Source: Nitrosococcus watsonii C-113 (GTDB lineage: Bacteria; Pseudomonadota; Gammaproteobacteria; Nitrosococcales; Nitrosococcaceae). Taken from it: a DNA stretch of 64,000 nucleotides. Where the stretch lies: positions 1,487,001 through 1,551,000 of the forward strand of contig NC_014315.1 in the NCBI RefSeq assembly GCF_000143085.1, read 5' to 3'. Positions 1 through 64,000 of this stretch are shown here, piece by piece. The position numbers and the translations under genes are program-made. The notes beneath the pieces were generated by a model that saw only the letters and a list, made by a program, of their open reading frames with translations, did not search any database and was not told the DNA's origin. Position 1 is the stretch's first letter. Each line of letters opens with the position of its first letter.

Positions 1-1
1 G

Positions 2-76
2 CCTTCCGTCAGTGGCGAGGAAGGACGCCGGGCTTTGGCTATTGCCCTCCAGATTAACCACATGCTGGGTGTTTAG
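2..76 (+). CDS. C-terminal end of a Gfo/Idh/MocA-type sugar dehydrogenase (partial)
   Basis: The first 25 codons of the window are open and end at TAG 74-76. The peptide contains PSVSGEEGRRALAIALQI, which resembles the extreme C terminus of NAD(P)-dependent Gfo/Idh/MocA oxidoreductases (the conserved SGEEG-R-AL pattern). The next gene is a DegT/DnrJ/EryC1 aminotransferase. A dehydrogenase making a 3-keto sugar for such an aminotransferase is a known pairing in WbpB/WbpE-type amino sugar pathways. Only the tail is visible, so substrate and full identity are inferred from family pattern and neighbour. Confidence 0.5.
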   Translation, partial: PSVSGEEGRRALAIALQINHMLGV

Positions 77-134
77 ACAACGCTATGATAAGCCTGGCTA
101 GGGTAGCTTGCGCCCGCCGGGAATGGAGACTTTT

Positions 135-1241
135 ATGATTCCAATGGTGGATTTAAAGACGCAATATCAAAACCTTCGGGAAGAAATAGAGGCGGGGTTA
201 GAGCAAGCGTTTATTGGTGGCCGATTTATCCTGGGGCCTAATGTGAAAGCCTTCGAAGAGGAAGTGGCCGCTTATGTGGGGGTGGCGCACGGCGTTGGCG
301 TGGCTTCTGGAACCGATGCCCTGCATTTAGCTTTGCTCGCTGCAGGGGTTAGCGCCGGGGATGAGGTGATTACCACACCGTTTACTTTTATTGCAACGGC
401 GGAAGCTATTTGTTATGTGGGCGCCCGTCCCGTATTCGTCGATATCGATGAGAAAACCTTTAATATTGATACGGAGCAGGTGGCGGCAGCGGTTACACCA
501 GCGACCCGTGCTATCCTCCCCGTGCATCTTTTTGGGCAAGCAGCTGATATGGCTGCTTTAGAGGTGATTGCGGCTCGGCATAACCTCTCTATCATAGAAG
601 ACTGTGCTCAATCTTTTGGCGCGGATACTGCCGATAATCGCAAGACTGGCAGTTTAGGACTGGCAGGTTGTTTTAGCTTTTTCCCCAGTAAAAATTTAGG
701 TTGCTATGGAGATGGTGGACTAATTACCACCTCTTCTGAGCGGGTGGCGGAGCACCTCCGGGTGCTGCGGGATCATGGTAGCTGGCAGCGTTACCATCAC
801 TCGGAGCTAGGCTTTAATAGCCGTTTGGATGAGTTGCAAGCTGTAATTTTGAGAGTAAAGTTGAAATATATTGATCAATATAATGCTGAGCGGCGGCGTG
901 TTGCCCAACGTTATGGGGAAGCGCTTGCAGAATTGCCGGATTGTATTCTTCCTTACCAAGAACCCCATGGAACCCATGTTTATCACCAATATACGCTGCT
1001 GTCTCCACACCGGGATGAAATTAGGGCTGCCTTAGCGGCTCAGGAGATTGCCTCGGCGATCTATTATCCGATACCGCTCCATCGGCAAGCCGTTTTTGAG
1101 AGGGCGTACCAGGAAACGCACCTCCCTATCAGTGAACGGGTTGCTAGCCAATGCCTTTCATTGCCCATCTTTCCCGAGATGAGTGATCTTCAGGTGGATA
1201 GGGTTGCTGCAATTATTCGGAGTACGCTGCTTGGAAAATAG
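135..1241 (+). CDS. DegT/DnrJ/EryC1 family PLP sugar aminotransferase
   Basis: About 368 residues of a fold-type I PLP aminotransferase that aminates keto-sugar nucleotides. The N terminus MIPMVDLKTQYQNL is typical of the family. GVASGTDALHLAL binds the cofactor phosphate, EDCAQSFGA supplies the aspartate that contacts the pyridine ring, and FFPSKNLGCYGDGG contains the Schiff-base lysine. ATG 135 is chosen because GGAG at 125-128 sits six bases upstream; an in-frame ATG at 123 and a TTG at 108 are less well placed. It follows the dehydrogenase tail and overlaps lpxB. The context suggests an acetamido sugar for the cell surface (WbpE/WlbC-like), but the substrate cannot be read from sequence. 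Confidence 0.85.
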   Translation: MIPMVDLKTQYQNLREEIEAGLEQAFIGGRFILGPNVKAFEEEVAAYVGVAHGVGVASGTDALHLALLAAGVSAGDEVITTPFTFIATAEAICYVGARPVFVDIDEKTFNIDTEQVAAAVTPATRAILPVHLFGQAADMAALEVIAARHNLSIIEDCAQSFGADTADNRKTGSLGLAGCFSFFPSKNLGCYGDGGLITTSSERVAEHLRVLRDHGSWQRYHHSELGFNSRLDELQAVILRVKLKYIDQYNAERRRVAQRYGEALAELPDCILPYQEPHGTHVYHQYTLLSPHRDEIRAALAAQEIASAIYYPIPLHRQAVFERAYQETHLPISERVASQCLSLPIFPEMSDLQVDRVAAIIRSTLLGK

Positions 1242-2394
1242 CGCCCCCTTAGTGGCCATCGTGGCCGGTGAAGCTTCAGGAGATCAGCATGCCGCCCACT
1301 TGATCCGTGGGGTGAGAAAAATAGCCCCCGATGTTCGCTTTTGCGGCATTGCAGGACCTCAGATGCGGGCTGCTGGTGTAGAGCCGTTGTTTGATTCCTC
1401 TCGGCTTGCCGTGGTGGGCCTGGTGGAAGTTTTATCTCATTTTAAGGAGATTTATGGGGCAATGGGAAAGATGCGCCATTTTCTTGAGAAAAAACATCCT
1501 GATCTGCTGATTCTGGTGGACTATCCGGAATTTAACCTCCGTTTGGCTAAGAGAGCAAAAGCACTGGGCATTAAGGTGCTTTATTATATTAGCCCTCAGG
1601 TGTGGGCTTGGCGACAGTATCGGGTGCATCAAATTGGGCAGGTAGTGGATATGATGGCCGTGGTATTGCCTTTTGAGGTTCCCTTTTATGAGCAGGCGGG
1701 AGTCCCGGTTAATTTTGTTGGGAACCCTTTGGAGCATGAGGTCAAAAGCCAATTGAATCGCAGTGAAGCAATAGCTGAGTTTGGCTTTAATCCTCGCTGT
1801 AAAACCCTGGGTTTACTCCCCGGAAGCCGCCACAGCGAAATAAAGCGATTGTTGCCCGTATTGCTTGAGGCTGCGGCGCGTATTTATTCGGAGGAGCCTG
1901 ACGTTCAATATTTATTACCCCTCGCCGCAACACTCAATGAGACTGATTTGACTCCCTATTTAAAAGAATACCGGCTTCCTTTGAGAATAATTCCTGATCG
2001 CTCCTATGATGTTATGGCGGCCTGCGATGCCATGGTCGCGGCATCCGGCACGGTTACTCTGGAAGCTGCCTTGATGGGCGTACCCCTGATTGTTATTTAC
2101 AAAATGAACCCGTTGAGCTATTGGCTGGGGCGCCTGCTAATTAAGGTTGACCATATTGCTCTTTGCAATATTGTTGCAGGTGAGGGTGTGGCACCCGAGC
2201 TAATCCAGCAGGACGCCTCCCCGGAACGGATAGCCCTGGAAGCATTAAATTTATTAAGGGATAAGGAGCGCAGGCGAGCCATGCAGCAAAAATTTTATGC
2301 GATTAGGCATACATTAGGCGCAGGCGCTCAGTGTACGATTGCCGAACTTACCGTGGCGATGCTGGAAGGAGAAAGTTCGGGGAGGGCGGCCTAG
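1231..2394 (+). CDS. lpxB: Lipid-A-disaccharide synthase LpxB
   Basis: GT19 glycosyltransferase that joins UDP-2,3-diacylglucosamine to lipid X to form the beta-1,6 disaccharide of lipid A at the inner face of the inner membrane. VAIVAGEASGDQHAAHLI at the N terminus, YYISPQVWAWRQ in the middle and LLPGSRHSEIKRLLPV are LpxB signatures. The TTG at 1231 is preferred as start: it has GGAG at 1219-1222 and yields MENSAPLVAIV, about 387 residues, the normal family size. It overlaps the end of the aminotransferase by 11 bases, so the two are probably co-translated. It converges on lpxA with four bases between the stops. Confidence 0.93.
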   Translation: MENSAPLVAIVAGEASGDQHAAHLIRGVRKIAPDVRFCGIAGPQMRAAGVEPLFDSSRLAVVGLVEVLSHFKEIYGAMGKMRHFLEKKHPDLLILVDYPEFNLRLAKRAKALGIKVLYYISPQVWAWRQYRVHQIGQVVDMMAVVLPFEVPFYEQAGVPVNFVGNPLEHEVKSQLNRSEAIAEFGFNPRCKTLGLLPGSRHSEIKRLLPVLLEAAARIYSEEPDVQYLLPLAATLNETDLTPYLKEYRLPLRIIPDRSYDVMAACDAMVAASGTVTLEAALMGVPLIVIYKMNPLSYWLGRLLIKVDHIALCNIVAGEGVAPELIQQDASPERIALEALNLLRDKERRRAMQQKFYAIRHTLGAGAQCTIAELTVAMLEGESSGRAA

Positions 2395-2398
2395 AGGC

Positions 2399-3169
2399 TT
2401 ATTCGGCTGAACTTTTAGCGGCAAAGCGGTGAAGGCCGCGTTTTGATTTTGCTGCTAGCCAGCTTTTCAGGTAAGAGAGTTCGGGCGTTTCCGTGAGTGG
2501 GTTTAAATCTAAGTTGTTGCGAAGCCGCCAGAAGGCTTGCTCAAGCGTCCGGTAACGTTCTCCTTTGATGCCTGCCCGGCGCAGTCCTATGGTATTAAGT
2601 CGATAGTGGCGGACAGGGTGTCCCCCGACAATACTGTAGGGGAGGACATCCTGGCCCACGGAACCATGGCCTTGTACCATAGCATAAGCGCCTATCCGGC
2701 AATGCTGATGCACCACCGCACCTCCCCCCAGAACGGCGTGGGAGCCTATTTCCACGTGTCCTCCGAGCAAAACGTTATTGGTGAGAATAACACCCTGGCC
2801 GATAGTGCAATCATGGGCCACATGGGAATAAGCCATCAAATAACATTGGTTCCCTATTTGGGTCGGGTGGGTTGGATCTGTTGACCGATGGAGAGTGACC
2901 CCTTCCCGCAAGGTATTATCATGGCCGATAATGATCCAGGTCTCCAGATCACTGAAAGTAAGATCTTGTGGCGTACCGCCAATGACCGCGTGGGCATGAA
3001 TTTGGTTACGATTTCCTATCTGCGTAAAGGGATGGATAACCGCATGGGGACCAATGATGCTTTCCTCGCCAATACTCACTGGAGAGCCGATAACCGCATA
3101 AGGCCCGATAATGATATCTTTACCTAGCTTGGCTTCGGGAGCAACCACTGCGGTGGGATGGATTTTCAT
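2399..3169 (-). CDS. lpxA: UDP-N-acetylglucosamine O-acyltransferase LpxA
   Basis: First enzyme of lipid A synthesis: transfers R-3-hydroxyacyl from ACP to the 3-OH of UDP-GlcNAc. The N-terminal two thirds are hexapeptide repeats of a left-handed beta helix (IHPTAVVAPEAKLG, IGPYAVIG, IGPHAVIHPF). MAYSHVAHDCTIG contains the catalytic histidine region, and the helical C-terminal domain includes NTIGLRRAGI. Length 256 residues is close to the usual ~262. The gene is convergent with lpxB and is not linked to fabZ or lpxD here, unlike the common lpxD-fabZ-lpxA-lpxB order, so the cluster has been rearranged. Confidence 0.95.
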   Translation of the reverse strand: MKIHPTAVVAPEAKLGKDIIIGPYAVIGSPVSIGEESIIGPHAVIHPFTQIGNRNQIHAHAVIGGTPQDLTFSDLETWIIIGHDNTLREGVTLHRSTDPTHPTQIGNQCYLMAYSHVAHDCTIGQGVILTNNVLLGGHVEIGSHAVLGGGAVVHQHCRIGAYAMVQGHGSVGQDVLPYSIVGGHPVRHYRLNTIGLRRAGIKGERYRTLEQAFWRLRNNLDLNPLTETPELSYLKSWLAAKSKRGLHRFAAKSSAE

Positions 3170-3293
3170 CCTTGTTGCTTATCTCGTTTGGAAAGGTAAT
3201 GGCTGGATAAAGCAGATTTTTGCAAGAAGGAGGGGATAAATCCTAACAAGCTATTTGCTAACTATAATAGTCTTGGCATCTTTAATCAGGGGT

Positions 3294-3323
3294 GTTAGGC
3301 AGGAAATTATTTTCCTGCCTAAC
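3294..3323. terminator. Perfect 13-bp hairpin between lpxA and smbP
   Basis: GTTAGGCAGGAAA at 3294-3306 pairs perfectly with TTTCCTGCCTAAC at 3311-3323 around a TTAT loop. It lies 40 bases beyond the smbP stop in the direction of its transcription. There is no clear U tract on either strand, so a terminator or mRNA-end protector role is inferred from position and stability only. Confidence 0.5.
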
Positions 3324-3362
3324 GGGTTCTTAACCGCCAATAGAATTTTTGGCTAAACAGCT

Positions 3363-3780
3363 TTAGTGCCCGTACCCGCCGCCACTGCTACTTCCACTTC
3401 CATGTTGTTCATGATCCATGCCGCCTCCATGCTCTGCTTTCGCGGCAGCTTCCAAATGTTTTATGCCTTCATTGATATGTTGCGTAGCGGAATCGGCGTT
3501 GCCTTCCTTGCTCTCCTTAATTCCTAGCTCTAAATGCTCAATGGCTACGTCGAGATGTTCTTTTTCCTCGCCTTTAGCCTCCTTTTCAGCAGCCTTGGCA
3601 TGCTCTAAAGCTTTTTCTGCATGCTCTGTGATTGCTTCTGCCTGCCCGTCTTTACCGGAGGCGACGGCCATACCGGCATGCTCTAGCGCTTTGCCTAAGT
3701 GATCGCTTGCTTGGGCCATACCGCTTGCCGCGAGGATTTAACGCGCATGCCATTAACACGGTAGTTAATTTGTATTTCAT
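3363..3780 (-). pseudogene. smbP: SmbP-like small metal-binding protein with frameshifted signal peptide
   Basis: The open frame from ATG 3719 encodes 118 residues of short histidine-bearing helical repeats (HLGKALEHAG, HAEKALEHAKAAEK, HLDVAIEHLELG, HINEGIKHLEAA) and a Gly/Ser/His tail ending GGGYGH. This resembles the periplasmic SmbP metal-binding protein described from Nitrosomonas. ATG 3780, with AAGGAG about eleven bases upstream, opens a signal peptide start (MKYKLTTVLMACAL). Reading one A fewer in the run at 3737-3739 continues it as ILAASGMAQA and joins it in frame to SDHLGK. So either a one-base insertion has broken export or there is a sequencing error. Without the repair the product starting at 3719 would stay cytoplasmic. 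Confidence 0.75.
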
Positions 3781-3999
3781 TTCTTTGTATTCTCCTTCAG
3801 TGGTTTTGGGTCAATTTGTTTTTTCTAGCCCTTCGTATTTTCCCGCTTTTTTATGTACGCCCTAAGTTTGAAATAGGCAACGAAAGACAGAGTCAGATCT
3901 AGCAGGGAGAAGGCAAGCTGTCAAGGAGATTCGCTTTCTTAACTCGCTGCCTAAGAGGTGTTGTTGTGTCAAAAAAAAACCAAAGGAAGCAGAAGCCTG

Positions 4000-4791
4000 T
4001 TACCATTTGTTTCTAAGCTCCCTTAATTTTAAAAATACTGTCTTCGGATCGGGAGCTTTAGGCAAGTCAGGAAAAGCTTCATGGAGTTTTCCGATTAAAG
4101 TAGAGTTACCGAGTCGGAAAAAAGTATTAATTTCTTTTTCTAATGCCAAGGTTGATACAAAAGCGTGGTTGGGATTTTGCGATTTAACTTCAGCGAGCAG
4201 TGCCATGGCCCGCCTGTTATCCGGTTCCCGGTCCAAGGTAAAACGCAAATTATTTTCCATATACTCATGGCCTGGATAAATCCGAGTGTCATCGGGAAGT
4301 AAGGCAAGCTGTTGCGTGAACGTGGCGTAAAGCGCGCTTGGATCCCCCCCATTGTGGCAATTACCGGCGCCCGCGTTGAATAAAGTATCGCCGCAGAACA
4401 GTGCCGGAGGATCGCTGGGGACGAATAGGCATAGATGGCTCATGGTATGGCCAGGGGTATCTAGAACCTCTAGCTTGACTCTTTCGCCTATTTTTACCCT
4501 ATCTCCCGCTGCCAGACCTTTATCAACACCCCTAATTTTATTTCTGGCCTTATGGTGGGCGAGCAATTTACTCTGGGTCTGGGCAATGATAGCCTCATTA
4601 CCTCCGGTATGATCGCCATGCTCGTGGGTGTTGAGTATCTGCGTGATTCGCCAGCCGTTGCGCTTGGCTGTGGCGAGACACTGGCGATGATCCAGGGGAT
4701 CAATGGCTAGCGCCTCACCGGTTTCCGGGCATGCAATCAGGTAATTAAAATTACGATAAGCATTAGCCGTCCAAATTTGCTCGATGAGCAT
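4000..4791 (-). CDS. gloB: Hydroxyacylglutathione hydrolase (glyoxalase II)
   Basis: Metallo-beta-lactamase-fold thioesterase that hydrolyses S-lactoylglutathione to D-lactate and glutathione, finishing methylglyoxal detoxification in the cytosol. THEHGDHTGG holds the HxHxDH binuclear metal site. DTPGHTMSHLC and FCGDTLFNAGAGN give the next histidine and bridging aspartate, and YPGHEYMENNLRF is the GloB-specific glutathione-binding region. The C-terminal GloB extension is present, giving 263 residues against ~255 usual. The start is three bases after the ispG stop, so both probably share a transcript. Confidence 0.95.
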   Translation of the reverse strand: MLIEQIWTANAYRNFNYLIACPETGEALAIDPLDHRQCLATAKRNGWRITQILNTHEHGDHTGGNEAIIAQTQSKLLAHHKARNKIRGVDKGLAAGDRVKIGERVKLEVLDTPGHTMSHLCLFVPSDPPALFCGDTLFNAGAGNCHNGGDPSALYATFTQQLALLPDDTRIYPGHEYMENNLRFTLDREPDNRRAMALLAEVKSQNPNHAFVSTLALEKEINTFFRLGNSTLIGKLHEAFPDLPKAPDPKTVFLKLRELRNKW

Positions 4792-4794
4792 TAT

Positions 4795-5940
4795 TTATGC
4801 AGTCTCTGTTCGTTCCGAGATGATGATATCGAGTTCCTCTTTCAAGCGAGGTAAAATATCATGGTAGCTATAGCTGCCGAGTGTTTTGCTGCCCCGCTTG
4901 AGGTTAACAGCCTTAGGTCCGCACCAAAGCCCCAGATCAGCATCATCGGTTTCCCCAGGTCCATTGACGCGGCAGCCCATGACGGCAATAGTAACTGCGT
5001 AATTGGCAGCATATTCGGTCATTGCTTTCACTTCCTGGGCTAGATCGATGAAGGCTTCATTTTCTACCCGGGAGCAGCTAGGACAGCTAATGATATTAAG
5101 GGATTTAAGGCCGTAGTCCACTACACTGCGTACCCGTCCAGCGGCGATGTCGGCAAGAATATGACGGCCCGCTTCGATCTCATCTCCCTTACGGTCAAAG
5201 GGCAAGGTGAGGGAAACCCGGATGGTATCGCCAATACCGCGACTGATAAGCTGCTCAAAGGCGATTCGGGTTTTGATAACCCCCTCCGGTGGCATACCCG
5301 CTTCAGTTACCCCAAGATGCAGAGGAATATCGGGACGCTCAGCAGCAAAGCGCTGGTTGAGCTCAATGACCTTCGCGGGATCTGAGTCCTTGAGGGAAAC
5401 GCAGTAGCGGATAAAGCCAAGCGTGTCTAGTAATTCACAGTGCTCCAGGGCGCTTGCTAGCATGGGTGAGATGGAGTCGCCCTCGGAAAATTGGGAAGCC
5501 TTGGCTGGGTCAACTGAACCTCCATTAACTCCGATGCGGATAGCACAATCATTTTCACCCGCCACTTCCAGCAAAAATTTTACCTTATCTTGCCAAGGTT
5601 TTTGCCGTTCGTGGTGGTAGAGGTGTCCAGGATTATAGCGAATCTTATCTACATGAGGAGCTACCGTTTTGGCAAGCCGGTAATTTTCCTGCAGATCGAC
5701 TGACAGATTAGCTTGAGTTTGCTGCCGGATCTCGATAAGAGCTTCTACGTCCCGTTTGGTATCTACGGCAACACGCACCACATCAGCGCCGGCCTTTATT
5801 AAATCGTTGATCTGCTTTACGGTAGCGCCCACATCCCGGGTGTGGGTGGCACACATACTCTGTACCGCTACCGGATTTTTATCACCAATCGTGATAGTGC
5901 CGATACGGACGGGGCGAGTCGGGTTGCGGGGAAGTTCCAA
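4795..5940 (-). CDS. ispG: 4-hydroxy-3-methylbut-2-enyl diphosphate synthase IspG (GcpE)
   Basis: Penultimate MEP-pathway enzyme; a [4Fe-4S] protein that reduces MEcPP to HMBPP. The N-terminal TIM barrel begins [20 protein letters not shown]. The C-terminal cluster ligands are the two cysteines of SCPSCSR and the one in [10 protein letters not shown], the latter followed by the catalytic-region glutamate. Length 381 matches the family. It lies behind hpnL and in front of gloB on the same strand, inside a block of isoprenoid and hopanoid genes, which suggests co-supply of C5 units for hopanoids. Confidence 0.96.
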
Positions 5941-6048
5941 TGGTTACTCTCCTTAGTAGATTAAATAGGCAGATCTTAGCGAGGTTGCTTCAATCTTAGC
6001 TGTTTCCAAGCTGGGGAACAAGCATCGGGTAGGTAGAAAATCCAGAGA

Positions 6049-7065
6049 TTAGTTGCCCAGGGAAGTGTCAGTCGGGAGTTGCTTAGAGGGGGATTTAGCC
6101 TGTTGCCACAGATGTTTTCCCTCCATGAATTGCCAGACTATGATCCCCGGAACGCCTAGACATAGCTCTCGTATCCGGCGGGTTAAAGCCAAAGCCAAGC
6201 TAGCGCTATAAGGAATCCCAATTAGGCCGCCGAGGATAATATATCCGCCTTCTAGAATCCCCAAGGCGCCAGGAATAAAAAAGGCCGCGCCTTTGACCGC
6301 CTGGGCTAAACTTTCAATCATCAGAGCCTCAAGCCAGCCTATGGGATGGTTGAGAAAATAAAGTGCCAGCCAGACTTCACCAGCACCTAACAGCCAGCCA
6401 AGGAATGTCCAATAAAAACTTCGCAATATCCGGTGGCGTTGTTTATAAAGTTGGATGACCGAGGCATCAAGGGCGTCGCCACCGCCAGCTAAAGTAAGCC
6501 ATTTACGGCCACCGGAGAGGTGCTCAAGCCGCCGTGCTAGCCAGCCAAACAAACCTCTTTGTTGAAACCAATAAAAGCCGATGATGGGCAAAAGACTGAA
6601 TGCCGTACCGATGAAAATTCCCTGGGCTAGTTTCCCTTCCCCCAGAAAGAAGGTAAGCAGGCTAAGCCCCAAGAGGGTAAAGAACACTTGAGAAAAAACC
6701 GCTAGAGTAAGATTGACCACGACACTGGCGCCAGCTTGGGAGGCGGGTACCTGGTGTTGGCCAAGCAAGCGGAACTTGACTAGTCCTCCGCCTACCTGGG
6801 CTACGGGCAGCAGACTGTTCACGGATTCGCCAATCCAACGAACTAAAAGAAGGGTGTAAAACCGTGGCCGGTAAGCTTGGTCTAATAGTACACGCCAGCC
6901 GAGAGTATCGGCGATCATGGGAATTAAATGGAACAGAACAACCACGGCTAAACCCCAGCCCGCCATTACCAAGGCAGAGGTTACTTGGGTAAACCCTTCG
7001 TTGGCAACTAACACAAGAAATAGGGTGAGTCCGGCAAGAAATGCAATATAGGCAGCGAGCCTCAC
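6049..7065 (-). CDS. hpnL: HpnL-like flippase-domain membrane protein
   Basis: About 338 residues with roughly eight hydrophobic segments (for example AYIAFLAGLTLFLVLVANEG, near the N terminus) and the motif RWIGESVNSLLPVAQVGG. That motif is characteristic of the lysylphosphatidylglycerol-synthase membrane domain/UPF0104 family, of which HpnL is the hopanoid-locus member. The role of HpnL is not established; lipid movement is the usual proposal. The assignment leans on its place between hpnN and ispG. The 110 bases to hpnN leave room for a separate promoter. Confidence 0.75.
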   Translation of the reverse strand: MRLAAYIAFLAGLTLFLVLVANEGFTQVTSALVMAGWGLAVVVLFHLIPMIADTLGWRVLLDQAYRPRFYTLLLVRWIGESVNSLLPVAQVGGGLVKFRLLGQHQVPASQAGASVVVNLTLAVFSQVFFTLLGLSLLTFFLGEGKLAQGIFIGTAFSLLPIIGFYWFQQRGLFGWLARRLEHLSGGRKWLTLAGGGDALDASVIQLYKQRHRILRSFYWTFLGWLLGAGEVWLALYFLNHPIGWLEALMIESLAQAVKGAAFFIPGALGILEGGYIILGGLIGIPYSASLALALTRRIRELCLGVPGIIVWQFMEGKHLWQQAKSPSKQLPTDTSLGN

Positions 7066-7175
7066 TTTAATGAATCCTTTGATTTCTAGGGCTTATAAAG
7101 CCGCGGCAGTACAAAAAAAGAAAGTATAAAAAAGCAATATAGCATGTCATCGAGCCGTTGGAATTAAGGTTATTT

Positions 7176-9878
7176 TTACTCACCGACACTATTAAAATGA
7201 TTTTGGGTTGCCAGCAGTAACGCCGGCAGTAACAATAAGGTGCAAAGCAAAGTCAAGGCAACGCCGACACTGAGTAGCAATCCCATGCTCGCCATACCAG
7301 GGTGGGAAGCCAATAACAGGTTGCCAAAGCTGCAGACTGTGACTAAGGCACTGAGTACCACGGCACGGGCTGTGCTGGTCTGAAGGGGGTTTCCCGTTTT
7401 GGGGGGTGCTTGCCGCACTCGCCAGACCATATGAATTCCATTGTCCACGCCAATTCCAAGAATAAGGGGTAGAGCAATGATATTGGCAAAATTGAAAGGT
7501 GTCTTAAGTATCACCATTGCCGCGCCCAGCAAAATCCCCGCTAGGAGTAGCGGAATTAAGACCAATATCGTATCTCTAAGGCTGCGCAGGAGAAAGAGTA
7601 GCACTACAGTGATGGCTATCAAGGCATAGATAAAAGCCTGTTGGAAGGCTGCAACGATGGTTTCACCTGATCTAAAACTAAGAATGAGAGCGCCGGTGGC
7701 GCTAGGGGCAAGGTTATGAATGTCATTGACAAAGTGACGGAGAGAAGCGGTATCGTTAATATTGAGTCCTTCCTTGGGAAAAACCTCAATTCGCTGAATA
7801 CCCGCAGACGCTATCCAACGCCTGCGGAGATCAGGCGGTAGCGTGTCCAAAGAGAGGGGCCCAGCTTGCAATGATTGTCTTAACCGCGCTAGGTTATCTG
7901 GCAAGGTCGCTAGCAGGCTGTGCTGGAGGGTAAGCAGTAGCTGCTTTTGGGCCGCTGAGTCCCTTTCCTTAAGGCGGTTAAGTAATTGCCGCAAATCCTC
8001 TGCTAGTTGATAGGCCGCTGGTGAGGGAGAGCTTGCTGAGCTAGCGAGGTAATTTTCCAGGGTTTGTAAGAACCCGCGGAGGGTACTATGTTTTTGTTCT
8101 GCTTTTGTTTTAGATTCCCATTCTGAAGAGCTTAGTAAGGGACCGAGCAGTAGCGCCATTTCATCAATAATAGCGAGCTTTTCTTCTTGCTGCTTGGGAA
8201 TAAAGTCTTGGACCGTTACGACCGCCCCCACTGTATCGAGTTGCCGGAGTTGGTCTGCAAGTTGTTGTGCTTTGGGGGCGTCGGAAGCCAATACAATTGC
8301 GCTTAAGGGGGGGATGGTTTCAGCGTCAATGAGATCAAGCAAGGTAGATACAGATTCAGAGTCGGGATCACGGAGGTTAAGTGGATTGTAGTCAAAACGA
8401 CTCTGGGGTAGCAGGAGCAATGCTCCTAATCCTAATATTAACCCGCTTCCGAGAAGTTGGCGCCGGTAGCATATGGGTATGCTGGATAAAAAGACCAAAA
8501 TCTTTCCCCGTGTTCTCCAAGAGCGGGTCGACGATGGGATGGGTAACAGCCGCAGTAAAGCGGGCAAGAAGGTTAAGGTTAAGGCCAGGCTAATAAACAT
8601 CCCGGTACCAGCGATAATGCCTAGCTCGGATACGCCTGCAAAATCGGTGGGAATAAAGGCATAAAAACCAATAGCAGTGGTAAGAGCGCATAGTGTAAGT
8701 GCTATTCCAACGTCTGAGGCGGTGGTGGACAGAGCGTCTGATTGCCCCAATCCAGTTTGAACAAGCCGCTGGTAGCGCAGGCAAAAATGAATGGCATAGG
8801 CTGTACCCAAGCCAATATAAAGTACGGCAAAGGCCGTTGAAATTAAATTTAGATGTCCTATCGCAACGGTTGCAAATCCAGCGGTGAAAATAAGCCCAAT
8901 CACTAGGGTAACTAAGGTTGCCAGTACGAGGGAGAAAGAGCGTAAACCGAGCAGAAGCAGGACGCCTGTCATGAGTGTCGCCAAGAGCCCTGCTATTTTA
9001 GCGCCTGCTAGGGCACTTTCTAGCTCTTCATGGGAGAGCGCCACATCCCCTGTGATCCGCACTCGCAAACCATGCAGGGAATCAAGCTGAAGTTCCTCGG
9101 AAAAGGTACGAACGGCTTCAATAGCGGGTCCTGCTGGCAGGATTTGGTTGAAATCCATTCGCGGTTGAACGATGATAAATTGACGTTGTTCCTCGGAGGA
9201 TGCCGCCCGCTCTGGACTCATCAACGCTTGCCAGGACAAAATATCAGGTTGTCCTGAGAGGACGGATTCCATGGCTTGGCTAATGGGGCCGAGGATAGAT
9301 TGTAATTCGAGATTAGTATTCCCTACCTGTTTGGCTTTGATGACTTCGTTAAGCATATCGAGTAGGCCGCCCAGGGAGGGATCTTGGGTTAGCCTGCCCA
9401 AAAATGGCTGTGCTTGCGCTAAACTGTCCGTGGTCTCTTCAAGTTCTGTTAATCTCAGGTACATTAAGCCGTAACGCTCAAAGAAATTGTTTGCCTGGGG
9501 CAGATAGACACTTTTGAATAAAGTATCGCTTGCTGCTAGCTTAGCGGCAAGTTGCTTGCTTCCTTCCCAAATGTGTTCGGGAACATTTCCCTCGATAACA
9601 ATAATGAGCGTATCCTCATATTGTGGGAATAAGTGAGTATAGCGTTCGTTGCTTTGCCGAAAAGGGAGGTTGGGTGAGAGGATATTTGCAGTGTCAGTAT
9701 CGACGCCCAAGTTTTCCATTGTGTAATAGAATACTCCCCCGGTAAGTAAAAAAATGGTAACGAGAACCCAGGGCGCTAAGCGATAAACCCCCCCGACCCA
9801 GCTTGCGAGAAAGCCATTAACGTTTTTAATGTGGCGTAAATTTGTCCAGTAACGGTTGGAGGAATGGGGGAGGGGCAT
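7176..9878 (-). CDS. hpnN: HpnN-type RND/MMPL hopanoid transporter
   Basis: Large inner-membrane protein of 900 residues with the two-fold RND layout: one transmembrane helix near residues 35-52, a periplasmic loop, five or six helices around residues 290-460, a second loop, and a second bundle near 745-890. Repeats such as GLGTAYAIHFCLRYQRL and GIGVDNGIHMVWRVRQ mark equivalent helices in each half. HpnN proteins move hopanoids from the inner to the outer membrane in characterised species. It sits 16 bases after hpnM, fitting an HpnM-HpnN pair of periplasmic carrier and pump. The alternative is a generic MMPL exporter, but the surrounding hpn genes argue against it. Confidence 0.85.
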   Translation of the reverse strand: MPLPHSSNRYWTNLRHIKNVNGFLASWVGGVYRLAPWVLVTIFLLTGGVFYYTMENLGVDTDTANILSPNLPFRQSNERYTHLFPQYEDTLIIVIEGNVPEHIWEGSKQLAAKLAASDTLFKSVYLPQANNFFERYGLMYLRLTELEETTDSLAQAQPFLGRLTQDPSLGGLLDMLNEVIKAKQVGNTNLELQSILGPISQAMESVLSGQPDILSWQALMSPERAASSEEQRQFIIVQPRMDFNQILPAGPAIEAVRTFSEELQLDSLHGLRVRITGDVALSHEELESALAGAKIAGLLATLMTGVLLLLGLRSFSLVLATLVTLVIGLIFTAGFATVAIGHLNLISTAFAVLYIGLGTAYAIHFCLRYQRLVQTGLGQSDALSTTASDVGIALTLCALTTAIGFYAFIPTDFAGVSELGIIAGTGMFISLALTLTFLPALLRLLPIPSSTRSWRTRGKILVFLSSIPICYRRQLLGSGLILGLGALLLLPQSRFDYNPLNLRDPDSESVSTLLDLIDAETIPPLSAIVLASDAPKAQQLADQLRQLDTVGAVVTVQDFIPKQQEEKLAIIDEMALLLGPLLSSSEWESKTKAEQKHSTLRGFLQTLENYLASSASSPSPAAYQLAEDLRQLLNRLKERDSAAQKQLLLTLQHSLLATLPDNLARLRQSLQAGPLSLDTLPPDLRRRWIASAGIQRIEVFPKEGLNINDTASLRHFVNDIHNLAPSATGALILSFRSGETIVAAFQQAFIYALIAITVVLLFLLRSLRDTILVLIPLLLAGILLGAAMVILKTPFNFANIIALPLILGIGVDNGIHMVWRVRQAPPKTGNPLQTSTARAVVLSALVTVCSFGNLLLASHPGMASMGLLLSVGVALTLLCTLLLLPALLLATQNHFNSVGE

Positions 9879-9894
9879 ATCGAGCTGGATAGCT

Positions 9895-10521
9895 TTAGGA
9901 TGATGAGGGCTCTGCCTGGTGGCGGTAGAGCGCGATCTTTTCTTTGAGCTTGCCTAATAGACTATCAAAACCTTCTGCTTTTATGATATGACGGTATTCG
10001 GCCCGTTTCACCGCCAAATCGCTCACCCCATCGGCAATCACATTAACGATGCGCCACTGGTTACCGGTTTGGTGGAGAAGATAATCGAAAACCACGCTTG
10101 AGCTGCCGTCGGAATCGATGAGCTTACCCCGAACCCTTATGCGGCCACGGGGAAGGGGGGTTTCCTTTTCGATGGTAAAATGTTGACCACTGTACCCATC
10201 AAAATTGCGGGCATAATCGACCACCGAAAGCTCACGGAAAGTCTCTATAAATTGATGCTGCTGCTCTTCACTAAGCTCCTCCCACGAGGAACCGAGGGTA
10301 TAATGGGCAACAAAAGGTAGGTCAAACTCCTCAGTGATCACAGGCAGTAGCTTTTGGTAGCGACCCTCAAAGCCAAGTGTCTCGGCTTCTTTCATCACTT
10401 CTAAAAGGGTGTTGTGCAAACGCTCAACCGTTGAAGAAGGCTGTTTTTCCGCGGCAGGCGATATTACCGGTGCAATTCCGGCGAAAACTGCCAGTATGGC
10501 CCCGATTAATGCTCGTTTCAT
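9895..10521 (-). CDS. hpnM: HpnM, MlaC/Ttg2D-family periplasmic lipid-binding protein
   Basis: Signal peptide MKRALIGAILAVFAG...ISPAA, then a Tgt2/MlaC domain with VITEEFDLPFVAHYTLGSSW and FRELSVVDYARNFDGYSGQHF, typical of MlaC-like shuttles that carry lipids across the periplasm. ATG 10521 is preferred because AAGGA precedes it; the in-frame ATG six codons earlier lacks a ribosome site. The partner pump hpnN follows after 16 bases. In a hopanoid locus this is named HpnM; elsewhere it would be called toluene-tolerance protein. Confidence 0.85.
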   Translation of the reverse strand: MKRALIGAILAVFAGIAPVISPAAEKQPSSTVERLHNTLLEVMKEAETLGFEGRYQKLLPVITEEFDLPFVAHYTLGSSWEELSEEQQHQFIETFRELSVVDYARNFDGYSGQHFTIEKETPLPRGRIRVRGKLIDSDGSSSVVFDYLLHQTGNQWRIVNVIADGVSDLAVKRAEYRHIIKAEGFDSLLGKLKEKIALYRHQAEPSSS

Positions 10522-10953
10522 GGATCCTTGTTTCCTCATTTTTATTAGAGTTGACCTTCAAGGATATGCACCATAGCACAGGTCCAATGACAGACAAACT
10601 GTCCTGTTTACCAGCAACGATCCTCCGTACCTGCTCTCCGGGCATTGTCATTTGGGCAACACTAGGGATGCCATTATTGGATTAGTTATCAATCAGGATC
10701 ACCCGTCATGCTTTGCCTTGAGTTTGCAGGGCGCTGCGAATCCCACCAATGGCGGTGCGGAATAAGCACCGTGGTTTGGTTCAGCTCGGAGTTTGGCGAG
10801 AGCATTAGGTTTCCTCGGCTGCTCCAAGGGCGCAATGGGATTACATACCATAGGAGAAAGCCAGGGAAGGTATATTCATTGGCCCCCGCTCTTTGCCATT
10901 TATCCGTTTAAGAAGCGGTTTTAAACCGCTTCTTAACTCCAAAGTTTATATTG
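10522..10953. other. Intergenic region between hpnM and hpnH
   Basis: About 430 bases with no convincing gene; a 67-codon frame at 10708-10911 has no family pattern. It holds the hairpin at 10908-10936 and must contain the promoter for hpnM-hpnN on the minus strand, but I could not assign clear -35/-10 boxes. Confidence 0.5.
10908..10936. terminator. Perfect 14-bp inverted repeat behind hpnH
   Basis: TTAAGAAGCGGTTT at 10908-10921 is exactly complementary to AAACCGCTTCTTAA at 10923-10936 with one central base. It begins 18 bases downstream of the hpnH stop. No long U tract follows, so terminator is the likeliest but not certain reading; an operator palindrome is the alternative. Confidence 0.5.
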
Positions 10954-12075
10954 TTAGGAAGCTTCTCTACTTTTATGGCGCAGGCTATCGACGGGTATGG
11001 ATACTGTATTATCCTCTGGTTTTTCTGAATAGTTAATAGGAAGTTCGGGTGCCAAAGGGCCTTCTAGGCGCGGTCCCCGGAGAAAAACCTTGAAGGCTTT
11101 AAGGGGGTGGGCCAAAGTGTCATTAACGGCGGTGGGTTCATAGCCGCAATGGGCCATGCAGTTAGCGCATTTGGGGTGATTGCCCGTGCCGTATTTACGC
11201 CAGTCGGTTTCTTCCATGAGAGCCTTGAACGTGGGCGCGTAACCGTCCTCCGAAAACAGATAGCAAGGTCGCTGCCAGCCGAAAATGTTGCGGGTAGGGT
11301 TACCCCAGGGAGTGCATTGGTAAGTTTGATTTCCCGCCAAAAAGTCTAGGAAGAGACTGGATTGGTTAAAATGCCATTTGCGTTTTTTATCAAGCCGGAA
11401 GATATCCCGGAATAGGCGTTTACTGGCGGCCCGCTGAAGGAAAATATCCTGGCGGGGAGCGCGTTCGTAGCTATAGCCTGGCGAGAGGGTAATGCCTTCT
11501 ATACCGAGTCCCATACAGTAATCGAAAAACTCGGCTACTTCTTCCGGTTTTACTCCTTGGAATAGAGTGCAATTCACCGTGACCCGAAAACCTCGCTCGC
11601 GGCATAGTTTGATAGCGGCTACGGCCCGATCGAACACCCCTTCCTGGCAAACGGAGGCATCATGGTGCTCCCGATTGCCATCTAAGTGGACGGAAAAAGT
11701 AAGATAGGGCGAAGGAGTATAGTCCTTAAGGCGTTTGGATAGGAGCAGGGCATTGGTACAAAGATAGACGAATTTCTTGCGTTTGACGATACCGGCGACG
11801 ATTTGCGGCATCTCCTTGTGAATCAAGGGCTCTCCGCCTGGGATAGAGACAATGGGGGCGCCGCACTCATCAACTGCATCGAAGCATTCTTGCGCGCTCA
11901 AACGCCTGTCGAGAATTTCTTCCGGGTAATCAATTTTGCCGCAGCCTGCGCAGGCCAAGTTGCAACGGAAGAGAGGTTCAAGCATTAGCACAAGGGGATA
12001 ACGCTTTTCACCATGAATTTTTTTGCTCAGAATGTAGCGGCCTACACGATATTGCTGGATTAAAGGTATACCCAT
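10954..12075 (-). CDS. hpnH: HpnH, adenosylhopane-forming radical SAM enzyme
   Basis: Radical SAM protein of 373 residues. RCNLACAGCGK carries the Cx3Cx2C [4Fe-4S] ligands, preceded by LVLMLEPLF. SIPGGEPLIH is the GGE SAM-binding motif, and CANCMAHCGYEPTAV is a C-terminal cysteine patch typical of HpnH. HpnH adds the 5'-deoxyadenosyl radical to diploptene to make adenosylhopane, first step to C35 bacteriohopanepolyols. It is 37 bases behind ispH on the same strand, so C5 supply and side-chain building are probably co-transcribed. Confidence 0.93.
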   Translation of the reverse strand: MGIPLIQQYRVGRYILSKKIHGEKRYPLVLMLEPLFRCNLACAGCGKIDYPEEILDRRLSAQECFDAVDECGAPIVSIPGGEPLIHKEMPQIVAGIVKRKKFVYLCTNALLLSKRLKDYTPSPYLTFSVHLDGNREHHDASVCQEGVFDRAVAAIKLCRERGFRVTVNCTLFQGVKPEEVAEFFDYCMGLGIEGITLSPGYSYERAPRQDIFLQRAASKRLFRDIFRLDKKRKWHFNQSSLFLDFLAGNQTYQCTPWGNPTRNIFGWQRPCYLFSEDGYAPTFKALMEETDWRKYGTGNHPKCANCMAHCGYEPTAVNDTLAHPLKAFKVFLRGPRLEGPLAPELPINYSEKPEDNTVSIPVDSLRHKSREAS

Positions 12076-12112
12076 GCTTTTCCCCCTTGGACTTTATAAA
12101 TTTATGATAGCC

Positions 12113-13075
12113 TTACCGCTTAGAATTAACCGCCTGTTTTTGCCTTAACTTAGCGCGCGGCAACATTGCAGGTAGGCGAAAACTAATGGATTCCTGAACC
12201 CCATCTAAATCCCTAACTTCTTCGACGCCATAGTTGCGCAGCTCATTTAATACCCCTTGTACGAGGATTTCTGGTGTTGAAGCGCCAGCGGTAATTCCCA
12301 CCCGCGACTGGGGGGTAAACCAGCTTGAATCCAAATCTTTTGCGTCCTGAATAAGATGGGCAGTGATACCATTTTGTTCGCCAGCTTCCCGTAGGCGATT
12401 GGAATTCGAGCTATTACGCGCGCCAACGACCAGCAAGATGTCTACCTCCTTACTCATCTCGCGGACAGCATTTTGGCGATTTTGGGTTGCATAGCAGATA
12501 TCGTCGAGTCCTGGACCATGAATTTTAGGAAAGCGTTTCTTAAGTGCATCGACCACATCACGGGTATCATCGATGCTCAGAGTGGTTTGGGTGACATAAG
12601 CGATATGTTCCGGATCCTTGACTGTTAGCTTTTCAACTTCCGCTACGGAATCCAGGACATAAACGGTTCCCTTGACTCGCCCACGGGTGCCTTCTACTTC
12701 AGGGTGGCCAGCGTGGCCAATGATAATCAGCTCATCTCCTTGGCGGTAGTATTTTTTGGCCTGGAGATGAACCTTCGTCACCAGTGGGCAGGTGGCGTCA
12801 ATTACCTGTAAATCATTTTTTTTGGCTGTTTCCACAACGGCTGTGGAAACTCCATGGGCGCTGAAGATAGTAACTGAACCAGTGGGTATGGAGGCTAAAT
12901 CTTCGGTAAAGATAACCCCACGCCGCTGTAGATCCTCAACAACATGCTGGTTGTGAACGATTTCGTGTAATACATAAATCGGAGCACCGTAAATTTCCAG
13001 CGCGTGCTCGACTATATCAATAGCACGCACTACCCCAGCGCAAAAACCGCGGGGTTGGGCGAGAGTGACTTTCAT
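12113..13075 (-). CDS. ispH: 4-hydroxy-3-methylbut-2-enyl diphosphate reductase IspH (LytB)
   Basis: Last MEP-pathway enzyme, reducing HMBPP to IPP and DMAPP with a [4Fe-4S] cluster. Cluster cysteines are seen in QPRGFCAGVVRAI, DATCPLVTKVH and DDICYATQNRQ. HEIVHNQHVV and GHAGHPEVEGT give substrate histidines, and the TQTTLS motif is present. Length 320 is standard. It is divergent from dxs across ~313 bases, so the first and last MEP steps are controlled from one intergenic region. Confidence 0.96.
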   Translation of the reverse strand: MKVTLAQPRGFCAGVVRAIDIVEHALEIYGAPIYVLHEIVHNQHVVEDLQRRGVIFTEDLASIPTGSVTIFSAHGVSTAVVETAKKNDLQVIDATCPLVTKVHLQAKKYYRQGDELIIIGHAGHPEVEGTRGRVKGTVYVLDSVAEVEKLTVKDPEHIAYVTQTTLSIDDTRDVVDALKKRFPKIHGPGLDDICYATQNRQNAVREMSKEVDILLVVGARNSSNSNRLREAGEQNGITAHLIQDAKDLDSSWFTPQSRVGITAGASTPEILVQGVLNELRNYGVEEVRDLDGVQESISFRLPAMLPRAKLRQKQAVNSKR

Positions 13076-13388
13076 GAGCTTAATCCTGTTGTTTGATGGC
13101 GCAAGCCAAAGCGTTGTCAGTTAATGTCTCTACAATTAAGGAAAAATACAGACCACCAGCGTCCTTTGCAAGCGCAATTATAAAAATCGTGTACTTAGAA
13201 AATATTTCTAAAGTTTGCTCTTAACTTACTAAGCGCTTACCTTATAGGGGTGGGGCAGGCTTGGAGATAATCGGTTTTTATTCTGGTATGTTACTAGCTT
13301 TTCTCCAGCGCTGCTAAAAAATCCTTGCGTTTCGGTACGGTGCTTTAACATAATTGGAAAGTCTTAAAAATGCCATTATGGACAAATC
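13076..13388. promoter_or_regulatory. Divergent promoter region of ispH-hpnH and dxs
   Basis: A 313-base AT-rich stretch between the starts of ispH (minus) and dxs (plus). Both transcripts must begin here unless one start lies within a gene. I see no clean consensus boxes or operator palindrome, so only the position supports this call. Confidence 0.45.
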
Positions 13389-15314
13389 ATGGCCTCTGTA
13401 ACTAGCTACCCTTTATTAGAACAGATTGATTCCCCGGAATGCTTGCGCCGCTTGCCCGAGTCCGAGTTGGAATCTCTCGCCAAGGAATTACGCGATTTTC
13501 TCCTTCATTCCGTCGCTCGCAGTGGCGGACACTTGGCCGCAGGCTTGGGGACGATCGAACTAACGGTTGCCCTGCACTATATTTTTGCCACTCCGGAAGA
13601 TCGCCTGGTATGGGATGTAGGGCACCAAGCCTATCCCCACAAAGTGCTGACAGGACGGCGAGAACGGCTGGGAACTATTCGTCAAGCAGGCGGTTTGGCG
13701 CCTTTCCCCAGCCGTCATGAGAGCCCTTACGATACTTTTGGCGTGGGCCATTCCAGTACTTCGATTAGTGCCGCTCTCGGTATGGCTATTGCTGCTAGGG
13801 AGAAGGGAGAGAATCGCAAAACAGTCGCTATTATCGGCGATGGCGGGGTAACGGCGGGAATGGCTTATGAGGCGTTGGATCATGCTGGTGCCCTGGGGGC
13901 TGATCTACTTGTAATCCTGAATGATAACGAGATGTCCATTTCTCCTAATGTGGGCGCAATTTCTAGTTATTTGACGCGGTTATTAAGCGGGCAGGTTTAC
14001 TCAACGGTGCGGGAAGGTAGCAAAAAGGTGCTTGAACGTATGCCGCCAGCTATGTGGGAACTGGCCCGCCGCACGGAAGAGCATGTGAAAGGGATGGTAG
14101 CTCCAGGGACTTTGTTTGAAGAGATGGGGTTTAATTATTTCGGCCCTATCGATGGCCATGATCTGAACTCACTGATCCGTACCTTACGGAATTTACATAA
14201 GCTCGCTGGGCCCCGCCTGCTACATATCGTTACTTGCAAGGGCAAGGGATATACGCTGGCGGAGGAAAATCCGGTCACCTACCACGGCGTAAACCCGTTT
14301 GATCCTAAGGTTGGCATTCAGCAAGGGTCCCAGAAAAAACCATCGTCCGCAATGAGCTACACACAGGTTTTCAGCCAGTGGTTGTGTGATATGGCGGCTC
14401 AGGATGATCGATTGATGGGCATTACGCCTGCCATGCGGGAAGGTTCGGGCTTGGTGAAATTTTCCGAATGTTTTCCGAAACGTTACTTTGATGTGGCTAT
14501 TGCTGAGCAGCACAGTGTAACGTTAGCTGCCGGGATGGCATGCGACGGGTTAAAGCCGGTGGTTGCGATTTACTCCACTTTCCTACAGCGGGCCTATGAT
14601 CAGCTCATTCATGATGTTGCCCTGCAAAACCTGCCAGTACTTTTCGCCATCGATCGAGCTGGCGTGGTAGGGCCCGATGGCCCTACCCATGCGGGTAGCT
14701 TTGATTTGACCTATCTTCGCTGCGTTCCTAACTTGGTGGTGATGGCTCCGGCGGATGAGAATGAATGCCGGCAGATGCTCTATACGGGCTTTGTGCTTAA
14801 TCAACCGGCAGCGGTCCGCTATCCTCGTGGGAAAGGACCCGGGGTAGCTGTTGAAGCAAGCATGACAGCACTGCCGTTGGGTAAGGCGGAGCTTAAGCGG
14901 GAAGGCAAGGGTATTGCTATTCTCGCTTTTGGCGCCATGGTGGCACCTGCTCTTGAAGCAGCGGAAAAGCTGGATGCCACGGTGGTGAATATGCGCTTTG
15001 TTAAACCCCTGGATGAAAGTTTGATCCTGGAAATGGCGATGAACCATGAGTTATTGGTGACCGTGGAAGATAATGTGACTGCGGGTGGCGCGGGGAGCGC
15101 AGTCAGCGAATGCCTGGCCTGCCACGGGATCTCAGTGCCCTTACTCCTGCATGGTTTACCTGATGGTTTTTTAGAACATGGTTCCCGGGAGGCGCTCTTG
15201 GAACAGTGTCATTTGGATGCTGAGGGCATTATCCGGCGCGTGAAAACTTACCGTGCTCGGCTACCTAAGTCTAAGGCTAGCGTGGTTTCCTCTGCAGCAG
15301 GTGCCCATGGTTAA
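13389..15314 (+). CDS. dxs: 1-deoxy-D-xylulose-5-phosphate synthase
   Basis: First MEP-pathway enzyme, condensing pyruvate and glyceraldehyde 3-phosphate with thiamine diphosphate. [18 protein letters not shown] and [17 protein letters not shown] are Dxs signatures. [19 protein letters not shown] and [11 protein letters not shown] form the Mg-ThDP site, and [16 protein letters not shown] holds the glutamate that activates ThDP. Length 641 is near the usual 620-640. The start ATG at 13389 gives [20 protein letters not shown], matching family N termini. Confidence 0.96.
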
Positions 15315-15374
15315 GAGGGAAGCCCGCGTTCAGAATTCCCCCCGTTTATTCTCCCAAAGTTCGAGAAATGCTTC

Positions 15375-15788
15375 ATGATACCGAAAGCGATAGGGATGCC
15401 TTCGTTTATGGGGGAAGTATTTTCAGGTATTGGGATACTGCTGGTTCTGGGGATAACGGTAACCCTGGCTTGGGGACACGCGGTGGTTGTGAAATCCTCA
15501 CCGACCGACCAAGCAGTGCTTACGCAAGCCCCCGGCGCTATTACACTTTGCTTTAATGTCAAGATAGAAAAGGCTTTTGCCCGGGCAAGTCTCTGGAGTA
15601 CAAAGACTCGTCGGAAAAGGCTCCCTATTTCCGAGCATAATTTTGCCCAGGATGCTGATCCGGCGTGCCTTCACATTTCCTTGCCGCCCTTGCAGCCGGG
15701 CGCCTACCAAGTGCGCTATAAGATTCTAGCTACGGATGGCCACACCACAGAAGGGGTTGTTCGTTTTGCCGTCAACGAGCCCGCGTAA
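15375..15788 (+). CDS. copC: CopC-domain periplasmic copper-binding protein
   Basis: A short cupredoxin-like protein. The hydrophobic export segment (GIGILLVLGITVTLAWG) is followed by HAVVVKSSP, placing a histidine at the mature N terminus as in CopC. Near the end, LATDGHTTEGVVRFAV supplies the Asp and His of the Cu(II) site. The exact start is uncertain: in-frame ATGs at 15375, 15396 and 15408 all precede the hydrophobic core. The copD-like gene follows after 15 bases. The pair probably handles periplasmic copper, relevant in an organism with copper enzymes, but import versus buffering cannot be decided here. Confidence 0.85.
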   Translation: MIPKAIGMPSFMGEVFSGIGILLVLGITVTLAWGHAVVVKSSPTDQAVLTQAPGAITLCFNVKIEKAFARASLWSTKTRRKRLPISEHNFAQDADPACLHISLPPLQPGAYQVRYKILATDGHTTEGVVRFAVNEPA

Positions 15789-15803
15789 ACATACGGGATT
15801 TCG

Positions 15804-17447
15804 ATGACGGCGCTTATCGAGTTTATTGATGTTTTTTTGCGCGGCCTTGATTTTATTGCGCTAGCGTTGACGGCAGGCGGGGTGATAGTGGCCCTTGCTG
15901 TATTACGGCCCTGGCAGCCGCTTACCATGATGGGCCAAAAAGCGCTGGAGCGCAGCGCTTTTTGGATAGCGGTGGGGGGCGGAGTTCTGGTAGCTATTCA
16001 GGTTCTTCGGTTAGGGCTTCAATGCTTGCTTTTGACTGCTGAGCTAAGGGAATGGCCGATTACACAGTTTCTGGAGACTGGTTTTGCTCAAGCAGGCATA
16101 AGCCGGGCCATGGCGGGTGTAGTTTTGACTACCGTGTCCTGGCTCTGGCTTATGCGACGACCAACCTCCCTTGTTGCCTGGATAGTTTTAGCGCTATGCG
16201 CCGGCGGAATGATAGCGGCGGGGGCTTGGTCAGTGCATGGCGCGAGCCGTATTGATGATCGTATACCGCTGATGATCATTACCGTCCTACACCAGGCGGC
16301 CGCTATTGTTTGGGTGGGAGGGATTTTTCATTTGCTTGTTCTGTGGCGGCTGTTGCGGGGGGATTTAGAAGTCTCTTACCTTTGGCCCCGCTGGCTAGCG
16401 CGTTGTTCTCCCCTGGCCTTGGGCTCGGTGATTTTTTTGGTGACTGCTGGAGCCTATCTAGGGATAGCCTATGTGGGGAGTTGGCAGGGTTTGGTAGGAA
16501 CCGGCTATGGGGTTATGGTGATTGCCAAGACGATATTGTTGGCTTTGGCACTGGTGCTAGCGGCTAACAACTTCTCCCAGGTCAGGCAGTGGCGGAAGCA
16601 GCGTCAAGCGAAGGGGATATTAGAGAAACTACCTCTTTTTCTTGGGGCGGAAGGCTGGGTATTGGGTATTGTCTTGCTTTTGGCGGCAACCTTGACCTCT
16701 TTGCCACCAGCGGTGGACACGCCTGATCAGCAGGCTAGTTTTAGCGAGGTGGTTGGCCATTTTATGCCGCGGATGCCCCACTTAATTCCGCCATCGCGGG
16801 AGGAGTATTCTGCGGCTGCTAGCTCTGTTTTTGATAGTTATGCTGTACCCGTGGCGGCTGAAAGAGCGCAAAGCAACTTCAATCACAACTTTTCCGGGGT
16901 AATCGTTCTGATGATGGCGCTTTTGGCACTCGTGGACCGCAGCAAGTACTTTGCTTGGGCGCGCCATTGGCCCCTACTGTTTTTAGGGCTGGCTATTTTT
17001 TTGTTCTTGTTTGCCGCTTCTACTGTTTGGCCCCTAGGGCCGGAAAGTTTTTGGAGGACACTGCAGGTACCTGTGGTGTTGCAGCATCGCTTGCTCACCG
17101 TGCTGGTTATTGCGCTTGGTTTATTCGAGTGGCGGGTGCGGATGGGAAAGATAGTTAATCCTCGGGCTCTGTTGGTTTTCCCCTGGCTTTGTTTGGTAGG
17201 CGGTGCTTTACTATTGACTCATTCCCATACGGTGTTTGCCCTAAAATCTGAATTTCTCATTGAAGCTCACCATGCGGCGCTTGGCGTCCTTGCCGTTATC
17301 ATGGGAATAGGGCGCTGGTTGGAGCTTCGGCTTGCTCCTAGCGGGGGTTATGGGGCAGGCTCGGTTTGGCGCCTGTCATTTGTTTCGGCTGGAGTGTTGC
17401 TGTTATTCTATTTTGAACCTCCAATTTCTGCGGGAGTGAAATATTGA
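15804..17447 (+). CDS. copD: CopD-family copper transport membrane protein
   Basis: Integral membrane protein of ~547 residues with about twelve hydrophobic stretches. HQAAAIVWVGGIFHLLVLWRL (around residue 160) and the preceding helices belong to the CopD/PcoD family. The second half adds helices with HSHTVFALKSEFLIEAHH near residues 475-490, histidines that could bind copper. It lies directly behind copC, the common partner. The last stop is one base before the GTG of glgX, so the carbohydrate gene may be read from the same message. Confidence 0.82.
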   Translation: MTALIEFIDVFLRGLDFIALALTAGGVIVALAVLRPWQPLTMMGQKALERSAFWIAVGGGVLVAIQVLRLGLQCLLLTAELREWPITQFLETGFAQAGISRAMAGVVLTTVSWLWLMRRPTSLVAWIVLALCAGGMIAAGAWSVHGASRIDDRIPLMIITVLHQAAAIVWVGGIFHLLVLWRLLRGDLEVSYLWPRWLARCSPLALGSVIFLVTAGAYLGIAYVGSWQGLVGTGYGVMVIAKTILLALALVLAANNFSQVRQWRKQRQAKGILEKLPLFLGAEGWVLGIVLLLAATLTSLPPAVDTPDQQASFSEVVGHFMPRMPHLIPPSREEYSAAASSVFDSYAVPVAAERAQSNFNHNFSGVIVLMMALLALVDRSKYFAWARHWPLLFLGLAIFLFLFAASTVWPLGPESFWRTLQVPVVLQHRLLTVLVIALGLFEWRVRMGKIVNPRALLVFPWLCLVGGALLLTHSHTVFALKSEFLIEAHHAALGVLAVIMGIGRWLELRLAPSGGYGAGSVWRLSFVSAGVLLLFYFEPPISAGVKY

Positions 17448-17448
17448 A

Positions 17449-19578
17449 GTGAGTAGTAAGCCTATAAAATTATGGCCGGGAAATTCCTATCCCCTAGGTG
17501 CGACCTGGGACGGATCGGGGACCAACTTTGCGCTATTTTCAGAAAACGCGACAGGCGTTGAACTTTGCCTCTTCAATGGCCCGGAGGAGACGCGGATTGA
17601 GCTTTCGGAAGCCTCCGATTTTTCTTGGCATGGCTACCTGCCAGGGGTAGGGCCGGGACAACGCTATGGTTTTCGGGTCCATGGTCCCTATGAGCCTCAG
17701 GCGGGCCATCGTTTTAATCCGGCTAAATTGCTGCTTGATCCTTATGCCAAGGCGATTGAGGGAAGGGTGCAGTGGGATGATGCCCTCTATGGCTACCAAG
17801 TCGGCCATCCCGAGGCCGATCTCAGTAAGGATGAGCGCGATAGTGCCCCAATGATGCCTAAATGCGTGGTGATTGACCCCAGTTTTGATTGGGAAGGAGA
17901 TCGCCAGCTCCGAATCCCCTGGGATGAGACGATCATCTATGAGGTTCATGTGAAGGGTTTTACCGCTCGCCATCCAGAAGTTCCGGAGCATCTGCGGGGG
18001 ACGTATGGCGGTTTGGCTTACCCGCCGGTGATTGAGCATCTGCGTTCCCTGGGGGTAACGGCGGTTGAACTTATGCCGGTTCACCACTGCATTTTCGAGC
18101 GTCGTTTAGTTGAGCAGGGATTGCGTAATTATTGGGGTTATGATTCTATTGGTTACTTCGCACCGGATGCCCGCTACGCTAGCCATTCGGAGGTAAGCCA
18201 GCAAATCAAGGAGTTTAAGGCCATGGTCAAGGCGTTGCATCAGGCCGGACTCGAGGTGATTTTGGACGTGGTTTACAATCATACCGCCGAGGGAAACGAA
18301 CTCGGGCCTACCCTGTGCTTCCGGGGTGTGGATAATGCCAGCTATTACCGTTTGCAGCTTGATGATTCCCGCGCCTACATGGATTATACGGGCTGTGGTA
18401 ATACCCTCAATATGATGCATCCCCGCACCCTGCAGCTCATTATGGACAGCCTCCGCTACTGGGTGCTGGAAATGCATGTGGATGGATTTCGCTTTGACCT
18501 GGCGTCGGCGCTTGCGCGGGAGCTGCATGAAGTGGATCGGCTGGGGGCGTTCTTTGATATTATCCACCAAGATCCGGTAATTTCTCAGGTCAAGCTGATT
18601 GCTGAGCCTTGGGATCTAGGTGAGGGAGGCTATCAGGTGGGTAATTTTCCACCGGGCTGGGCTGAATGGAATGGGAAATATCGGGATTCCATGCGTGATT
18701 ATTGGCGTGGGGTCGAGCAGACGCTGGGGGAATTCGCCTATCGGTTTACGGGTAGTTCTGATCTTTATGAAGCCAGTGGCCGCCGGCCTTTTGCAAGCAT
18801 CAATTTTATCACCGCCCATGATGGTTTTACGCTCCATGATCTGGTCTCTTATAACGAGAAGCATAACGAGGCCAATGGAGAAGACAATCAGGATGGCGAA
18901 AGCCATAATCGTTCCTGGAATTGCGGCGTTGAGGGGCCTACCGATGATCCTAACATCAATGGGCTTCGGGCGCGCCAGAAGCGTAACTTCCTGGCGACCC
19001 TGTTTTTATCCCAAGGCGTGCCCATGCTGCTCGGCGGCGATGAAATAGGCCGAAGCCAGCAAGGGAACAATAATGCTTACTGCCAGGATAATGAGATCTC
19101 CTGGTTTGATTGGGACCATACGGATGAAATTTTGCTGAAATTTACCCAGCAGTTAATCCATCTCCGGAAGGAGCATCCTATCTTTCGCCGCCGCCATTGG
19201 TTTCATGGCCGTCCTATTCACGGCGGCGAAGTTTTTGATATCAAGTGGTTCACGCCAGAAGGAGAGGAAATGTCGGAGGAAGACTGGCGCGTGGGCTATG
19301 CTAAATCCTTGGGAGTTTATTTGAATGGCGCGGGCATTACCAGCACTGACCGACGTGGCGAACCGGTGGTTGACGATAGCTTTTACCTGCTCTTCAATGC
19401 CCATCATAAGCCGCTGGCTTTCACGCTCCCGAAGGAAGAGGAGGGGCAGCGCTGGATAGAATCCCTGGATACGGATAAATCTCTTCCTGGACCTGAGGAA
19501 GATCCTTCTCGCTATGAGCCAGGTAGCCAAGTGACAGTTAAGGGTAGGGCATTGGTTTTATTGCGTCAAATAGGCTAG
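17449..19578 (+). CDS. glgX: Glycogen debranching enzyme GlgX (isoamylase type)
   Basis: GH13 enzyme hydrolysing alpha-1,6 branches of limit dextrin. An N-terminal CBM48 domain (YPLGATWDGSGTNFALFSEN) precedes the barrel. Barrel motifs in order are VILDVVYNHTAEGN, HVDGFRFDLASALAR with the nucleophile aspartate, LIAEPWDLGEGGYQVG with the acid glutamate, and FITAHDGFTLHDLVSYN with the transition-state aspartate. QGVPMLLGGDEIGRSQQGNNNAY follows. The start is GTG 17449. Length 709 is normal for GlgX. No other glycogen gene is near except pgm at 34.8 kb. Confidence 0.95.
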   Translation: MSSKPIKLWPGNSYPLGATWDGSGTNFALFSENATGVELCLFNGPEETRIELSEASDFSWHGYLPGVGPGQRYGFRVHGPYEPQAGHRFNPAKLLLDPYAKAIEGRVQWDDALYGYQVGHPEADLSKDERDSAPMMPKCVVIDPSFDWEGDRQLRIPWDETIIYEVHVKGFTARHPEVPEHLRGTYGGLAYPPVIEHLRSLGVTAVELMPVHHCIFERRLVEQGLRNYWGYDSIGYFAPDARYASHSEVSQQIKEFKAMVKALHQAGLEVILDVVYNHTAEGNELGPTLCFRGVDNASYYRLQLDDSRAYMDYTGCGNTLNMMHPRTLQLIMDSLRYWVLEMHVDGFRFDLASALARELHEVDRLGAFFDIIHQDPVISQVKLIAEPWDLGEGGYQVGNFPPGWAEWNGKYRDSMRDYWRGVEQTLGEFAYRFTGSSDLYEASGRRPFASINFITAHDGFTLHDLVSYNEKHNEANGEDNQDGESHNRSWNCGVEGPTDDPNINGLRARQKRNFLATLFLSQGVPMLLGGDEIGRSQQGNNNAYCQDNEISWFDWDHTDEILLKFTQQLIHLRKEHPIFRRRHWFHGRPIHGGEVFDIKWFTPEGEEMSEEDWRVGYAKSLGVYLNGAGITSTDRRGEPVVDDSFYLLFNAHHKPLAFTLPKEEEGQRWIESLDTDKSLPGPEEDPSRYEPGSQVTVKGRALVLLRQIG

Positions 19579-19586
19579 TTTACTAT

Positions 19587-19609
19587 TTTTATGAATTTTA
19601 TTCATAAAA
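19587..19609 (+). terminator. AT-rich hairpin after glgX
   Basis: TTTTATGAA at 19587-19595 pairs with TTCATAAAA at 19601-19609 around TTTTA, nine bases after the glgX stop and followed by TTTTAAAAA. It fits a weak bidirectional intrinsic terminator ahead of metE. Confidence 0.4.
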
Positions 19610-19696
19610 TTTTAAAAATAATTAAATTGTATTAATAAACCACCTGGGGCACACTATTTCTTATTGATAAGGAAAGCAATAAGGAAGGTGTTTATC

Positions 19697-21973
19697 GTGA
19701 TCTTGGCACATAATCTAGGTTTCCCACGAATAGGCGGTCAACGGGAATTGAAGTGGGCGCTGGAATCTTATTGGAAAGAACAGCTGGGTCAGCAAGAGCT
19801 GCTTCAGGTAACCAGAGAGTTGCGGGCACGCCATTGGAAGCAGCAACAAGAAGCGGGTCTAGACTTAGTTCCTGTGGGTGATTTTTCCTGGTATGACCAG
19901 GTGCTTGATATGTCCGTCCTGTTAGGGGTGATACCGCCCCGCTTCGGTGAACTCCAAGACGAAGTTGATCTAGCTACCTACTTTTGCATGGCTAGAGGGC
20001 GAGCGCCTGGGAAAAAAGAGGTGGCAGCCTGCGAAATGACTAAATGGTTTAATACCAACTACCACTATATTGTTCCTGAGTTTCAGCCCCAGCAGACTTT
20101 TCGCCTAGCGAGCAGCACCTTGTTTAATCAGGTTGCGGAGGCGCAAGCACTGAATTTTTCTATTAAACCAGTATTACTTGGGCCTTTAAGTTTTTTATGG
20201 TTGGGTAAGAGTAAAGGCAGGGCGTTCGATAAGCTTTCTTTGCTAGACGCGTTGCTGCCAGTATACGGGCAAGTGTTGCATCGTCTCAAGACGCAGGGAG
20301 TCGAGTGGGTTCAGATGGATGAGCCGATTCTAGTTTTGGATCTACCTCCGGATTGGAAAGCCGCTTTTGAAAGGGCCTATTCTAACCTGGCTAACGGCGG
20401 TCCGAAACGTCTCCTGGCCACTTATTTTGGCGCGCTTGGCGATAATACCCGGTTGGCTTGCCAGTTGCCGGTAGAAGGTCTGCATATCGATCTGGTTAGC
20501 GCCCCTGGGCAATTGACCCAGGTGCTGGATGAGTTTTCCTCTTATAAGATTCTCTCCGCTGGTCTCGTGGATGGGCGTAATATTTGGCGTAATAACCTAG
20601 AAGCGAGTCTCGCGCAGCTAGAAGCCTTGCGGGAACGTCTAGATGATCGGCTTTGGATCGCCCCTTCTTGTTCTTTGCTCCATAGCCCCATGGATTTAGC
20701 TTTAGAATCGTCGTTGGATGAAGAGTTAAAGTCATGGTTAGCGTTTGCCATGCAAAAAATCGAAGAGATAGCGACTCTGAAACGAGCGTTAGTGGAAGGG
20801 CGGAGCATTGTGGCTCAGGCATTGGCGGATTCGGCCGCAGCTCAATCAAGCCGTTGCCAGTCAGAGCGAATTTACCGGCCGGAAATTCAAGCCCGCATGG
20901 CTGACGTGAATGAAGACATGACTCGGCGACGCCATAAATACCCTGTTCGTGCTCAAATTCAACGGGAGCAGTTAAAGTTGCCACTCTACCCTACCACGAC
21001 GATTGGCTCCTTCCCTCAAACGCTGGATATTCGTAAAGCCCGGCGGGATTTCAAGGCGGGCCGGATTGCCGAACCAGAATACCGAGAGCGGATGGAAGCT
21101 GAGATTGCGAGGGCTATCCAGGCGCAGGAAAGTTACGGCTTGGATGTACTGGTCCATGGGGAGGCGGAACGCAATGATATGGTGGAATATTTTGGCGAGC
21201 AGTTAGAAGGTTTTGCTTTCACCCACAATGGATGGGTTCAGAGCTATGGTTCCCGGTGTGTCAAGCCACCTATTATCTATGGTGATGTGATTCGCCGGCA
21301 GCCCATGACGGTAGCGTGGCTGCGCTATGCTCAGTCACTGACCTCAAGGCAGGTTAAAGGGATGTTGACGGGCCCTGTGACTTTGTTGCAATGGTCCTTC
21401 GTGCGCGATGATCAGCCTCGAGCCGATACCTGCCTGCAATTAGCCCTGGTCCTGCGTGATGAAGTGTGGGATTTGGAGCAGGCGGGCATCAAGATTATCC
21501 AGATCGATGAACCGGCCTTCCGGGAAGGGTTGCCGTTGCGCAGGGTAGAATGGGAGTCCTATCTAGCTTGGGCAGTGCGCTGTTTCCGGGTGGCATCTAG
21601 TGGAGTGGAGGACGGAACTCAGATTCACACTCATATGTGTTACTCGGAGTTTAACGATATTATTCATGCTATCGCGGCCTTGGATGCGGATGTGATTACC
21701 ATTGAAACGTCCCGTTCCGATGAGGAATTGCTGGCAGCATTTGCCAACTTTGAATATCCTAATGAAATAGGTCCTGGAGTCTATGACATCCACTCTCCCG
21801 TGGCGCCCACTGAAGTGCAAATTGTGGGATTGCTTAAAAAGGCAGCTGGCTATATCCCTGCCGAGCGGCTTTGGGTTAATCCTGATTGCGGCCTTAAGAC
21901 TCGCACGTGGCCGGAAGTAGAAACAGCACTTCGCACTATGGTGGCGGCGGCCCATGGTTTGCGGAGTGCTTGA
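19697..21973 (+). CDS. metE: Cobalamin-independent methionine synthase MetE
   Basis: Transfers methyl from 5-methyltetrahydropteroyltri-L-glutamate to homocysteine without B12. The N-terminal barrel starts [20 protein letters not shown]; the catalytic barrel starts [20 protein letters not shown]. Zinc ligands lie in [13 protein letters not shown] and [10 protein letters not shown], and [20 protein letters not shown] lines the homocysteine site. GTG 19697 is chosen as start: AAGGAAGG lies eight bases upstream and it gives [13 protein letters not shown], 758 residues, like other MetE. An upstream in-frame TTG would add eleven unconserved residues. Methionine/SAM supply fits the SAM-using hopanoid enzymes nearby, but that link is only inference. 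Confidence 0.95.
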
Positions 21974-22365
21974 ACGGGTATGAGAAATATGATGGCCCCA
22001 TTTGTGGGTGGGCCACGCTAACCGTTGACCGCAATGGGCTGGACCTTATACAGGGAGCTGCTGAGTTTGCTTAACCATTTGCCTGCTTTCTTCCTAGATT
22101 AATCAAAACGTTTCTACTATAACTTAAGTTCCTCGGCAAAGGTTCTGAGGTATTGGAGCAAAAGAGTAGTGTGGTGCGGGGGAGACAGGGAAGTCCCCGC
22201 GTATTTCACTAGGAGCAAATGGGGATACTCGGGAGTATGCCAAGGAGGATGGTCATCAAGCTCTTTTTTTTAGGGAAGTAAAGTGGGTTTAGAAAACGCT
22301 CCCCTTAGCTTCATGCATATTCTTTAAAATTTTGCCCGCAATGGGAGAAGGAAGGAGGTGGTGTG
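21974..22365 (+). promoter_or_regulatory. metE-hpnR intergenic region with structured leader
   Basis: About 390 bases without a gene. Close behind metE, TGGCCCC...GGGTGGGCCA (from 21993) can fold and may end that transcript. Further on are two compact hairpins: GCGGGG 22176-22181 with CCCCGC 22195-22200, and ATACTC 22225-22230 with GAGTAT 22233-22238. A T8 run follows at about 22264. The ribosome site GGAGG lies seven bases before ATG 22366. The 200-base G-rich leader could be a cis-acting RNA for hpnR, but I do not recognise a known riboswitch class. Confidence 0.35.
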
Positions 22366-23895
22366 ATGCGTTTTCTTGCTGTTCATCCAGGTCCGCTTAT
22401 GTACACTGAGGTTTTTTTACGGCTCGAGCCCTTGGGGCTCGAGTTGGTTGCCGAGGCGGTTCGGCGGGCCGGGCATGAGGTTCGAATTATTGATTTGCAG
22501 GTAGAAAATCACGCTGCCTATTTTAAGCTCATTGAACATTGGCGTCCCGATGCATTAGCCTTCTCATGCAATTTCTTGGCGAATGTACCCGAGATAGTTG
22601 ATCTAGCAAAAGAGACCAAGCGGCGCTTGCCCCGATGTTTTCTTTTTGTAGGGGGACACAGTGCTACCTTTACCGCCCACGAACTTCTGGAACATGGCGA
22701 CGGAGCGATCGACTGCGTACTGCGCGGGGAAGGGGAATCTTCCGTGGCACGGCTCATGGAGGTCATCGAGGAGGACAGAGAAGCTATCACGGAAGTACCT
22801 GGTGTTGTGACTTTGGAGGGTAATGGTCCGCCTCCCGTGATGGTGCCAAGCCTTGATGATATCCGACCTGCTCGAGATTTAGTACGGCACCGGCGTAAGT
22901 ACTTTATTGGCCATCTTGATCCCTGTGCTTCCATTGAATTTTCACGAGGGTGTCCTTGGGATTGCAATTTTTGCAGTGCTTGGACTTTTTATGGCAGGAG
23001 CTACCGCACGATTAGTCCGGAGGTGGCTGCCGAGGAGCTGGGGCGGATCAAGGAGTCGGGTATTTTTATTGTGGATGATGTGGCCTTTATCCAATCCAAG
23101 CACGGGCTAGAGATTGGTGAAGCGATTGCCCGCAAGGGAATCAAGAAAAAATTCTACCTCGAAACCCGGGGTGATGTACTCTTGCGTAACAAGGAAGTTT
23201 TTAAGTTTTGGCGGGAATTGGGGGTGGAATATATGTTTCTGGGCCTTGAGGCTATCGATGAGGAAGGTCTGAAGAAATTCCGCAAGCGAGTCTCTCTCGA
23301 CCAGAACATGGAAGCTCTGGAATGCGCCCGTTCCCTGGGTATTACCGTTGCTATCAATATCATTGCGGACACGGATTGGGATCGCAAACGATTTGAAGTT
23401 GTTCGTCAATGGTGCCTCGAAGTCCCGGAAGTGGTGAACATTAGTATTAATACGCCTTATCCTGGCACGGAAATTTGGCATACTCAATCTGATCGCTTAA
23501 CTACCCGTGACTACCGTCTCTTTGATATTCAACACGCGGTATTACCGACTCGGCTTCCGTTGGAAGAATTTTATAGCGAGCTTCTTAAAACCCAACGGGT
23601 GATGAATATGAAACATATTTCCTGGCGGACGATGGGGCATTTAGCGGGGTTGGTAAGCCAGCGTGTGGCTAGAGGGCAATTCAATTTCTTAAAAATGCTC
23701 TGGCGCTTTAATAAAGTCTATAATTTAGAGCGTTTACTAGCCGATCATGCGCATCCATCCCCCTATAAAATGGCTTTGCCTTCCGCTCCAGGAACGGCTG
23801 TCGATCGGAAAACGCTGTATGTTCATAAGGTTGAAAAACGGCAAAAATCAGTGCTTGATAAGGCTACCGCCCAGTTTGTTGAAGAAACGCGATAG
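22366..23895 (+). CDS. hpnR: HpnR-like hopanoid C-3 methylase (B12-binding radical SAM)
   Basis: About 509 residues with an N-terminal B12-binding Rossmann domain (residues 1-150: LAVHPGPLMYTEVFLRLEPLG, AGHEVRIIDLQ, LFVGGHSATF) and a central radical SAM domain whose SRGCPWDCNFCSAWTFYGRS carries Cx3Cx2C. The N terminus and length match proteins I know as hopanoid C-3 methylase HpnR rather than HpnJ or HpnP. HpnR makes 3-methylhopanoids using SAM and cobalamin. The start is ATG 22366 with GGAGG upstream; a GTG one codon earlier is possible. It stands outside the main hpn block, between metE and cti, both plausible partners in methyl supply and membrane adaptation. Confidence 0.8.
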   Translation: MRFLAVHPGPLMYTEVFLRLEPLGLELVAEAVRRAGHEVRIIDLQVENHAAYFKLIEHWRPDALAFSCNFLANVPEIVDLAKETKRRLPRCFLFVGGHSATFTAHELLEHGDGAIDCVLRGEGESSVARLMEVIEEDREAITEVPGVVTLEGNGPPPVMVPSLDDIRPARDLVRHRRKYFIGHLDPCASIEFSRGCPWDCNFCSAWTFYGRSYRTISPEVAAEELGRIKESGIFIVDDVAFIQSKHGLEIGEAIARKGIKKKFYLETRGDVLLRNKEVFKFWRELGVEYMFLGLEAIDEEGLKKFRKRVSLDQNMEALECARSLGITVAINIIADTDWDRKRFEVVRQWCLEVPEVVNISINTPYPGTEIWHTQSDRLTTRDYRLFDIQHAVLPTRLPLEEFYSELLKTQRVMNMKHISWRTMGHLAGLVSQRVARGQFNFLKMLWRFNKVYNLERLLADHAHPSPYKMALPSAPGTAVDRKTLYVHKVEKRQKSVLDKATAQFVEETR

Positions 23896-23994
23896 CTTTG
23901 TCTATGGATCGTTAGAGAGTCGTTGTGAATCTGAAATCTCAACCAAGGAAATAAGGATGAGCGTTTACACGCCGCAAGCAGGCGTAGGAGGTCA

Positions 23995-26355
23995 ATGAAT
24001 AACGCGATTCCTTGGAAGATCACGCTGCTGCTGGCAGCGAGCGTTGCTATCATCGGCTGCTCCGTTTACTGGAATACGAGATTGGAGCAGCGCTATGGTC
24101 AGCCAGAACCCAGGCGGCGGATCGTTGTTGCGGATTCCCAGGCCGGATTATTTTACCGGCGTAGGGTAAAGCCGGTGCTGGAACAACGCTGCGTCGTCTG
24201 CCATGGCTGTTATGATGCGCCTTGCCAGTTAAAATTGTCTTCCCCCGCTGGTATTGACCGTGGTGCTTCAAAAGAGCAAATTTACAACGGCACACGGTTA
24301 AAAGCTGCCCTGCCAAGCCGGCTGTACGAAGATGAGAAAACGACTTCCGGGTGGCGGCAAAGGTCTTTTTACCCCGTGCTGAATGAGCGCCGCCAGCTTG
24401 CCAGTATAAATTTAGAGGCCAGCCTGCTCTACCAGATGTTGGCGTTGAAGCGCCAACATCCTTTGCCTGCAGATCCGATTCTGGATGATACATTTGACCT
24501 GCGTCTGGGACGCGAGCAACAATGCCCGCAACTGGATGAGTGGGAGCATTTTTCCGCTAATTACCCGCTCTGGGGTATGCCCTACGCAACACCTGGGCTG
24601 AGTGAGGCGGAATTTACCCTACTCGAAACCTGGTTGCGCCAGGGTGCGAAAATGGCTAACGAGCCACCGCTCGATAAGGCTCATGCCGAGCAAATCGCGA
24701 TTTGGGAAACGTTCTTGAATGGCCATACTAAAAAACAACGGTTGATGGCCCGCTATCTGTACGAGCACTGGTTTCTGGCTCACTTGTACTTTGATAAACT
24801 GCAGGAGGGGGAGTATTTCAGGCTGGTACGCTCACGGACTCCGCCCGGCCAGCCGGTAGAGCGGATTGCAACACGACGCCCATACGATGACCCAGGCGGG
24901 GCACGGGTATATTACCGGCTGGTGCGCGAAGGGGGCACCATCCTTGCCAAGACGCACATGCCTTATGCTCTGAACCAAAAGCGGATGGAATGGCTGCAAG
25001 GGCTTTTCCTGGACGCAAAGTATAAAGTTAATTCCTTGCCCGATTATCAGCCTGAAGTTGCGGCTAATCCGTTCATCGCTTTTGAAGCCATTCCTGTGAA
25101 CAGCCGCTGGCGCTTTCTGCTCGAAGAAGCCAGGTTTACCATCATGAATTTTATCAAGGGTCCGGTTTGCCGTGGCCAGGTGGCGCTGAATGTTATCAAC
25201 GATCACTTCTGGGTGTTTTTTGTCGCTCCCGACTATAAACGTAATGCGCAAGCCGGACATTTTCTTGCCGCTCAGAAGGAACACCTGCGAATACCGGTTG
25301 AAACGGGCAGCAACGCCCTGCCGGTTTCAACTTGGGTGAAATACGCGAAGGCCCATGAGAAATATTTGGAAGCAAAAGCCCGCTGGATTGGCTCGCACTT
25401 TGGCAATGACCCGCTTAGTTTGGAACTCGTCTGGGACGGCGGCGGCGACAATCAAAATGCCGCGTTGACCATCTTTCGCCATTTTGACAGCGCCTCGGTA
25501 GTGTCCGGCATGATCGGGCGAGAGCCCAAAACCGCCTGGATTATCGACTATTCCTTACTGGAGCGGATTCATTACCTGCTGGTTGCAGGCTTCGATGTCT
25601 ATGGTAGCCTCGGCCACCAGTTGAGTACGCGCCTGTACATGGATTTCCTACGCATGGAAGGGGAATATAATTTCCTCGCCCTGCTTCCGAAGGATACCAG
25701 GGAGGAAGTTTATACACAGTGGTATCAAGACGCGAGCAAAAGCACTCGCGCCTATCTCTTTGGCAAGCGTGTCAGCTTGCAGGTGGATTCTGGTATTAAG
25801 TTCAAAACCGATGATCCGAAGTCTGAATTGCTGGGGATGATTCGCGCGCGTCTGGCGCCAGTGCTCAATGATAAATATGATCTGGATAAGAGTGATGTGC
25901 CTCCATTCCAGTGGCAGCCGTTGAAGCGACTTGATGCGACTATGGGGATAGCGGTCAGTTATCTACCGCAAGTGGTGTTTTTAAAAGTTACGGGAAACAA
26001 AGGGACTTATTACTATACCGTGCTGCACAATAATGCCCACAGTAACATCACCAGCCTGTTTCGGGAAGATAAATACCGACTGCCGGAGAAAGATAGCATC
26101 ACAGTAGTACGTGGATTTATTGGCGCCTATCCCGATGCTTTCTGGGAAGTCGATGAAACGCGGCTTGCGGAACTTGTAAACGGCGTGGCGAGTTTACAAA
26201 ATGATGCGGATTATTCTTCCCTGGTAGATAGGTTTGGCGTACGCAGGACTGATCGCCGGTTTTGGAATATTGGGGATGAATTTACCGCGGCCTATAAAAC
26301 AATTGACCCTATCCACGCAGGCTTGTTCGACTATAATCGCCTAGAAAATCGCTAG
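23995..26355 (+). CDS. cti: Fatty acid cis/trans isomerase Cti
   Basis: Periplasmic c-type cytochrome enzyme that converts cis-unsaturated acyl chains of membrane phospholipids to trans, stiffening the membrane under solvent or heat stress. An N-terminal hydrophobic segment (WKITLLLAASVAIIGCSVYW) directs export. CVVCHGCYDAPCQLKLSSPAGI near residue 67 holds the single CxxCH haem site in the arrangement typical of Cti, and 786 residues is the usual size. AGGAGGT lies directly before ATG 23995. Its neighbours hpnR and the fadE-fadI-fadJ block suggest a membrane-lipid neighbourhood. It has no downstream partner on the same strand. Confidence 0.93.
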   Translation: MNNAIPWKITLLLAASVAIIGCSVYWNTRLEQRYGQPEPRRRIVVADSQAGLFYRRRVKPVLEQRCVVCHGCYDAPCQLKLSSPAGIDRGASKEQIYNGTRLKAALPSRLYEDEKTTSGWRQRSFYPVLNERRQLASINLEASLLYQMLALKRQHPLPADPILDDTFDLRLGREQQCPQLDEWEHFSANYPLWGMPYATPGLSEAEFTLLETWLRQGAKMANEPPLDKAHAEQIAIWETFLNGHTKKQRLMARYLYEHWFLAHLYFDKLQEGEYFRLVRSRTPPGQPVERIATRRPYDDPGGARVYYRLVREGGTILAKTHMPYALNQKRMEWLQGLFLDAKYKVNSLPDYQPEVAANPFIAFEAIPVNSRWRFLLEEARFTIMNFIKGPVCRGQVALNVINDHFWVFFVAPDYKRNAQAGHFLAAQKEHLRIPVETGSNALPVSTWVKYAKAHEKYLEAKARWIGSHFGNDPLSLELVWDGGGDNQNAALTIFRHFDSASVVSGMIGREPKTAWIIDYSLLERIHYLLVAGFDVYGSLGHQLSTRLYMDFLRMEGEYNFLALLPKDTREEVYTQWYQDASKSTRAYLFGKRVSLQVDSGIKFKTDDPKSELLGMIRARLAPVLNDKYDLDKSDVPPFQWQPLKRLDATMGIAVSYLPQVVFLKVTGNKGTYYYTVLHNNAHSNITSLFREDKYRLPEKDSITVVRGFIGAYPDAFWEVDETRLAELVNGVASLQNDADYSSLVDRFGVRRTDRRFWNIGDEFTAAYKTIDPIHAGLFDYNRLENR

Positions 26356-26460
26356 TTGCTCGCTACTACTGGCAAAGGCTAGCACTGGCCTTCAGGATTT
26401 TTAACGCCCTACGCGCTTGGCTGTCTTGCCAGAGGGGGCGTTCACCCTTGACGGAGAACT

Positions 26461-27120
26461 TCAAGGTAGGGGGGTTATACATGCGGAGTCGTCATTGGTG
26501 GGCCTATTCACTTTTTTGCTTATGGGGTAAGCCTTCATTTTTTCCGGTGGATAAGACTTTAGCAGCGCCGTTAGCGTGCTGGCGGCTTGGTTTTGAGGGT
26601 TGAGCCAGGCATCGTAGTCGGTAGGTTCCAGGATGACCGGCATCCGGTCGTGAATTGGCTGGATTAGCTGATTGGCGCCAGTGACAATGATTGTACAGGA
26701 GCCGATGGATTTGCCCGTTTCTCCTTGCCAATGTTCCCAGAGTCCAGCAAAAGCAAACACTTCCCCATCACGACGGCAAATATAGTAGGGTTGTTTGCCG
26801 TCTGCCTCTGCTTTCCATTCATAGAATCCATCGGCGGGGATAAGGCAACGCCGCTGCCGGAACGCCTCCCGGAAGGCGGGTTTAGCGGCAACGGTTTCAG
26901 CACGGGCGTTGATGAGGTTGTAAGGCGTTTTTTCTTCCTTGGCCCAAGAGGGAATAAGCCCCCAGCGCAGCAGGATTAGCTCTCGAGGCTCTCCGCGCAC
27001 GGCGGGAACGGCTTGGGAAGGAGCGATATTGAAGCGGGGAGCTAGTGCCTGGGTTTGATGGAGATGGAAATGGGCAGTAATCCGTTCAAGAGAAGTATGA
27101 AGTGTATAACGGCCGCACAT
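26461..27120 (-). CDS. SRAP-domain protein (YedK/HMCES family)
   Basis: A 219-residue SOS-response-associated peptidase domain protein. The start MCGRYTL exposes Cys2 after Met removal; in YedK and HMCES this cysteine forms a thiazolidine crosslink to abasic sites in single-stranded DNA. PRFNIAPSQAVPAVR, NARAETVAAKPAFREAFRQRRC and ADGFYEWK (the catalytic glutamate region) are present, as is the histidine of HDRMPVIL. It is a stand-alone gene with cti convergent on it across ~105 bases. No LexA-like box was identified upstream. Confidence 0.93.
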   Translation of the reverse strand: MCGRYTLHTSLERITAHFHLHQTQALAPRFNIAPSQAVPAVRGEPRELILLRWGLIPSWAKEEKTPYNLINARAETVAAKPAFREAFRQRRCLIPADGFYEWKAEADGKQPYYICRRDGEVFAFAGLWEHWQGETGKSIGSCTIIVTGANQLIQPIHDRMPVILEPTDYDAWLNPQNQAASTLTALLKSYPPEKMKAYPISKKVNRPTNDDSACITPLP

Positions 27121-27499
27121 ATTAGATTATATCGATTTGAGAGAGCCCATAGAGTACCAGCTTTTGCATCAATTTATCTTTCGCTGTAATTTATCTTTCG
27201 CTGTGGTGGGGTTATCCAATTATAACTGCCGTGCCATAAAAGTTGGCTGACGCAGGAAACCTCTTCCTACAGAAAGAAATATTCTCCTTCTTCTAAAAAA
27301 TTATAAAGGCGTTGAGATTTAAGGAAAAAGCTTGCATGGAGTAGATGCTCCCTGTAAAAGCGTGTAGCCATAAGGCTTGCCGGGGCAAACGAGAAAGCGG
27401 GGGACTCTAACATTATAGGTAATTAGCTATACTTAATTTCACAGTCTGCTTTAGGGTGTTACCACTCGTTCCGGGAAAAGAGCAGGTTACCGCTTAATT
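27121..27499. other. Divergent intergenic region between SRAP gene and fadE
   Basis: Some 380 AT-rich bases without a gene. It contains a tandem pair of a 14-base unit, TTATCTTTCGCTGT, near 27174-27202. This may be an operator or a simple duplication. The fadE promoter should lie in the last 150 bases; no clear boxes or fatty-acid regulator site could be assigned. Confidence 0.4.
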
Positions 27500-29797
27500 A
27501 TGAATCATAGGGGATTGAGAATGGTTACTTTTTTGTTGTCTTTGCGGCGCAATCTCATTAGTTGGCCTGTACTAAAGAGGGTGCGTCGGGTATTACCCCC
27601 TCTCTCGGAGACAGAGCAGCAAGCGCTGCATGCGGGCACGGTAGGTTGGGAGGTCGAGCTTTTTTCCGGTAAACCCAATTGGCAATACCTCCATGATTTA
27701 CCCAAGCCACGGCTTACGGAGGAAGAGCAAGCGTTTCTTGAGGGGCCAACGGAGGAACTTTGCCGGTTGCTCGACGATTGGGAAATTAACCATGAGCGGA
27801 AAGATTTACCCCTAGATGTCTGGCAATTCATTAAAAATAATGGTTTTTGGGGAATGATTATTCCTAAGACCTATGGCGGCTTGGAGTTCTCTGCCTTGGC
27901 TCACTCCTCGGTCATTGCTAAGCTGGCAAGCCGGAGCGTGACGGCCGCCGTGACCGTCATGGTGCCTAATTCACTGGGGCCTTCCGAGCTTTTGTTGCTC
28001 TATGGGACTGAAGCACAACGAAACCATTATCTTCCGCGGCTGGCTCGGGGCGAGGAGCTGCCCTGTTTTGCCATGACGGGGCCTACGGCCGGTTCCGATG
28101 CCGCTTCCATGCCTGATTCGGGCGTGGTGTGCCATGGCGAATATCAGGGCAAGCGTACCCTGGGCATGCGGGTCTCCTGGAATAAACGTTATATTACTTT
28201 AGGTCCTGTTGCCACCCTATTGGGGTTGGCGTTCCATCTCTATGATCCAGATCACTTGCTAGGTGAGCAAGAAGATATTGGTATTACCCTGGCTCTGGTG
28301 CCCACGGCAACCTCAGGGGTTCAAATAGGACGGCGCCATTATCCTTCTTATCAAGCTTTTCAGAATGGTCCCACCACCGGCGAGGAAGTATTCATGCCCC
28401 TGGAATGGATTATTGGCGGCCAGGAGCGGGCAGGCCAAGGGTGGCAGATGCTGATGGAATGTCTGGGGGTTGGGCGTTCCGTATCTTTGCCATCCCTGAG
28501 CACCGGCGCCGCCAAATTATGCGCCCGCACCACGGGAGCCTACGCGCGGGTGCGAACACAATTCCGCCTGCCCATTGGCAAGTTCGAGGGGGTAGAGGAG
28601 GTGTTAACTCGCATTGCCGGCAATGCCTACTTACTCGACGCCCTTCGGACGACCACTGCCGCGGCGGTGGATCAAGGGGACAAGCCCTCTACGCTTTCCG
28701 CTATTGCCAAATACCATTCCACCACGCGTATGCGGGAGACGATTAATGACGCCATGGATGTCCATGGTGGCAAAGCCATTTGCGAAGGACCGAGTAACTA
28801 TCTGGCCAACAGCTATCATGCTATTCCGGTCTCTATTACCGTGGAAGGCGCGAATATTCTTACTCGCGGTATGATTATTTTTGGCCAGGGCGCCATTCGC
28901 TGCCATCCTTATCTGCTCAAGGAAATGCAGGCGGCGCAAAACCCGGATGAAAAGGAAGGATTAGTCGCCTTTGATCAGGCCCTGTTTGGTCATATCGGTT
29001 TTTTGCTGCGTAATTTTGGCCGCTCCTGGTGGTATAACCTGAGTGGGGGGCGGTGGTCTCCCGCCCCGGAAGCAGGCGTGGTGGCTGACTATTATCGGCA
29101 GTTGGGGCGCATGAGCGCCTCGTTTGCATTGGTAGCAGATCTCACCTCGCTGATTTTGGGGGGAGAATTAAAGCGGCGGGAAAAATTATCGGCCCGCTTG
29201 GGAGACTGTCTGAGCCATCTGTATTTGTTGAGCTGCCTTCTGAAGCGTTTTAAGGATGAGGAACAACCTGAACAGGATTTTCCCTTGCTGCATTGGTGTA
29301 GTCAGCGAGAGCTATACCTTATTCAGCAAACATTCGATGAGATTCTTGCCAACTATCCTTCCCGCCCTGTAGGTGGGTTATTACGGTGGGTTTTATTTCC
29401 CTGGGGCAGGCGGTTTGGAAAACCCTCGGATGATGTGGGGCGGCAGTGCGCAGAGCTATTATTGTCGCCTTCGAGCAGCCGAGATCGGCTGACGGCGGGA
29501 GTTTTTATGGGCAGTAGTGAAAAAGATCCCCTTGCCCGTTTGGAGGAGGCTTTTAAAATGGTCATTGCGGCTGATGAAACGAGCAAAAAGTTGCGCCGGG
29601 CAGCCAAGGACAGAGGGCTTAATAGCCTTTCCCTGGAAGAAGCCGTTAGCGGAGGAGTGATTTCAGAGGCGGAAGCGAAGGTTGCTGAGAAGGCGGAGAA
29701 ACTCACCTGGGAAATCATTACTGTCGATGATTTTGCCCCGGAAGATCTCAGCGGGGAGCAGGCGTTGGGGCGCGAGCAAATTCTTTCCGGAGGATAA
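27500..29797 (+). CDS. fadE: FadE-type acyl-CoA dehydrogenase
   Basis: FAD enzyme for the first beta-oxidation step. PRLTEEEQAFLEGPTEELCR, MIIPKTYGGLEFSALAHSSV, VPNSLGPSELLLLYGTEAQ and MRVSWNKRYITLGPVATLLG follow the E. coli FadE pattern closely. EGANILTRGMIIFGQGAIRC is the active-site region, followed by the long FadE C-terminal helical domain. At 765 residues it is shorter than the E. coli protein because the N-terminal membrane segments are missing. ATG 27521 (MVTFLLSLRRN) has a better ribosome site (AGGGG) and is an alternative start. fadI and fadJ follow, so this is a whole anaerobic-type beta-oxidation set. Confidence 0.92.
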   Translation: MNHRGLRMVTFLLSLRRNLISWPVLKRVRRVLPPLSETEQQALHAGTVGWEVELFSGKPNWQYLHDLPKPRLTEEEQAFLEGPTEELCRLLDDWEINHERKDLPLDVWQFIKNNGFWGMIIPKTYGGLEFSALAHSSVIAKLASRSVTAAVTVMVPNSLGPSELLLLYGTEAQRNHYLPRLARGEELPCFAMTGPTAGSDAASMPDSGVVCHGEYQGKRTLGMRVSWNKRYITLGPVATLLGLAFHLYDPDHLLGEQEDIGITLALVPTATSGVQIGRRHYPSYQAFQNGPTTGEEVFMPLEWIIGGQERAGQGWQMLMECLGVGRSVSLPSLSTGAAKLCARTTGAYARVRTQFRLPIGKFEGVEEVLTRIAGNAYLLDALRTTTAAAVDQGDKPSTLSAIAKYHSTTRMRETINDAMDVHGGKAICEGPSNYLANSYHAIPVSITVEGANILTRGMIIFGQGAIRCHPYLLKEMQAAQNPDEKEGLVAFDQALFGHIGFLLRNFGRSWWYNLSGGRWSPAPEAGVVADYYRQLGRMSASFALVADLTSLILGGELKRREKLSARLGDCLSHLYLLSCLLKRFKDEEQPEQDFPLLHWCSQRELYLIQQTFDEILANYPSRPVGGLLRWVLFPWGRRFGKPSDDVGRQCAELLLSPSSSRDRLTAGVFMGSSEKDPLARLEEAFKMVIAADETSKKLRRAAKDRGLNSLSLEEAVSGGVISEAEAKVAEKAEKLTWEIITVDDFAPEDLSGEQALGREQILSGG

Positions 29798-29879
29798 AGA
29801 AAGTTTGCCCTGATCTTGCATTTGCCGCCATACCTTCTAAGGTTGCTTGTATATATCTTTAATGGATGGGATCCGCTGA

Positions 29880-31172
29880 ATGAACAAGAGTAGGCAAGCG
29901 GTAATTGTGGCGGGGCTGCGTACGCCCTTTGCCAAGCGGCGAACGGCGCTGAAGCATTTCTCTCCCCTGGATCTGGGAAAGCTGGTGTGCGGGGAGCTTT
30001 TGGAACGGGTGGATATTGATCCCAAAACGGTGGAGCAAGTGGTGTTTGGTCAAGTCATTCCGTCCCTGCAAGCCCCGAATGTCGCCCGGGAGATTGTTTT
30101 GGGGCTGGGGATGCCCGCGGAAATTCCCGCCTATACCGTCTCCAAAGCCTGCATCACCAGCTACCAAACCACGGTCAATGTATTGGAGGCCATCCAGGAA
30201 GGGGCCATCATGTGTGGAATTGCCGGTGGCACGGAGAGCGCGAGCGATGTCCCTATCGCGGTATCCAAACCTCTCCAGGAGGCCCTGCACGAGGCCGCCG
30301 GCGCCAAAACCTTGGTCCAGCGTCTGCTGGCCTTTAAGAACCTCTCGCCTCGTGACCTGTTGCCCCGTCCGCCCGCGATTGCGGAACCTACCACGGGGGA
30401 AACCATGGGAGAGGCGGGGGAGCGGATGGCCAAGGAGAACGGTATCTCCCGGCAAGCCCAGGATGAGTTTGCTCGTCGCAGCCATCAGCGGGCGGCCCGA
30501 GCTTGGCGAGAAGGAAGATTTTCCGATGAAGTGATGGCCGTGCCCATTCCTCCTCAATTCACGGCTACCTTGGAGGAGGATAACCTGCTGCGGCCGGAGT
30601 CCGATTTGGCCGATTACGCCAAACTGAAACCCGTTTTTGATCGGAAATACGGCTCTGTCACAGCCGGGAATAGCTCTCCTTTAACCGATGGGGCCAGCGC
30701 CCTGTTGTTAATGAACGAGGCCAAGGCGGAGGCTTTGGGAATGCCTATTTTGGGAAGAATTCGCAGCTATGCCTTTGCAGCCCTGGACCCCTTTGATCAA
30801 TTGCTGTTGGGGCCCGCTTATGCGACCCCCATTGCCCTAGAGCGGGCGGGAATGACCTTGGCGGATATGGATGTGATTGATATGCACGAAGCTTTTGCCG
30901 CCACGACCTTATCCACCATTCAAGCCTTTGAATCGGCAACTTTTGCTCGGGAAAAATTAAACCGGAGCCAGCCGATTGGAAAAGTCGATTGGGATAAATT
31001 GAATATCAATGGGGGGTCTATTGCCATGGGCCATCCCTTTGCCGCCACGGGCGCCCGGGAAATCGCCCAGACCCTGGGAGAATTGAAACGCCGCGGTGGC
31101 GGGATTGGCCTGTGTACCGCCTGCGCGGCGGGAGGAATGGGCGCGGCTATGGTGCTGGAGGTATCCCCATGA
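29880..31172 (+). CDS. fadI: Acetyl-CoA acyltransferase FadI (3-ketoacyl-CoA thiolase)
   Basis: Thiolase cleaving 3-ketoacyl-CoA in the last step of beta-oxidation. The acyl-accepting cysteine is in VSKACITSYQ, the histidine in NGGSIAMGHPFAATGAR, and the second catalytic cysteine in GLCTACAAGGMGAAM. APNVAREIVLGLGMP and SLADYAKLKPVFDRKYGSVT match FadI better than FadA. The length of 430 also fits FadI. Its stop overlaps the ATG of fadJ (ATGA), the usual arrangement for translationally coupled subunits of the FadIJ complex. Confidence 0.94.
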   Translation: MNKSRQAVIVAGLRTPFAKRRTALKHFSPLDLGKLVCGELLERVDIDPKTVEQVVFGQVIPSLQAPNVAREIVLGLGMPAEIPAYTVSKACITSYQTTVNVLEAIQEGAIMCGIAGGTESASDVPIAVSKPLQEALHEAAGAKTLVQRLLAFKNLSPRDLLPRPPAIAEPTTGETMGEAGERMAKENGISRQAQDEFARRSHQRAARAWREGRFSDEVMAVPIPPQFTATLEEDNLLRPESDLADYAKLKPVFDRKYGSVTAGNSSPLTDGASALLLMNEAKAEALGMPILGRIRSYAFAALDPFDQLLLGPAYATPIALERAGMTLADMDVIDMHEAFAATTLSTIQAFESATFAREKLNRSQPIGKVDWDKLNINGGSIAMGHPFAATGAREIAQTLGELKRRGGGIGLCTACAAGGMGAAMVLEVSP

Positions 31173-33382
31173 CAAATGGAACGCTTCGCTCGTTGCGCAT
31201 TGAGAGGCGAGAAGGTAACGCCGCCATTATTTGGCTTGATGTGCCTGATGTTTCCGTCAATACCTTGCAGGCGGACTTTGCGCAAGATTTTAACCAAGTG
31301 CTTGCACAATTGTCGGCGGATAAGGAGTTAAAGGTCGTGGTGCTGGCCTCGGCCAAGGAGGATTTTATCGCCGGCGCCGATATCAAGATGTTGACCCAAT
31401 TGCCGGATGCCGAGGCGGCCAGGCAGCTCTCCCGCACCGCCCAAAAAGCGATGGCTCAGTTGGAGGCTTTTCCTCTCCCCGTTGTGGCGGCAATCCATGG
31501 AGTTTGTCTGGGTGGGGGCCTGGAGTTGGCCTTGGCGTGCCGGGGGCGAGTCGCCACCAGCAGCGACCGCACCCGGTTGGGTCAGCCAGAAGTTAAGTTG
31601 GGGGTTATTCCCGGCGTGGGGGGCACCCAGCGGCTACCCCGTCTGGTGGGCTTGGAAGCGGCTCTAAATGTGATATTAACGGGTAAAACCATGTCGGCTT
31701 CTAAAGCCCGCGCTTTGGGCTTGGTTGACGAGGTGGTGCCCCAGCCAGTGCTGTTAGAAGCAGCCTTGGCCCGTGCCCGTGAACTTGCCCGGGAAAACGA
31801 CGATAAATCCGAGGCGAGTCCTTTCCAGTGGTTCGGCCAGCTTCTCAGCAGCGTGTTGAGTTGGCGGCAGCTTAGATCGCTGTTGTTGGAGAAAAATTCC
31901 CTCGGGCGCTCCCTGGTGTTTAACCAGGCCAGGAAAAAGGTGCTTTCCCATACCCATGGCAATCTACCAGCGCCCCTCCAGGCGCTTGAAGCCATCAAGA
32001 CGGGTATGGAACAGGGCCTGGAAGCAGGATTTAAAGCGGAAGTAGAAGCTTTTGGCGATTTAGCCGTGAGTACTAAAGCCCGCAATCTGATGGCGCTGTT
32101 TCTGGCGCAATCAGCGCTGAAAAAAGATTCGGGAACCGATGAAAAGGTAGCGCCCCGAAAAGTGCGTAAAGTGGGCGTTCTGGGGGCGGGACTGATGGGA
32201 AGTGGCGTAGCTTATGTGACCGCCGCGAAAGCGCGCTTGCCGGTGCGCTTGAAAGACGTTAAGCAGGAAGTTTTGCGGCAAGGGCTCCGCGTCCTGTGGA
32301 ATGCCGTCACTGAGCAAGTTAACAAACGGCGCATGACGGCGGGCGAAAAGGACCGGGTGCTTGCTTTGGTCCGTCCCACCACCGAATATACCGGCTTTAA
32401 ACAAGCCGATGTGGTGATCGAGGCGGTAGTGGAGGATCTTGAGGTAAAACAGCAGGTGTTGCGTGAAGTAGAAACCCATGGCAGTCCAGAGATGATATTT
32501 GCATCTAATACTTCCTCTATTCCTATTCATAAAATTGCCGAGGCGAGTGATCGTCCCGAGGCGGTGGTTGGCATGCATTATTTCTCGCCCGTGCCCAAGG
32601 TGCCGCTCCTTGAAGTTATTGTTACCGAGAAGAGTGCGCCGGAAGTGATTGCCACCTGTGTTGCCCTGGGTAAGCAGCAAAATAAAACGGTGATTGTGGT
32701 GCGTGATGGGGCGGGTTTTTATACCACGCGGATATTGGCCCCTTATATCAATGAAGCTACGCATCTTTTAGCTGAGGGAGTCTCCATTCAGGATATTGAT
32801 GAGGCGCTGGTTAATTTTGGCTTCCCCGTGGGGCCTCTCAAGCTTTTGGATGAGGTGGGTATCGATGTGGTTCAAAAGATCGCCCATATCCTGGAGGAAG
32901 CCTTCGGCGGGCGGATGAAGCCGACGTCAGTGCTCGAAAAATTAGTGGATTCCCATCGGTTTGGCAAAAAAAATGGCCAGGGTTTGTACCGTTATCAAAA
33001 ATCGGGTGGAACCTTTAAGGGAAAAGGCAAGCAGGTAGATCCATCCGTTTATCCATTATTAGGCATCAAACCCGATAAAAAACTGGAGGCCAATGAAATT
33101 GCGATGCGCTGCCTCTTGCCGATGCTTAATGAAGCGGTGCATTGTTACCGCGACGGCATATTGCGATCAGCTCGGGATGGCGATGTAGGCGCTGTTTTTG
33201 GGCTGGGTTTCCCGCCTTTTTTAGGGGGACCCTTTCGTTTTATGGATAACCGGGGATCTGGGAAAATTGTCGAGGAACTTACTGGCTACCAAAATCAGCT
33301 CGGGGAACGTTTTACCCCAGATTCTCTCTTGGTTGATATGGCGCGACAGAGAACCAGCTTTTACGGTGAGAAGCCTATTTAA
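31169..33382 (+). CDS. fadJ: FadJ-type enoyl-CoA hydratase / 3-hydroxyacyl-CoA dehydrogenase
   Basis: Bifunctional beta-oxidation subunit, ~737 residues. The N-terminal crotonase domain (residues ~10-200) has DFIAGADIKML for the oxyanion hole, PVVAAIHGVCLGGGLELALAC, and QPEVKLGVIPGVGGTQRLPR with the catalytic glutamate. The central NAD domain begins KVGVLGAGLMGSGVAYVTA. MHYFSPVPKVPLLEVI contains the catalytic histidine, and DGAGFYTTRIL plus a C-terminal helical repeat follow. ATG 31169 has GGAGG seven bases upstream and overlaps the fadI stop. It pairs with FadI to form the trifunctional complex. Confidence 0.94.
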   Translation: MTNGTLRSLRIERREGNAAIIWLDVPDVSVNTLQADFAQDFNQVLAQLSADKELKVVVLASAKEDFIAGADIKMLTQLPDAEAARQLSRTAQKAMAQLEAFPLPVVAAIHGVCLGGGLELALACRGRVATSSDRTRLGQPEVKLGVIPGVGGTQRLPRLVGLEAALNVILTGKTMSASKARALGLVDEVVPQPVLLEAALARARELARENDDKSEASPFQWFGQLLSSVLSWRQLRSLLLEKNSLGRSLVFNQARKKVLSHTHGNLPAPLQALEAIKTGMEQGLEAGFKAEVEAFGDLAVSTKARNLMALFLAQSALKKDSGTDEKVAPRKVRKVGVLGAGLMGSGVAYVTAAKARLPVRLKDVKQEVLRQGLRVLWNAVTEQVNKRRMTAGEKDRVLALVRPTTEYTGFKQADVVIEAVVEDLEVKQQVLREVETHGSPEMIFASNTSSIPIHKIAEASDRPEAVVGMHYFSPVPKVPLLEVIVTEKSAPEVIATCVALGKQQNKTVIVVRDGAGFYTTRILAPYINEATHLLAEGVSIQDIDEALVNFGFPVGPLKLLDEVGIDVVQKIAHILEEAFGGRMKPTSVLEKLVDSHRFGKKNGQGLYRYQKSGGTFKGKGKQVDPSVYPLLGIKPDKKLEANEIAMRCLLPMLNEAVHCYRDGILRSARDGDVGAVFGLGFPPFLGGPFRFMDNRGSGKIVEELTGYQNQLGERFTPDSLLVDMARQRTSFYGEKPI

Positions 33383-33440
33383 TAATTTCCCCTTTTTCGC
33401 ATAGCGCGGCGTTTATTTGTCATTGTTTTTTCTTCATTCT

Positions 33441-33686
33441 TCAGGGAAGGGTTTTCCCGGCGGAGAGGGGATGATGGCTGGCAAGTAGCATTCGCCTATG
33501 AGCGCCCGAGGCAAGGACGGTTACCCAAATGGAGACTACCGCGCCGATAAAGTGGGCAATTAGTAAACCGAAATTTATCAGCAGTATGAAGACATCAAGG
33601 GCGCGCACGATCTTGCTGGGATCGGTAATGGCGATACCGGGGGGTTGAGAAACGGTTTTTGCTACCAGCAGGTATAAACTCGTGCC
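33441..33686 (-). pseudogene. 3' fragment of cytochrome b561-DUF3611 gene, cut by IS1
   Basis: Read on the minus strand from the IS edge at 33686, 81 codons are open to TGA at 33441. The peptide runs GTSLYLLVAKTVSQPPGIA, then ITDPSKIVRALDVFILLI and two hydrophobic helices, matching the C-terminal part of DUF3611 membrane proteins. Its first eight bases GGCACGAG repeat the last eight bases of the 5' fragment at 53182-54101. Joining that fragment to this one after removing one copy gives an uninterrupted 385-codon frame. The fragment has no start of its own. It was separated from its 5' half by an inversion between two IS1 copies. Confidence 0.88.
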
Positions 33687-34559
33687 GGTCGTGTTTTAAA
33701 TTAGGAGAATTTATTAAATTAATGCTAGGCTAAGCCTATCAGCTCATCCAATGAACTCAAAGAAGAAAAAACAGGAGGCTCCGATGGTGCTTCTCCCCGT
33801 GCATTGTCCCTATTGCCAAAGCGATCGAGTAGTCAAAAGGGGAAGGAGTGAGAGCGGAGAGCAGCGTTATTTATGCCAGAATGAAGCCTGCGCCCATCGC
33901 TCCTTTCGCTTGGATTATGTGTATAAGGGTCGTTTGCCACAAGTCAAGCAGCAGATTATCGAGATGACGCTGAACGGGAGTGGGATACGAGATACGGCGC
34001 GGGTTTTAGAGATCAGTCCCCACACGGTGCTCAAGGAGCTAAAAAAAAAGAGTCCCGTCTTGAGTCGGTCAACCCCGCGCTGTTGAAGCGTTTGCCTGCA
34101 GAGCAGGTAGAAGTGCAGGTGTTGCGGGTTGAGGAAGCGGAAGTCGATGAAATGTGGAGTTTTGTGGGAAAGAAAACTAACCCACGCTGGTTGTGGCATG
34201 CCATCGATCATCGCAGTGGGCAGGTGCTGGCCTACGTTTTGGGAACCCATCAAGATACCGTCTTTTTGAAACTCAAAAGACTTCTTGAACCTTTTGGAAT
34301 CACCCATTTTTATACCGATGACTGGGGCACGTATCAGCGCCATCTGGACAGTAAGAGACACCACATCGGCAAACAACATACCCAAAAAATAGAAAGAAAA
34401 CATCTCACCTTGCGCACCCGCATTAAACGATTGGCACGCAAAACGATCTGCTTTTCCAAAACACGCCAAATGCATGATATTGTCATTGGGCTTTTTATTA
34501 ATCGATATGAATTTGGTGTGCAAGTGTAAACTTGGAACCTCCAGATCTGGAACACTACC
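33687..34559 (+). mobile_element. IS1-family element, copy A (873 bp)
   Basis: Imperfect terminal inverted repeats: the left end starts GGTCGTGTT, and the right end read inward starts GGTAGTGTT, the usual IS1-family GGTnnTGTT type. It encodes an InsA/InsB' transposase on the plus strand. Copy B at 54102-54974 is the same length, encodes identical proteins and lies in the opposite orientation. The bases outside copy A do not match each other (CTCGTGCC left, AAAATCTCC right). They match the outer flanks of copy B in reverse complement, showing that the two elements exchanged flanks. Confidence 0.92.
33751..34529 (+). CDS. IS1-family transposase InsAB' (frameshifted), copy A
   Basis: Two overlapping frames. 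InsA (33751-34086, 111 residues) has a CPYCQSDRV...[11 protein letters not shown] zinc ribbon and a helix-turn-helix. InsB (to 34529) carries the DDE catalytic domain: [11 protein letters not shown], the second aspartate in [11 protein letters not shown], and the glutamate in [12 protein letters not shown] run of nine A at 34041-34049 precedes the overlap. A -1 slip there fuses the frames as [19 protein letters not shown], the programmed frameshift known for IS1. Both copies in the window are intact by this reading, so each could still make transposase. Confidence 0.9.
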
Positions 34560-34660
34560 AAAATCTCCTTGTTACTGTACAAGGCGTGAATCATGAGGTT
34601 GAGTAACTGCTTAACCTCCGTTTGAAAGCCCAGCGTTTCCTTATGGCTTACAACAGTCAT
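34560..34660 (-). pseudogene. htpG: 5' fragment of htpG (Hsp90), cut by IS1
   Basis: ATG 34660 opens [20 protein letters not shown], then 13 further residues to KEI, the conserved HtpG N terminus, and reaches the IS edge at 34560. Upstream GGAGGAG is its ribosome site. The nine bases at the break (GGAGATTTT on this strand) are repeated at 54975-54983, where htpG resumes as [16 protein letters not shown]. 101 bases here plus 1804 bases from 54984 on give exactly 635 codons including stop, so the ancestral gene was intact and 634 residues long. Here the frame now runs into IS1 antisense sequence and stops at 34334 after about 76 foreign residues. Confidence 0.93.
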
Positions 34661-34713
34661 AGTATTGGGATCTCCTCCATATGATGTAAACTGAGTGAAT
34701 ACCAATCAGTCTA

Positions 34714-34742
34714 CATAAGGGCAACTCTCATAGAATCAAGGG
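34714..34742 (-). promoter_or_regulatory. Possible heat-shock (sigma-32) promoter of htpG
   Basis: On the minus strand CCCTTGATTC and, 12-13 bases on, GCCCTTATG resemble the CTTGAAA / CCCCAT sigma-32 boxes. They lie about 55 bases before the htpG ATG. This is the expected control for htpG but is judged by eye. After the inversion it drives only the 33-codon remnant and then antisense into IS1 copy A. Confidence 0.4.
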
Positions 34743-34776
34743 CTAAATTTAAAACAGACCTTATGCTTGAATGTGA

Positions 34777-36462
<1,686 letters not shown>

Positions 36463-36488
36463 GCTTAATTCCAAGAAGAAAGCATCCC

Positions 36489-37088
36489 ATGGCCCTTCCT
36501 TCTCCTGCCCTGCCAACCCTCGTACTCGCCTCCAGTTCCCCTTACCGAGCAGAACTGTTAGCGCGTCTGAGACTGCCTTTTGAAAGCCACGCTCCCGATA
36601 TTGATGAAACCCCGCTACCCCAGGAGCAACCCGAAGAATTAGCTGCCCGTCTCGCGGAGACAAAAGCACAGATTGTAGGCGCTAAAACTTCTAATGCCTT
36701 GGTCATTGGTTCCGATCAGGTAGCGGTTCTGGAACAGCAAATGCTGGGAAAGCCAAAAACCCATGAACGGGCTTTACAACAATTGCAGGCCGCTTCGGGT
36801 CGAACAGTATTTTTTTATACCGGGCTTTGTCTCCTTAATACCGTTACTGGTGCAAGCAAAACCGTTGTCGAACCCTTCCAGGTCCGATTTCGTCAGCTCA
36901 CGGAGCAGCAAATAGACACCTACCTTCAACGGGAGCAACCTTATCAGTGCGCTGGTAGTTTCCGCTCCGAAGGATTAGGAATCGCCCTCATTCAACATCT
37001 CCAAGGGAACGATCCCAATGCCTTGGTTGGCCTCCCCCTTATTCGTTTAACCGAATTGCTGGAACAAGCCGGCTATCCAGTTTTATAA
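36489..37088 (+). CDS. Maf-family nucleoside triphosphate pyrophosphatase (YceF type)
   Basis: House-cleaning pyrophosphatase acting on modified or non-canonical nucleotides. LVLASSSPYRAELLARLRLPF is the Maf signature, and DIDETPLPQEQPEELAARLA follows. ALVIGSDQVAVLEQQMLGKP matches the SDQV motif of the m7GTP-hydrolysing YceF subgroup rather than the SDTxV of dTTPases. CAGSFRSEGLGIAL holds further substrate contacts. Length 199 is usual. It starts 26 bases after pgm and converges on ksgA. Confidence 0.9.
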   Translation: MALPSPALPTLVLASSSPYRAELLARLRLPFESHAPDIDETPLPQEQPEELAARLAETKAQIVGAKTSNALVIGSDQVAVLEQQMLGKPKTHERALQQLQAASGRTVFFYTGLCLLNTVTGASKTVVEPFQVRFRQLTEQQIDTYLQREQPYQCAGSFRSEGLGIALIQHLQGNDPNALVGLPLIRLTELLEQAGYPVL

Positions 37089-37103
37089 CCTTAACCTTCT
37101 GCG

Positions 37104-37898
37104 CTATTGGGCCTGCAGCCAATAGCGGGTCAAAGCAAGGTAATGCTCCAAGCTAACCGTCTCTGGCCGTTGCCGAGGATCAATCCCGAGGGCTATAAGC
37201 TCTGCTGAACTCAATAGACCTTTGAGCGCATTCGCCAAAGTCTTGCGGCGTTGGGAAAAGGCTTGGGAAACTACTCGATTGAGGGCCTCATGGGATATGT
37301 TTGGCGCTAGGGAAGGTTGATGGGGTCTCAACCGCACCACCATCGAATCCACTTTCGGCGGCGGTACAAAAGCGCCAGATTTGACCGTAAATAAAGGCTC
37401 AACTTCACAATAAAATTGCACCATTACACTCAAACGACCGTAATCCTTACCTCCAGGTTTGGCGGCCAGCCGGGTAACCACTTCCCGTTGCAGCATAAAA
37501 TGCATATCTTCCAGAATACCCACCTGGCCTAGCAAATGAAACAATAGGGGTGTGGAGATATTATAGGGTAAATTACCAACTACCCGCAGTCGCCGATTGT
37601 CATGGGCAAGCGTACGAAAATCAAAGGTTAAGCTGTCCACATTGTGCAGACGCAAATTCCCTTCCGAGGCGCATCTTTCGATCAGGTAAGCGGCCAAATC
37701 TCGATCTAACTCAATCGCCTCAAGCTGCCCAAGACAATGCAGCAGAGGAAGAGTTAAAGCTCCCTGACCAGGGCCAATTTCCACCATTAAATCCCCCAGC
37801 TTAGGCTTAATTGCCCTAATTAGGCGCTCAATGACTTGTTGATCGTGGAGGAAATGCTGTCCAAATCGCTTGCGTGCTCGATGGCCCAGGAGATTCAT
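37104..37898 (-). CDS. ksgA: 16S rRNA dimethyladenosine transferase KsgA (RsmA)
   Basis: Dimethylates A1518 and A1519 of 16S rRNA using SAM late in 30S assembly. HRARKRFGQHFLHDQQVIERL starts the protein. VEIGPGQGALTLPLL binds SAM, VVGNLPYNISTPLLFHLL contains the NLPY catalytic motif, and GAFVPPPKVDSMVVRL follows. Length 264 is standard. The usual upstream neighbour pdxA is present but separated by an IS605-group remnant whose edge abuts the ATG. The bases just before the ATG (GCCGCAATTTTT) contain no ribosome-binding site; the nearest AAGGAGG is over 20 bases away inside the element. Expression may therefore be weakened or depend on the element. Confidence 0.95.
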   Translation of the reverse strand: MNLLGHRARKRFGQHFLHDQQVIERLIRAIKPKLGDLMVEIGPGQGALTLPLLHCLGQLEAIELDRDLAAYLIERCASEGNLRLHNVDSLTFDFRTLAHDNRRLRVVGNLPYNISTPLLFHLLGQVGILEDMHFMLQREVVTRLAAKPGGKDYGRLSVMVQFYCEVEPLFTVKSGAFVPPPKVDSMVVRLRPHQPSLAPNISHEALNRVVSQAFSQRRKTLANALKGLLSSAELIALGIDPRQRPETVSLEHYLALTRYWLQAQ

Positions 37899-37990
37899 AA
37901 AAATTGCGGCTGGAGACCGCCTCCTTTAGGGGGCTTCGGGGTGCCGTCTCTTGATTGATTGACTGACAAGAATATTCTATATTTGAGAGT

Positions 37991-38613
37991 ATGAAGCTTG
38001 TCGCTAACCTCAAATTGAACCCGACGCCTGATCAAGAACGCGCTTTGCGTTTGACGCTTGAACGTTGTAATGTGGCATGTAACTGGCTTTCCGAACGGGC
38101 TTGGCAGACCAAGACCTTTCGGCAGTTCGATTTGCATAAAATCTCCTATCAAGACCTTCGCGTTAAATTTCAACTGTCCGCGCAAGTAGCGGTGCGTTGC
38201 ATTGCCAAAGTAGCAGATGCTTATAAGCTGGATCAGAAAACTAAATGCACCTTTCGAAAGCATTCGGCCCAGCCTTATGATGATCGGATCTTGCGCTTTG
38301 TTACTGATGAGAAAGTCTCTCTCTGGCTGCTCTCTGGCAGAGAAAAGATTGGCTACGTGTGTGGCGATCACCAACACCAATTGCTTGCACACCGAAAAGG
38401 CGAGGTCGATTTGATGTTCGTGCGTGGCAAGTGGTATTTGGCCGCCGTGTGCGACTTTAACGATCCTAAGCTGAGTTTCGGTGTGTGGAATGCGGGCACA
38501 GCAACAACGCAGACCATAACGCCGCTGGCAACATTGCCAGAAGGGGTATCGTAACTGATCCTATGTTTGCGCATGAGTGTGTTCCTTGTGCAGTGGAAAG
38601 CCGTCTGCTTTAG
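37991..38613 (+). pseudogene. tnpB: TnpB with the RuvC core deleted
   Basis: The N-terminal half is a normal TnpB: MKLVANLKLNPTPDQERAL and onward to LMFVRGKWYLAAVCDFNDPK near residue 161. The frame then jumps at about 38471-38476 into TTTCGGTGTGTGG. In the next reading frame this continues FRCVECGHSNNADHNAAGN, then IARRG and finally MFAHECVPCAVESRLL to TAG 38613, which is the second half of the zinc ribbon and the normal TnpB C terminus. About 200 residues with the RuvC aspartate and glutamate and the first CxxC are missing. The frame actually read stops early, at 38554 after 187 codons. It cannot be an active nuclease. Confidence 0.85.
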
Positions 38614-38620
38614 CTGACGG
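38601..38620 (+). other. Right-end hairpin / reRNA (omegaRNA) scaffold region of the TnpB element
   Basis: CCGTC pairs with GACGG around TGCTTTAGCT, overlapping the TnpB stop. In IS605-group elements the tnpB 3' end and right end encode the guide RNA, with the guide lying just outside the element. Here that would be the antisense of the pdxA 3' end. Presence of the hairpin is seen; RNA production is inference. Confidence 0.45.
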
Positions 38621-38625
38621 AACAG

Positions 38626-39621
38626 TTACTTTGGCGGCTGCTGTCTCTCTGCCATTGCTAACGCCGCCTCCACAGCAGCTTGCAAGCTACCGCTTTCTAC
38701 CGGGCCATTACCAGCAAGATCCAAAGCGGTGCCATGATCCACTGAAGTACGAATAATAGGCAGCCCCAAGGTAATATTGACCGCTTGCCCAAAACCTACA
38801 TGTTTAAGCACGGGCAACCCCTGATCATGGTACATAGCGAGCACTGCATCCGCTTCTTTCAGGTAACGGGGCACAAACAAGGTATCCGCCGGCAAGGGTC
38901 CGAGTAACTGCATCCCCTGAGCCCGGAGAGTTGCCAGAACCGGCTCGATGATTTCCATCTCCTCACGCCCCAAATGCCCTCCCTCCCCTGCATGGGGATT
39001 CAAGCCGCAGACTAAAATACGCGGCTTGGAAATTCCAAAACGCCGCCTCAAATCCCCGTGCAGTATCCGCAGCGTCCCCTCCAATCCTTGGCGAGTGATC
39101 GCGGCACTGACCTCACGCAAGGGTAAATGGGTAGTGGCTAACGCAACCCGCAGTCCGGGTGCGGTCAACATCATCACTACTTGGGAGCGGTTGCACAACT
39201 GGGCTAAAAATTCAGTATGACCACTAAAAGACACGCCTGACTGATTGATAATCCCTTTATGGACGGGACCGGTAACCAAGGCGGAAAACTCTCCTTGCAA
39301 GCAACCTGCTACGCTGCGCCGCAAACACGCTAAAACATACGCCGTATTCCCTGGAGACAAACAGCCCGCGGTAACAGGGACGGGGGCTCGCAACGGGAGA
39401 ACCTTCAATGTCCCGGAGACCCCTGGCTCCGGCGGCCGGGCAGGATCATAGGACTCAAACACCAGGGCTAACCCTCGCTGCTGCGCCCGTTGGCGTAGAA
39501 CTTCTGGATCGGCCACCACAACCAACTCATATTCTCGCCGCTGGCAAGCCAATTGGATCGAGATATCCGGACCAATGCCAGCAGGCTCACCAGGAGTAAG
39601 GGCCAATCGCAGGCAAGCCAT
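38626..39621 (-). CDS. pdxA: 4-hydroxythreonine-4-phosphate dehydrogenase PdxA
   Basis: NAD-dependent enzyme of the DXP-dependent pyridoxal phosphate pathway, which shares deoxyxylulose 5-phosphate with the MEP route (dxs is in this window). [20 protein letters not shown] starts the protein. [52 protein letters not shown] and [21 protein letters not shown] supply the metal histidines and substrate site. Length 331 is normal. The stop TAA (38626-38628) lies in the ACAGTTAC at the right edge of the TnpB remnant, so the last codon or stop may have been donated by the insertion. It is preceded by surA at a 21-base gap. Confidence 0.95.
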
Positions 39622-39642
39622 AATTAATTACTACCACCTCTT

Positions 39643-40923
39643 TCAGTTATCTACACGATACTCTACATAGGCTTCATCTCGAAGCTGACGGAGCCAATTT
39701 TCCAGTTCTTCTTCGACCTTACGCTGGTGAATCTCCGTCTTCGCTCGATTACGGTTAAATTCTTCGGTTACATTTTCTTGCCGCCGATCCAAAACTTGCA
39801 CCACATGCCAGCCAAACTGAGTTTTAAAAGGTTCACTGATTTCCCCCGGCTCAAGGGAGCGCATCGCTTCTTCAAAACGAGGGATCATCTGTCCTGGACT
39901 GACCCAACCAAGATCGCCACCTTTCAAGGCACTGGCTTTATCATCAGAATGGGCCTGCGCCAGTTCAGAAAAATCATCGCCGCTTAAAATTCGCTGGCGT
40001 AGCTGGCTAAGCCGAAGCTGCACCTCCTGCTCGCTGGCCAATTCGTCGGCGCGAAGCAGAATATGGCGGGCCTGGGTCTGGGTAACGAGCTGCTGCCCCC
40101 CCTCACCTCGATACTCCAGGAGCTTTACGATGTGGAAACCGCTAGGGCTGCGAATGAGCTTACTTATTTCACCTACCTGAAGTTGAGGAACTACATCGAC
40201 GAACAACGTGGGAAGCTGTCCCACTTTGCGCCAACCCAAATCGCCCCCCTCTAACGCTTGTTGCCCATCGGAGTAGGTGACCGCCACCTTCTGAAAATCC
40301 GTTCCTTCCCGCAGCTGCTGTAATACCTGCTCAGCCTTGGCCTTGGCCCCTTGAACCTGCTCCGGCGAAGCAGCTTCAGGCACTGTAATCAAAATATGGG
40401 CCAAATGATATTGAGCATCCTGGTTGCCGTGTTTTTTCTGGGTTGCCAAAAAATTATCGATCTCTGCCTTGCTCACGCTCACCCGGTCATTCACCTCCCG
40501 TTTATGGAGTTGGGAAATGATCAGCTCCTTACGGATATTCTCGCGAAAGTTAGGAAAATCATAACCATCTTGCTCTAAGACATTGCGAAATTGACTCAAC
40601 GTGAGCCCATTATTCTGAGCAATCCGGCCCAAGGCTTCATTGAGGGTTTCATCACCCACCTGAATACCCGTGCGGGCAGCCAACTGTAGTTGCAACTGTT
40701 CCATGACCAACCGCTCCAATACCTGCCGCTCTAGCACATAGCCTGGAGGAAGTGACGTTCCCTGAGCCGCCAATTGGTCCTGAACGGTACGGACCATCTG
40801 CTCTAATTCGCTTTCCAGCACTATATCCTCATTCACTACCGCTACGATACGATCAAGGCTCATAGTCGCAAAACTACCCATAGTCCAAAATAGGACAACA
40901 ATAGCAACCAGCACTTTTCCCAT
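39643..40923 (-). CDS. surA: Periplasmic chaperone / peptidyl-prolyl isomerase SurA
   Basis: Chaperone that escorts outer membrane beta-barrel proteins, including LptD, to the BAM complex. The N-terminal hydrophobic export segment (VLVAIVVLFWTMGSFAT) is followed by the SurA N domain (LDRIVAVVNEDIVLESELEQ). Two parvulin domains follow: about 175-275 (YHLAHILITVPEAASPEQV...GGDLGWR) and 285-385 (TQARHILLRADE...GGDLGWVSPGQMIPRFEEA). Length 426 is standard. Gene order lptD-surA-pdxA-ksgA on one strand is the conserved gammaproteobacterial operon. Confidence 0.96.
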   Translation of the reverse strand: MGKVLVAIVVLFWTMGSFATMSLDRIVAVVNEDIVLESELEQMVRTVQDQLAAQGTSLPPGYVLERQVLERLVMEQLQLQLAARTGIQVGDETLNEALGRIAQNNGLTLSQFRNVLEQDGYDFPNFRENIRKELIISQLHKREVNDRVSVSKAEIDNFLATQKKHGNQDAQYHLAHILITVPEAASPEQVQGAKAKAEQVLQQLREGTDFQKVAVTYSDGQQALEGGDLGWRKVGQLPTLFVDVVPQLQVGEISKLIRSPSGFHIVKLLEYRGEGGQQLVTQTQARHILLRADELASEQEVQLRLSQLRQRILSGDDFSELAQAHSDDKASALKGGDLGWVSPGQMIPRFEEAMRSLEPGEISEPFKTQFGWHVVQVLDRRQENVTEEFNRNRAKTEIHQRKVEEELENWLRQLRDEAYVEYRVDN

Positions 40924-41003
40924 AGCTACTCCCTCATCTGCTCAGATGGTGAGATTACCAGCTACGATAAAAATTCCAATAACCATTACTGCATATTCAC
41001 CAG

Positions 41004-43220
41004 TTAGAATTGTTCGCTATAGCCCAATACCGAGCGTTCTAGCAGCCTTTCCACGTTTTGGCCCACATTGCCTAATCCTTTTAACTCCAGTTGGACCAAA
41101 ATCGAATTATTTCTGTCTCCCTCGATATTGGTAATATAGCTGCGGCCCACCAACCGTATTGCCCAGCAACAGCTGTCATATTCCACCCCCCCCAGCATTT
41201 CAAGGAGACGGCCATCGGTAATTGACTGATACCAGCGCCCCACCACATTCCAGTTATCCGCAATCGGATAGCGCCCAGAGACATCAACTTGTTCTAGAAA
41301 ATCCCGGCGAAAACGGTAATTAATATTAAATAGACCGCCCTCATTGCCACGGTAGTGCAGCTCAGCCGCGCCTAGAGCAGTTTGTTCTGTATGAGGATCA
41401 AAACGCAATTCTCCTCGCAGGGACCACGCCTGGGCTAATCGAGCAGCTACTTCTCCAATAACCAGCGAGCTTGAATCTGTCTCCTCGGCAAAACCAGGCA
41501 TTGTAACCTTACGATCACGAAAAAACTGAATCTGGCCAATAGATGCCCGAAGTAGCTCCGCCCCCGTATTGGACTGAAGCAAACGAGTCGTAACCGCCAG
41601 TGTAAGCTGATTGGCATCGTTAAGACGATCGGCGCCGGTAAAACGGTTGGGTTGGAAAAGCCGGCTGAAATAAAAATCCAGCGGGGCGCTATCAAAAACT
41701 GGAAGAGCTTCCTGGTTTTCAAAAGGGACATACAGATAGTAGGCGCGTGGCTCCAGCGTTTGGCGTACATCATTTCCCCACAAAGTTAGCGAACGCTCAA
41801 ATATGGCCCCTGTATCCATGCTAAAAATAGGCAAGGTGCGGCTCAATGTACTGTCCGTGCCTGCAGGAGCATGCTCCAGAAAATAGCGGGTATCCCGCAC
41901 ACCGATGCTAGGCGTGAAGAAAGTGCCCGGAGTCCGAAAAGGCAAGCTCACAGTCGGCCAAAAATCTAAGCGCAACGCCCCCGTGGGCGGGCCGGCATCC
42001 CGACCAAAGCGTACTACTTCCCCGTGAAAATCCACATCCAGCCCTAACAACTGATCCGGGAAAAACCCGTCCACCAAGAATTGAGGCAAACGTTGATACG
42101 GCCGCGCGGAGGCGGGGATGCTCCGATCAATGGTTTGAAATCCTTGAAAACGCCCTAGGGCATTCCAGCCGTTGCCTTGATAGCCTATGTCCAAGGAATT
42201 ATTTAAAACGGTGGTACTCGCAATACTCAAGCTATTCCCGAAATCCTCAAAATATCTATCGTCAGAAACAAGATTGAGATCAAGGTTGGTAAACCATCGC
42301 GGTCGGGGACTACCGCTGTGGCGATAGGAAAAAGCGCCGCGATAATCATCTCTTTTCGCATCATGGGGCAAAAAAGAACCCCTTATTCGACCGAAATTAC
42401 TAGGATTAAGATAGCGCACTTCCCCCTCCATCATGGGGCCTCTCTGGGAGAGATAACGGGGAGTCAGGGTAGCATCCAGATTGGGCGCGATATTCCAATA
42501 ATAGGGGGTGCTAGCATCTATGCCTGAATTACTGGATCTTCCGGCTGAAGGTACAAGAAAGCCGGATTTACGCCTGTCATCGATAGGAAAACGTAGAAAA
42601 GGGACATAGAACACCGTCGTATCCCAGAGTTTAAGGCGAGCGCCGCGAGCCCAACCCACCCCTTCTTCGTGATCCAAACTCACTCGATCCGCCTTCAACT
42701 GCCAAGCATGGTTTCCAATATCGCAAGTCGTAAAGGTGGCCTCCCGCAGCTCGGTCTTGATAGAACTCTCCCGTTCTACCTCCCCCGCCTCTCCACGGGC
42801 ATGATAATCCCGCAGAAAATAACGGGCGTTTTCCGCCTCACCAATATCGGTCTCCAAATTTACTTTAGCGGAATCACTAATAACATCCATGGTGGCGTCC
42901 TGATAGCGCACATCGCCAAAAGCTTCCACAGTATCATTCGGCTTATCGTAAAACACCTCATCAGCATCTAACCACTGCCCCCGGCGTCTAAATTTAACAT
43001 CGCCGCTAAAAACGGAGACCCCATCTTTTTCGGATTCGACTCGATCAGCCTCAACATTCACCGGCCCCCTAGGCTCAGGGTCTAGCAATTCCTCTGAAGC
43101 TGGTTCGATAAACGATCCGCACTTCTCCCACTGGGGTATCTGTGCCCGAGCTATAGGGACTAACCCTGACAGAAAGAAAAAAAGCCCCGCGAATAAAATA
43201 ATGTTTTTTTTATGTTCCAC
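41004..43220 (-). CDS. lptD: LPS-assembly outer membrane protein LptD
   Basis: Outer membrane barrel that, with LptE, inserts LPS into the outer leaflet. Signal peptide NIILFAGLFFFLSGLVPIARA, then the OstA/LptA-like beta-jellyroll (GPVNVEADRVESEKDGVSVF, DADEVFYDKPNDTVEAFGDV), the motif FYVPFLRFPIDDRRKSGFL, and a long C-terminal beta barrel ending in LERSVLGYSEQF with a terminal phenylalanine. Cysteines at the N-terminal plug side (EKCGS), in TTCDIG and near the C terminus (EYDSCCWAIRL) are consistent with the disulfides needed for function. Length 738 is typical. It heads the operon with surA. Confidence 0.95.
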   Translation of the reverse strand: MEHKKNIILFAGLFFFLSGLVPIARAQIPQWEKCGSFIEPASEELLDPEPRGPVNVEADRVESEKDGVSVFSGDVKFRRRGQWLDADEVFYDKPNDTVEAFGDVRYQDATMDVISDSAKVNLETDIGEAENARYFLRDYHARGEAGEVERESSIKTELREATFTTCDIGNHAWQLKADRVSLDHEEGVGWARGARLKLWDTTVFYVPFLRFPIDDRRKSGFLVPSAGRSSNSGIDASTPYYWNIAPNLDATLTPRYLSQRGPMMEGEVRYLNPSNFGRIRGSFLPHDAKRDDYRGAFSYRHSGSPRPRWFTNLDLNLVSDDRYFEDFGNSLSIASTTVLNNSLDIGYQGNGWNALGRFQGFQTIDRSIPASARPYQRLPQFLVDGFFPDQLLGLDVDFHGEVVRFGRDAGPPTGALRLDFWPTVSLPFRTPGTFFTPSIGVRDTRYFLEHAPAGTDSTLSRTLPIFSMDTGAIFERSLTLWGNDVRQTLEPRAYYLYVPFENQEALPVFDSAPLDFYFSRLFQPNRFTGADRLNDANQLTLAVTTRLLQSNTGAELLRASIGQIQFFRDRKVTMPGFAEETDSSSLVIGEVAARLAQAWSLRGELRFDPHTEQTALGAAELHYRGNEGGLFNINYRFRRDFLEQVDVSGRYPIADNWNVVGRWYQSITDGRLLEMLGGVEYDSCCWAIRLVGRSYITNIEGDRNNSILVQLELKGLGNVGQNVERLLERSVLGYSEQF

Positions 43221-43394
43221 ACTGTATGAGTATTATTTAATGGTGCGTAAAAATCGCACAGAATACCCTGATCTTCAGAATTTATTAACAAATTACATGA
43301 AATTCTCAGTCTACAGCGGTGGTGAGCCAGCAAAAACCAGCACCCAAACCTTAGATTTAGCGAAAATGCTTTGCGTTTAACTATAAAAGAAATC

Positions 43395-43423
43395 TTGACA
43401 TATTGCCGTCAAACACATATAGT
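43395..43423 (+). promoter_or_regulatory. Sigma-70 promoter of the tRNA-Ala/tRNA-Glu unit
   Basis: TTGACA at 43395-43400 and TATAGT at 43418-43423 are separated by exactly 17 bases. Transcription would start just before the tRNA-Ala gene at 43440. The -35 is perfect and the -10 nearly so, as expected for a stable RNA promoter. Confidence 0.8.
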
Positions 43424-43439
43424 GCACGTTTCTTTTGCA

Positions 43440-43515
<76 letters not shown>

Positions 43516-43565
43516 GGTACCCGGTGCATCAAGGTGTATCACAAACCCAGGCAACAATAGAAACT

Positions 43566-43642
43566 GTCCCCATCGTCTAGACGGCCTAGGACACCGCCCT
43601 TTCACGGCGGTAACAGGGGTTCGAATCCCCTTGGGGACGCCA
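43566..43642 (+). tRNA. tRNA-Glu(TTC)
   Basis: Acceptor GTCCCCA pairs with TGGGGAC, the anticodon stem CCGCC/GGCGG encloses CTTTCAC with anticodon TTC, and the T arm is CAGGGGTTCGAATCCCCTT. CCA is encoded at 43640-43642. It is the second gene of the tRNA pair driven from the promoter at 43395. Confidence 0.96.
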
Positions 43643-43983
43643 CTTCAACGGCGCAGGAGAAATCTTGCGGTGCAGTACCCTGCTACTGACAATGAGCCAC
43701 CACCCTACCATCAGCTCGATTACGTGGTCGGCGGTCCTCCATAGCCAGGCACCAAGAATGGCGGCAGTAAAACTAAAACAAAACACTCCTTCCAGCCAAC
43801 GCCTATTAGGGAACAGCCGCGTTGATAGGATACTTATCCAGCGCAGTATTCTAGACAGCAACACAATCAATAAAATAGCTTCCATAAGCAATATTCTGAC
43901 ACTCATAAAATCCAAGATAACCAGAAGCGAAGTCTACGAAATGGCTATCGTATTAGAAATGCTCTCTGGGAAAGCATGCCCCT
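43643..43983. other. Region between tRNA-Glu and the CRISPR array
   Basis: About 340 bases. A minus-strand frame (43915 to 43586) encodes hydrophobic helices in its first ~90 codons, but its last 18 codons are the antisense of tRNA-Glu and it has no clear ribosome site. It may be a gene remnant or chance. No further CRISPR repeats, terminator or other RNA is visible. Confidence 0.4.
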
Positions 43984-44073
43984 CGGTTCATCCCCACGCC
44001 TGTGGGGAACGGGGGGAAGTAGAAGTGATGGAAACCGATGATCTCGGTTCATCCCCACGCCTGTGGGGAACGG
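43984..44073 (-). CRISPR. Minimal type I-E CRISPR array: two repeats, one spacer
   Basis: Two identical 29-base repeats at 43984-44012 and 44045-44073 enclose one 32-base spacer (44013-44044). On the minus strand the repeat reads CCGTTCCCCACAGGCGTGGG then GATGAACCG, the type I-E form with a CCCCAC/GTGGGG stem and an ATGAACCG end. The 61-base repeat-to-repeat period is standard for I-E. It lies beyond cas2 in the same direction as the cas genes, with the leader on the cas2 side. No degenerate repeats were found beyond 43984, so the array has either collapsed or never grown. Confidence 0.9.
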
Positions 44074-44189
44074 ACTTATTCTAACTTTTTGTTAAATAAA
44101 ACAAAAAGTGGTTCTTAAATTTCCACCGAGAAATTGACTGAACCGATAAGCCTTTTCGATAGTGTAGCAGTTCTTTTAATTCCTTATTT
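44074..44189 (-). promoter_or_regulatory. CRISPR leader
   Basis: A 116-base AT-rich stretch between the cas2 stop and the first repeat, the normal I-E leader position. It includes a self-complementary ACTTTTTGTTAAATAAAACAAAAAGT-type hairpin (44083-44109). The array promoter and any IHF site should lie here; I could not fix either by eye. Confidence 0.6.
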
Positions 44190-45384
<1,195 letters not shown>

Positions 45385-45387
45385 GGG

Positions 45388-45990
45388 TTAAATCCTCGCC
45401 AGACTCAAAAGACCACAGCCAAAAGCTTTGGCGGGGCCAATTCCCGTTTGGATCAACGCCGCCAAAACACGGGGATTAACTACCTGGAAGACCCCATCAA
45501 AGGTAACGGTCACCAATTTACCAGCCTTGCCATTTTTTCTAAAATATAAGGGTGGCCGCAGCGTTGGGATAACGCTCTCTAACATTGCAGCCCCACTCAG
45601 CTTGCGTGATAACCATGCTTCTTGCTGTTCCTCCTGTAGCAACGGCACCCGGCATGACTTCACCACCCCTTTCCGATTTAGCCGGCCTTCACCGTCGCGA
45701 ATGGTTTTGATGGGATTGGCGATAAGCCGGAAGCGCAAAAACTGGCCACTATGCAGGGAAAGTGGATAGTCCCGGCGAGCTACGACTCTAATACCTGCGG
45801 CCGCCTCCCCTGGGGCTGCTTCTGATTGCAGCAGCAATTGGACGTTTTGACCTGGTCGGGGGCATTCCATTCGAAATAAAAAACTGCGCTCGGCAACTCC
45901 CTGGCCCGGAAACAGTTGCCAGAGAGAGCGATGCCATTGATAGGGATCGCGGGCATAGCGCCAGTCGATTTCAATCTTGCTCAGGTACAT
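45388..45990 (-). CDS. cas6e: CRISPR pre-crRNA endoribonuclease Cas6e (CasE/Cse3)
   Basis: Cleaves repeat RNA and stays bound to the 3' hairpin of crRNA. ATG 45990 is the start: MYLSKIEIDWRYARDPYQWHR matches Cas6e N termini, and it overlaps the end of cas5 by 20 bases. The histidine of QWHRSLWQLFPG is the probable general base. The C terminus IGPAKAFGCGLLSLARI is the glycine-rich loop. Length 200 is usual. The frame is open. Confidence 0.93.
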   Translation of the reverse strand: MYLSKIEIDWRYARDPYQWHRSLWQLFPGQGVAERSFLFRMECPRPGQNVQLLLQSEAAPGEAAAGIRVVARRDYPLSLHSGQFLRFRLIANPIKTIRDGEGRLNRKGVVKSCRVPLLQEEQQEAWLSRKLSGAAMLESVIPTLRPPLYFRKNGKAGKLVTVTFDGVFQVVNPRVLAALIQTGIGPAKAFGCGLLSLARI

Positions 45991-46639
45991 GGCTTTCCCC
46001 TCGGCTACTGGAGTGGATATAGGCCCGTCGACTAGCAAACTGTCGGGGCCGAACGATGATGGGCTCATCCCGAAGGCGCAATTGCGGTAACTCAGCTTCC
46101 CCTTCCTCGCTATAGATCACGCCGCCTAAGGGTTCGACGAGACTTAAGGCAGCAAGACTATCAGCCGCCTCAACGACGGCTTCGAACAACGGTCGCTGCA
46201 AAGGACAACTGCGCCGGCCTAGATAAGGCGTAAACACTGGTTGCTGCACTGCCTGAATCAGCGCAGCCAAGGGAATAGGGGCTGCCGCCGCTGCTTTCAC
46301 GGCGACCGTGAAGGAAGCGTCACACAGGTATTCCCGCCGGGAGACCACGGGATAGTGGCTAATTTTTCCCCCAACCTTGCGGGCATCGAGAACCGTATGA
46401 AAATCGGCCAGCTTAACGGGAGAGAAGGTGCGCTCATCTGCCCGCACGGAAAAGCGTATACTCTGGGCCAAGGCTAATTGCCCGGCCTCGTCGTCCCGGC
46501 GCAGGCCCAGGCAGGCCCCCAGCAACCCCAGCAATCCACTACGGCTAGGAAAGTTCAAGCTTGGGCGGTAAACCTCATAGGTATGGCTGCCCCAAGCTTG
46601 CATCATGCCGGCAAGCTTTAGCATTAAAAAGGATTGCAT
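45971..46639 (-). CDS. cas5: Cascade subunit Cas5e (CasD)
   Basis: A 222-residue RAMP protein that caps the 5' handle of crRNA. LMLKLAGMMQAWGSHTYEVYR and PSRSGLLGLLGACLGLRRDD are the Cas5e N-terminal signature, with SRREYLCDASFTVAV and PVFTPYLGRRSCPLQRPLF following. The frame is intact. It starts nine bases after cas7 and overlaps cas6e. Confidence 0.95.
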   Translation of the reverse strand: MQSFLMLKLAGMMQAWGSHTYEVYRPSLNFPSRSGLLGLLGACLGLRRDDEAGQLALAQSIRFSVRADERTFSPVKLADFHTVLDARKVGGKISHYPVVSRREYLCDASFTVAVKAAAAAPIPLAALIQAVQQPVFTPYLGRRSCPLQRPLFEAVVEAADSLAALSLVEPLGGVIYSEEGEAELPQLRLRDEPIIVRPRQFASRRAYIHSSSRGESHVPEQD

Positions 46640-46648
46640 GCTGGCCTC

Positions 46649-47752
46649 CTAGGAAAGCGGGTTTCCATGCCTCACCCAATCGGCCAATCCTGCCAGAGTA
46701 TCATGGTATGCCATCTTCTCTGGCAGGGTGCCGGGGCTGGCCAGGGTAAACAAGGCCGCCTGCTCATCTAGTCCGTACCCGCGATGCATCTGTTGCCAAT
46801 ATTGCAATAATTTATCCACCGAGGGTTCCTTGAAACCGCCCGCCTTACCCTTTTGCACGGGAGCCTCGAAGGCGTTGGCGAGCGATACCGGGATATCGGC
46901 GAAACTCACCAGGACGCAATCAGCCAGATTATGGGCAGCAAAGCTCTGCTGTTTGGCGGACGGCACCACCGTGGCTAGCAGATGGGCCAAATGCTTAGCG
47001 ATCTCCAGTGCCCGCTCCCGTGGAGTACCGCCAAGATTTTCCTGTAATTGCTGGATATTCAAGCTGGCATAGCGGTAAAAAACTCCACTGGAAAACTCTT
47101 GGGTATTGAGATGCCCCGCCCCTATCTCACCGGCATCGGCTACGAGATCATCCACGGCAGTAAACCAGTCGATGTCGCTGTCCACGGCATGGGTAGTCAT
47201 GGCATGGGCCACCGCCAGAGCGCCATCCACTGGCGTCATAATCCCCGAGGTGGTCATGCGCCCGGAAAGGGCGATGTCAAGCCCTTGGGAAGTTGCCGCG
47301 CGGAATTCGGCGGATTCTTTAGCAATTTTTTTAGCGAGTTTTTTATTGTCAAATCCTTCTTCAGTCTCGCCCATCTTGATCGCCTCGCAGTATTTAGCCA
47401 CTTCGGCGACCACCCAGGGCGCAACCGCGTCAGCTTCCGTATCATCAGCAATGCCTTCCTTGTCCGATAGCCATTGAATAGCTTTGATGACCAAGTCCTG
47501 GGAATAACGATCCTCCAATTCATGAACGCACTTTTTAGTAAACCGGCCCAGCTCTCGAGTCCTCACCGAGGGTTTTCCCAGGTATTCCCGATAGTAATCA
47601 CTATGGCGGATAGCCCGTTTCAGGCTTTGGCTGGAGATACGCACCCGCCGCACGCCACCAAAAACCGCGGATTTTTGCATGTTCATGTCATCCCGGTTGA
47701 GGCAAGAAGGGCTGTGGGAGATCAGCACATGGAAATTAATAAAATTTTTCAT
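46649..47752 (-). CDS. cas7: Cascade backbone subunit Cas7e (CasC/Cse4)
   Basis: Backbone RAMP of Cascade, six copies along the crRNA. FINFHVLISHSPSCLNRDDM and VFGGVRRVRISSQSLKRAIR are diagnostic of the Cse4/CasC family. The body continues with GRMTTSGIMTPVDGALAVAH and ends in a normal C-terminal domain. Length 367 is typical and the frame is open. It starts 29 bases after cse2. Confidence 0.95.
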   Translation of the reverse strand: MKNFINFHVLISHSPSCLNRDDMNMQKSAVFGGVRRVRISSQSLKRAIRHSDYYREYLGKPSVRTRELGRFTKKCVHELEDRYSQDLVIKAIQWLSDKEGIADDTEADAVAPWVVAEVAKYCEAIKMGETEEGFDNKKLAKKIAKESAEFRAATSQGLDIALSGRMTTSGIMTPVDGALAVAHAMTTHAVDSDIDWFTAVDDLVADAGEIGAGHLNTQEFSSGVFYRYASLNIQQLQENLGGTPRERALEIAKHLAHLLATVVPSAKQQSFAAHNLADCVLVSFADIPVSLANAFEAPVQKGKAGGFKEPSVDKLLQYWQQMHRGYGLDEQAALFTLASPGTLPEKMAYHDTLAGLADWVRHGNPLS

Positions 47753-47781
47753 TACCTATTACTCTTCGCATTATGGGCTTA

Positions 47782-48222
47782 TCAGGCCGCGGATTCACCG
47801 CTATGGACAAGGTAAAACTCTTCCAGCAGGCGGCGCTTGTCCTCTGGCCGCCAAAAATAGAGTTGCCAGCCAAATCGCTGCCAATTCACTGTAGGCTCTA
47901 CCTGTTGTAGTAAACGGCGCAGCTGGAGGAGATCATTAGGAGAAGTGCTGCGAATGACCTGGAACAGGCGTTGCTCATGGATACGGTGCTTTGCCAATTG
48001 CGCTCCCAAGGGGAGCGCCTCATGGGCATGTTTGAGCCAAGGCAGGCAAAATGCTACCCGCAGCCATTTTTCAGAGGCCCTTTGTCCTGGAAGCAGCCGG
48101 TAAAAACCAGGGATGCTGGCCAAACCTTCCGGCGAGCGCACCCGGCGCAGCTCGGCCCGTGGGCCATTAGCAAGTTGCTCGTACCTGAAGCGCAGGGCAG
48201 CGAAATCAATGGACGTCGACAT
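47782..48222 (-). CDS. cse2: Cascade small subunit Cas11e (CasB/Cse2)
   Basis: A 146-residue all-helical protein of the Cse2 family, which binds the displaced DNA strand in the R-loop. LRRVRSPEGLASIPGFYRLLP and FGWQLYFWRPEDKRRLLEEFY are family-like segments. The ATG lies inside the end of the cas8e frame (17-base overlap). The length is a little below the E. coli protein. The frame is open. Confidence 0.88.
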   Translation of the reverse strand: MSTSIDFAALRFRYEQLANGPRAELRRVRSPEGLASIPGFYRLLPGQRASEKWLRVAFCLPWLKHAHEALPLGAQLAKHRIHEQRLFQVIRSTSPNDLLQLRRLLQQVEPTVNWQRFGWQLYFWRPEDKRRLLEEFYLVHSGESAA

Positions 48223-49692
48223 GATGAGTCTCCTTTAGCTGAGCTAATTCCTTATGAAATTTCGATCTCCCGGCGGCAATGGCGTGGATCAACTCCGGAT
48301 CGTGCTGATAAGGAGCGATAGCCTCTTCGTATAGCTGTCTGGCTAGTGTTACCAGGCGAGCAATAAAAGTAGCCTTCTGCGCCTGGAAAGCGCTAACATC
48401 CAATTCCCGCAGGCTGGCATGCACCACCGGCTCGCTCAGGGCATAGAAACGGGCTTCCGCTGGTTCATGGACTTTCACTCCTAAGCCCTTGAATACGTTC
48501 TTTTGGCCTTTTACCGCCCAATACAAGCTGCCGCGCAGCAGTTGCTTGATTTCTAACCCAACCTGGACCAGCTGCGCCAGTTGCTCACCGCCTTCCTCCC
48601 ATCCGGGAGAAAAGCTGAACAGCTCATGACGGCGCTCAATAACATTGGCTTGTTTATTGCGATAGCCGCCCACCAGCAGTTGCAACCGGCGACCTCTGCC
48701 CATGCTACGCTGCCGCCGGCTGCTTACCACGGCCGCCGGAGTATGTCCCTCCTTATCGCCCGTTTTGTCGATCAGGAATTGTGTTAATCGAGTCCAGGCC
48801 GGAGCGGTAGTGGTAAAGGAGGCATAACGTTCTTCCTTCTCTCCTTTAGCCAATTTAAATAGCCGGGGGCTATGGGGAGCCAGAGACCCTTGAACTCGTA
48901 GCGGAATTTTTCTTTGTTAAAACCCGAATAGCGCCGTTCCACCTTGGCCCCACAGTGATCGCAAGCACCGCCCGACTCCGGCAGCAATTCAATGCGGGCC
49001 GGCTGCCAAAAGAGTCCCCGCAGCAGGCCAATTTGATTCCCATATAATTTTTGACCTGCCCGAATAGGCTCCACCCAAACTGGCCGGTCTGGAGTCATTC
49101 CCCCATAGAGGCATAATTCACTTTCAGGCAAAACATTTTCCCAAATACACCGGCGCAGCTTGGGGGAATCAATCAGGGTGGTGATCGGCGCGCTGCCCCG
49201 CAAGCTCCCTTTGAAGCCACCGCCGAAGCTGGGGCAATTATTGGCTTGATTAAAAATCCCGATAGCCGCGCAGCCACCGCATACTGTTTTGATTTCGCCC
49301 TCGGCATTGAAAAAAGCCTGATTATTGCCTTCAGGCAAACCAATAAAGAGCTTTTGAATCGGTGTAACCTCGGCGGCCTGTACCCCCCGCGTTTGCATGA
49401 ACGGCGTGTCCGGGTGCTCCAGATCGAACCAGTCCCGATAATCTGCAATACCCTGCTGGAATTCCGCCTCGCTCAGCGGGGTTTTAATCCGTACCCGCAA
49501 GGTCCGCTGATCAGCGGGGGTAAACAATACCTGGGTCAGGCTGACCAATAATTGCAGGCAGGCCAATTCCATATCATCCCGGGACAGCGCCAGATCCCCA
49601 TCAGCTTCCTGGCATAGCAACGCCTGGAGGTTGATTGGCCGAAAAGCTTTATCGTCCAATACCGGAATCCAAGGATCGGTGAGTAAATTCAT
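48206..49692 (-). pseudogene. cse1: Cascade large subunit Cas8e (CasA/Cse1), frameshifted
   Basis: ATG 49692 (overlapping the cas3 stop as ATGA) opens NLLTDPWIPVLDDKAFRPIN and reads to LCQE... through a Zn-like GACDHCGAKVERRYSG to FKGLW near 48880. The frame then runs to an early stop at 48784. The family continuation HSPRLFKLAKGEKEERYASF and onward to 48206 lies in another frame. One extra G at the TGG near 48879-48882 would rejoin them into about 496 residues, the normal size. Cas8e reads the PAM and recruits Cas3, so the lesion should disable interference unless it is a sequencing error or rescued by slippage; there is no long homopolymer at the site. Confidence 0.88.
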
Positions 49693-52290
49693 ATTTTTTC
49701 TCTCTCCAGGCCAAACTCCCGGCTGTAGCGGAGTCGAACCGAATCCAAAAAAACTTCCCAGATCCCTTCTTCTATCGGTTCCATAGCCAGAATATGGAGT
49801 CCAGTATCCTCGGCGGGTGGTAGCCATTGATTCCAACTACTGGGAACGGCAACGGTTTGTTGATTTAACACCTCGGCTTTCTCCCACTCGGAAAGCTGAC
49901 TGAGCAGGTCGCCATCGAGCAAAGCCAAACCATCGGCGGTATTTTGTACGGGCAACATATTCAGCTGTTGCTCGCCATCACGGGTCAATACCCGAATTTT
50001 ATTGTCCTCATCCTTAAAGGGCTTCATCCGAGTATTGACTAAACTACGGGCCGCCTGGGCTTGAGCCCATCGTTCCGCCATAAAACCGTCATAGGCTTCA
50101 AGAATACTCTCCGGCTCATCGGGCCACGCTTGCTCGGCATAAACCGATTCGATCCAGTCCCGGTAAGCTTCGGGAAAGGTCATTTGGCCATTGGCCTGCT
50201 GCAATCGCTGCTCGGTCCGCCATAACACCCGGCGGTTGGCGTAAATCACCCCATGCGGACCGTAGTCAGCGGCTTCCGGTAATAGCACCGTACAGCGAGG
50301 CTCCCCATAACCGTCAGGGCGAGGTCGGGAATGACGGTGCAGCCGTCCTAGCCGCTGGAACAAGAGATCCACCGGGCAAAGCTGGGTCACCATCCAATCG
50401 AAATCCAGATCCAGACTTTGCTCAATCACCTGGGTAGCGACCAGGATGCGTCCCTTGTCACGAAGTCCTTCCTTGCCATATTGGCTAAGCACTTGCTGTT
50501 CCTTGGCCAACCGGTCGCGAAAGCGGAACCGGGCATGAAATAGATCCACCGGCACCTGAGTCTGCGCCCGTAACTGCTTGGCAAGGCGCTGAGCATCATC
50601 CACCAGGTTGCAAATCACTGCGACCTGGGCCCCAGCAGTAGCCGCCGCGATGATATGGTAGCGCAAGCCTGCATCCGGCGAAGCGCCGGGCAAACGCAGG
50701 CAGTCCAGGCCAACAGTGCGCGGCCTGGGCATTTCCGCCTCTGCTGGACGCCATGTTTGTGGCCCTTCATTAGCCCCCAGATAAGTAACCAGGGGATAGG
50801 GGGCTTCTTCTTCAAGCGAAGCTTTCGGCTGCCAGGCAGCGGCTAATTGCTGGCGCTGAGGATAAGGCAGGGTAGCCGACAGGAGAATAGCGGAACCACC
50901 CCCCGCCCGTTGCTGGGATAGCACCGCCTCGAGTAAACCGTACATATAACTATCGTAGGCATGCACCTCATCGACGATCAGCACGCTTTTACCCACCCCA
51001 AAACCGCGCACAAACTTGTGCTTGACCGGCAGTACGCTAATGAGTACTTGATCGATAGTGCAAACTCCAATCTGCCCGAGAAATACCCGCTTGCGACTCT
51101 GGACCAGCCATTCCGCGCACTGCACCAGGGCTTCTTCACGAGCTTGGGCGGTATGGGGTCGGACCGCTTCCTTAAGGGCGATAAAATCCGGATTGTAGCG
51201 GGCCTTGCCGTGGGCTAGTACGAGGCTGGAATCGTTTTCTGGGAAAAGTATCCCAGCAATGCTCTCCAAACGTTTAAGCATGGCATTGGCGGTAGCCTGA
51301 GTGGGCAAGGCAAACACGATGCTGTCGGCAAGGCCGGCCGCCAGAAGCTTTGATGCATACGCCAGGGCTGCTTCTGTTTTACCGGAACCGGTGGGGGCTT
51401 CGATAATGGTCAACCCGGCTTCGGTCGGCAAGGACTCCACGAGAGTCTGGACTTGATGGGGGATAAAAGTTGGAAAAACAACAGGCATGCCCCCCGTGTT
51501 AGAGGTATCCGGCAGATGCCGCTGTCCTGTAGAACCCGGGCCGCGTTCTCCTGCCGTCGCTCCCAATAGAGCAACTCCTCCTCCTGCTGGTTATGGTAGG
51601 GAAAATAGCGGGGATCGCTGTTGGAGCCGAGCCAATCGCAAACCGCGCAAAACCCGGCCAGTAAAGGAGAAAGGGCCGGAGGTTGATCCTGCAAGGAGAG
51701 ACCCGCAGGGTGTAGAAACCATGCTTCCAAGCTCCTGACCCACTCCCGCCGGGCAACACGGTCCATGGCTCGGATTTCTTTAGGGATATCCGCTACATTA
51801 GGGCTCTCCACCTCCTCCGGCAGAACCCCATGATGCCCGGTAACCGCGGATAGCCAGGGTATCCATGCTTCCCCATAGTCATACCAGGCATCTTCATCCT
51901 CTCCGTCAAAGCCGATGTAGTTGGGCAACTCCGCCAAACCCCAACGGAAACCCTCGGGGCCATGCCAGTAGTTTTGAGTGGGAATCTTGAGCCATAAAGA
52001 CTCCGGCCAAGGATCGTACGTTTTCAGGCCACGTACTGCCTCTAGCGCCTTGGCCTAAAACCGCACATCGAGCTTGCCCAGATCATGCAATCCGAGGAAG
52101 AACAGTACCCAAGCCAAGAAATGCTGAGCAGTCTCGCTATTAGCGCCCCCAAGAGATCTTGTTAGTGACTGACTGCTGGCCAGGCAGAAGCTACCGCGAC
52201 CACATCCAGGGAATGGTAGACAAAAGGGTGGCAGTTATTTTCTCCTTTATCCGTGCTAGCTTGCGCTTTCCCCCAGTACTTCCACAGCAT
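49689..52290 (-). pseudogene. cas3: Cas3 helicase-nuclease with three lesions
   Basis: ATG 52290 with AAGGAG six bases upstream opens MLWKYWGKAQ...HPFVYHSLDVVAVASAW and shifts frame at about 52178-52184, where a CTGG duplicate seems lost. The next frame gives LASSQSLTRSL, then GLHDLGKLDVRF and TAG at 52055-52057 where family members have glutamine. The HD domain continues (HGPEGFRWGL, GHHGVLPEE, FCAVCDWLGS). A third change at the G6 run near 51490-51496 shifts into the helicase frame. That part is intact: EAPTGSGKTEAALAYA, DEVHAYD, SATLPYPQR and FQRLGRLHRHSR, ending at 49689. ATG 51488 could still start a helicase-only product of about 599 residues. Confidence 0.92.
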
Positions 52291-52435
52291 CACCTACTCC
52301 TTGCTTGCATTGATTGTCCAAGCTATCGGCGGAGTGCGGCAAAATAAAACCTTCTTCGGCAAGCGGGGATAGCAATACGACTAGCCAGGATTCAGGCTAA
52401 CAGCATCAGAAAAGATAGGGAACCTAGCCGGTTGC

Positions 52436-53008
52436 CTACCAAATTATCGGCGAAAACGATCTGCGAAGAAAATACAGCGCCCTTCCCGCCCATCGGCGTT
52501 CTTGCTCGATTTGTTCACGCTGGACACGAATTTTGGCTTCTTGGTTTTCCAGGGTTTCCAATAACTGGCTTTTTTCCTGCTCATATTGCGCCCTCAGCTG
52601 ATCAAGTTCAGTACGTTTTGGGGAACGAAAATCCGAAGCGTTACGCCCCGTCACCAAAGCTGCCCGGTGAGCGAGCAAATCTAAAATTAACTCCCGTTTA
52701 ACTGCTGGAGTTAGTTCATAGGCCAGTCCTAAACCTGCAGGTAGGGCCTTGATCCGGGCTATTTCCTGATCGATCAAACGCAAGTGCTCAGCCACCAAGG
52801 TTTGGCAATTTACAGACGGTCCACGCCTTTTCAATGCCCTTTGTACCTCCTTAGCTGGCACAGCTTGGACTCCCAGGGGCGGCTGATAACCATATCTCAC
52901 TATGTCCGAGGCGTCAGTCCAACGGTAGAGTGTTGCAGCGGTTGCCGGCTGGAGGATAATACAACCAAGGCTTAACAATAAGCCCAATATCCAACGTTTT
53001 CTATTCAT
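52436..53008 (-). CDS. DUF4124-type exported protein with coiled coil
   Basis: A 190-residue protein: signal peptide KRWILGLLLSLGCIILQPATA, a short DUF4124-like segment ATLYRWTDASDIVRYGYQPP, then charged helices. Residues ~135-175 (QLRAQYEQEKSQLLETLENQ and on) are predicted coiled coil. DUF4124 proteins are common periplasmic or envelope proteins in proteobacteria without a firm function. It stands alone between cas3 and the cytochrome gene, divergent from the latter. Confidence 0.7.
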   Translation of the reverse strand: MNRKRWILGLLLSLGCIILQPATAATLYRWTDASDIVRYGYQPPLGVQAVPAKEVQRALKRRGPSVNCQTLVAEHLRLIDQEIARIKALPAGLGLAYELTPAVKRELILDLLAHRAALVTGRNASDFRSPKRTELDQLRAQYEQEKSQLLETLENQEAKIRVQREQIEQERRWAGRALYFLRRSFSPIIW

Positions 53009-53181
53009 TTTTCCACCTCAACGCTCCCCCAGTAGGAGAGAAAAAATTATTCATTTTTGAGCTTAAATAATTCAAGTGGGAACAGCAAACGAGAGACTAG
53101 CCAGGCGAAGTTATTTTGACATTATAGTTTTTAGTATCTACTCTTTTTTTATTCCTCCTCTCCTAAGTACTAACCATTAAT

Positions 53182-54101
53182 ATGCAGCAGCCACACCCAA
53201 CACGGCACCTTTTTTTCATTACGCTTCATTGGATATTGGTTCTGCTAGTCCTTGCGCTAATAGGTCTGGGAGGGTACCTCCAATACTTGCCGCCTACAGC
53301 CCCGAAGCAAGCATTTTTTGTCAATCTCCATATCTCGCTAGGATTGACAAGCATGATATTAGTCGTTTTTCAAATTTTGCTATGGCTAATATTGGGCAGA
53401 CCTCAACCTTCGGAAACTACTTCCCACTGGCAACGCGCCCTCACCCGCAATCTATACATTTTGTTTTATGCGTGCGTAATAATTTTGGGAATCAGCGGTT
53501 TTTTTCAGGCCACCGCCAGCGGCGTTTCTATTAAATTCTGGGGTCTGCCGATTCCTGTTGGGAAAGGAGAAGATGCTGATTTAGCAAAATTTTACGAGGC
53601 ATTACATGAGATTTCAGCACTTGCCTTAGTCGTCTTGGTGGTTATCTGGGTAGGCGTTATTTTGCTAAAAACCTATCAGCAAAATAAAATTTTTTATGGC
53701 AAAACACTCTCTCATAGAATCAAATCAAAAGTGGCATCACCACCTCTTTCCAAAGCAATTCTGAGATTAGTCAAAAATCTCCGTCTGCTTGGATGGATGG
53801 CTTTCTGGATACAATTCGGACTTGCAATCGCGGCCGCGTTACTATTGCTTTTTACTACCTCAGGCCAATCCCTTTCTCCAAACGAACTGAGTAGCGGCCT
53901 TACTTGGGCGGTTTATGATTTTATTATCCTTTGTTTAACTACCCTCTTTTTCTTTTATTATACCCGGCTGGCTAAAAAAATTACTTTGGAGCCGGATCAT
54001 TATATTAATCTGAAAAAAAAATCCTCTCCCTGGTTTTTAAGACTCAGCTATAAAACCAGCCTGCTGGGAATGCTTGTTAGTTTCATTGGTATTGGCACGA
54101 G
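53182..54101 (+). pseudogene. 5' fragment of cytochrome b561-DUF3611 fusion gene, cut by IS1
   Basis: About 306 codons remain. Residues ~8-175 form a four-helix di-haem cytochrome b561-like unit with histidines in ITLHWILVLLVLALIG, FFVNLHISLGLTSMILVVFQ and YEALHEISALALVVLVV. From ~190 a DUF3611 domain begins (LGWMAFWIQFGLAIAAALLL). The gene is cut by IS1 copy B at 54101. Its missing last 79 codons are at 33441-33678 on the other strand. The eight bases GGCACGAG are present at both breaks. In the present genome the frame runs 75 codons into antisense IS1 and ends at 54327. Confidence 0.9.
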
Positions 54102-54974
54102 GGTAGTGTTCCAGATCTGGAGGTTCCAAGTTTACACTTGCACACCAAATTCATATCGATTAATAAAAAGCCCAATGACAATATCATGCATTTGGCGTGT
54201 TTTGGAAAAGCAGATCGTTTTGCGTGCCAATCGTTTAATGCGGGTGCGCAAGGTGAGATGTTTTCTTTCTATTTTTTGGGTATGTTGTTTGCCGATGTGG
54301 TGTCTCTTACTGTCCAGATGGCGCTGATACGTGCCCCAGTCATCGGTATAAAAATGGGTGATTCCAAAAGGTTCAAGAAGTCTTTTGAGTTTCAAAAAGA
54401 CGGTATCTTGATGGGTTCCCAAAACGTAGGCCAGCACCTGCCCACTGCGATGATCGATGGCATGCCACAACCAGCGTGGGTTAGTTTTCTTTCCCACAAA
54501 ACTCCACATTTCATCGACTTCCGCTTCCTCAACCCGCAACACCTGCACTTCTACCTGCTCTGCAGGCAAACGCTTCAACAGCGCGGGGTTGACCGACTCA
54601 AGACGGGACTCTTTTTTTTTAGCTCCTTGAGCACCGTGTGGGGACTGATCTCTAAAACCCGCGCCGTATCTCGTATCCCACTCCCGTTCAGCGTCATCTC
54701 GATAATCTGCTGCTTGACTTGTGGCAAACGACCCTTATACACATAATCCAAGCGAAAGGAGCGATGGGCGCAGGCTTCATTCTGGCATAAATAACGCTGC
54801 TCTCCGCTCTCACTCCTTCCCCTTTTGACTACTCGATCGCTTTGGCAATAGGGACAATGCACGGGGAGAAGCACCATCGGAGCCTCCTGTTTTTTCTTCT
54901 TTGAGTTCATTGGATGAGCTGATAGGCTTAGCCTAGCATTAATTTAATAAATTCTCCTAATTTAAAACACGACC
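54102..54974 (-). mobile_element. IS1-family element, copy B (873 bp)
   Basis: Same length, ends and proteins as copy A, in the opposite orientation. The left end starts GGTAGTGTTCC and the right end finishes AACACGACC. Flanks are GGCACGAG on the left (54094-54101) and GGAGATTTT on the right (54975-54983). These differ from each other but match the flanks of copy A in reverse complement. So this is one partner of an IS-mediated inversion, not one arm of a compound transposon. Confidence 0.92.
54132..54910 (-). CDS. IS1-family transposase InsAB' (frameshifted), copy B
   Basis: Identical in both frames to copy A: InsA from 54910 to 54575 and InsB to 54132, with the A9 slip site near 54612-54620 (T9 on the plus strand). 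The DDE residues are present. Having two identical, apparently intact copies implies recent transposition or gene conversion. Confidence 0.9.
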
Positions 54975-56787
54975 GGAGATTTTCCTGCGGGAGTTGATCT
55001 CCAATGGGGCTGATGCGGCAGATAAGTTACGTTTTGAGGCCCTGACGGATGATGCCCTCTATGAGGATGACAGTGTCCTGCATATTCGCCTCGGTTATGA
55101 CAAAGACAAGCGCACCCTTACTATCGCTGATAATGGTATTGGTATGGGGCGCCAGGAGGTGGTGGATAATATTGGCACGATTGCCAAGTCGGGTACCCGC
55201 GCCTTTCTGGAAAGCCTGTCCGGCGATCAGGCTAAGGATGCGCGACTCATCGGACAATTTGGCGTGGGTTTCTACTCTGCCTTCATTGTGGCTGATAAGG
55301 TTGTTCTGGAAACACGACGGGCGGGGCTCGGCCCGGAACATGGGGTACGCTGGGAATCCGACGGGGCAGGCAATTACACTATTGAGACCATCGAGAAGGA
55401 GACGCGGGGAACGGTGGTAACGCTGCATCTGCGGGAAGAGGAAGATGAATTTCTGGATGGCTGGCGTTTGCGCCATATTGTCACTCGCTACTCGGATCAT
55501 ATTGATTTACCCATTGAAATGAAAAGGGAAACGGGAGGCGAGGAGAAGTCCGAGGAGAGCCACGGGGAGTGGGAGCAAATCAATAAAGCCACCGCTCTTT
55601 GGACTTTATCTAAAAACGACATCAAGGATGAGGAATATCAGGCTTTCTACAAACATGTTGCCCATGACTTTGAGGAGCCCCTAGCTTGGACTCATAACCG
55701 CGTTGAAGGTAAGCTAGAGTATACCTCGCTGTTGTTTATTCCACGCCGGGCGCCATTTGATCTCTGGGAGCGGGATCGAACGCAGGGTATCAAGCTTTAT
55801 GTGCAACGGGTCTTTATCATGGACGACACCGAGCAGCTCATGCCCCGCTATCTTCGTTTTGTGCGGGGAGTCGTGGATTCCAACGATTTACCTCTGAATA
55901 TTTCCCGTGAAATCCTCCAGAATAATCGGGTGATCGATAGCATTCGTGCTGGTTCGGTTAAAAAAATTCTAGGTTTACTGGAGGATATGGCGAAGCATGA
56001 AGCCCAAAAATACCAAGATTTCTGGAAAGAATTTGGGCAAGTCATGAAGGAAGGGGTGGGGGAAGATACCAGTAACCGAGAGCAGATAGCCCGATTGCTA
56101 CGTTTTGCCTCTACCCATCATGATACGGCGGAACAAACTGTCTCGCTGGCTGATTATCTAGCGCGGATGAAAGAAGGGCAGGACAAAATCTACTACATTA
56201 CGGCGGATAACTTTCTGGCTGCTAAAAGCAGTCCTCATCTGGAAGTGTTCCGTAAAAAGGGCATTGAAGTCTTGCTGTTATCCGATCGCGTGGATGAATG
56301 GTGGGTGGTTTCCCTGCCTGAGTTTGAAGGGAAATCCCTGCAATCAGTCACCAAAGGCGAGCTTGATTTGGGCCACTTGGAAGATGAGCAGGAAAAACAG
56401 CAGCAAAAAGAAGTGGAAGAAGATTTTCAAAACCTCGTTGAGAGGGTTAAGAAAAACCTGGGAGATAAGGTTAAAGAAGTGCGTGTAACCCATCGTTTAA
56501 CGGATTCTCCAGTCTGTTTAGTGGTTGAACAGCATGACATGAGCGGCTATCTCGAGCGTCTTTTGAAGGAGGCGGGCCAGCAAGCGCCTCATATCCAACC
56601 TATTCTTGAGCTCAATCCACTTCATCCCATGATTGTTCGTCTTAAAGGGGAGGAGTCAGAGGAAAATTTTAGTGATTGGGCCAACTTGTTATTCGAGCAG
56701 GCATTGCTTGCCGAAGGGGGACGGCTTGAAGAACCTGCCTTGTTCGTTAAACGCCTAAATAGTCTGCTCTTGGCAATGGCGGGCTAG
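54975..56787 (+). pseudogene. htpG: 3' part of htpG (Hsp90), lacking the first 34 codons
   Basis: Homodimeric ATP-driven chaperone. From the IS edge the frame reads [20 protein letters not shown] with the ATP-site glutamate and asparagine, then [57 protein letters not shown], and a full middle and C-terminal dimer domain. Only the first N-terminal strand and helix and all expression signals are missing; they are at 34560-34660. No good start codon with a ribosome site is seen near the edge (TTG 54994 is the first candidate). The product is probably absent or inactive, because the lost N-terminal strand takes part in ATP-driven dimer closure. Confidence 0.93.
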
Positions 56788-56829
56788 ATAGGTAAGTATT
56801 GAAAGCGGCTTTCCGCTGGAAGCTTAACT

Positions 56830-57447
56830 ATGGCGACACGGGAGCCGATGGTGTTTATTGTCGATGATGAGGCTGCGGTCAGAAACTCATTGGGTTTGTC
56901 GCTTCAGTCCGTAGGCTATCGCGTAAAGATCTGCGAATCTGCTGAAGTTTTTCTTAAAGTTTATGAGCCCAATCAGCCGGGTTGTATTATTTTGGATGTT
57001 CATATGCCCGAGAGCACAGGATTGGATCTACAAGCCTATTTGGCCTCCGAGCAGATCCTTATTCCTGTTATTTTTATCACGGGACAAGCGGATGTGCCTA
57101 CCGTGGTACGGGCTGTGAAGCAGGGCGCGGTGGATTTCTTGTTGAAACCTTTTGATTTTGAGACCCTACTGCGGTCTATTCAGGAAGCAATTGAGCTAGA
57201 CCAAATTAGGCGGACCGAGCGCGTTCAACGGGATACTATCGAAAAGCGATTGGCTTCCCTGACTCCCCGGGAAAGAGATGTTTTGGATAAAGTTATCGAA
57301 GGAAAGCTCAATAAAGTGATTGCTGCTGAATTGGGAGTGAGTATCCGCACGGTGGAAATCCACCGTGCCCGCCTTATGGCTAAGATGAAAGTCAGGCGCC
57401 CTACTGAACTGGCCCGTCTCGTACTTAAGCTTCGGCGTTCCTCGTAG
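56830..57447 (+). CDS. FixJ-family two-component response regulator
   Basis: A 205-residue REC-LuxR protein. The receiver (residues 7-120) has the acidic pair in FIVDDEAAVRNSLG, the phospho-acceptor aspartate in GCIILDVHMPESTGLD, threonine in VIFITGQADVPT and lysine in FLLKPFDFETLL. The HTH (residues 140-200) has SLTPRERDVLDKVIEGKLNK and VSIRTVEIHRARLMAKMKV. No histidine kinase is adjacent. It follows htpG by ~40 bases in the same direction and may once have shared its transcript, so the htpG break could also alter its expression. Confidence 0.92.
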   Translation: MATREPMVFIVDDEAAVRNSLGLSLQSVGYRVKICESAEVFLKVYEPNQPGCIILDVHMPESTGLDLQAYLASEQILIPVIFITGQADVPTVVRAVKQGAVDFLLKPFDFETLLRSIQEAIELDQIRRTERVQRDTIEKRLASLTPRERDVLDKVIEGKLNKVIAAELGVSIRTVEIHRARLMAKMKVRRPTELARLVLKLRRSS

Positions 57448-57474
57448 GATGTGCTGATCCAGCAGTTAAAAATG

Positions 57475-57897
57475 CTAACTGGGATTGCCGGAGGGATGCG
57501 GGTGAGGCCAGCGTTGCGCCAGATCCGCAAGCGTAATTTGGTTAAGAAAATCGTAAAGTCGCGTGCTGAAATCATGCCAAAGGCGTTCCGCTTCACTTAC
57601 GGAATTGGTGGCAATGGCTAAAGGGTTGAGCTTGCCTGGTTGTTTATCCACTGCGGCAATAATTTCCGCAATGGTAATTTTCTCGGCAGTGCGTGTAAGG
57701 TGATAGCCTCCTCCTGGCCCACGTATTCCTTCCACTAAGCCATGGTGGCGTAGGCTGGCGAATATTTGTTCTAGATAAGAAACAGAAATATTGTCTAGTT
57801 GGGCAATGTCTCCCAAAGTAACTGTTTCTTGCTGTTTGACTAAGGCCAAATTCATCATCGCGCTGATGGCGTAACGGGGGCGGTTGGAAAATCTCAT
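57475..57897 (-). CDS. Rrf2/IscR-type regulator without cluster cysteines
   Basis: A 140-residue winged-helix protein: MRFSNRPRYAISAMMNLALV, DIAQLDNISVSYLEQIFASLR and GLVEGIRGPGGGYHLTRTAE match IscR closely. In IscR the following loop carries three cysteines that hold a [2Fe-2S] cluster. Here that stretch reads DKQPGKLNPLAIATNSVSEA and there is no cysteine in the whole protein. The end LYDFLNQITLADLAQR again matches IscR. It should bind DNA without a cluster of the usual kind. It is divergent from the next gene and no isc genes are adjacent. Confidence 0.85.
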   Translation of the reverse strand: MRFSNRPRYAISAMMNLALVKQQETVTLGDIAQLDNISVSYLEQIFASLRHHGLVEGIRGPGGGYHLTRTAEKITIAEIIAAVDKQPGKLNPLAIATNSVSEAERLWHDFSTRLYDFLNQITLADLAQRWPHPHPSGNPS

Positions 57898-58012
57898 AGG
57901 CAGCTAATTGCATTACTGTACTTGCTAAAATAGTAGCACAAAAAGGACCAAAAAATAATGAATGCCCTGATTGTAAAATTTGAATCACCATCTTGGATGG
58001 AATAGGGTCGCC

Positions 58013-59146
58013 GTGGAATTTAAGGTTACCGAATCTATTGAAACCGTTGCCTCTGGGCAGTGGAATGCCTTGGAGGGAACCGATAATCCTTTTTTACGTT
58101 ATGAATTTCTAAGCGCTCTTGAGCGTTACGGTTGTGTAGGTGCCCATGTAGGCTGGCTGCCGCGCTATCTTCTCGCTGAAGATCGCCCAGGGAGCCTGAT
58201 TGGCGCGGTACCCTTATATCTCAAATATAACTCATTTGGCGAGTTCGTATTCGATGGGTCTTGGGTGGACGCTTGGGAGCGGGCAGGGCAGCATTATTAC
58301 CCCAAACTGGTCGTTGCTGTACCCTTTAGTCCTGTAACGGGTCCACGGCTGCTTTTAAAGCCGGGAGCGGATGAAGCAATGGTCGACGAGCTTATCCAAA
58401 TGACGATTAGGTTAGCAAGGAAAGGGGGAATCTCTTCCCTTCATTGGTTATTTCCTCATCAAAAAGATAGAAAACGGCTAGCAAATTGTGGCTTCCTGCT
58501 GCGCCAGGGTTATCAATTTCACTGGCATAACCGAGATTATCGGGACTTCAATGCTTTTTTGGAAACCTTAACCTCCAAGCGTCGCAAGGAGGTCAGGCGA
58601 GAGCGCCGTCAGGCCCAAACTCGAGGAACAGAGATTAAGGTTATCCACGGGAGCGAGGTTACCGATTTAGAATGGCGCGCTATGTATCGATTTTATCGGT
58701 CAACTTTTAATGCCAAAGGGAATTATCCTGCCCTTACGTTGCCATTTTTTAAGTCTCTGGGGCAAACAATGGGACAAGCTGTGGTACTGGCCTTGGCCGT
58801 GCGCGCAGGTGCTCCTATTGCGGGGGCTTTGTATCTACGAAGCCAGGACACGCTTTACGGTCGCTATTGGGGATGTAGCGAGCACTTGGCGGGTATGCAC
58901 TTTGAGTTGTGCTATTACTGCGGCCTGGACTATTGTATTGAGCACCGTTTACGCTGTTTCGAGCCTGGTGCTCAGGGAGAACATAAGATAAGCAGAGGTT
59001 TTTTGCCTACGCTTACTTGGTCTGCCCATTGGTTTAAAGACCCTGTTTTTCGTGCTGCCGTTGCTGATTTTATTACCCGAGAACGTTGCCTGATAAAGGG
59101 GACGATAATAGCATTAGAAGCCGGTGGTCCTTATCGGCGCTCATGA
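58013..59146 (+). CDS. FemAB/GNAT-like protein of the COG3146 (DUF482) family
   Basis: About 377 residues. NPFLRYEFLSALERYGCVG, the central RKEVRRERRQAQTRGTEI and FELCYYCGLDYCIEHRLRCF...GAQGEHKISRGFLP are hallmarks of the COG3146 family, predicted acyltransferases with a GNAT-like double fold, often annotated peptidoglycan-related. GTG 58013 is the likely start; an upstream TTG at 57980 adds eleven unconserved residues. The substrate is unknown. The next gene encodes an L,D-transpeptidase, so a cell-wall link is possible but not shown. Confidence 0.8.
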   Translation: MEFKVTESIETVASGQWNALEGTDNPFLRYEFLSALERYGCVGAHVGWLPRYLLAEDRPGSLIGAVPLYLKYNSFGEFVFDGSWVDAWERAGQHYYPKLVVAVPFSPVTGPRLLLKPGADEAMVDELIQMTIRLARKGGISSLHWLFPHQKDRKRLANCGFLLRQGYQFHWHNRDYRDFNAFLETLTSKRRKEVRRERRQAQTRGTEIKVIHGSEVTDLEWRAMYRFYRSTFNAKGNYPALTLPFFKSLGQTMGQAVVLALAVRAGAPIAGALYLRSQDTLYGRYWGCSEHLAGMHFELCYYCGLDYCIEHRLRCFEPGAQGEHKISRGFLPTLTWSAHWFKDPVFRAAVADFITRERCLIKGTIIALEAGGPYRRS

Positions 59147-59206
59147 GAGCTCGGGACATAGCGAAGATGCCCGAGAATTTCAAAAAAATGGTAGTAGCCT
59201 TGAGCA

Positions 59207-59848
59207 ATGCCTAATTTATTGTTGAAATTATTGGTTAGCTGGGCATTAGTTTTAGCCAATCCATTGGTTGAAGCAGCACCATCCACTGAATTTCCCTACG
59301 AACTTATCATCATAAAGTCAAAACGATTGCTTATTGTCAAAAAGGGGAGGCAGATCATTAAAAGATACCATGCCGCTTTTGGCCGAGGAGGTGTGGGTGG
59401 AAAGCGTGTTGAAGGAGATAAACATACCCCCGAAGGAAACTATGAGGTAGTTGGTTTTTGGCCAAGTCATAAATTTCATTATTTTATACATCTCGATTAC
59501 CCAAGCCGTGGGGACGCTTTGGTTGGATATAAAAAAGGTCTGATTTCACGGCAGGAGTTGCTCCATATTTATCGAGCCCAGCAAGAGAAAAATGGTATTC
59601 CGCCACAGCAGACCCGGCTGGGTGGATTTATTGGAATCCATGGGATCGGCGTGGAAACCAGGAAAAAACTCATGATTCATCGCAATTTTGATTGGACTCG
59701 CGGTTGTGTTGCCCTTACTAATACGGAAATTGATGAGCTGCGGCAATTTATACAGCTGGGAACGCCGGTGACTATTCTTAATGGATTTGATGATAAAGAT
59801 CTGCTTGCGGGTATTAAAGCAGAGTTAAGTGTTTTCTTGACCAACTAA
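59207..59848 (+). CDS. L,D-transpeptidase (YkuD domain), exported
   Basis: A 213-residue protein. The signal peptide LLLKLLVSWALVLANPLVEA is followed by a YkuD domain: YHAAFGRGGVGGKRVEGDKHTPEGNYEV near the start, GGFIGIHGIG with the conserved histidine, and DWTRGCVALTN with the catalytic cysteine. Such enzymes make 3-3 peptidoglycan crosslinks or attach lipoproteins in the periplasm. No LysM or peptidoglycan-binding domain is present. It lies 20 bases before the MBL-fold gene. Confidence 0.92.
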   Translation: MPNLLLKLLVSWALVLANPLVEAAPSTEFPYELIIIKSKRLLIVKKGRQIIKRYHAAFGRGGVGGKRVEGDKHTPEGNYEVVGFWPSHKFHYFIHLDYPSRGDALVGYKKGLISRQELLHIYRAQQEKNGIPPQQTRLGGFIGIHGIGVETRKKLMIHRNFDWTRGCVALTNTEIDELRQFIQLGTPVTILNGFDDKDLLAGIKAELSVFLTN

Positions 59849-59868
59849 ATAGATAGATAAGGAAATAC

Positions 59869-60528
59869 ATGAAGTTTGAAATTTTGCCTGTTACCCGGTT
59901 TATGCAGAACTGTACTTTGCTTAGCTGCGCAGAGAGTGGCAAGGCAGCAGTGGTAGATCCTGGCGGTGATGTGGAGAAAATATTAGAAAAGGTTGAAGTC
60001 AACCGTTTAAAGATAGAAAAAGTTCTGCTGACTCATGGTCACATCGATCATGCTGGCGGTGCGGGCGAGCTGGCGCACCGACTAGAGGTGCCTATTGAAG
60101 GTCCCCAGATAGAAGATGAATTCTGGATTAATTCTCTGCCAGCACAAAGTGAGATGTTTGGTTTTCCTCCGGTTAAGGCTTTCGTGCCTGATCGTTGGCT
60201 GGAGCAGAGGGATACGGTCTCCTTTGGTAAGGTAGTACTTAATGTTTATCATTGCCCAGGGCACACACCGGGGCATGTGATTTTTTTTCATCCAGACAGC
60301 CGCCTTGCCCTCGTTGGAGACGTACTGTTTAAAGGTTCCATTGGTCGTACTGATTTTCCTCGGGGCGATTATGACGCGCTCATCCGCTCTATTCGCGAGC
60401 GCCTATTTCCTTTGGGAGATGAAGTTCGGTTTATTCCGGGGCATGGCCCTATGTCTACTTTCGGAGAAGAGCGGCAATCAAATCCCTTTGTTGGGGAAAA
60501 AACTTATGTTGGGGAAAAAACTTATTAA
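59869..60528 (+). CDS. MBL-fold metallohydrolase (YcbL type) with altered C terminus
   Basis: Glyoxalase II-like protein of 219 residues. [19 protein letters not shown] has the HxHxDH motif. [14 protein letters not shown] and [20 protein letters not shown] give further ligands and the YcbL signature, and [20 protein letters not shown] the last histidine. After the family end NPFV, the protein finishes with [11 protein letters not shown], coded by a tandem 18-base repeat right at the edge of an IS982-family remnant. The stop sits at that edge, so the natural C terminus was probably changed by the insertion. The catalytic part is intact. Confidence 0.9.
60490..60525 (+). repeat. Tandem 18-bp duplication at the MBL gene 3' end
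   Basis: GTTGGGGAAAAAACTTAT occurs twice without a gap (60490-60507 and 60508-60525). It keeps the frame and adds GEKTY-type residues. It borders the IS982 remnant and may be a scar of insertion or slippage. Confidence 0.85.
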
Positions 60529-61463
60529 GTGAGGGCTTAAGCGGCTGATGGGTGTAGGCGATAAGCCCAGCGACCAGGTTGACCATGAAATTAGTAATGC
60601 TGCGATGGCGGCTGTGCTCAATTTGGGAAATATTTTTGAGTTGATCATGAATGGTCTCAATAAAAGAGCGCCTGCGCAGCAAGAGTTTATCGAACAGCGG
60701 CAAGAGCCGATTACGCATATTTTTGCGAATGGGGGTTATCAGCTGGAGGCCCTTCTCAAAAAGGGCCTGAAATAAGTGTTTTGAAAGGTAGCCTTTATCG
60801 CCAAAGAGTTTTCCTGAGAGGCCCTTGGTGAGATGGGGCACGGGGTGGCGGTCATCGACGTTGCCGGGGGTCACGTGGAAAGCGCGCAGCTCACCCCGAT
60901 ATCATTGACCACTAAATGCAGTTTAAAGCCGTAAAACCAGCCCATGGAGGTTTTCCCCCGCCTGGCGATTTTTTTGAAGACCTGATGGCGGTCGATGCGC
61001 CGATTGTGGCAAACGGCGATGGGCGTGGCGTCAATAAAGGCCACACCCGTGGCTTGACCTTTACGCTGCCGGAGATAAGCACACAGGGGGAATCAACCCT
61101 GAAGGGATGAGGGCCACAAAGCGCTGATAGCTGACCAGCCCAGGAAAAGCCTCTTTGAGATGGCGTCTGACATAGCTCAGATAATAGCCTTTGAAATGCC
61201 GGTAGTGAGACTGATGAAAGTGGATCACCACCGTCATGATTTCACTGACCGAGAGGCTTGCAGCGCGCCGCCGCTTCCGTTCTCCGCAAGCCAGCAGTTC
61301 TCGTTCCCATTGGGGTAAAAAGACTTGGCAAAAATCATCGACATCACAAAATAAAGCCTCTAAGCTCATCACGGATGTCTCCTGGTTGTTTTCTCTCATC
61401 ATCACCAGGAGTTTTCCAGATTCCTGGCCCAGGAGACACCCCCCGCTTATCCAGAACTCAGGT
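60527..61463 (-). mobile_element. IS982-family element, degraded
   Basis: About 0.94 kb. The right end read inward is ACCTGAGTTCTGGATAAGCG; the left end AAGTGAGGGCTTAAGCGG is a degenerate and shorter match. A possible 5-bp duplication TAAGT lies at 60526-60530 and 61464-61468. It holds a single transposase gene on the minus strand broken by two frameshifts. It sits between the MBL gene and the arginase gene. Confidence 0.7.
60531..61369 (-). pseudogene. IS982-family transposase, two frameshifts
   Basis: ATG 61369 opens [20 protein letters not shown], the IS982 start, and runs to IPSG. One extra C in the C5 run near 61092 shifts the frame. The next part reads [20 protein letters not shown], where the aspartate belongs to the catalytic set, then [17 protein letters not shown] second shift near 60890 leads to [29 protein letters not shown] and [20 protein letters not shown]. 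The last frame has no stop inside the element and reads on into the MBL gene (to 60455), consistent with a damaged left end. Confidence 0.88.
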
Positions 61464-61601
61464 TAAGTAATAAGGCGGTAAAAAAATCATTATCTAGGTT
61501 TTGACTTTATGGCTCGGGGCATACCTGAACGAAACCAGCGCTTTGCCAGTCCAATTTGAAGGGGCAGGGAGAGGCAAGCAGGGAAAAGAGAGGTATGGAC
61601 C

Positions 61602-62528
61602 ATGAAGATCGTTCGTATCATTGGTGCTGCAAGTGGTTGGGGCGCACCTGATCGTCGCTGCGAAGCAGGTCCGGAGGTTCTCCGCCGTCGAGGTTTAGTA
61701 GCTCATCTGCGCCGGCAAGGAATGCCCGTTGCCTGGGAGATCACGGTACGGCCGCCGGAAAATTCAGTAAGTGCGGTGGCTGCGGTCCAGGCACTTTCCC
61801 TGGAACTGAGTCAGGTGACCGATAATGTGGTTGCTAGTGGTGATCCCTTTGTAGTTCTAGGAGGCGATCACACTTGCGCTATTGGGACCTGGAGCGGAGT
61901 CGTTTCAAGATGGCGAATCGCGGAACCCGTGGGGCTTATCTGGATAGATGCCCACATGGACGCTCATCTGCCAGAGACCAGCCCCAGTGGTGCTCTGCAC
62001 GGCATGCCTCTGGCCTGTCTGCTAGGCTGGGGAGATCCTCGGCTCACCGCCATTGGAGGTCCTGGGCCTACGTTCTTGCCAGAAAATGTGGTGCTTATTG
62101 GGGTCCGCAGCTTCGAGCCGGAGGAGCATCAATTGCTTCAACGATTAGGGGTAAAGGTTTTTTTTATGGACGAAGTGCGCCGTCGTGGGTTAAGTGAAGT
62201 GTTTTATGAGGCTTTGGAATGGGTCCGGGACCGGACGATAGCATTTGGAGTTAGTCTTGATCTGGATGCTATTGATCCCAAAGAGGCACCTGCTGTGGGT
62301 TCTCCAGTGCCAGGGGGCCTTGCCCAGGAAGAACTTCTACCGTTGCTGCGGCAGCTCCATGGCGATTTCCGTTTGATGGGATTAGAAATCGCTGAATATA
62401 ATCCTGCCTTGGATGAGAGACAGCTAACGGTTCGTCTAATTGGTGAGCTGCTGCTTTCGGTTTTTGCCCCATCGAGGTTACCCTATGAATCCTATCATCG
62501 AGCTGGAAAAGCAGTATTCAGCGTATAA
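61602..62528 (+). CDS. Arginase/ureohydrolase family protein
   Basis: A 308-residue binuclear Mn ureohydrolase. VVLGGDHTCAIGTWSGV, IWIDAHMDAHLP and GVSLDLDAIDPKEAPAVGSP carry all metal ligands (GGDH, DAHxD, SxDxD). GALHGMPLACLLG matches arginases. Its 3' end overlaps the ornithine aminotransferase gene by 44 bases, which argues for L-arginine as substrate (ornithine and urea as products), although agmatinase or formiminoglutamase activity cannot be excluded. Confidence 0.88.
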   Translation: MKIVRIIGAASGWGAPDRRCEAGPEVLRRRGLVAHLRRQGMPVAWEITVRPPENSVSAVAAVQALSLELSQVTDNVVASGDPFVVLGGDHTCAIGTWSGVVSRWRIAEPVGLIWIDAHMDAHLPETSPSGALHGMPLACLLGWGDPRLTAIGGPGPTFLPENVVLIGVRSFEPEEHQLLQRLGVKVFFMDEVRRRGLSEVFYEALEWVRDRTIAFGVSLDLDAIDPKEAPAVGSPVPGGLAQEELLPLLRQLHGDFRLMGLEIAEYNPALDERQLTVRLIGELLLSVFAPSRLPYESYHRAGKAVFSV

Positions 62529-63693
62529 TTACCATTCTTTACCTGTTGTTTTGACCAGAGGGGAAGGCGTCTATCTCTGGGATACGGAAGGGAATCGCTA
62601 TTTGGACATGATGAGCGCCTATTCCGCCGCAAGCCACGGCCACGCCCATCCCCGGTTAGTTCGGGCGCTTACCTACCAGGCTCAGCGTTTGGCTCTGCCT
62701 TCCCGGGCTTTTTATAGCGATCGGTTGGGGCCATTGCTAGCGTATGCCTGTGAATTGAGTGGTCAGGATCGGGCGCTGCCCATGAATACTGGGATGGAAG
62801 CGGTGGAAACCGCGTTAAAAGCAGCTCGCAAGTGGGCCTATCAAGAGAAAGGAGTCCCGCTAGGGCAGGCGGAAATTCTGGCCTGTGAGGGGAATTTCCA
62901 TGGGCGGAGCATTGCTATTGTGGGTCTTTCTACTGAATCCCAGTATCAAGAAGGATTTGGACCCTTTCCGCCAGGGCTAAAATGTATTCCTTATAATGAC
63001 TTGGAAGCCTTGGAGGCGGCAATCACGCCTCGTACCGCGGCTTTTCTGGTAGAACCTATCCAGGGCGAGGGCGGCATTATTATCCCGGATAGGGGTTATC
63101 TTCGGGGTTGCGCTGAAATCTGCCGCCGTCAACAAGTGTTGCTCATCTGTGATGAAGTCCAGACGGGGTTGGGTCGCACCGGTAAGTTATTGGCCTGCCA
63201 GCATGAGGGGGTGCAACCGGATGGACTTATTCTTGGCAAGGCGCTGGGTGGAGGTTTATTACCCATCTCTTTGTTTTTAGCCCGAAAGGAAGTTATGGAT
63301 GTGTTTCGGCCTGGAGATCACGGCAGCACCTTTGGCGGCAATCCACTTGCTTGCGCCGTGGCTCTGGAAGCTCTTAAGATTTTGGTTGAAGAGCAGTTGT
63401 CAGAACGTTCGGCTGAATTGGGGGATTATTTCTTACGGCAACTCCGGCAGCTGCGAAGCTCCCTTATCCGGGAGGTCCGGGGCCGGGGTCTGTTTATTGG
63501 TATCGAGATCGATCCGCAATGGGCGAAGGCGCGAGCGGTTTGCGAAGCCTTGATGAAAAACGGCCTTTTGAGTAAGGAAACTCATGAAGTGGTGGTCCGC
63601 CTAGCACCGCCGCTGATCATTACCCAAGCGCAAATCGATTGGGCGCTGGAGCGTATTATCCAAACCTTCCAAGACCTAGAAGAAAAACTTTAA
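62485..63693 (+). CDS. rocD: Ornithine aminotransferase
   Basis: PLP class III aminotransferase of 402 residues, converting ornithine to glutamate semialdehyde. IIELEKQYSAYNYHSLPVVL is the ornithine aminotransferase start; MNTGMEAVETALKAARKWAY, CEGNFHGRSIAIVGLSTES, LICDEVQTGLGRTGKLLACQ and ILGKALGGGLLPISLFL with the Schiff-base lysine follow. ATG 62485 has GAGG eleven bases upstream, inside the arginase gene. Together the pair degrades arginine to glutamate semialdehyde and urea. The urea could serve as nitrogen source, but no urease gene is in view. Confidence 0.93.
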   Translation: MNPIIELEKQYSAYNYHSLPVVLTRGEGVYLWDTEGNRYLDMMSAYSAASHGHAHPRLVRALTYQAQRLALPSRAFYSDRLGPLLAYACELSGQDRALPMNTGMEAVETALKAARKWAYQEKGVPLGQAEILACEGNFHGRSIAIVGLSTESQYQEGFGPFPPGLKCIPYNDLEALEAAITPRTAAFLVEPIQGEGGIIIPDRGYLRGCAEICRRQQVLLICDEVQTGLGRTGKLLACQHEGVQPDGLILGKALGGGLLPISLFLARKEVMDVFRPGDHGSTFGGNPLACAVALEALKILVEEQLSERSAELGDYFLRQLRQLRSSLIREVRGRGLFIGIEIDPQWAKARAVCEALMKNGLLSKETHEVVVRLAPPLIITQAQIDWALERIIQTFQDLEEKL

Positions 63694-63835
63694 ACCTAGT
63701 CACGGGGCAGCAGCTTGCCAGTAGCGGGGTGGCGATTGTTGCTGATTTAGAAATCCTTGCTCAATTCCGCGGACGGAACGCTCCAGCCCAGAGGGTTTGC
63801 TTCGATCACAGTAAAAAAGGATGTTGATTATCTAA

Positions 63836-64000
63836 ATGCTGTTTATTAATAAGATTTTGGGCTCGAAGGTGGGAATGTTTGCCTGCTTGAGTTTACTCTT
63901 GACGGCTTGTGCTACGTTGTCAAGCTATGAACGGCCACGAGTCTATCTCACCGATCTTCAATTTCGGGAGGCGAGTATGCTGGCCCAGCATTTCCTGTTG
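63836..64000 (+). CDS. LEA14-like (LEA type 2) lipoprotein, partial
   Basis: The first 55 codons run off the window. KVGMFACLSLLLTACATLSS is a lipoprotein signal peptide with lipobox LTAC, so the mature protein starts at a lipidated cysteine. ERPRVYLTDLQFREASMLAQ resembles the start of WHy/LEA14 domain proteins of proteobacteria. The rest of the domain is outside the window, so the family call is tentative. Confidence 0.6.
   Translation, partial: MLFINKILGSKVGMFACLSLLLTACATLSSYERPRVYLTDLQFREASMLAQHFLL

Follow-up and report, generated by a model that had tools for sequence, protein, structure and literature searches.

Does the type I-E CRISPR-Cas locus of Nitrosococcus watsonii C-113 still encode the means to cut target DNA? 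The locus lies in an analysed stretch of 64,000 nucleotides (here called the window; positions 1487001-1551000 of the largest contig, which has 3,328,570 bases in a genome of 3.37 Mb and three contigs), where it occupies 52290 to 43982 of the minus strand in the order cas3, cas8e, cse2, cas7, cas5, cas6e, cas1, cas2 and a two-repeat array (Table 1). A first-pass annotation of this DNA had described the I-E cas3 as inactivated by three separate lesions. By comparison with 38 relatives taken from genome contigs, against which the lesions were sized, all three were found to be present. The earlier reading of cas3 is supported and at the same time incomplete, as cas8e and the only other cas3 of the genome, which belongs to a type I-F system, also read as broken.

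Table 1. Features of the type I-E locus, in window positions, and the CreR-like element of the type I-F locus, in the coordinates of the named loci.
Feature	Position	Strand	Remarks
Type I-E cas3 pseudogene, whole extent	49689..52290	-	pieces match NCBIfam PRK09694 (Cas3) in order
cas3 first open piece	52162..52290	-	ATG 52290, 42 aa then TAA; holds no more of the HD domain than its first segment (YH motif)
cas3 lesion 1, frameshift	52175..52179	-	5 nt (CCAGC) between conserved Trp and Ser codons; relatives 9 nt; net loss 4
cas3 lesion 2, TAG	52055..52057	-	replaces Gln after HDxGKxDxRF; Gln in 38/38 relatives
cas3 lesion 3	51489..51517	-	29 nt, against 30 in relatives sharing the GGM motif; net loss 1, placement ambiguous
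cas3 helicase half	49689..51488	-	internal ATG 51488, open, 599 aa; Walker A and DEVHAYD retained, HD nuclease absent
cas8e/cse1 pseudogene	48206..49692	-	N part 48784-49692, C part 48206-48853, different frames
Lesion 4 (cas8e), frameshift	48875..48879	-	5 nt between Trp and His codons; relatives 9 nt
cse2, apparently intact	47782..48222	-	146 aa; TIGR02548
cas7e, intact	46649..47752	-	367 aa; TIGR01869, E 1.1e-98
cas5e, intact	45971..46639	-	222 aa; TIGR01868
cas6e, intact	45388..45990	-	200 aa; TIGR01907
cas1e, intact	44470..45384	-	304 aa; TIGR03638, E 3.9e-113
cas2e, intact	44190..44495	-	101 aa; TIGR01873
Minimal CRISPR array	43982..44073	-	one 32-nt spacer (AGATCATCGGTTTCCATCACTTCTACTTCCCC) between two identical repeats
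CreR-like element, cas1/cas8f intergenic	L059:10918-11018	-	congener loci L064:11639-11739, L065:11578-11678

In a profile search, PRK09694 matched the middle piece of cas3 with an E value of 1.8e-38 and the helicase piece with one of 1.7e-243. The motifs of the HD nuclease and the SF2 helicase (HDxGK, GHHG, Walker A and DEVH) were all detected, scattered over separate pieces, and a single open frame linking the two domains is absent, with two frameshifts and a TAG codon in the way. Every one of the 38 relatives carries cas3 as one uninterrupted frame of about 855-957 aa, which excludes chance or family-wide frameshifting of the gene as the source of these breaks.

The frame opened by ATG 52290 reads MLWKYWGKAQ...VASAWPAVSH and then stops, and a different frame takes up the family sequence (SSQSLTRS...HFLAWVLFFLGLHDLGKLDVRF). 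The motif at this first break was readable in 33 of the 38 relatives, where three residues (9 nt) separate the conserved W and S. Loss of a CTGG duplicate near 52180 had been proposed here; the net shortfall of 4 nt stands (5 nt against 9), whereas CTGG as the identity of the missing bases is a plausible guess and not a unique one. The TAG reported at 52055, just after HDLGKLDVRF, does replace an expected glutamine, the residue found in all of the relatives. For the third lesion, relatives with the GGM motif have 10 residues (30 nt) from a conserved 'xG' to M. The one-base loss placed in a G6 run near 51493 therefore holds as a shortfall of 1 nt, whereas its assignment to the run is plausible but not unique, since a base missing from the G6 run or just upstream of it would fit equally (...CTAACACGGGGGG...). 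Comparison with the relatives also bore out that family-like sequence continues after each lesion. The helicase half does have an open frame beginning at ATG 51488.

The gene directly after cas3, cas8e, carries a lesion that the first-pass annotation did not contain. Positions 1-280 of the PRK09693 profile matched its N part (at 48787-49692) and positions 289-495 its C part (at 48209-48853), in another frame. At the junction most relatives read W-x-H-P-(H/L), with 9 nt separating the Trp and the last codon, where only 5 nt are found here; the relatives have cas8e in one frame, some of them clipped by contig ends. The intact Cas8e (Cse1) large subunit expected of a functional I-E Cascade is thus missing from the locus. 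In the I-E system of E. coli, Cas8e recognises the PAM and recruits Cas3. With cas8e frameshifted besides cas3, interference would be broken at two steps, targeting and cutting.

The other six genes (cse2, cas7, cas5, cas6e, cas1 and cas2) gave family matches over the curated cut-offs and cover their relatives nearly end to end, and the NCBIfam matches place cse1/cas8e (in two frames), cse2, cas7e, cas5e and cas6e in the I-E order. The array has the smallest size possible, its repeats lying 61 nt apart as in arrays with repeats of about 29 nt and a 61-nt period. A search of the genome that allowed up to 3 mismatches found no further I-E repeat. The spacer gave no convincing match among phages (the best, in Erwinia phages, covered 26 nt at 92%, E 0.02) or among plasmids and viral contigs.

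The second system, of type I-F, occupies a locus (L059) at about 3,063-3,073 kb, 1.5 Mb from the I-E locus. Relative to the congeners G002 (an N. oceani-like genome) and G001, in which I-F cas2-3 is intact (open frames of 1184 and 1177 aa, respectively), the gene is split here into two frames by a single additional C some eight codons past GSGKT (Walker A; L059:8511-8580, minus strand, about 3,065,500 on the largest contig). The DNA aligned with G002 is 94.6% identical over 5.2 kb, and the other indels in the gene keep the frame overall. A third, intact cas3 was not found in the genome, where the other helicase-core matches were weak and below the family cut-off; as assembled, the genome is without an intact Cas3, the I-E and I-F copies both being broken. 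No convincing match to the I-F array was found among phages.

Between the divergent I-F cas1 and cas8f genes, two degenerate I-F repeats lie 73 nt apart in this genome, G001 and G002. The guide that they flank follows a TTAGAAA handle, and its target site, with a 5'-CC PAM, lies within the cas8f promoter. Guide and target match at 10 of 10 seed positions (1-5 and 7-11, according to the seed rule of PMC8501985) in all three Nitrosococcus genomes, and they change together: at base 1, guide and target alike have A in G002 and G in the other two. With a repeat-flanked guide, a seed match and a PAM at its own cas promoter, the intergenic element looks, by its anatomy, like a putative autorepressor of the CreR type (reviewed in PMC12737573). 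A literature search, in which CreTA with Nitrosococcus was the only direct query, found no paper on a CreR-like element of this genus.

The I-E island is flanked by tRNA-Glu (window 43566-43642) and a gene for a 190-aa protein that we take to be DUF4124-like. In G001 the island site (window 43643-52435) is empty, the flanks being adjacent and their aligned parts some 270 bp from each other, and in G002 the same site holds a 6.5-kb block of apparent lipid-metabolism genes; the interval has the look of a hotspot for insertions. Three congeners are without an I-E cas3. Most near-invariant positions are kept in the broken genes, with changes at 2 of 55 such columns in the HD part, 2 of 178 in the helicase and 4 of 79 in cas8e, which fits a recent loss, although the counts for the HD part and cas8e are somewhat higher than in the mean relative (2 against 0.45 for the HD part, 4 against 1.46 for cas8e). 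Elsewhere in the window, the ORF list shows an IS1-like transposase pair (54132-54910, minus strand) abutting a cytochrome b561-like gene (53182-54327, plus strand) at the 3' end of that gene, whose reading frame extends into the pair.

We consider it very probable, on the genomic comparisons, that the locus is a horizontally acquired I-E system in a tRNA-Glu-adjacent hotspot that has recently lost interference and is decaying. The system would have arrived there by horizontal transfer, and we infer that interference is absent, that the decay is recent and that the lesions arose by neutral decay under relaxed selection. Translation from ATG 52290 would yield only the 42-aa peptide. A frameshift separates the HDLGK motif from the YH motif before it, and the TAG separates it from GHHG and DWLGS, such that the HD nuclease site falls on three pieces (YH..., HDLGK and GHHG...DWLGS), none with a whole HD domain. 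The start at ATG 51488 could give the helicase half without the nuclease, in which case no target DNA would be cut, and the frameshift in cas8e would deprive that protein of its C-terminal part. At most, the cell would make the Cas3 helicase half, a Cse2-Cas7-Cas5-Cas6e backbone and Cas1-Cas2. Two observations count against this reading: of the five lesions that the I-E and I-F systems have between them, three may be indels of a single base, the type of sequencing error met most often, and the remaining cas genes have stayed intact, so that some function might be retained as opposed to plain decay.

Retained function is the core of an alternative that we regard as unlikely, namely that DNA cutting was lost selectively and the rest was kept for a non-cutting role, in regulation or in adaptation only. 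Both cas3 genes are gone, while the adaptation genes and the whole I-F Cascade are open. The I-F cas1, cas8f, cas5f, cas7f and cas6f genes have dN/dS values of 0.11-0.25 against N. oceani, indicating purifying constraint, and the conserved CreR-like guide points to the cas8f promoter; Cascade-based repression is independent of Cas3 (PMC8501985). However, the dN/dS values mostly record the time before the lesion, the I-E cas8e is also broken, so that target binding by the I-E Cascade is not to be assumed, and no degenerate I-E repeats that might signal a CreA or CreR guide were found outside the array with up to 9 mismatches. By a hand estimate, moreover, four lesions would fall in the promoter-proximal half of the operon by chance in about 5% of cases, which is not very unlikely. 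As a clock for the I-F lesion dN/dS was not decisive, the C part of cas2-3 giving 0.25 but cas8f and cas5f giving 0.25 as well. A bolder form, in which the strain turned Cas3-free under selection and kept Cas1-Cas2 uptake and a self-wired I-F Cascade with its CreR-like guide for regulation or memory without killing, seems to us doubtful.

Sequencing or assembly error, with the genes intact in the organism, is a markedly improbable explanation. It draws on the position of lesion 3 at a G6 run, of the cas8e lesion beside C runs and on the single extra C of the I-F lesion. As a control, we took those G002 ORFs that reach 150 aa or more and have an orthologue in the sampled sequence of this genome (n = 44, about 50 kb of coding DNA). 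Two of the orthologues are disrupted, I-F cas3 and a small gene; with I-F cas3 set aside, 42 of 43 are intact, and a third flagged orthologue differs at its last codons only. The small gene, secreted and smbP-like, lies at about 3700-3820 of the window (minus strand); set against its orthologue in G002, it has a frameshift near 3748. This one unrelated frameshift is again what error would produce; however, a single broken gene among 43 other orthologues means that general sequence error does not account for lesions concentrated in cas3 and cas8e, and against a background of about one lesion per 50 kb the Poisson probability of four in about 4.1 kb is about 2e-6 (hand calculation). The nonsense substitution at an invariant Gln and the 4-nt loss are, in addition, atypical of homopolymer error, so cas3 is broken even if the G-run indel is an artefact. 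The earlier view that three lesions make sequencing error an unlikely full explanation is upheld.

Self-targeting spacers are a known route to CRISPR inactivation and could have selected for loss of Cas3. For this genome autoimmunity is highly improbable: the I-E spacer matches nothing else in the genome at up to 3 mismatches, the I-F array has no spacer-length match elsewhere in it, and self-targeting by either was rejected. That the pieces cooperate, through recoding (TAG readthrough and programmed frameshifts) or as split Cas3'/Cas3'' subunits, is barely conceivable even with the helicase half open from its own ATG, since two frameshifts and a stop would need bypassing, the HD residues lie on three pieces and none of the 38 relatives has a split cas3.

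With two near-complete type I CRISPR loci, a genome would normally be rated CRISPR-immune; this one has a sequence without an intact Cas3. If the lesions are real, the two independent losses would offer a test case for whether Cas3, the costly part, goes first while Cascade and the genes for adaptation are kept. CRISPR loci commonly become pseudogenes, so the find matters chiefly at the level of annotation. Decay of the I-E locus is ordinary; what is unusual is that one genome has lost both of its cas3 genes. No paper describing the N. watsonii I-E locus was found in a literature search.

Set beside the type I-E arrangement (cas3-cse1-cse2-cas7-cas5-cas6e-cas1-cas2), the locus is alike in gene order, in its eight families, in the 61-nt period and in an array adjoining cas2, and differs in that cas3 and cas8e are pseudogenes and the array is down to one spacer. 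The type I-F locus of N. oceani has been described (PMC7285500), and the N part of the I-F cas2-3 is 98% identical in protein to its N. oceani counterpart; the gene is a single frame in G002, whereas here the extra C splits it just after Walker A. Degenerate I-E loci with a cleaved cas3 or a frameshifted cse1 have been reported in Corynebacterium striatum isolates (PMC9944170), of which the present locus is another instance. Both share a frame-disrupted cas3 or cse1 in an otherwise recognisable locus, but the C. striatum lesions differ between isolates, whereas in N. watsonii both genes and a second, I-F cas3 are broken in one genome.
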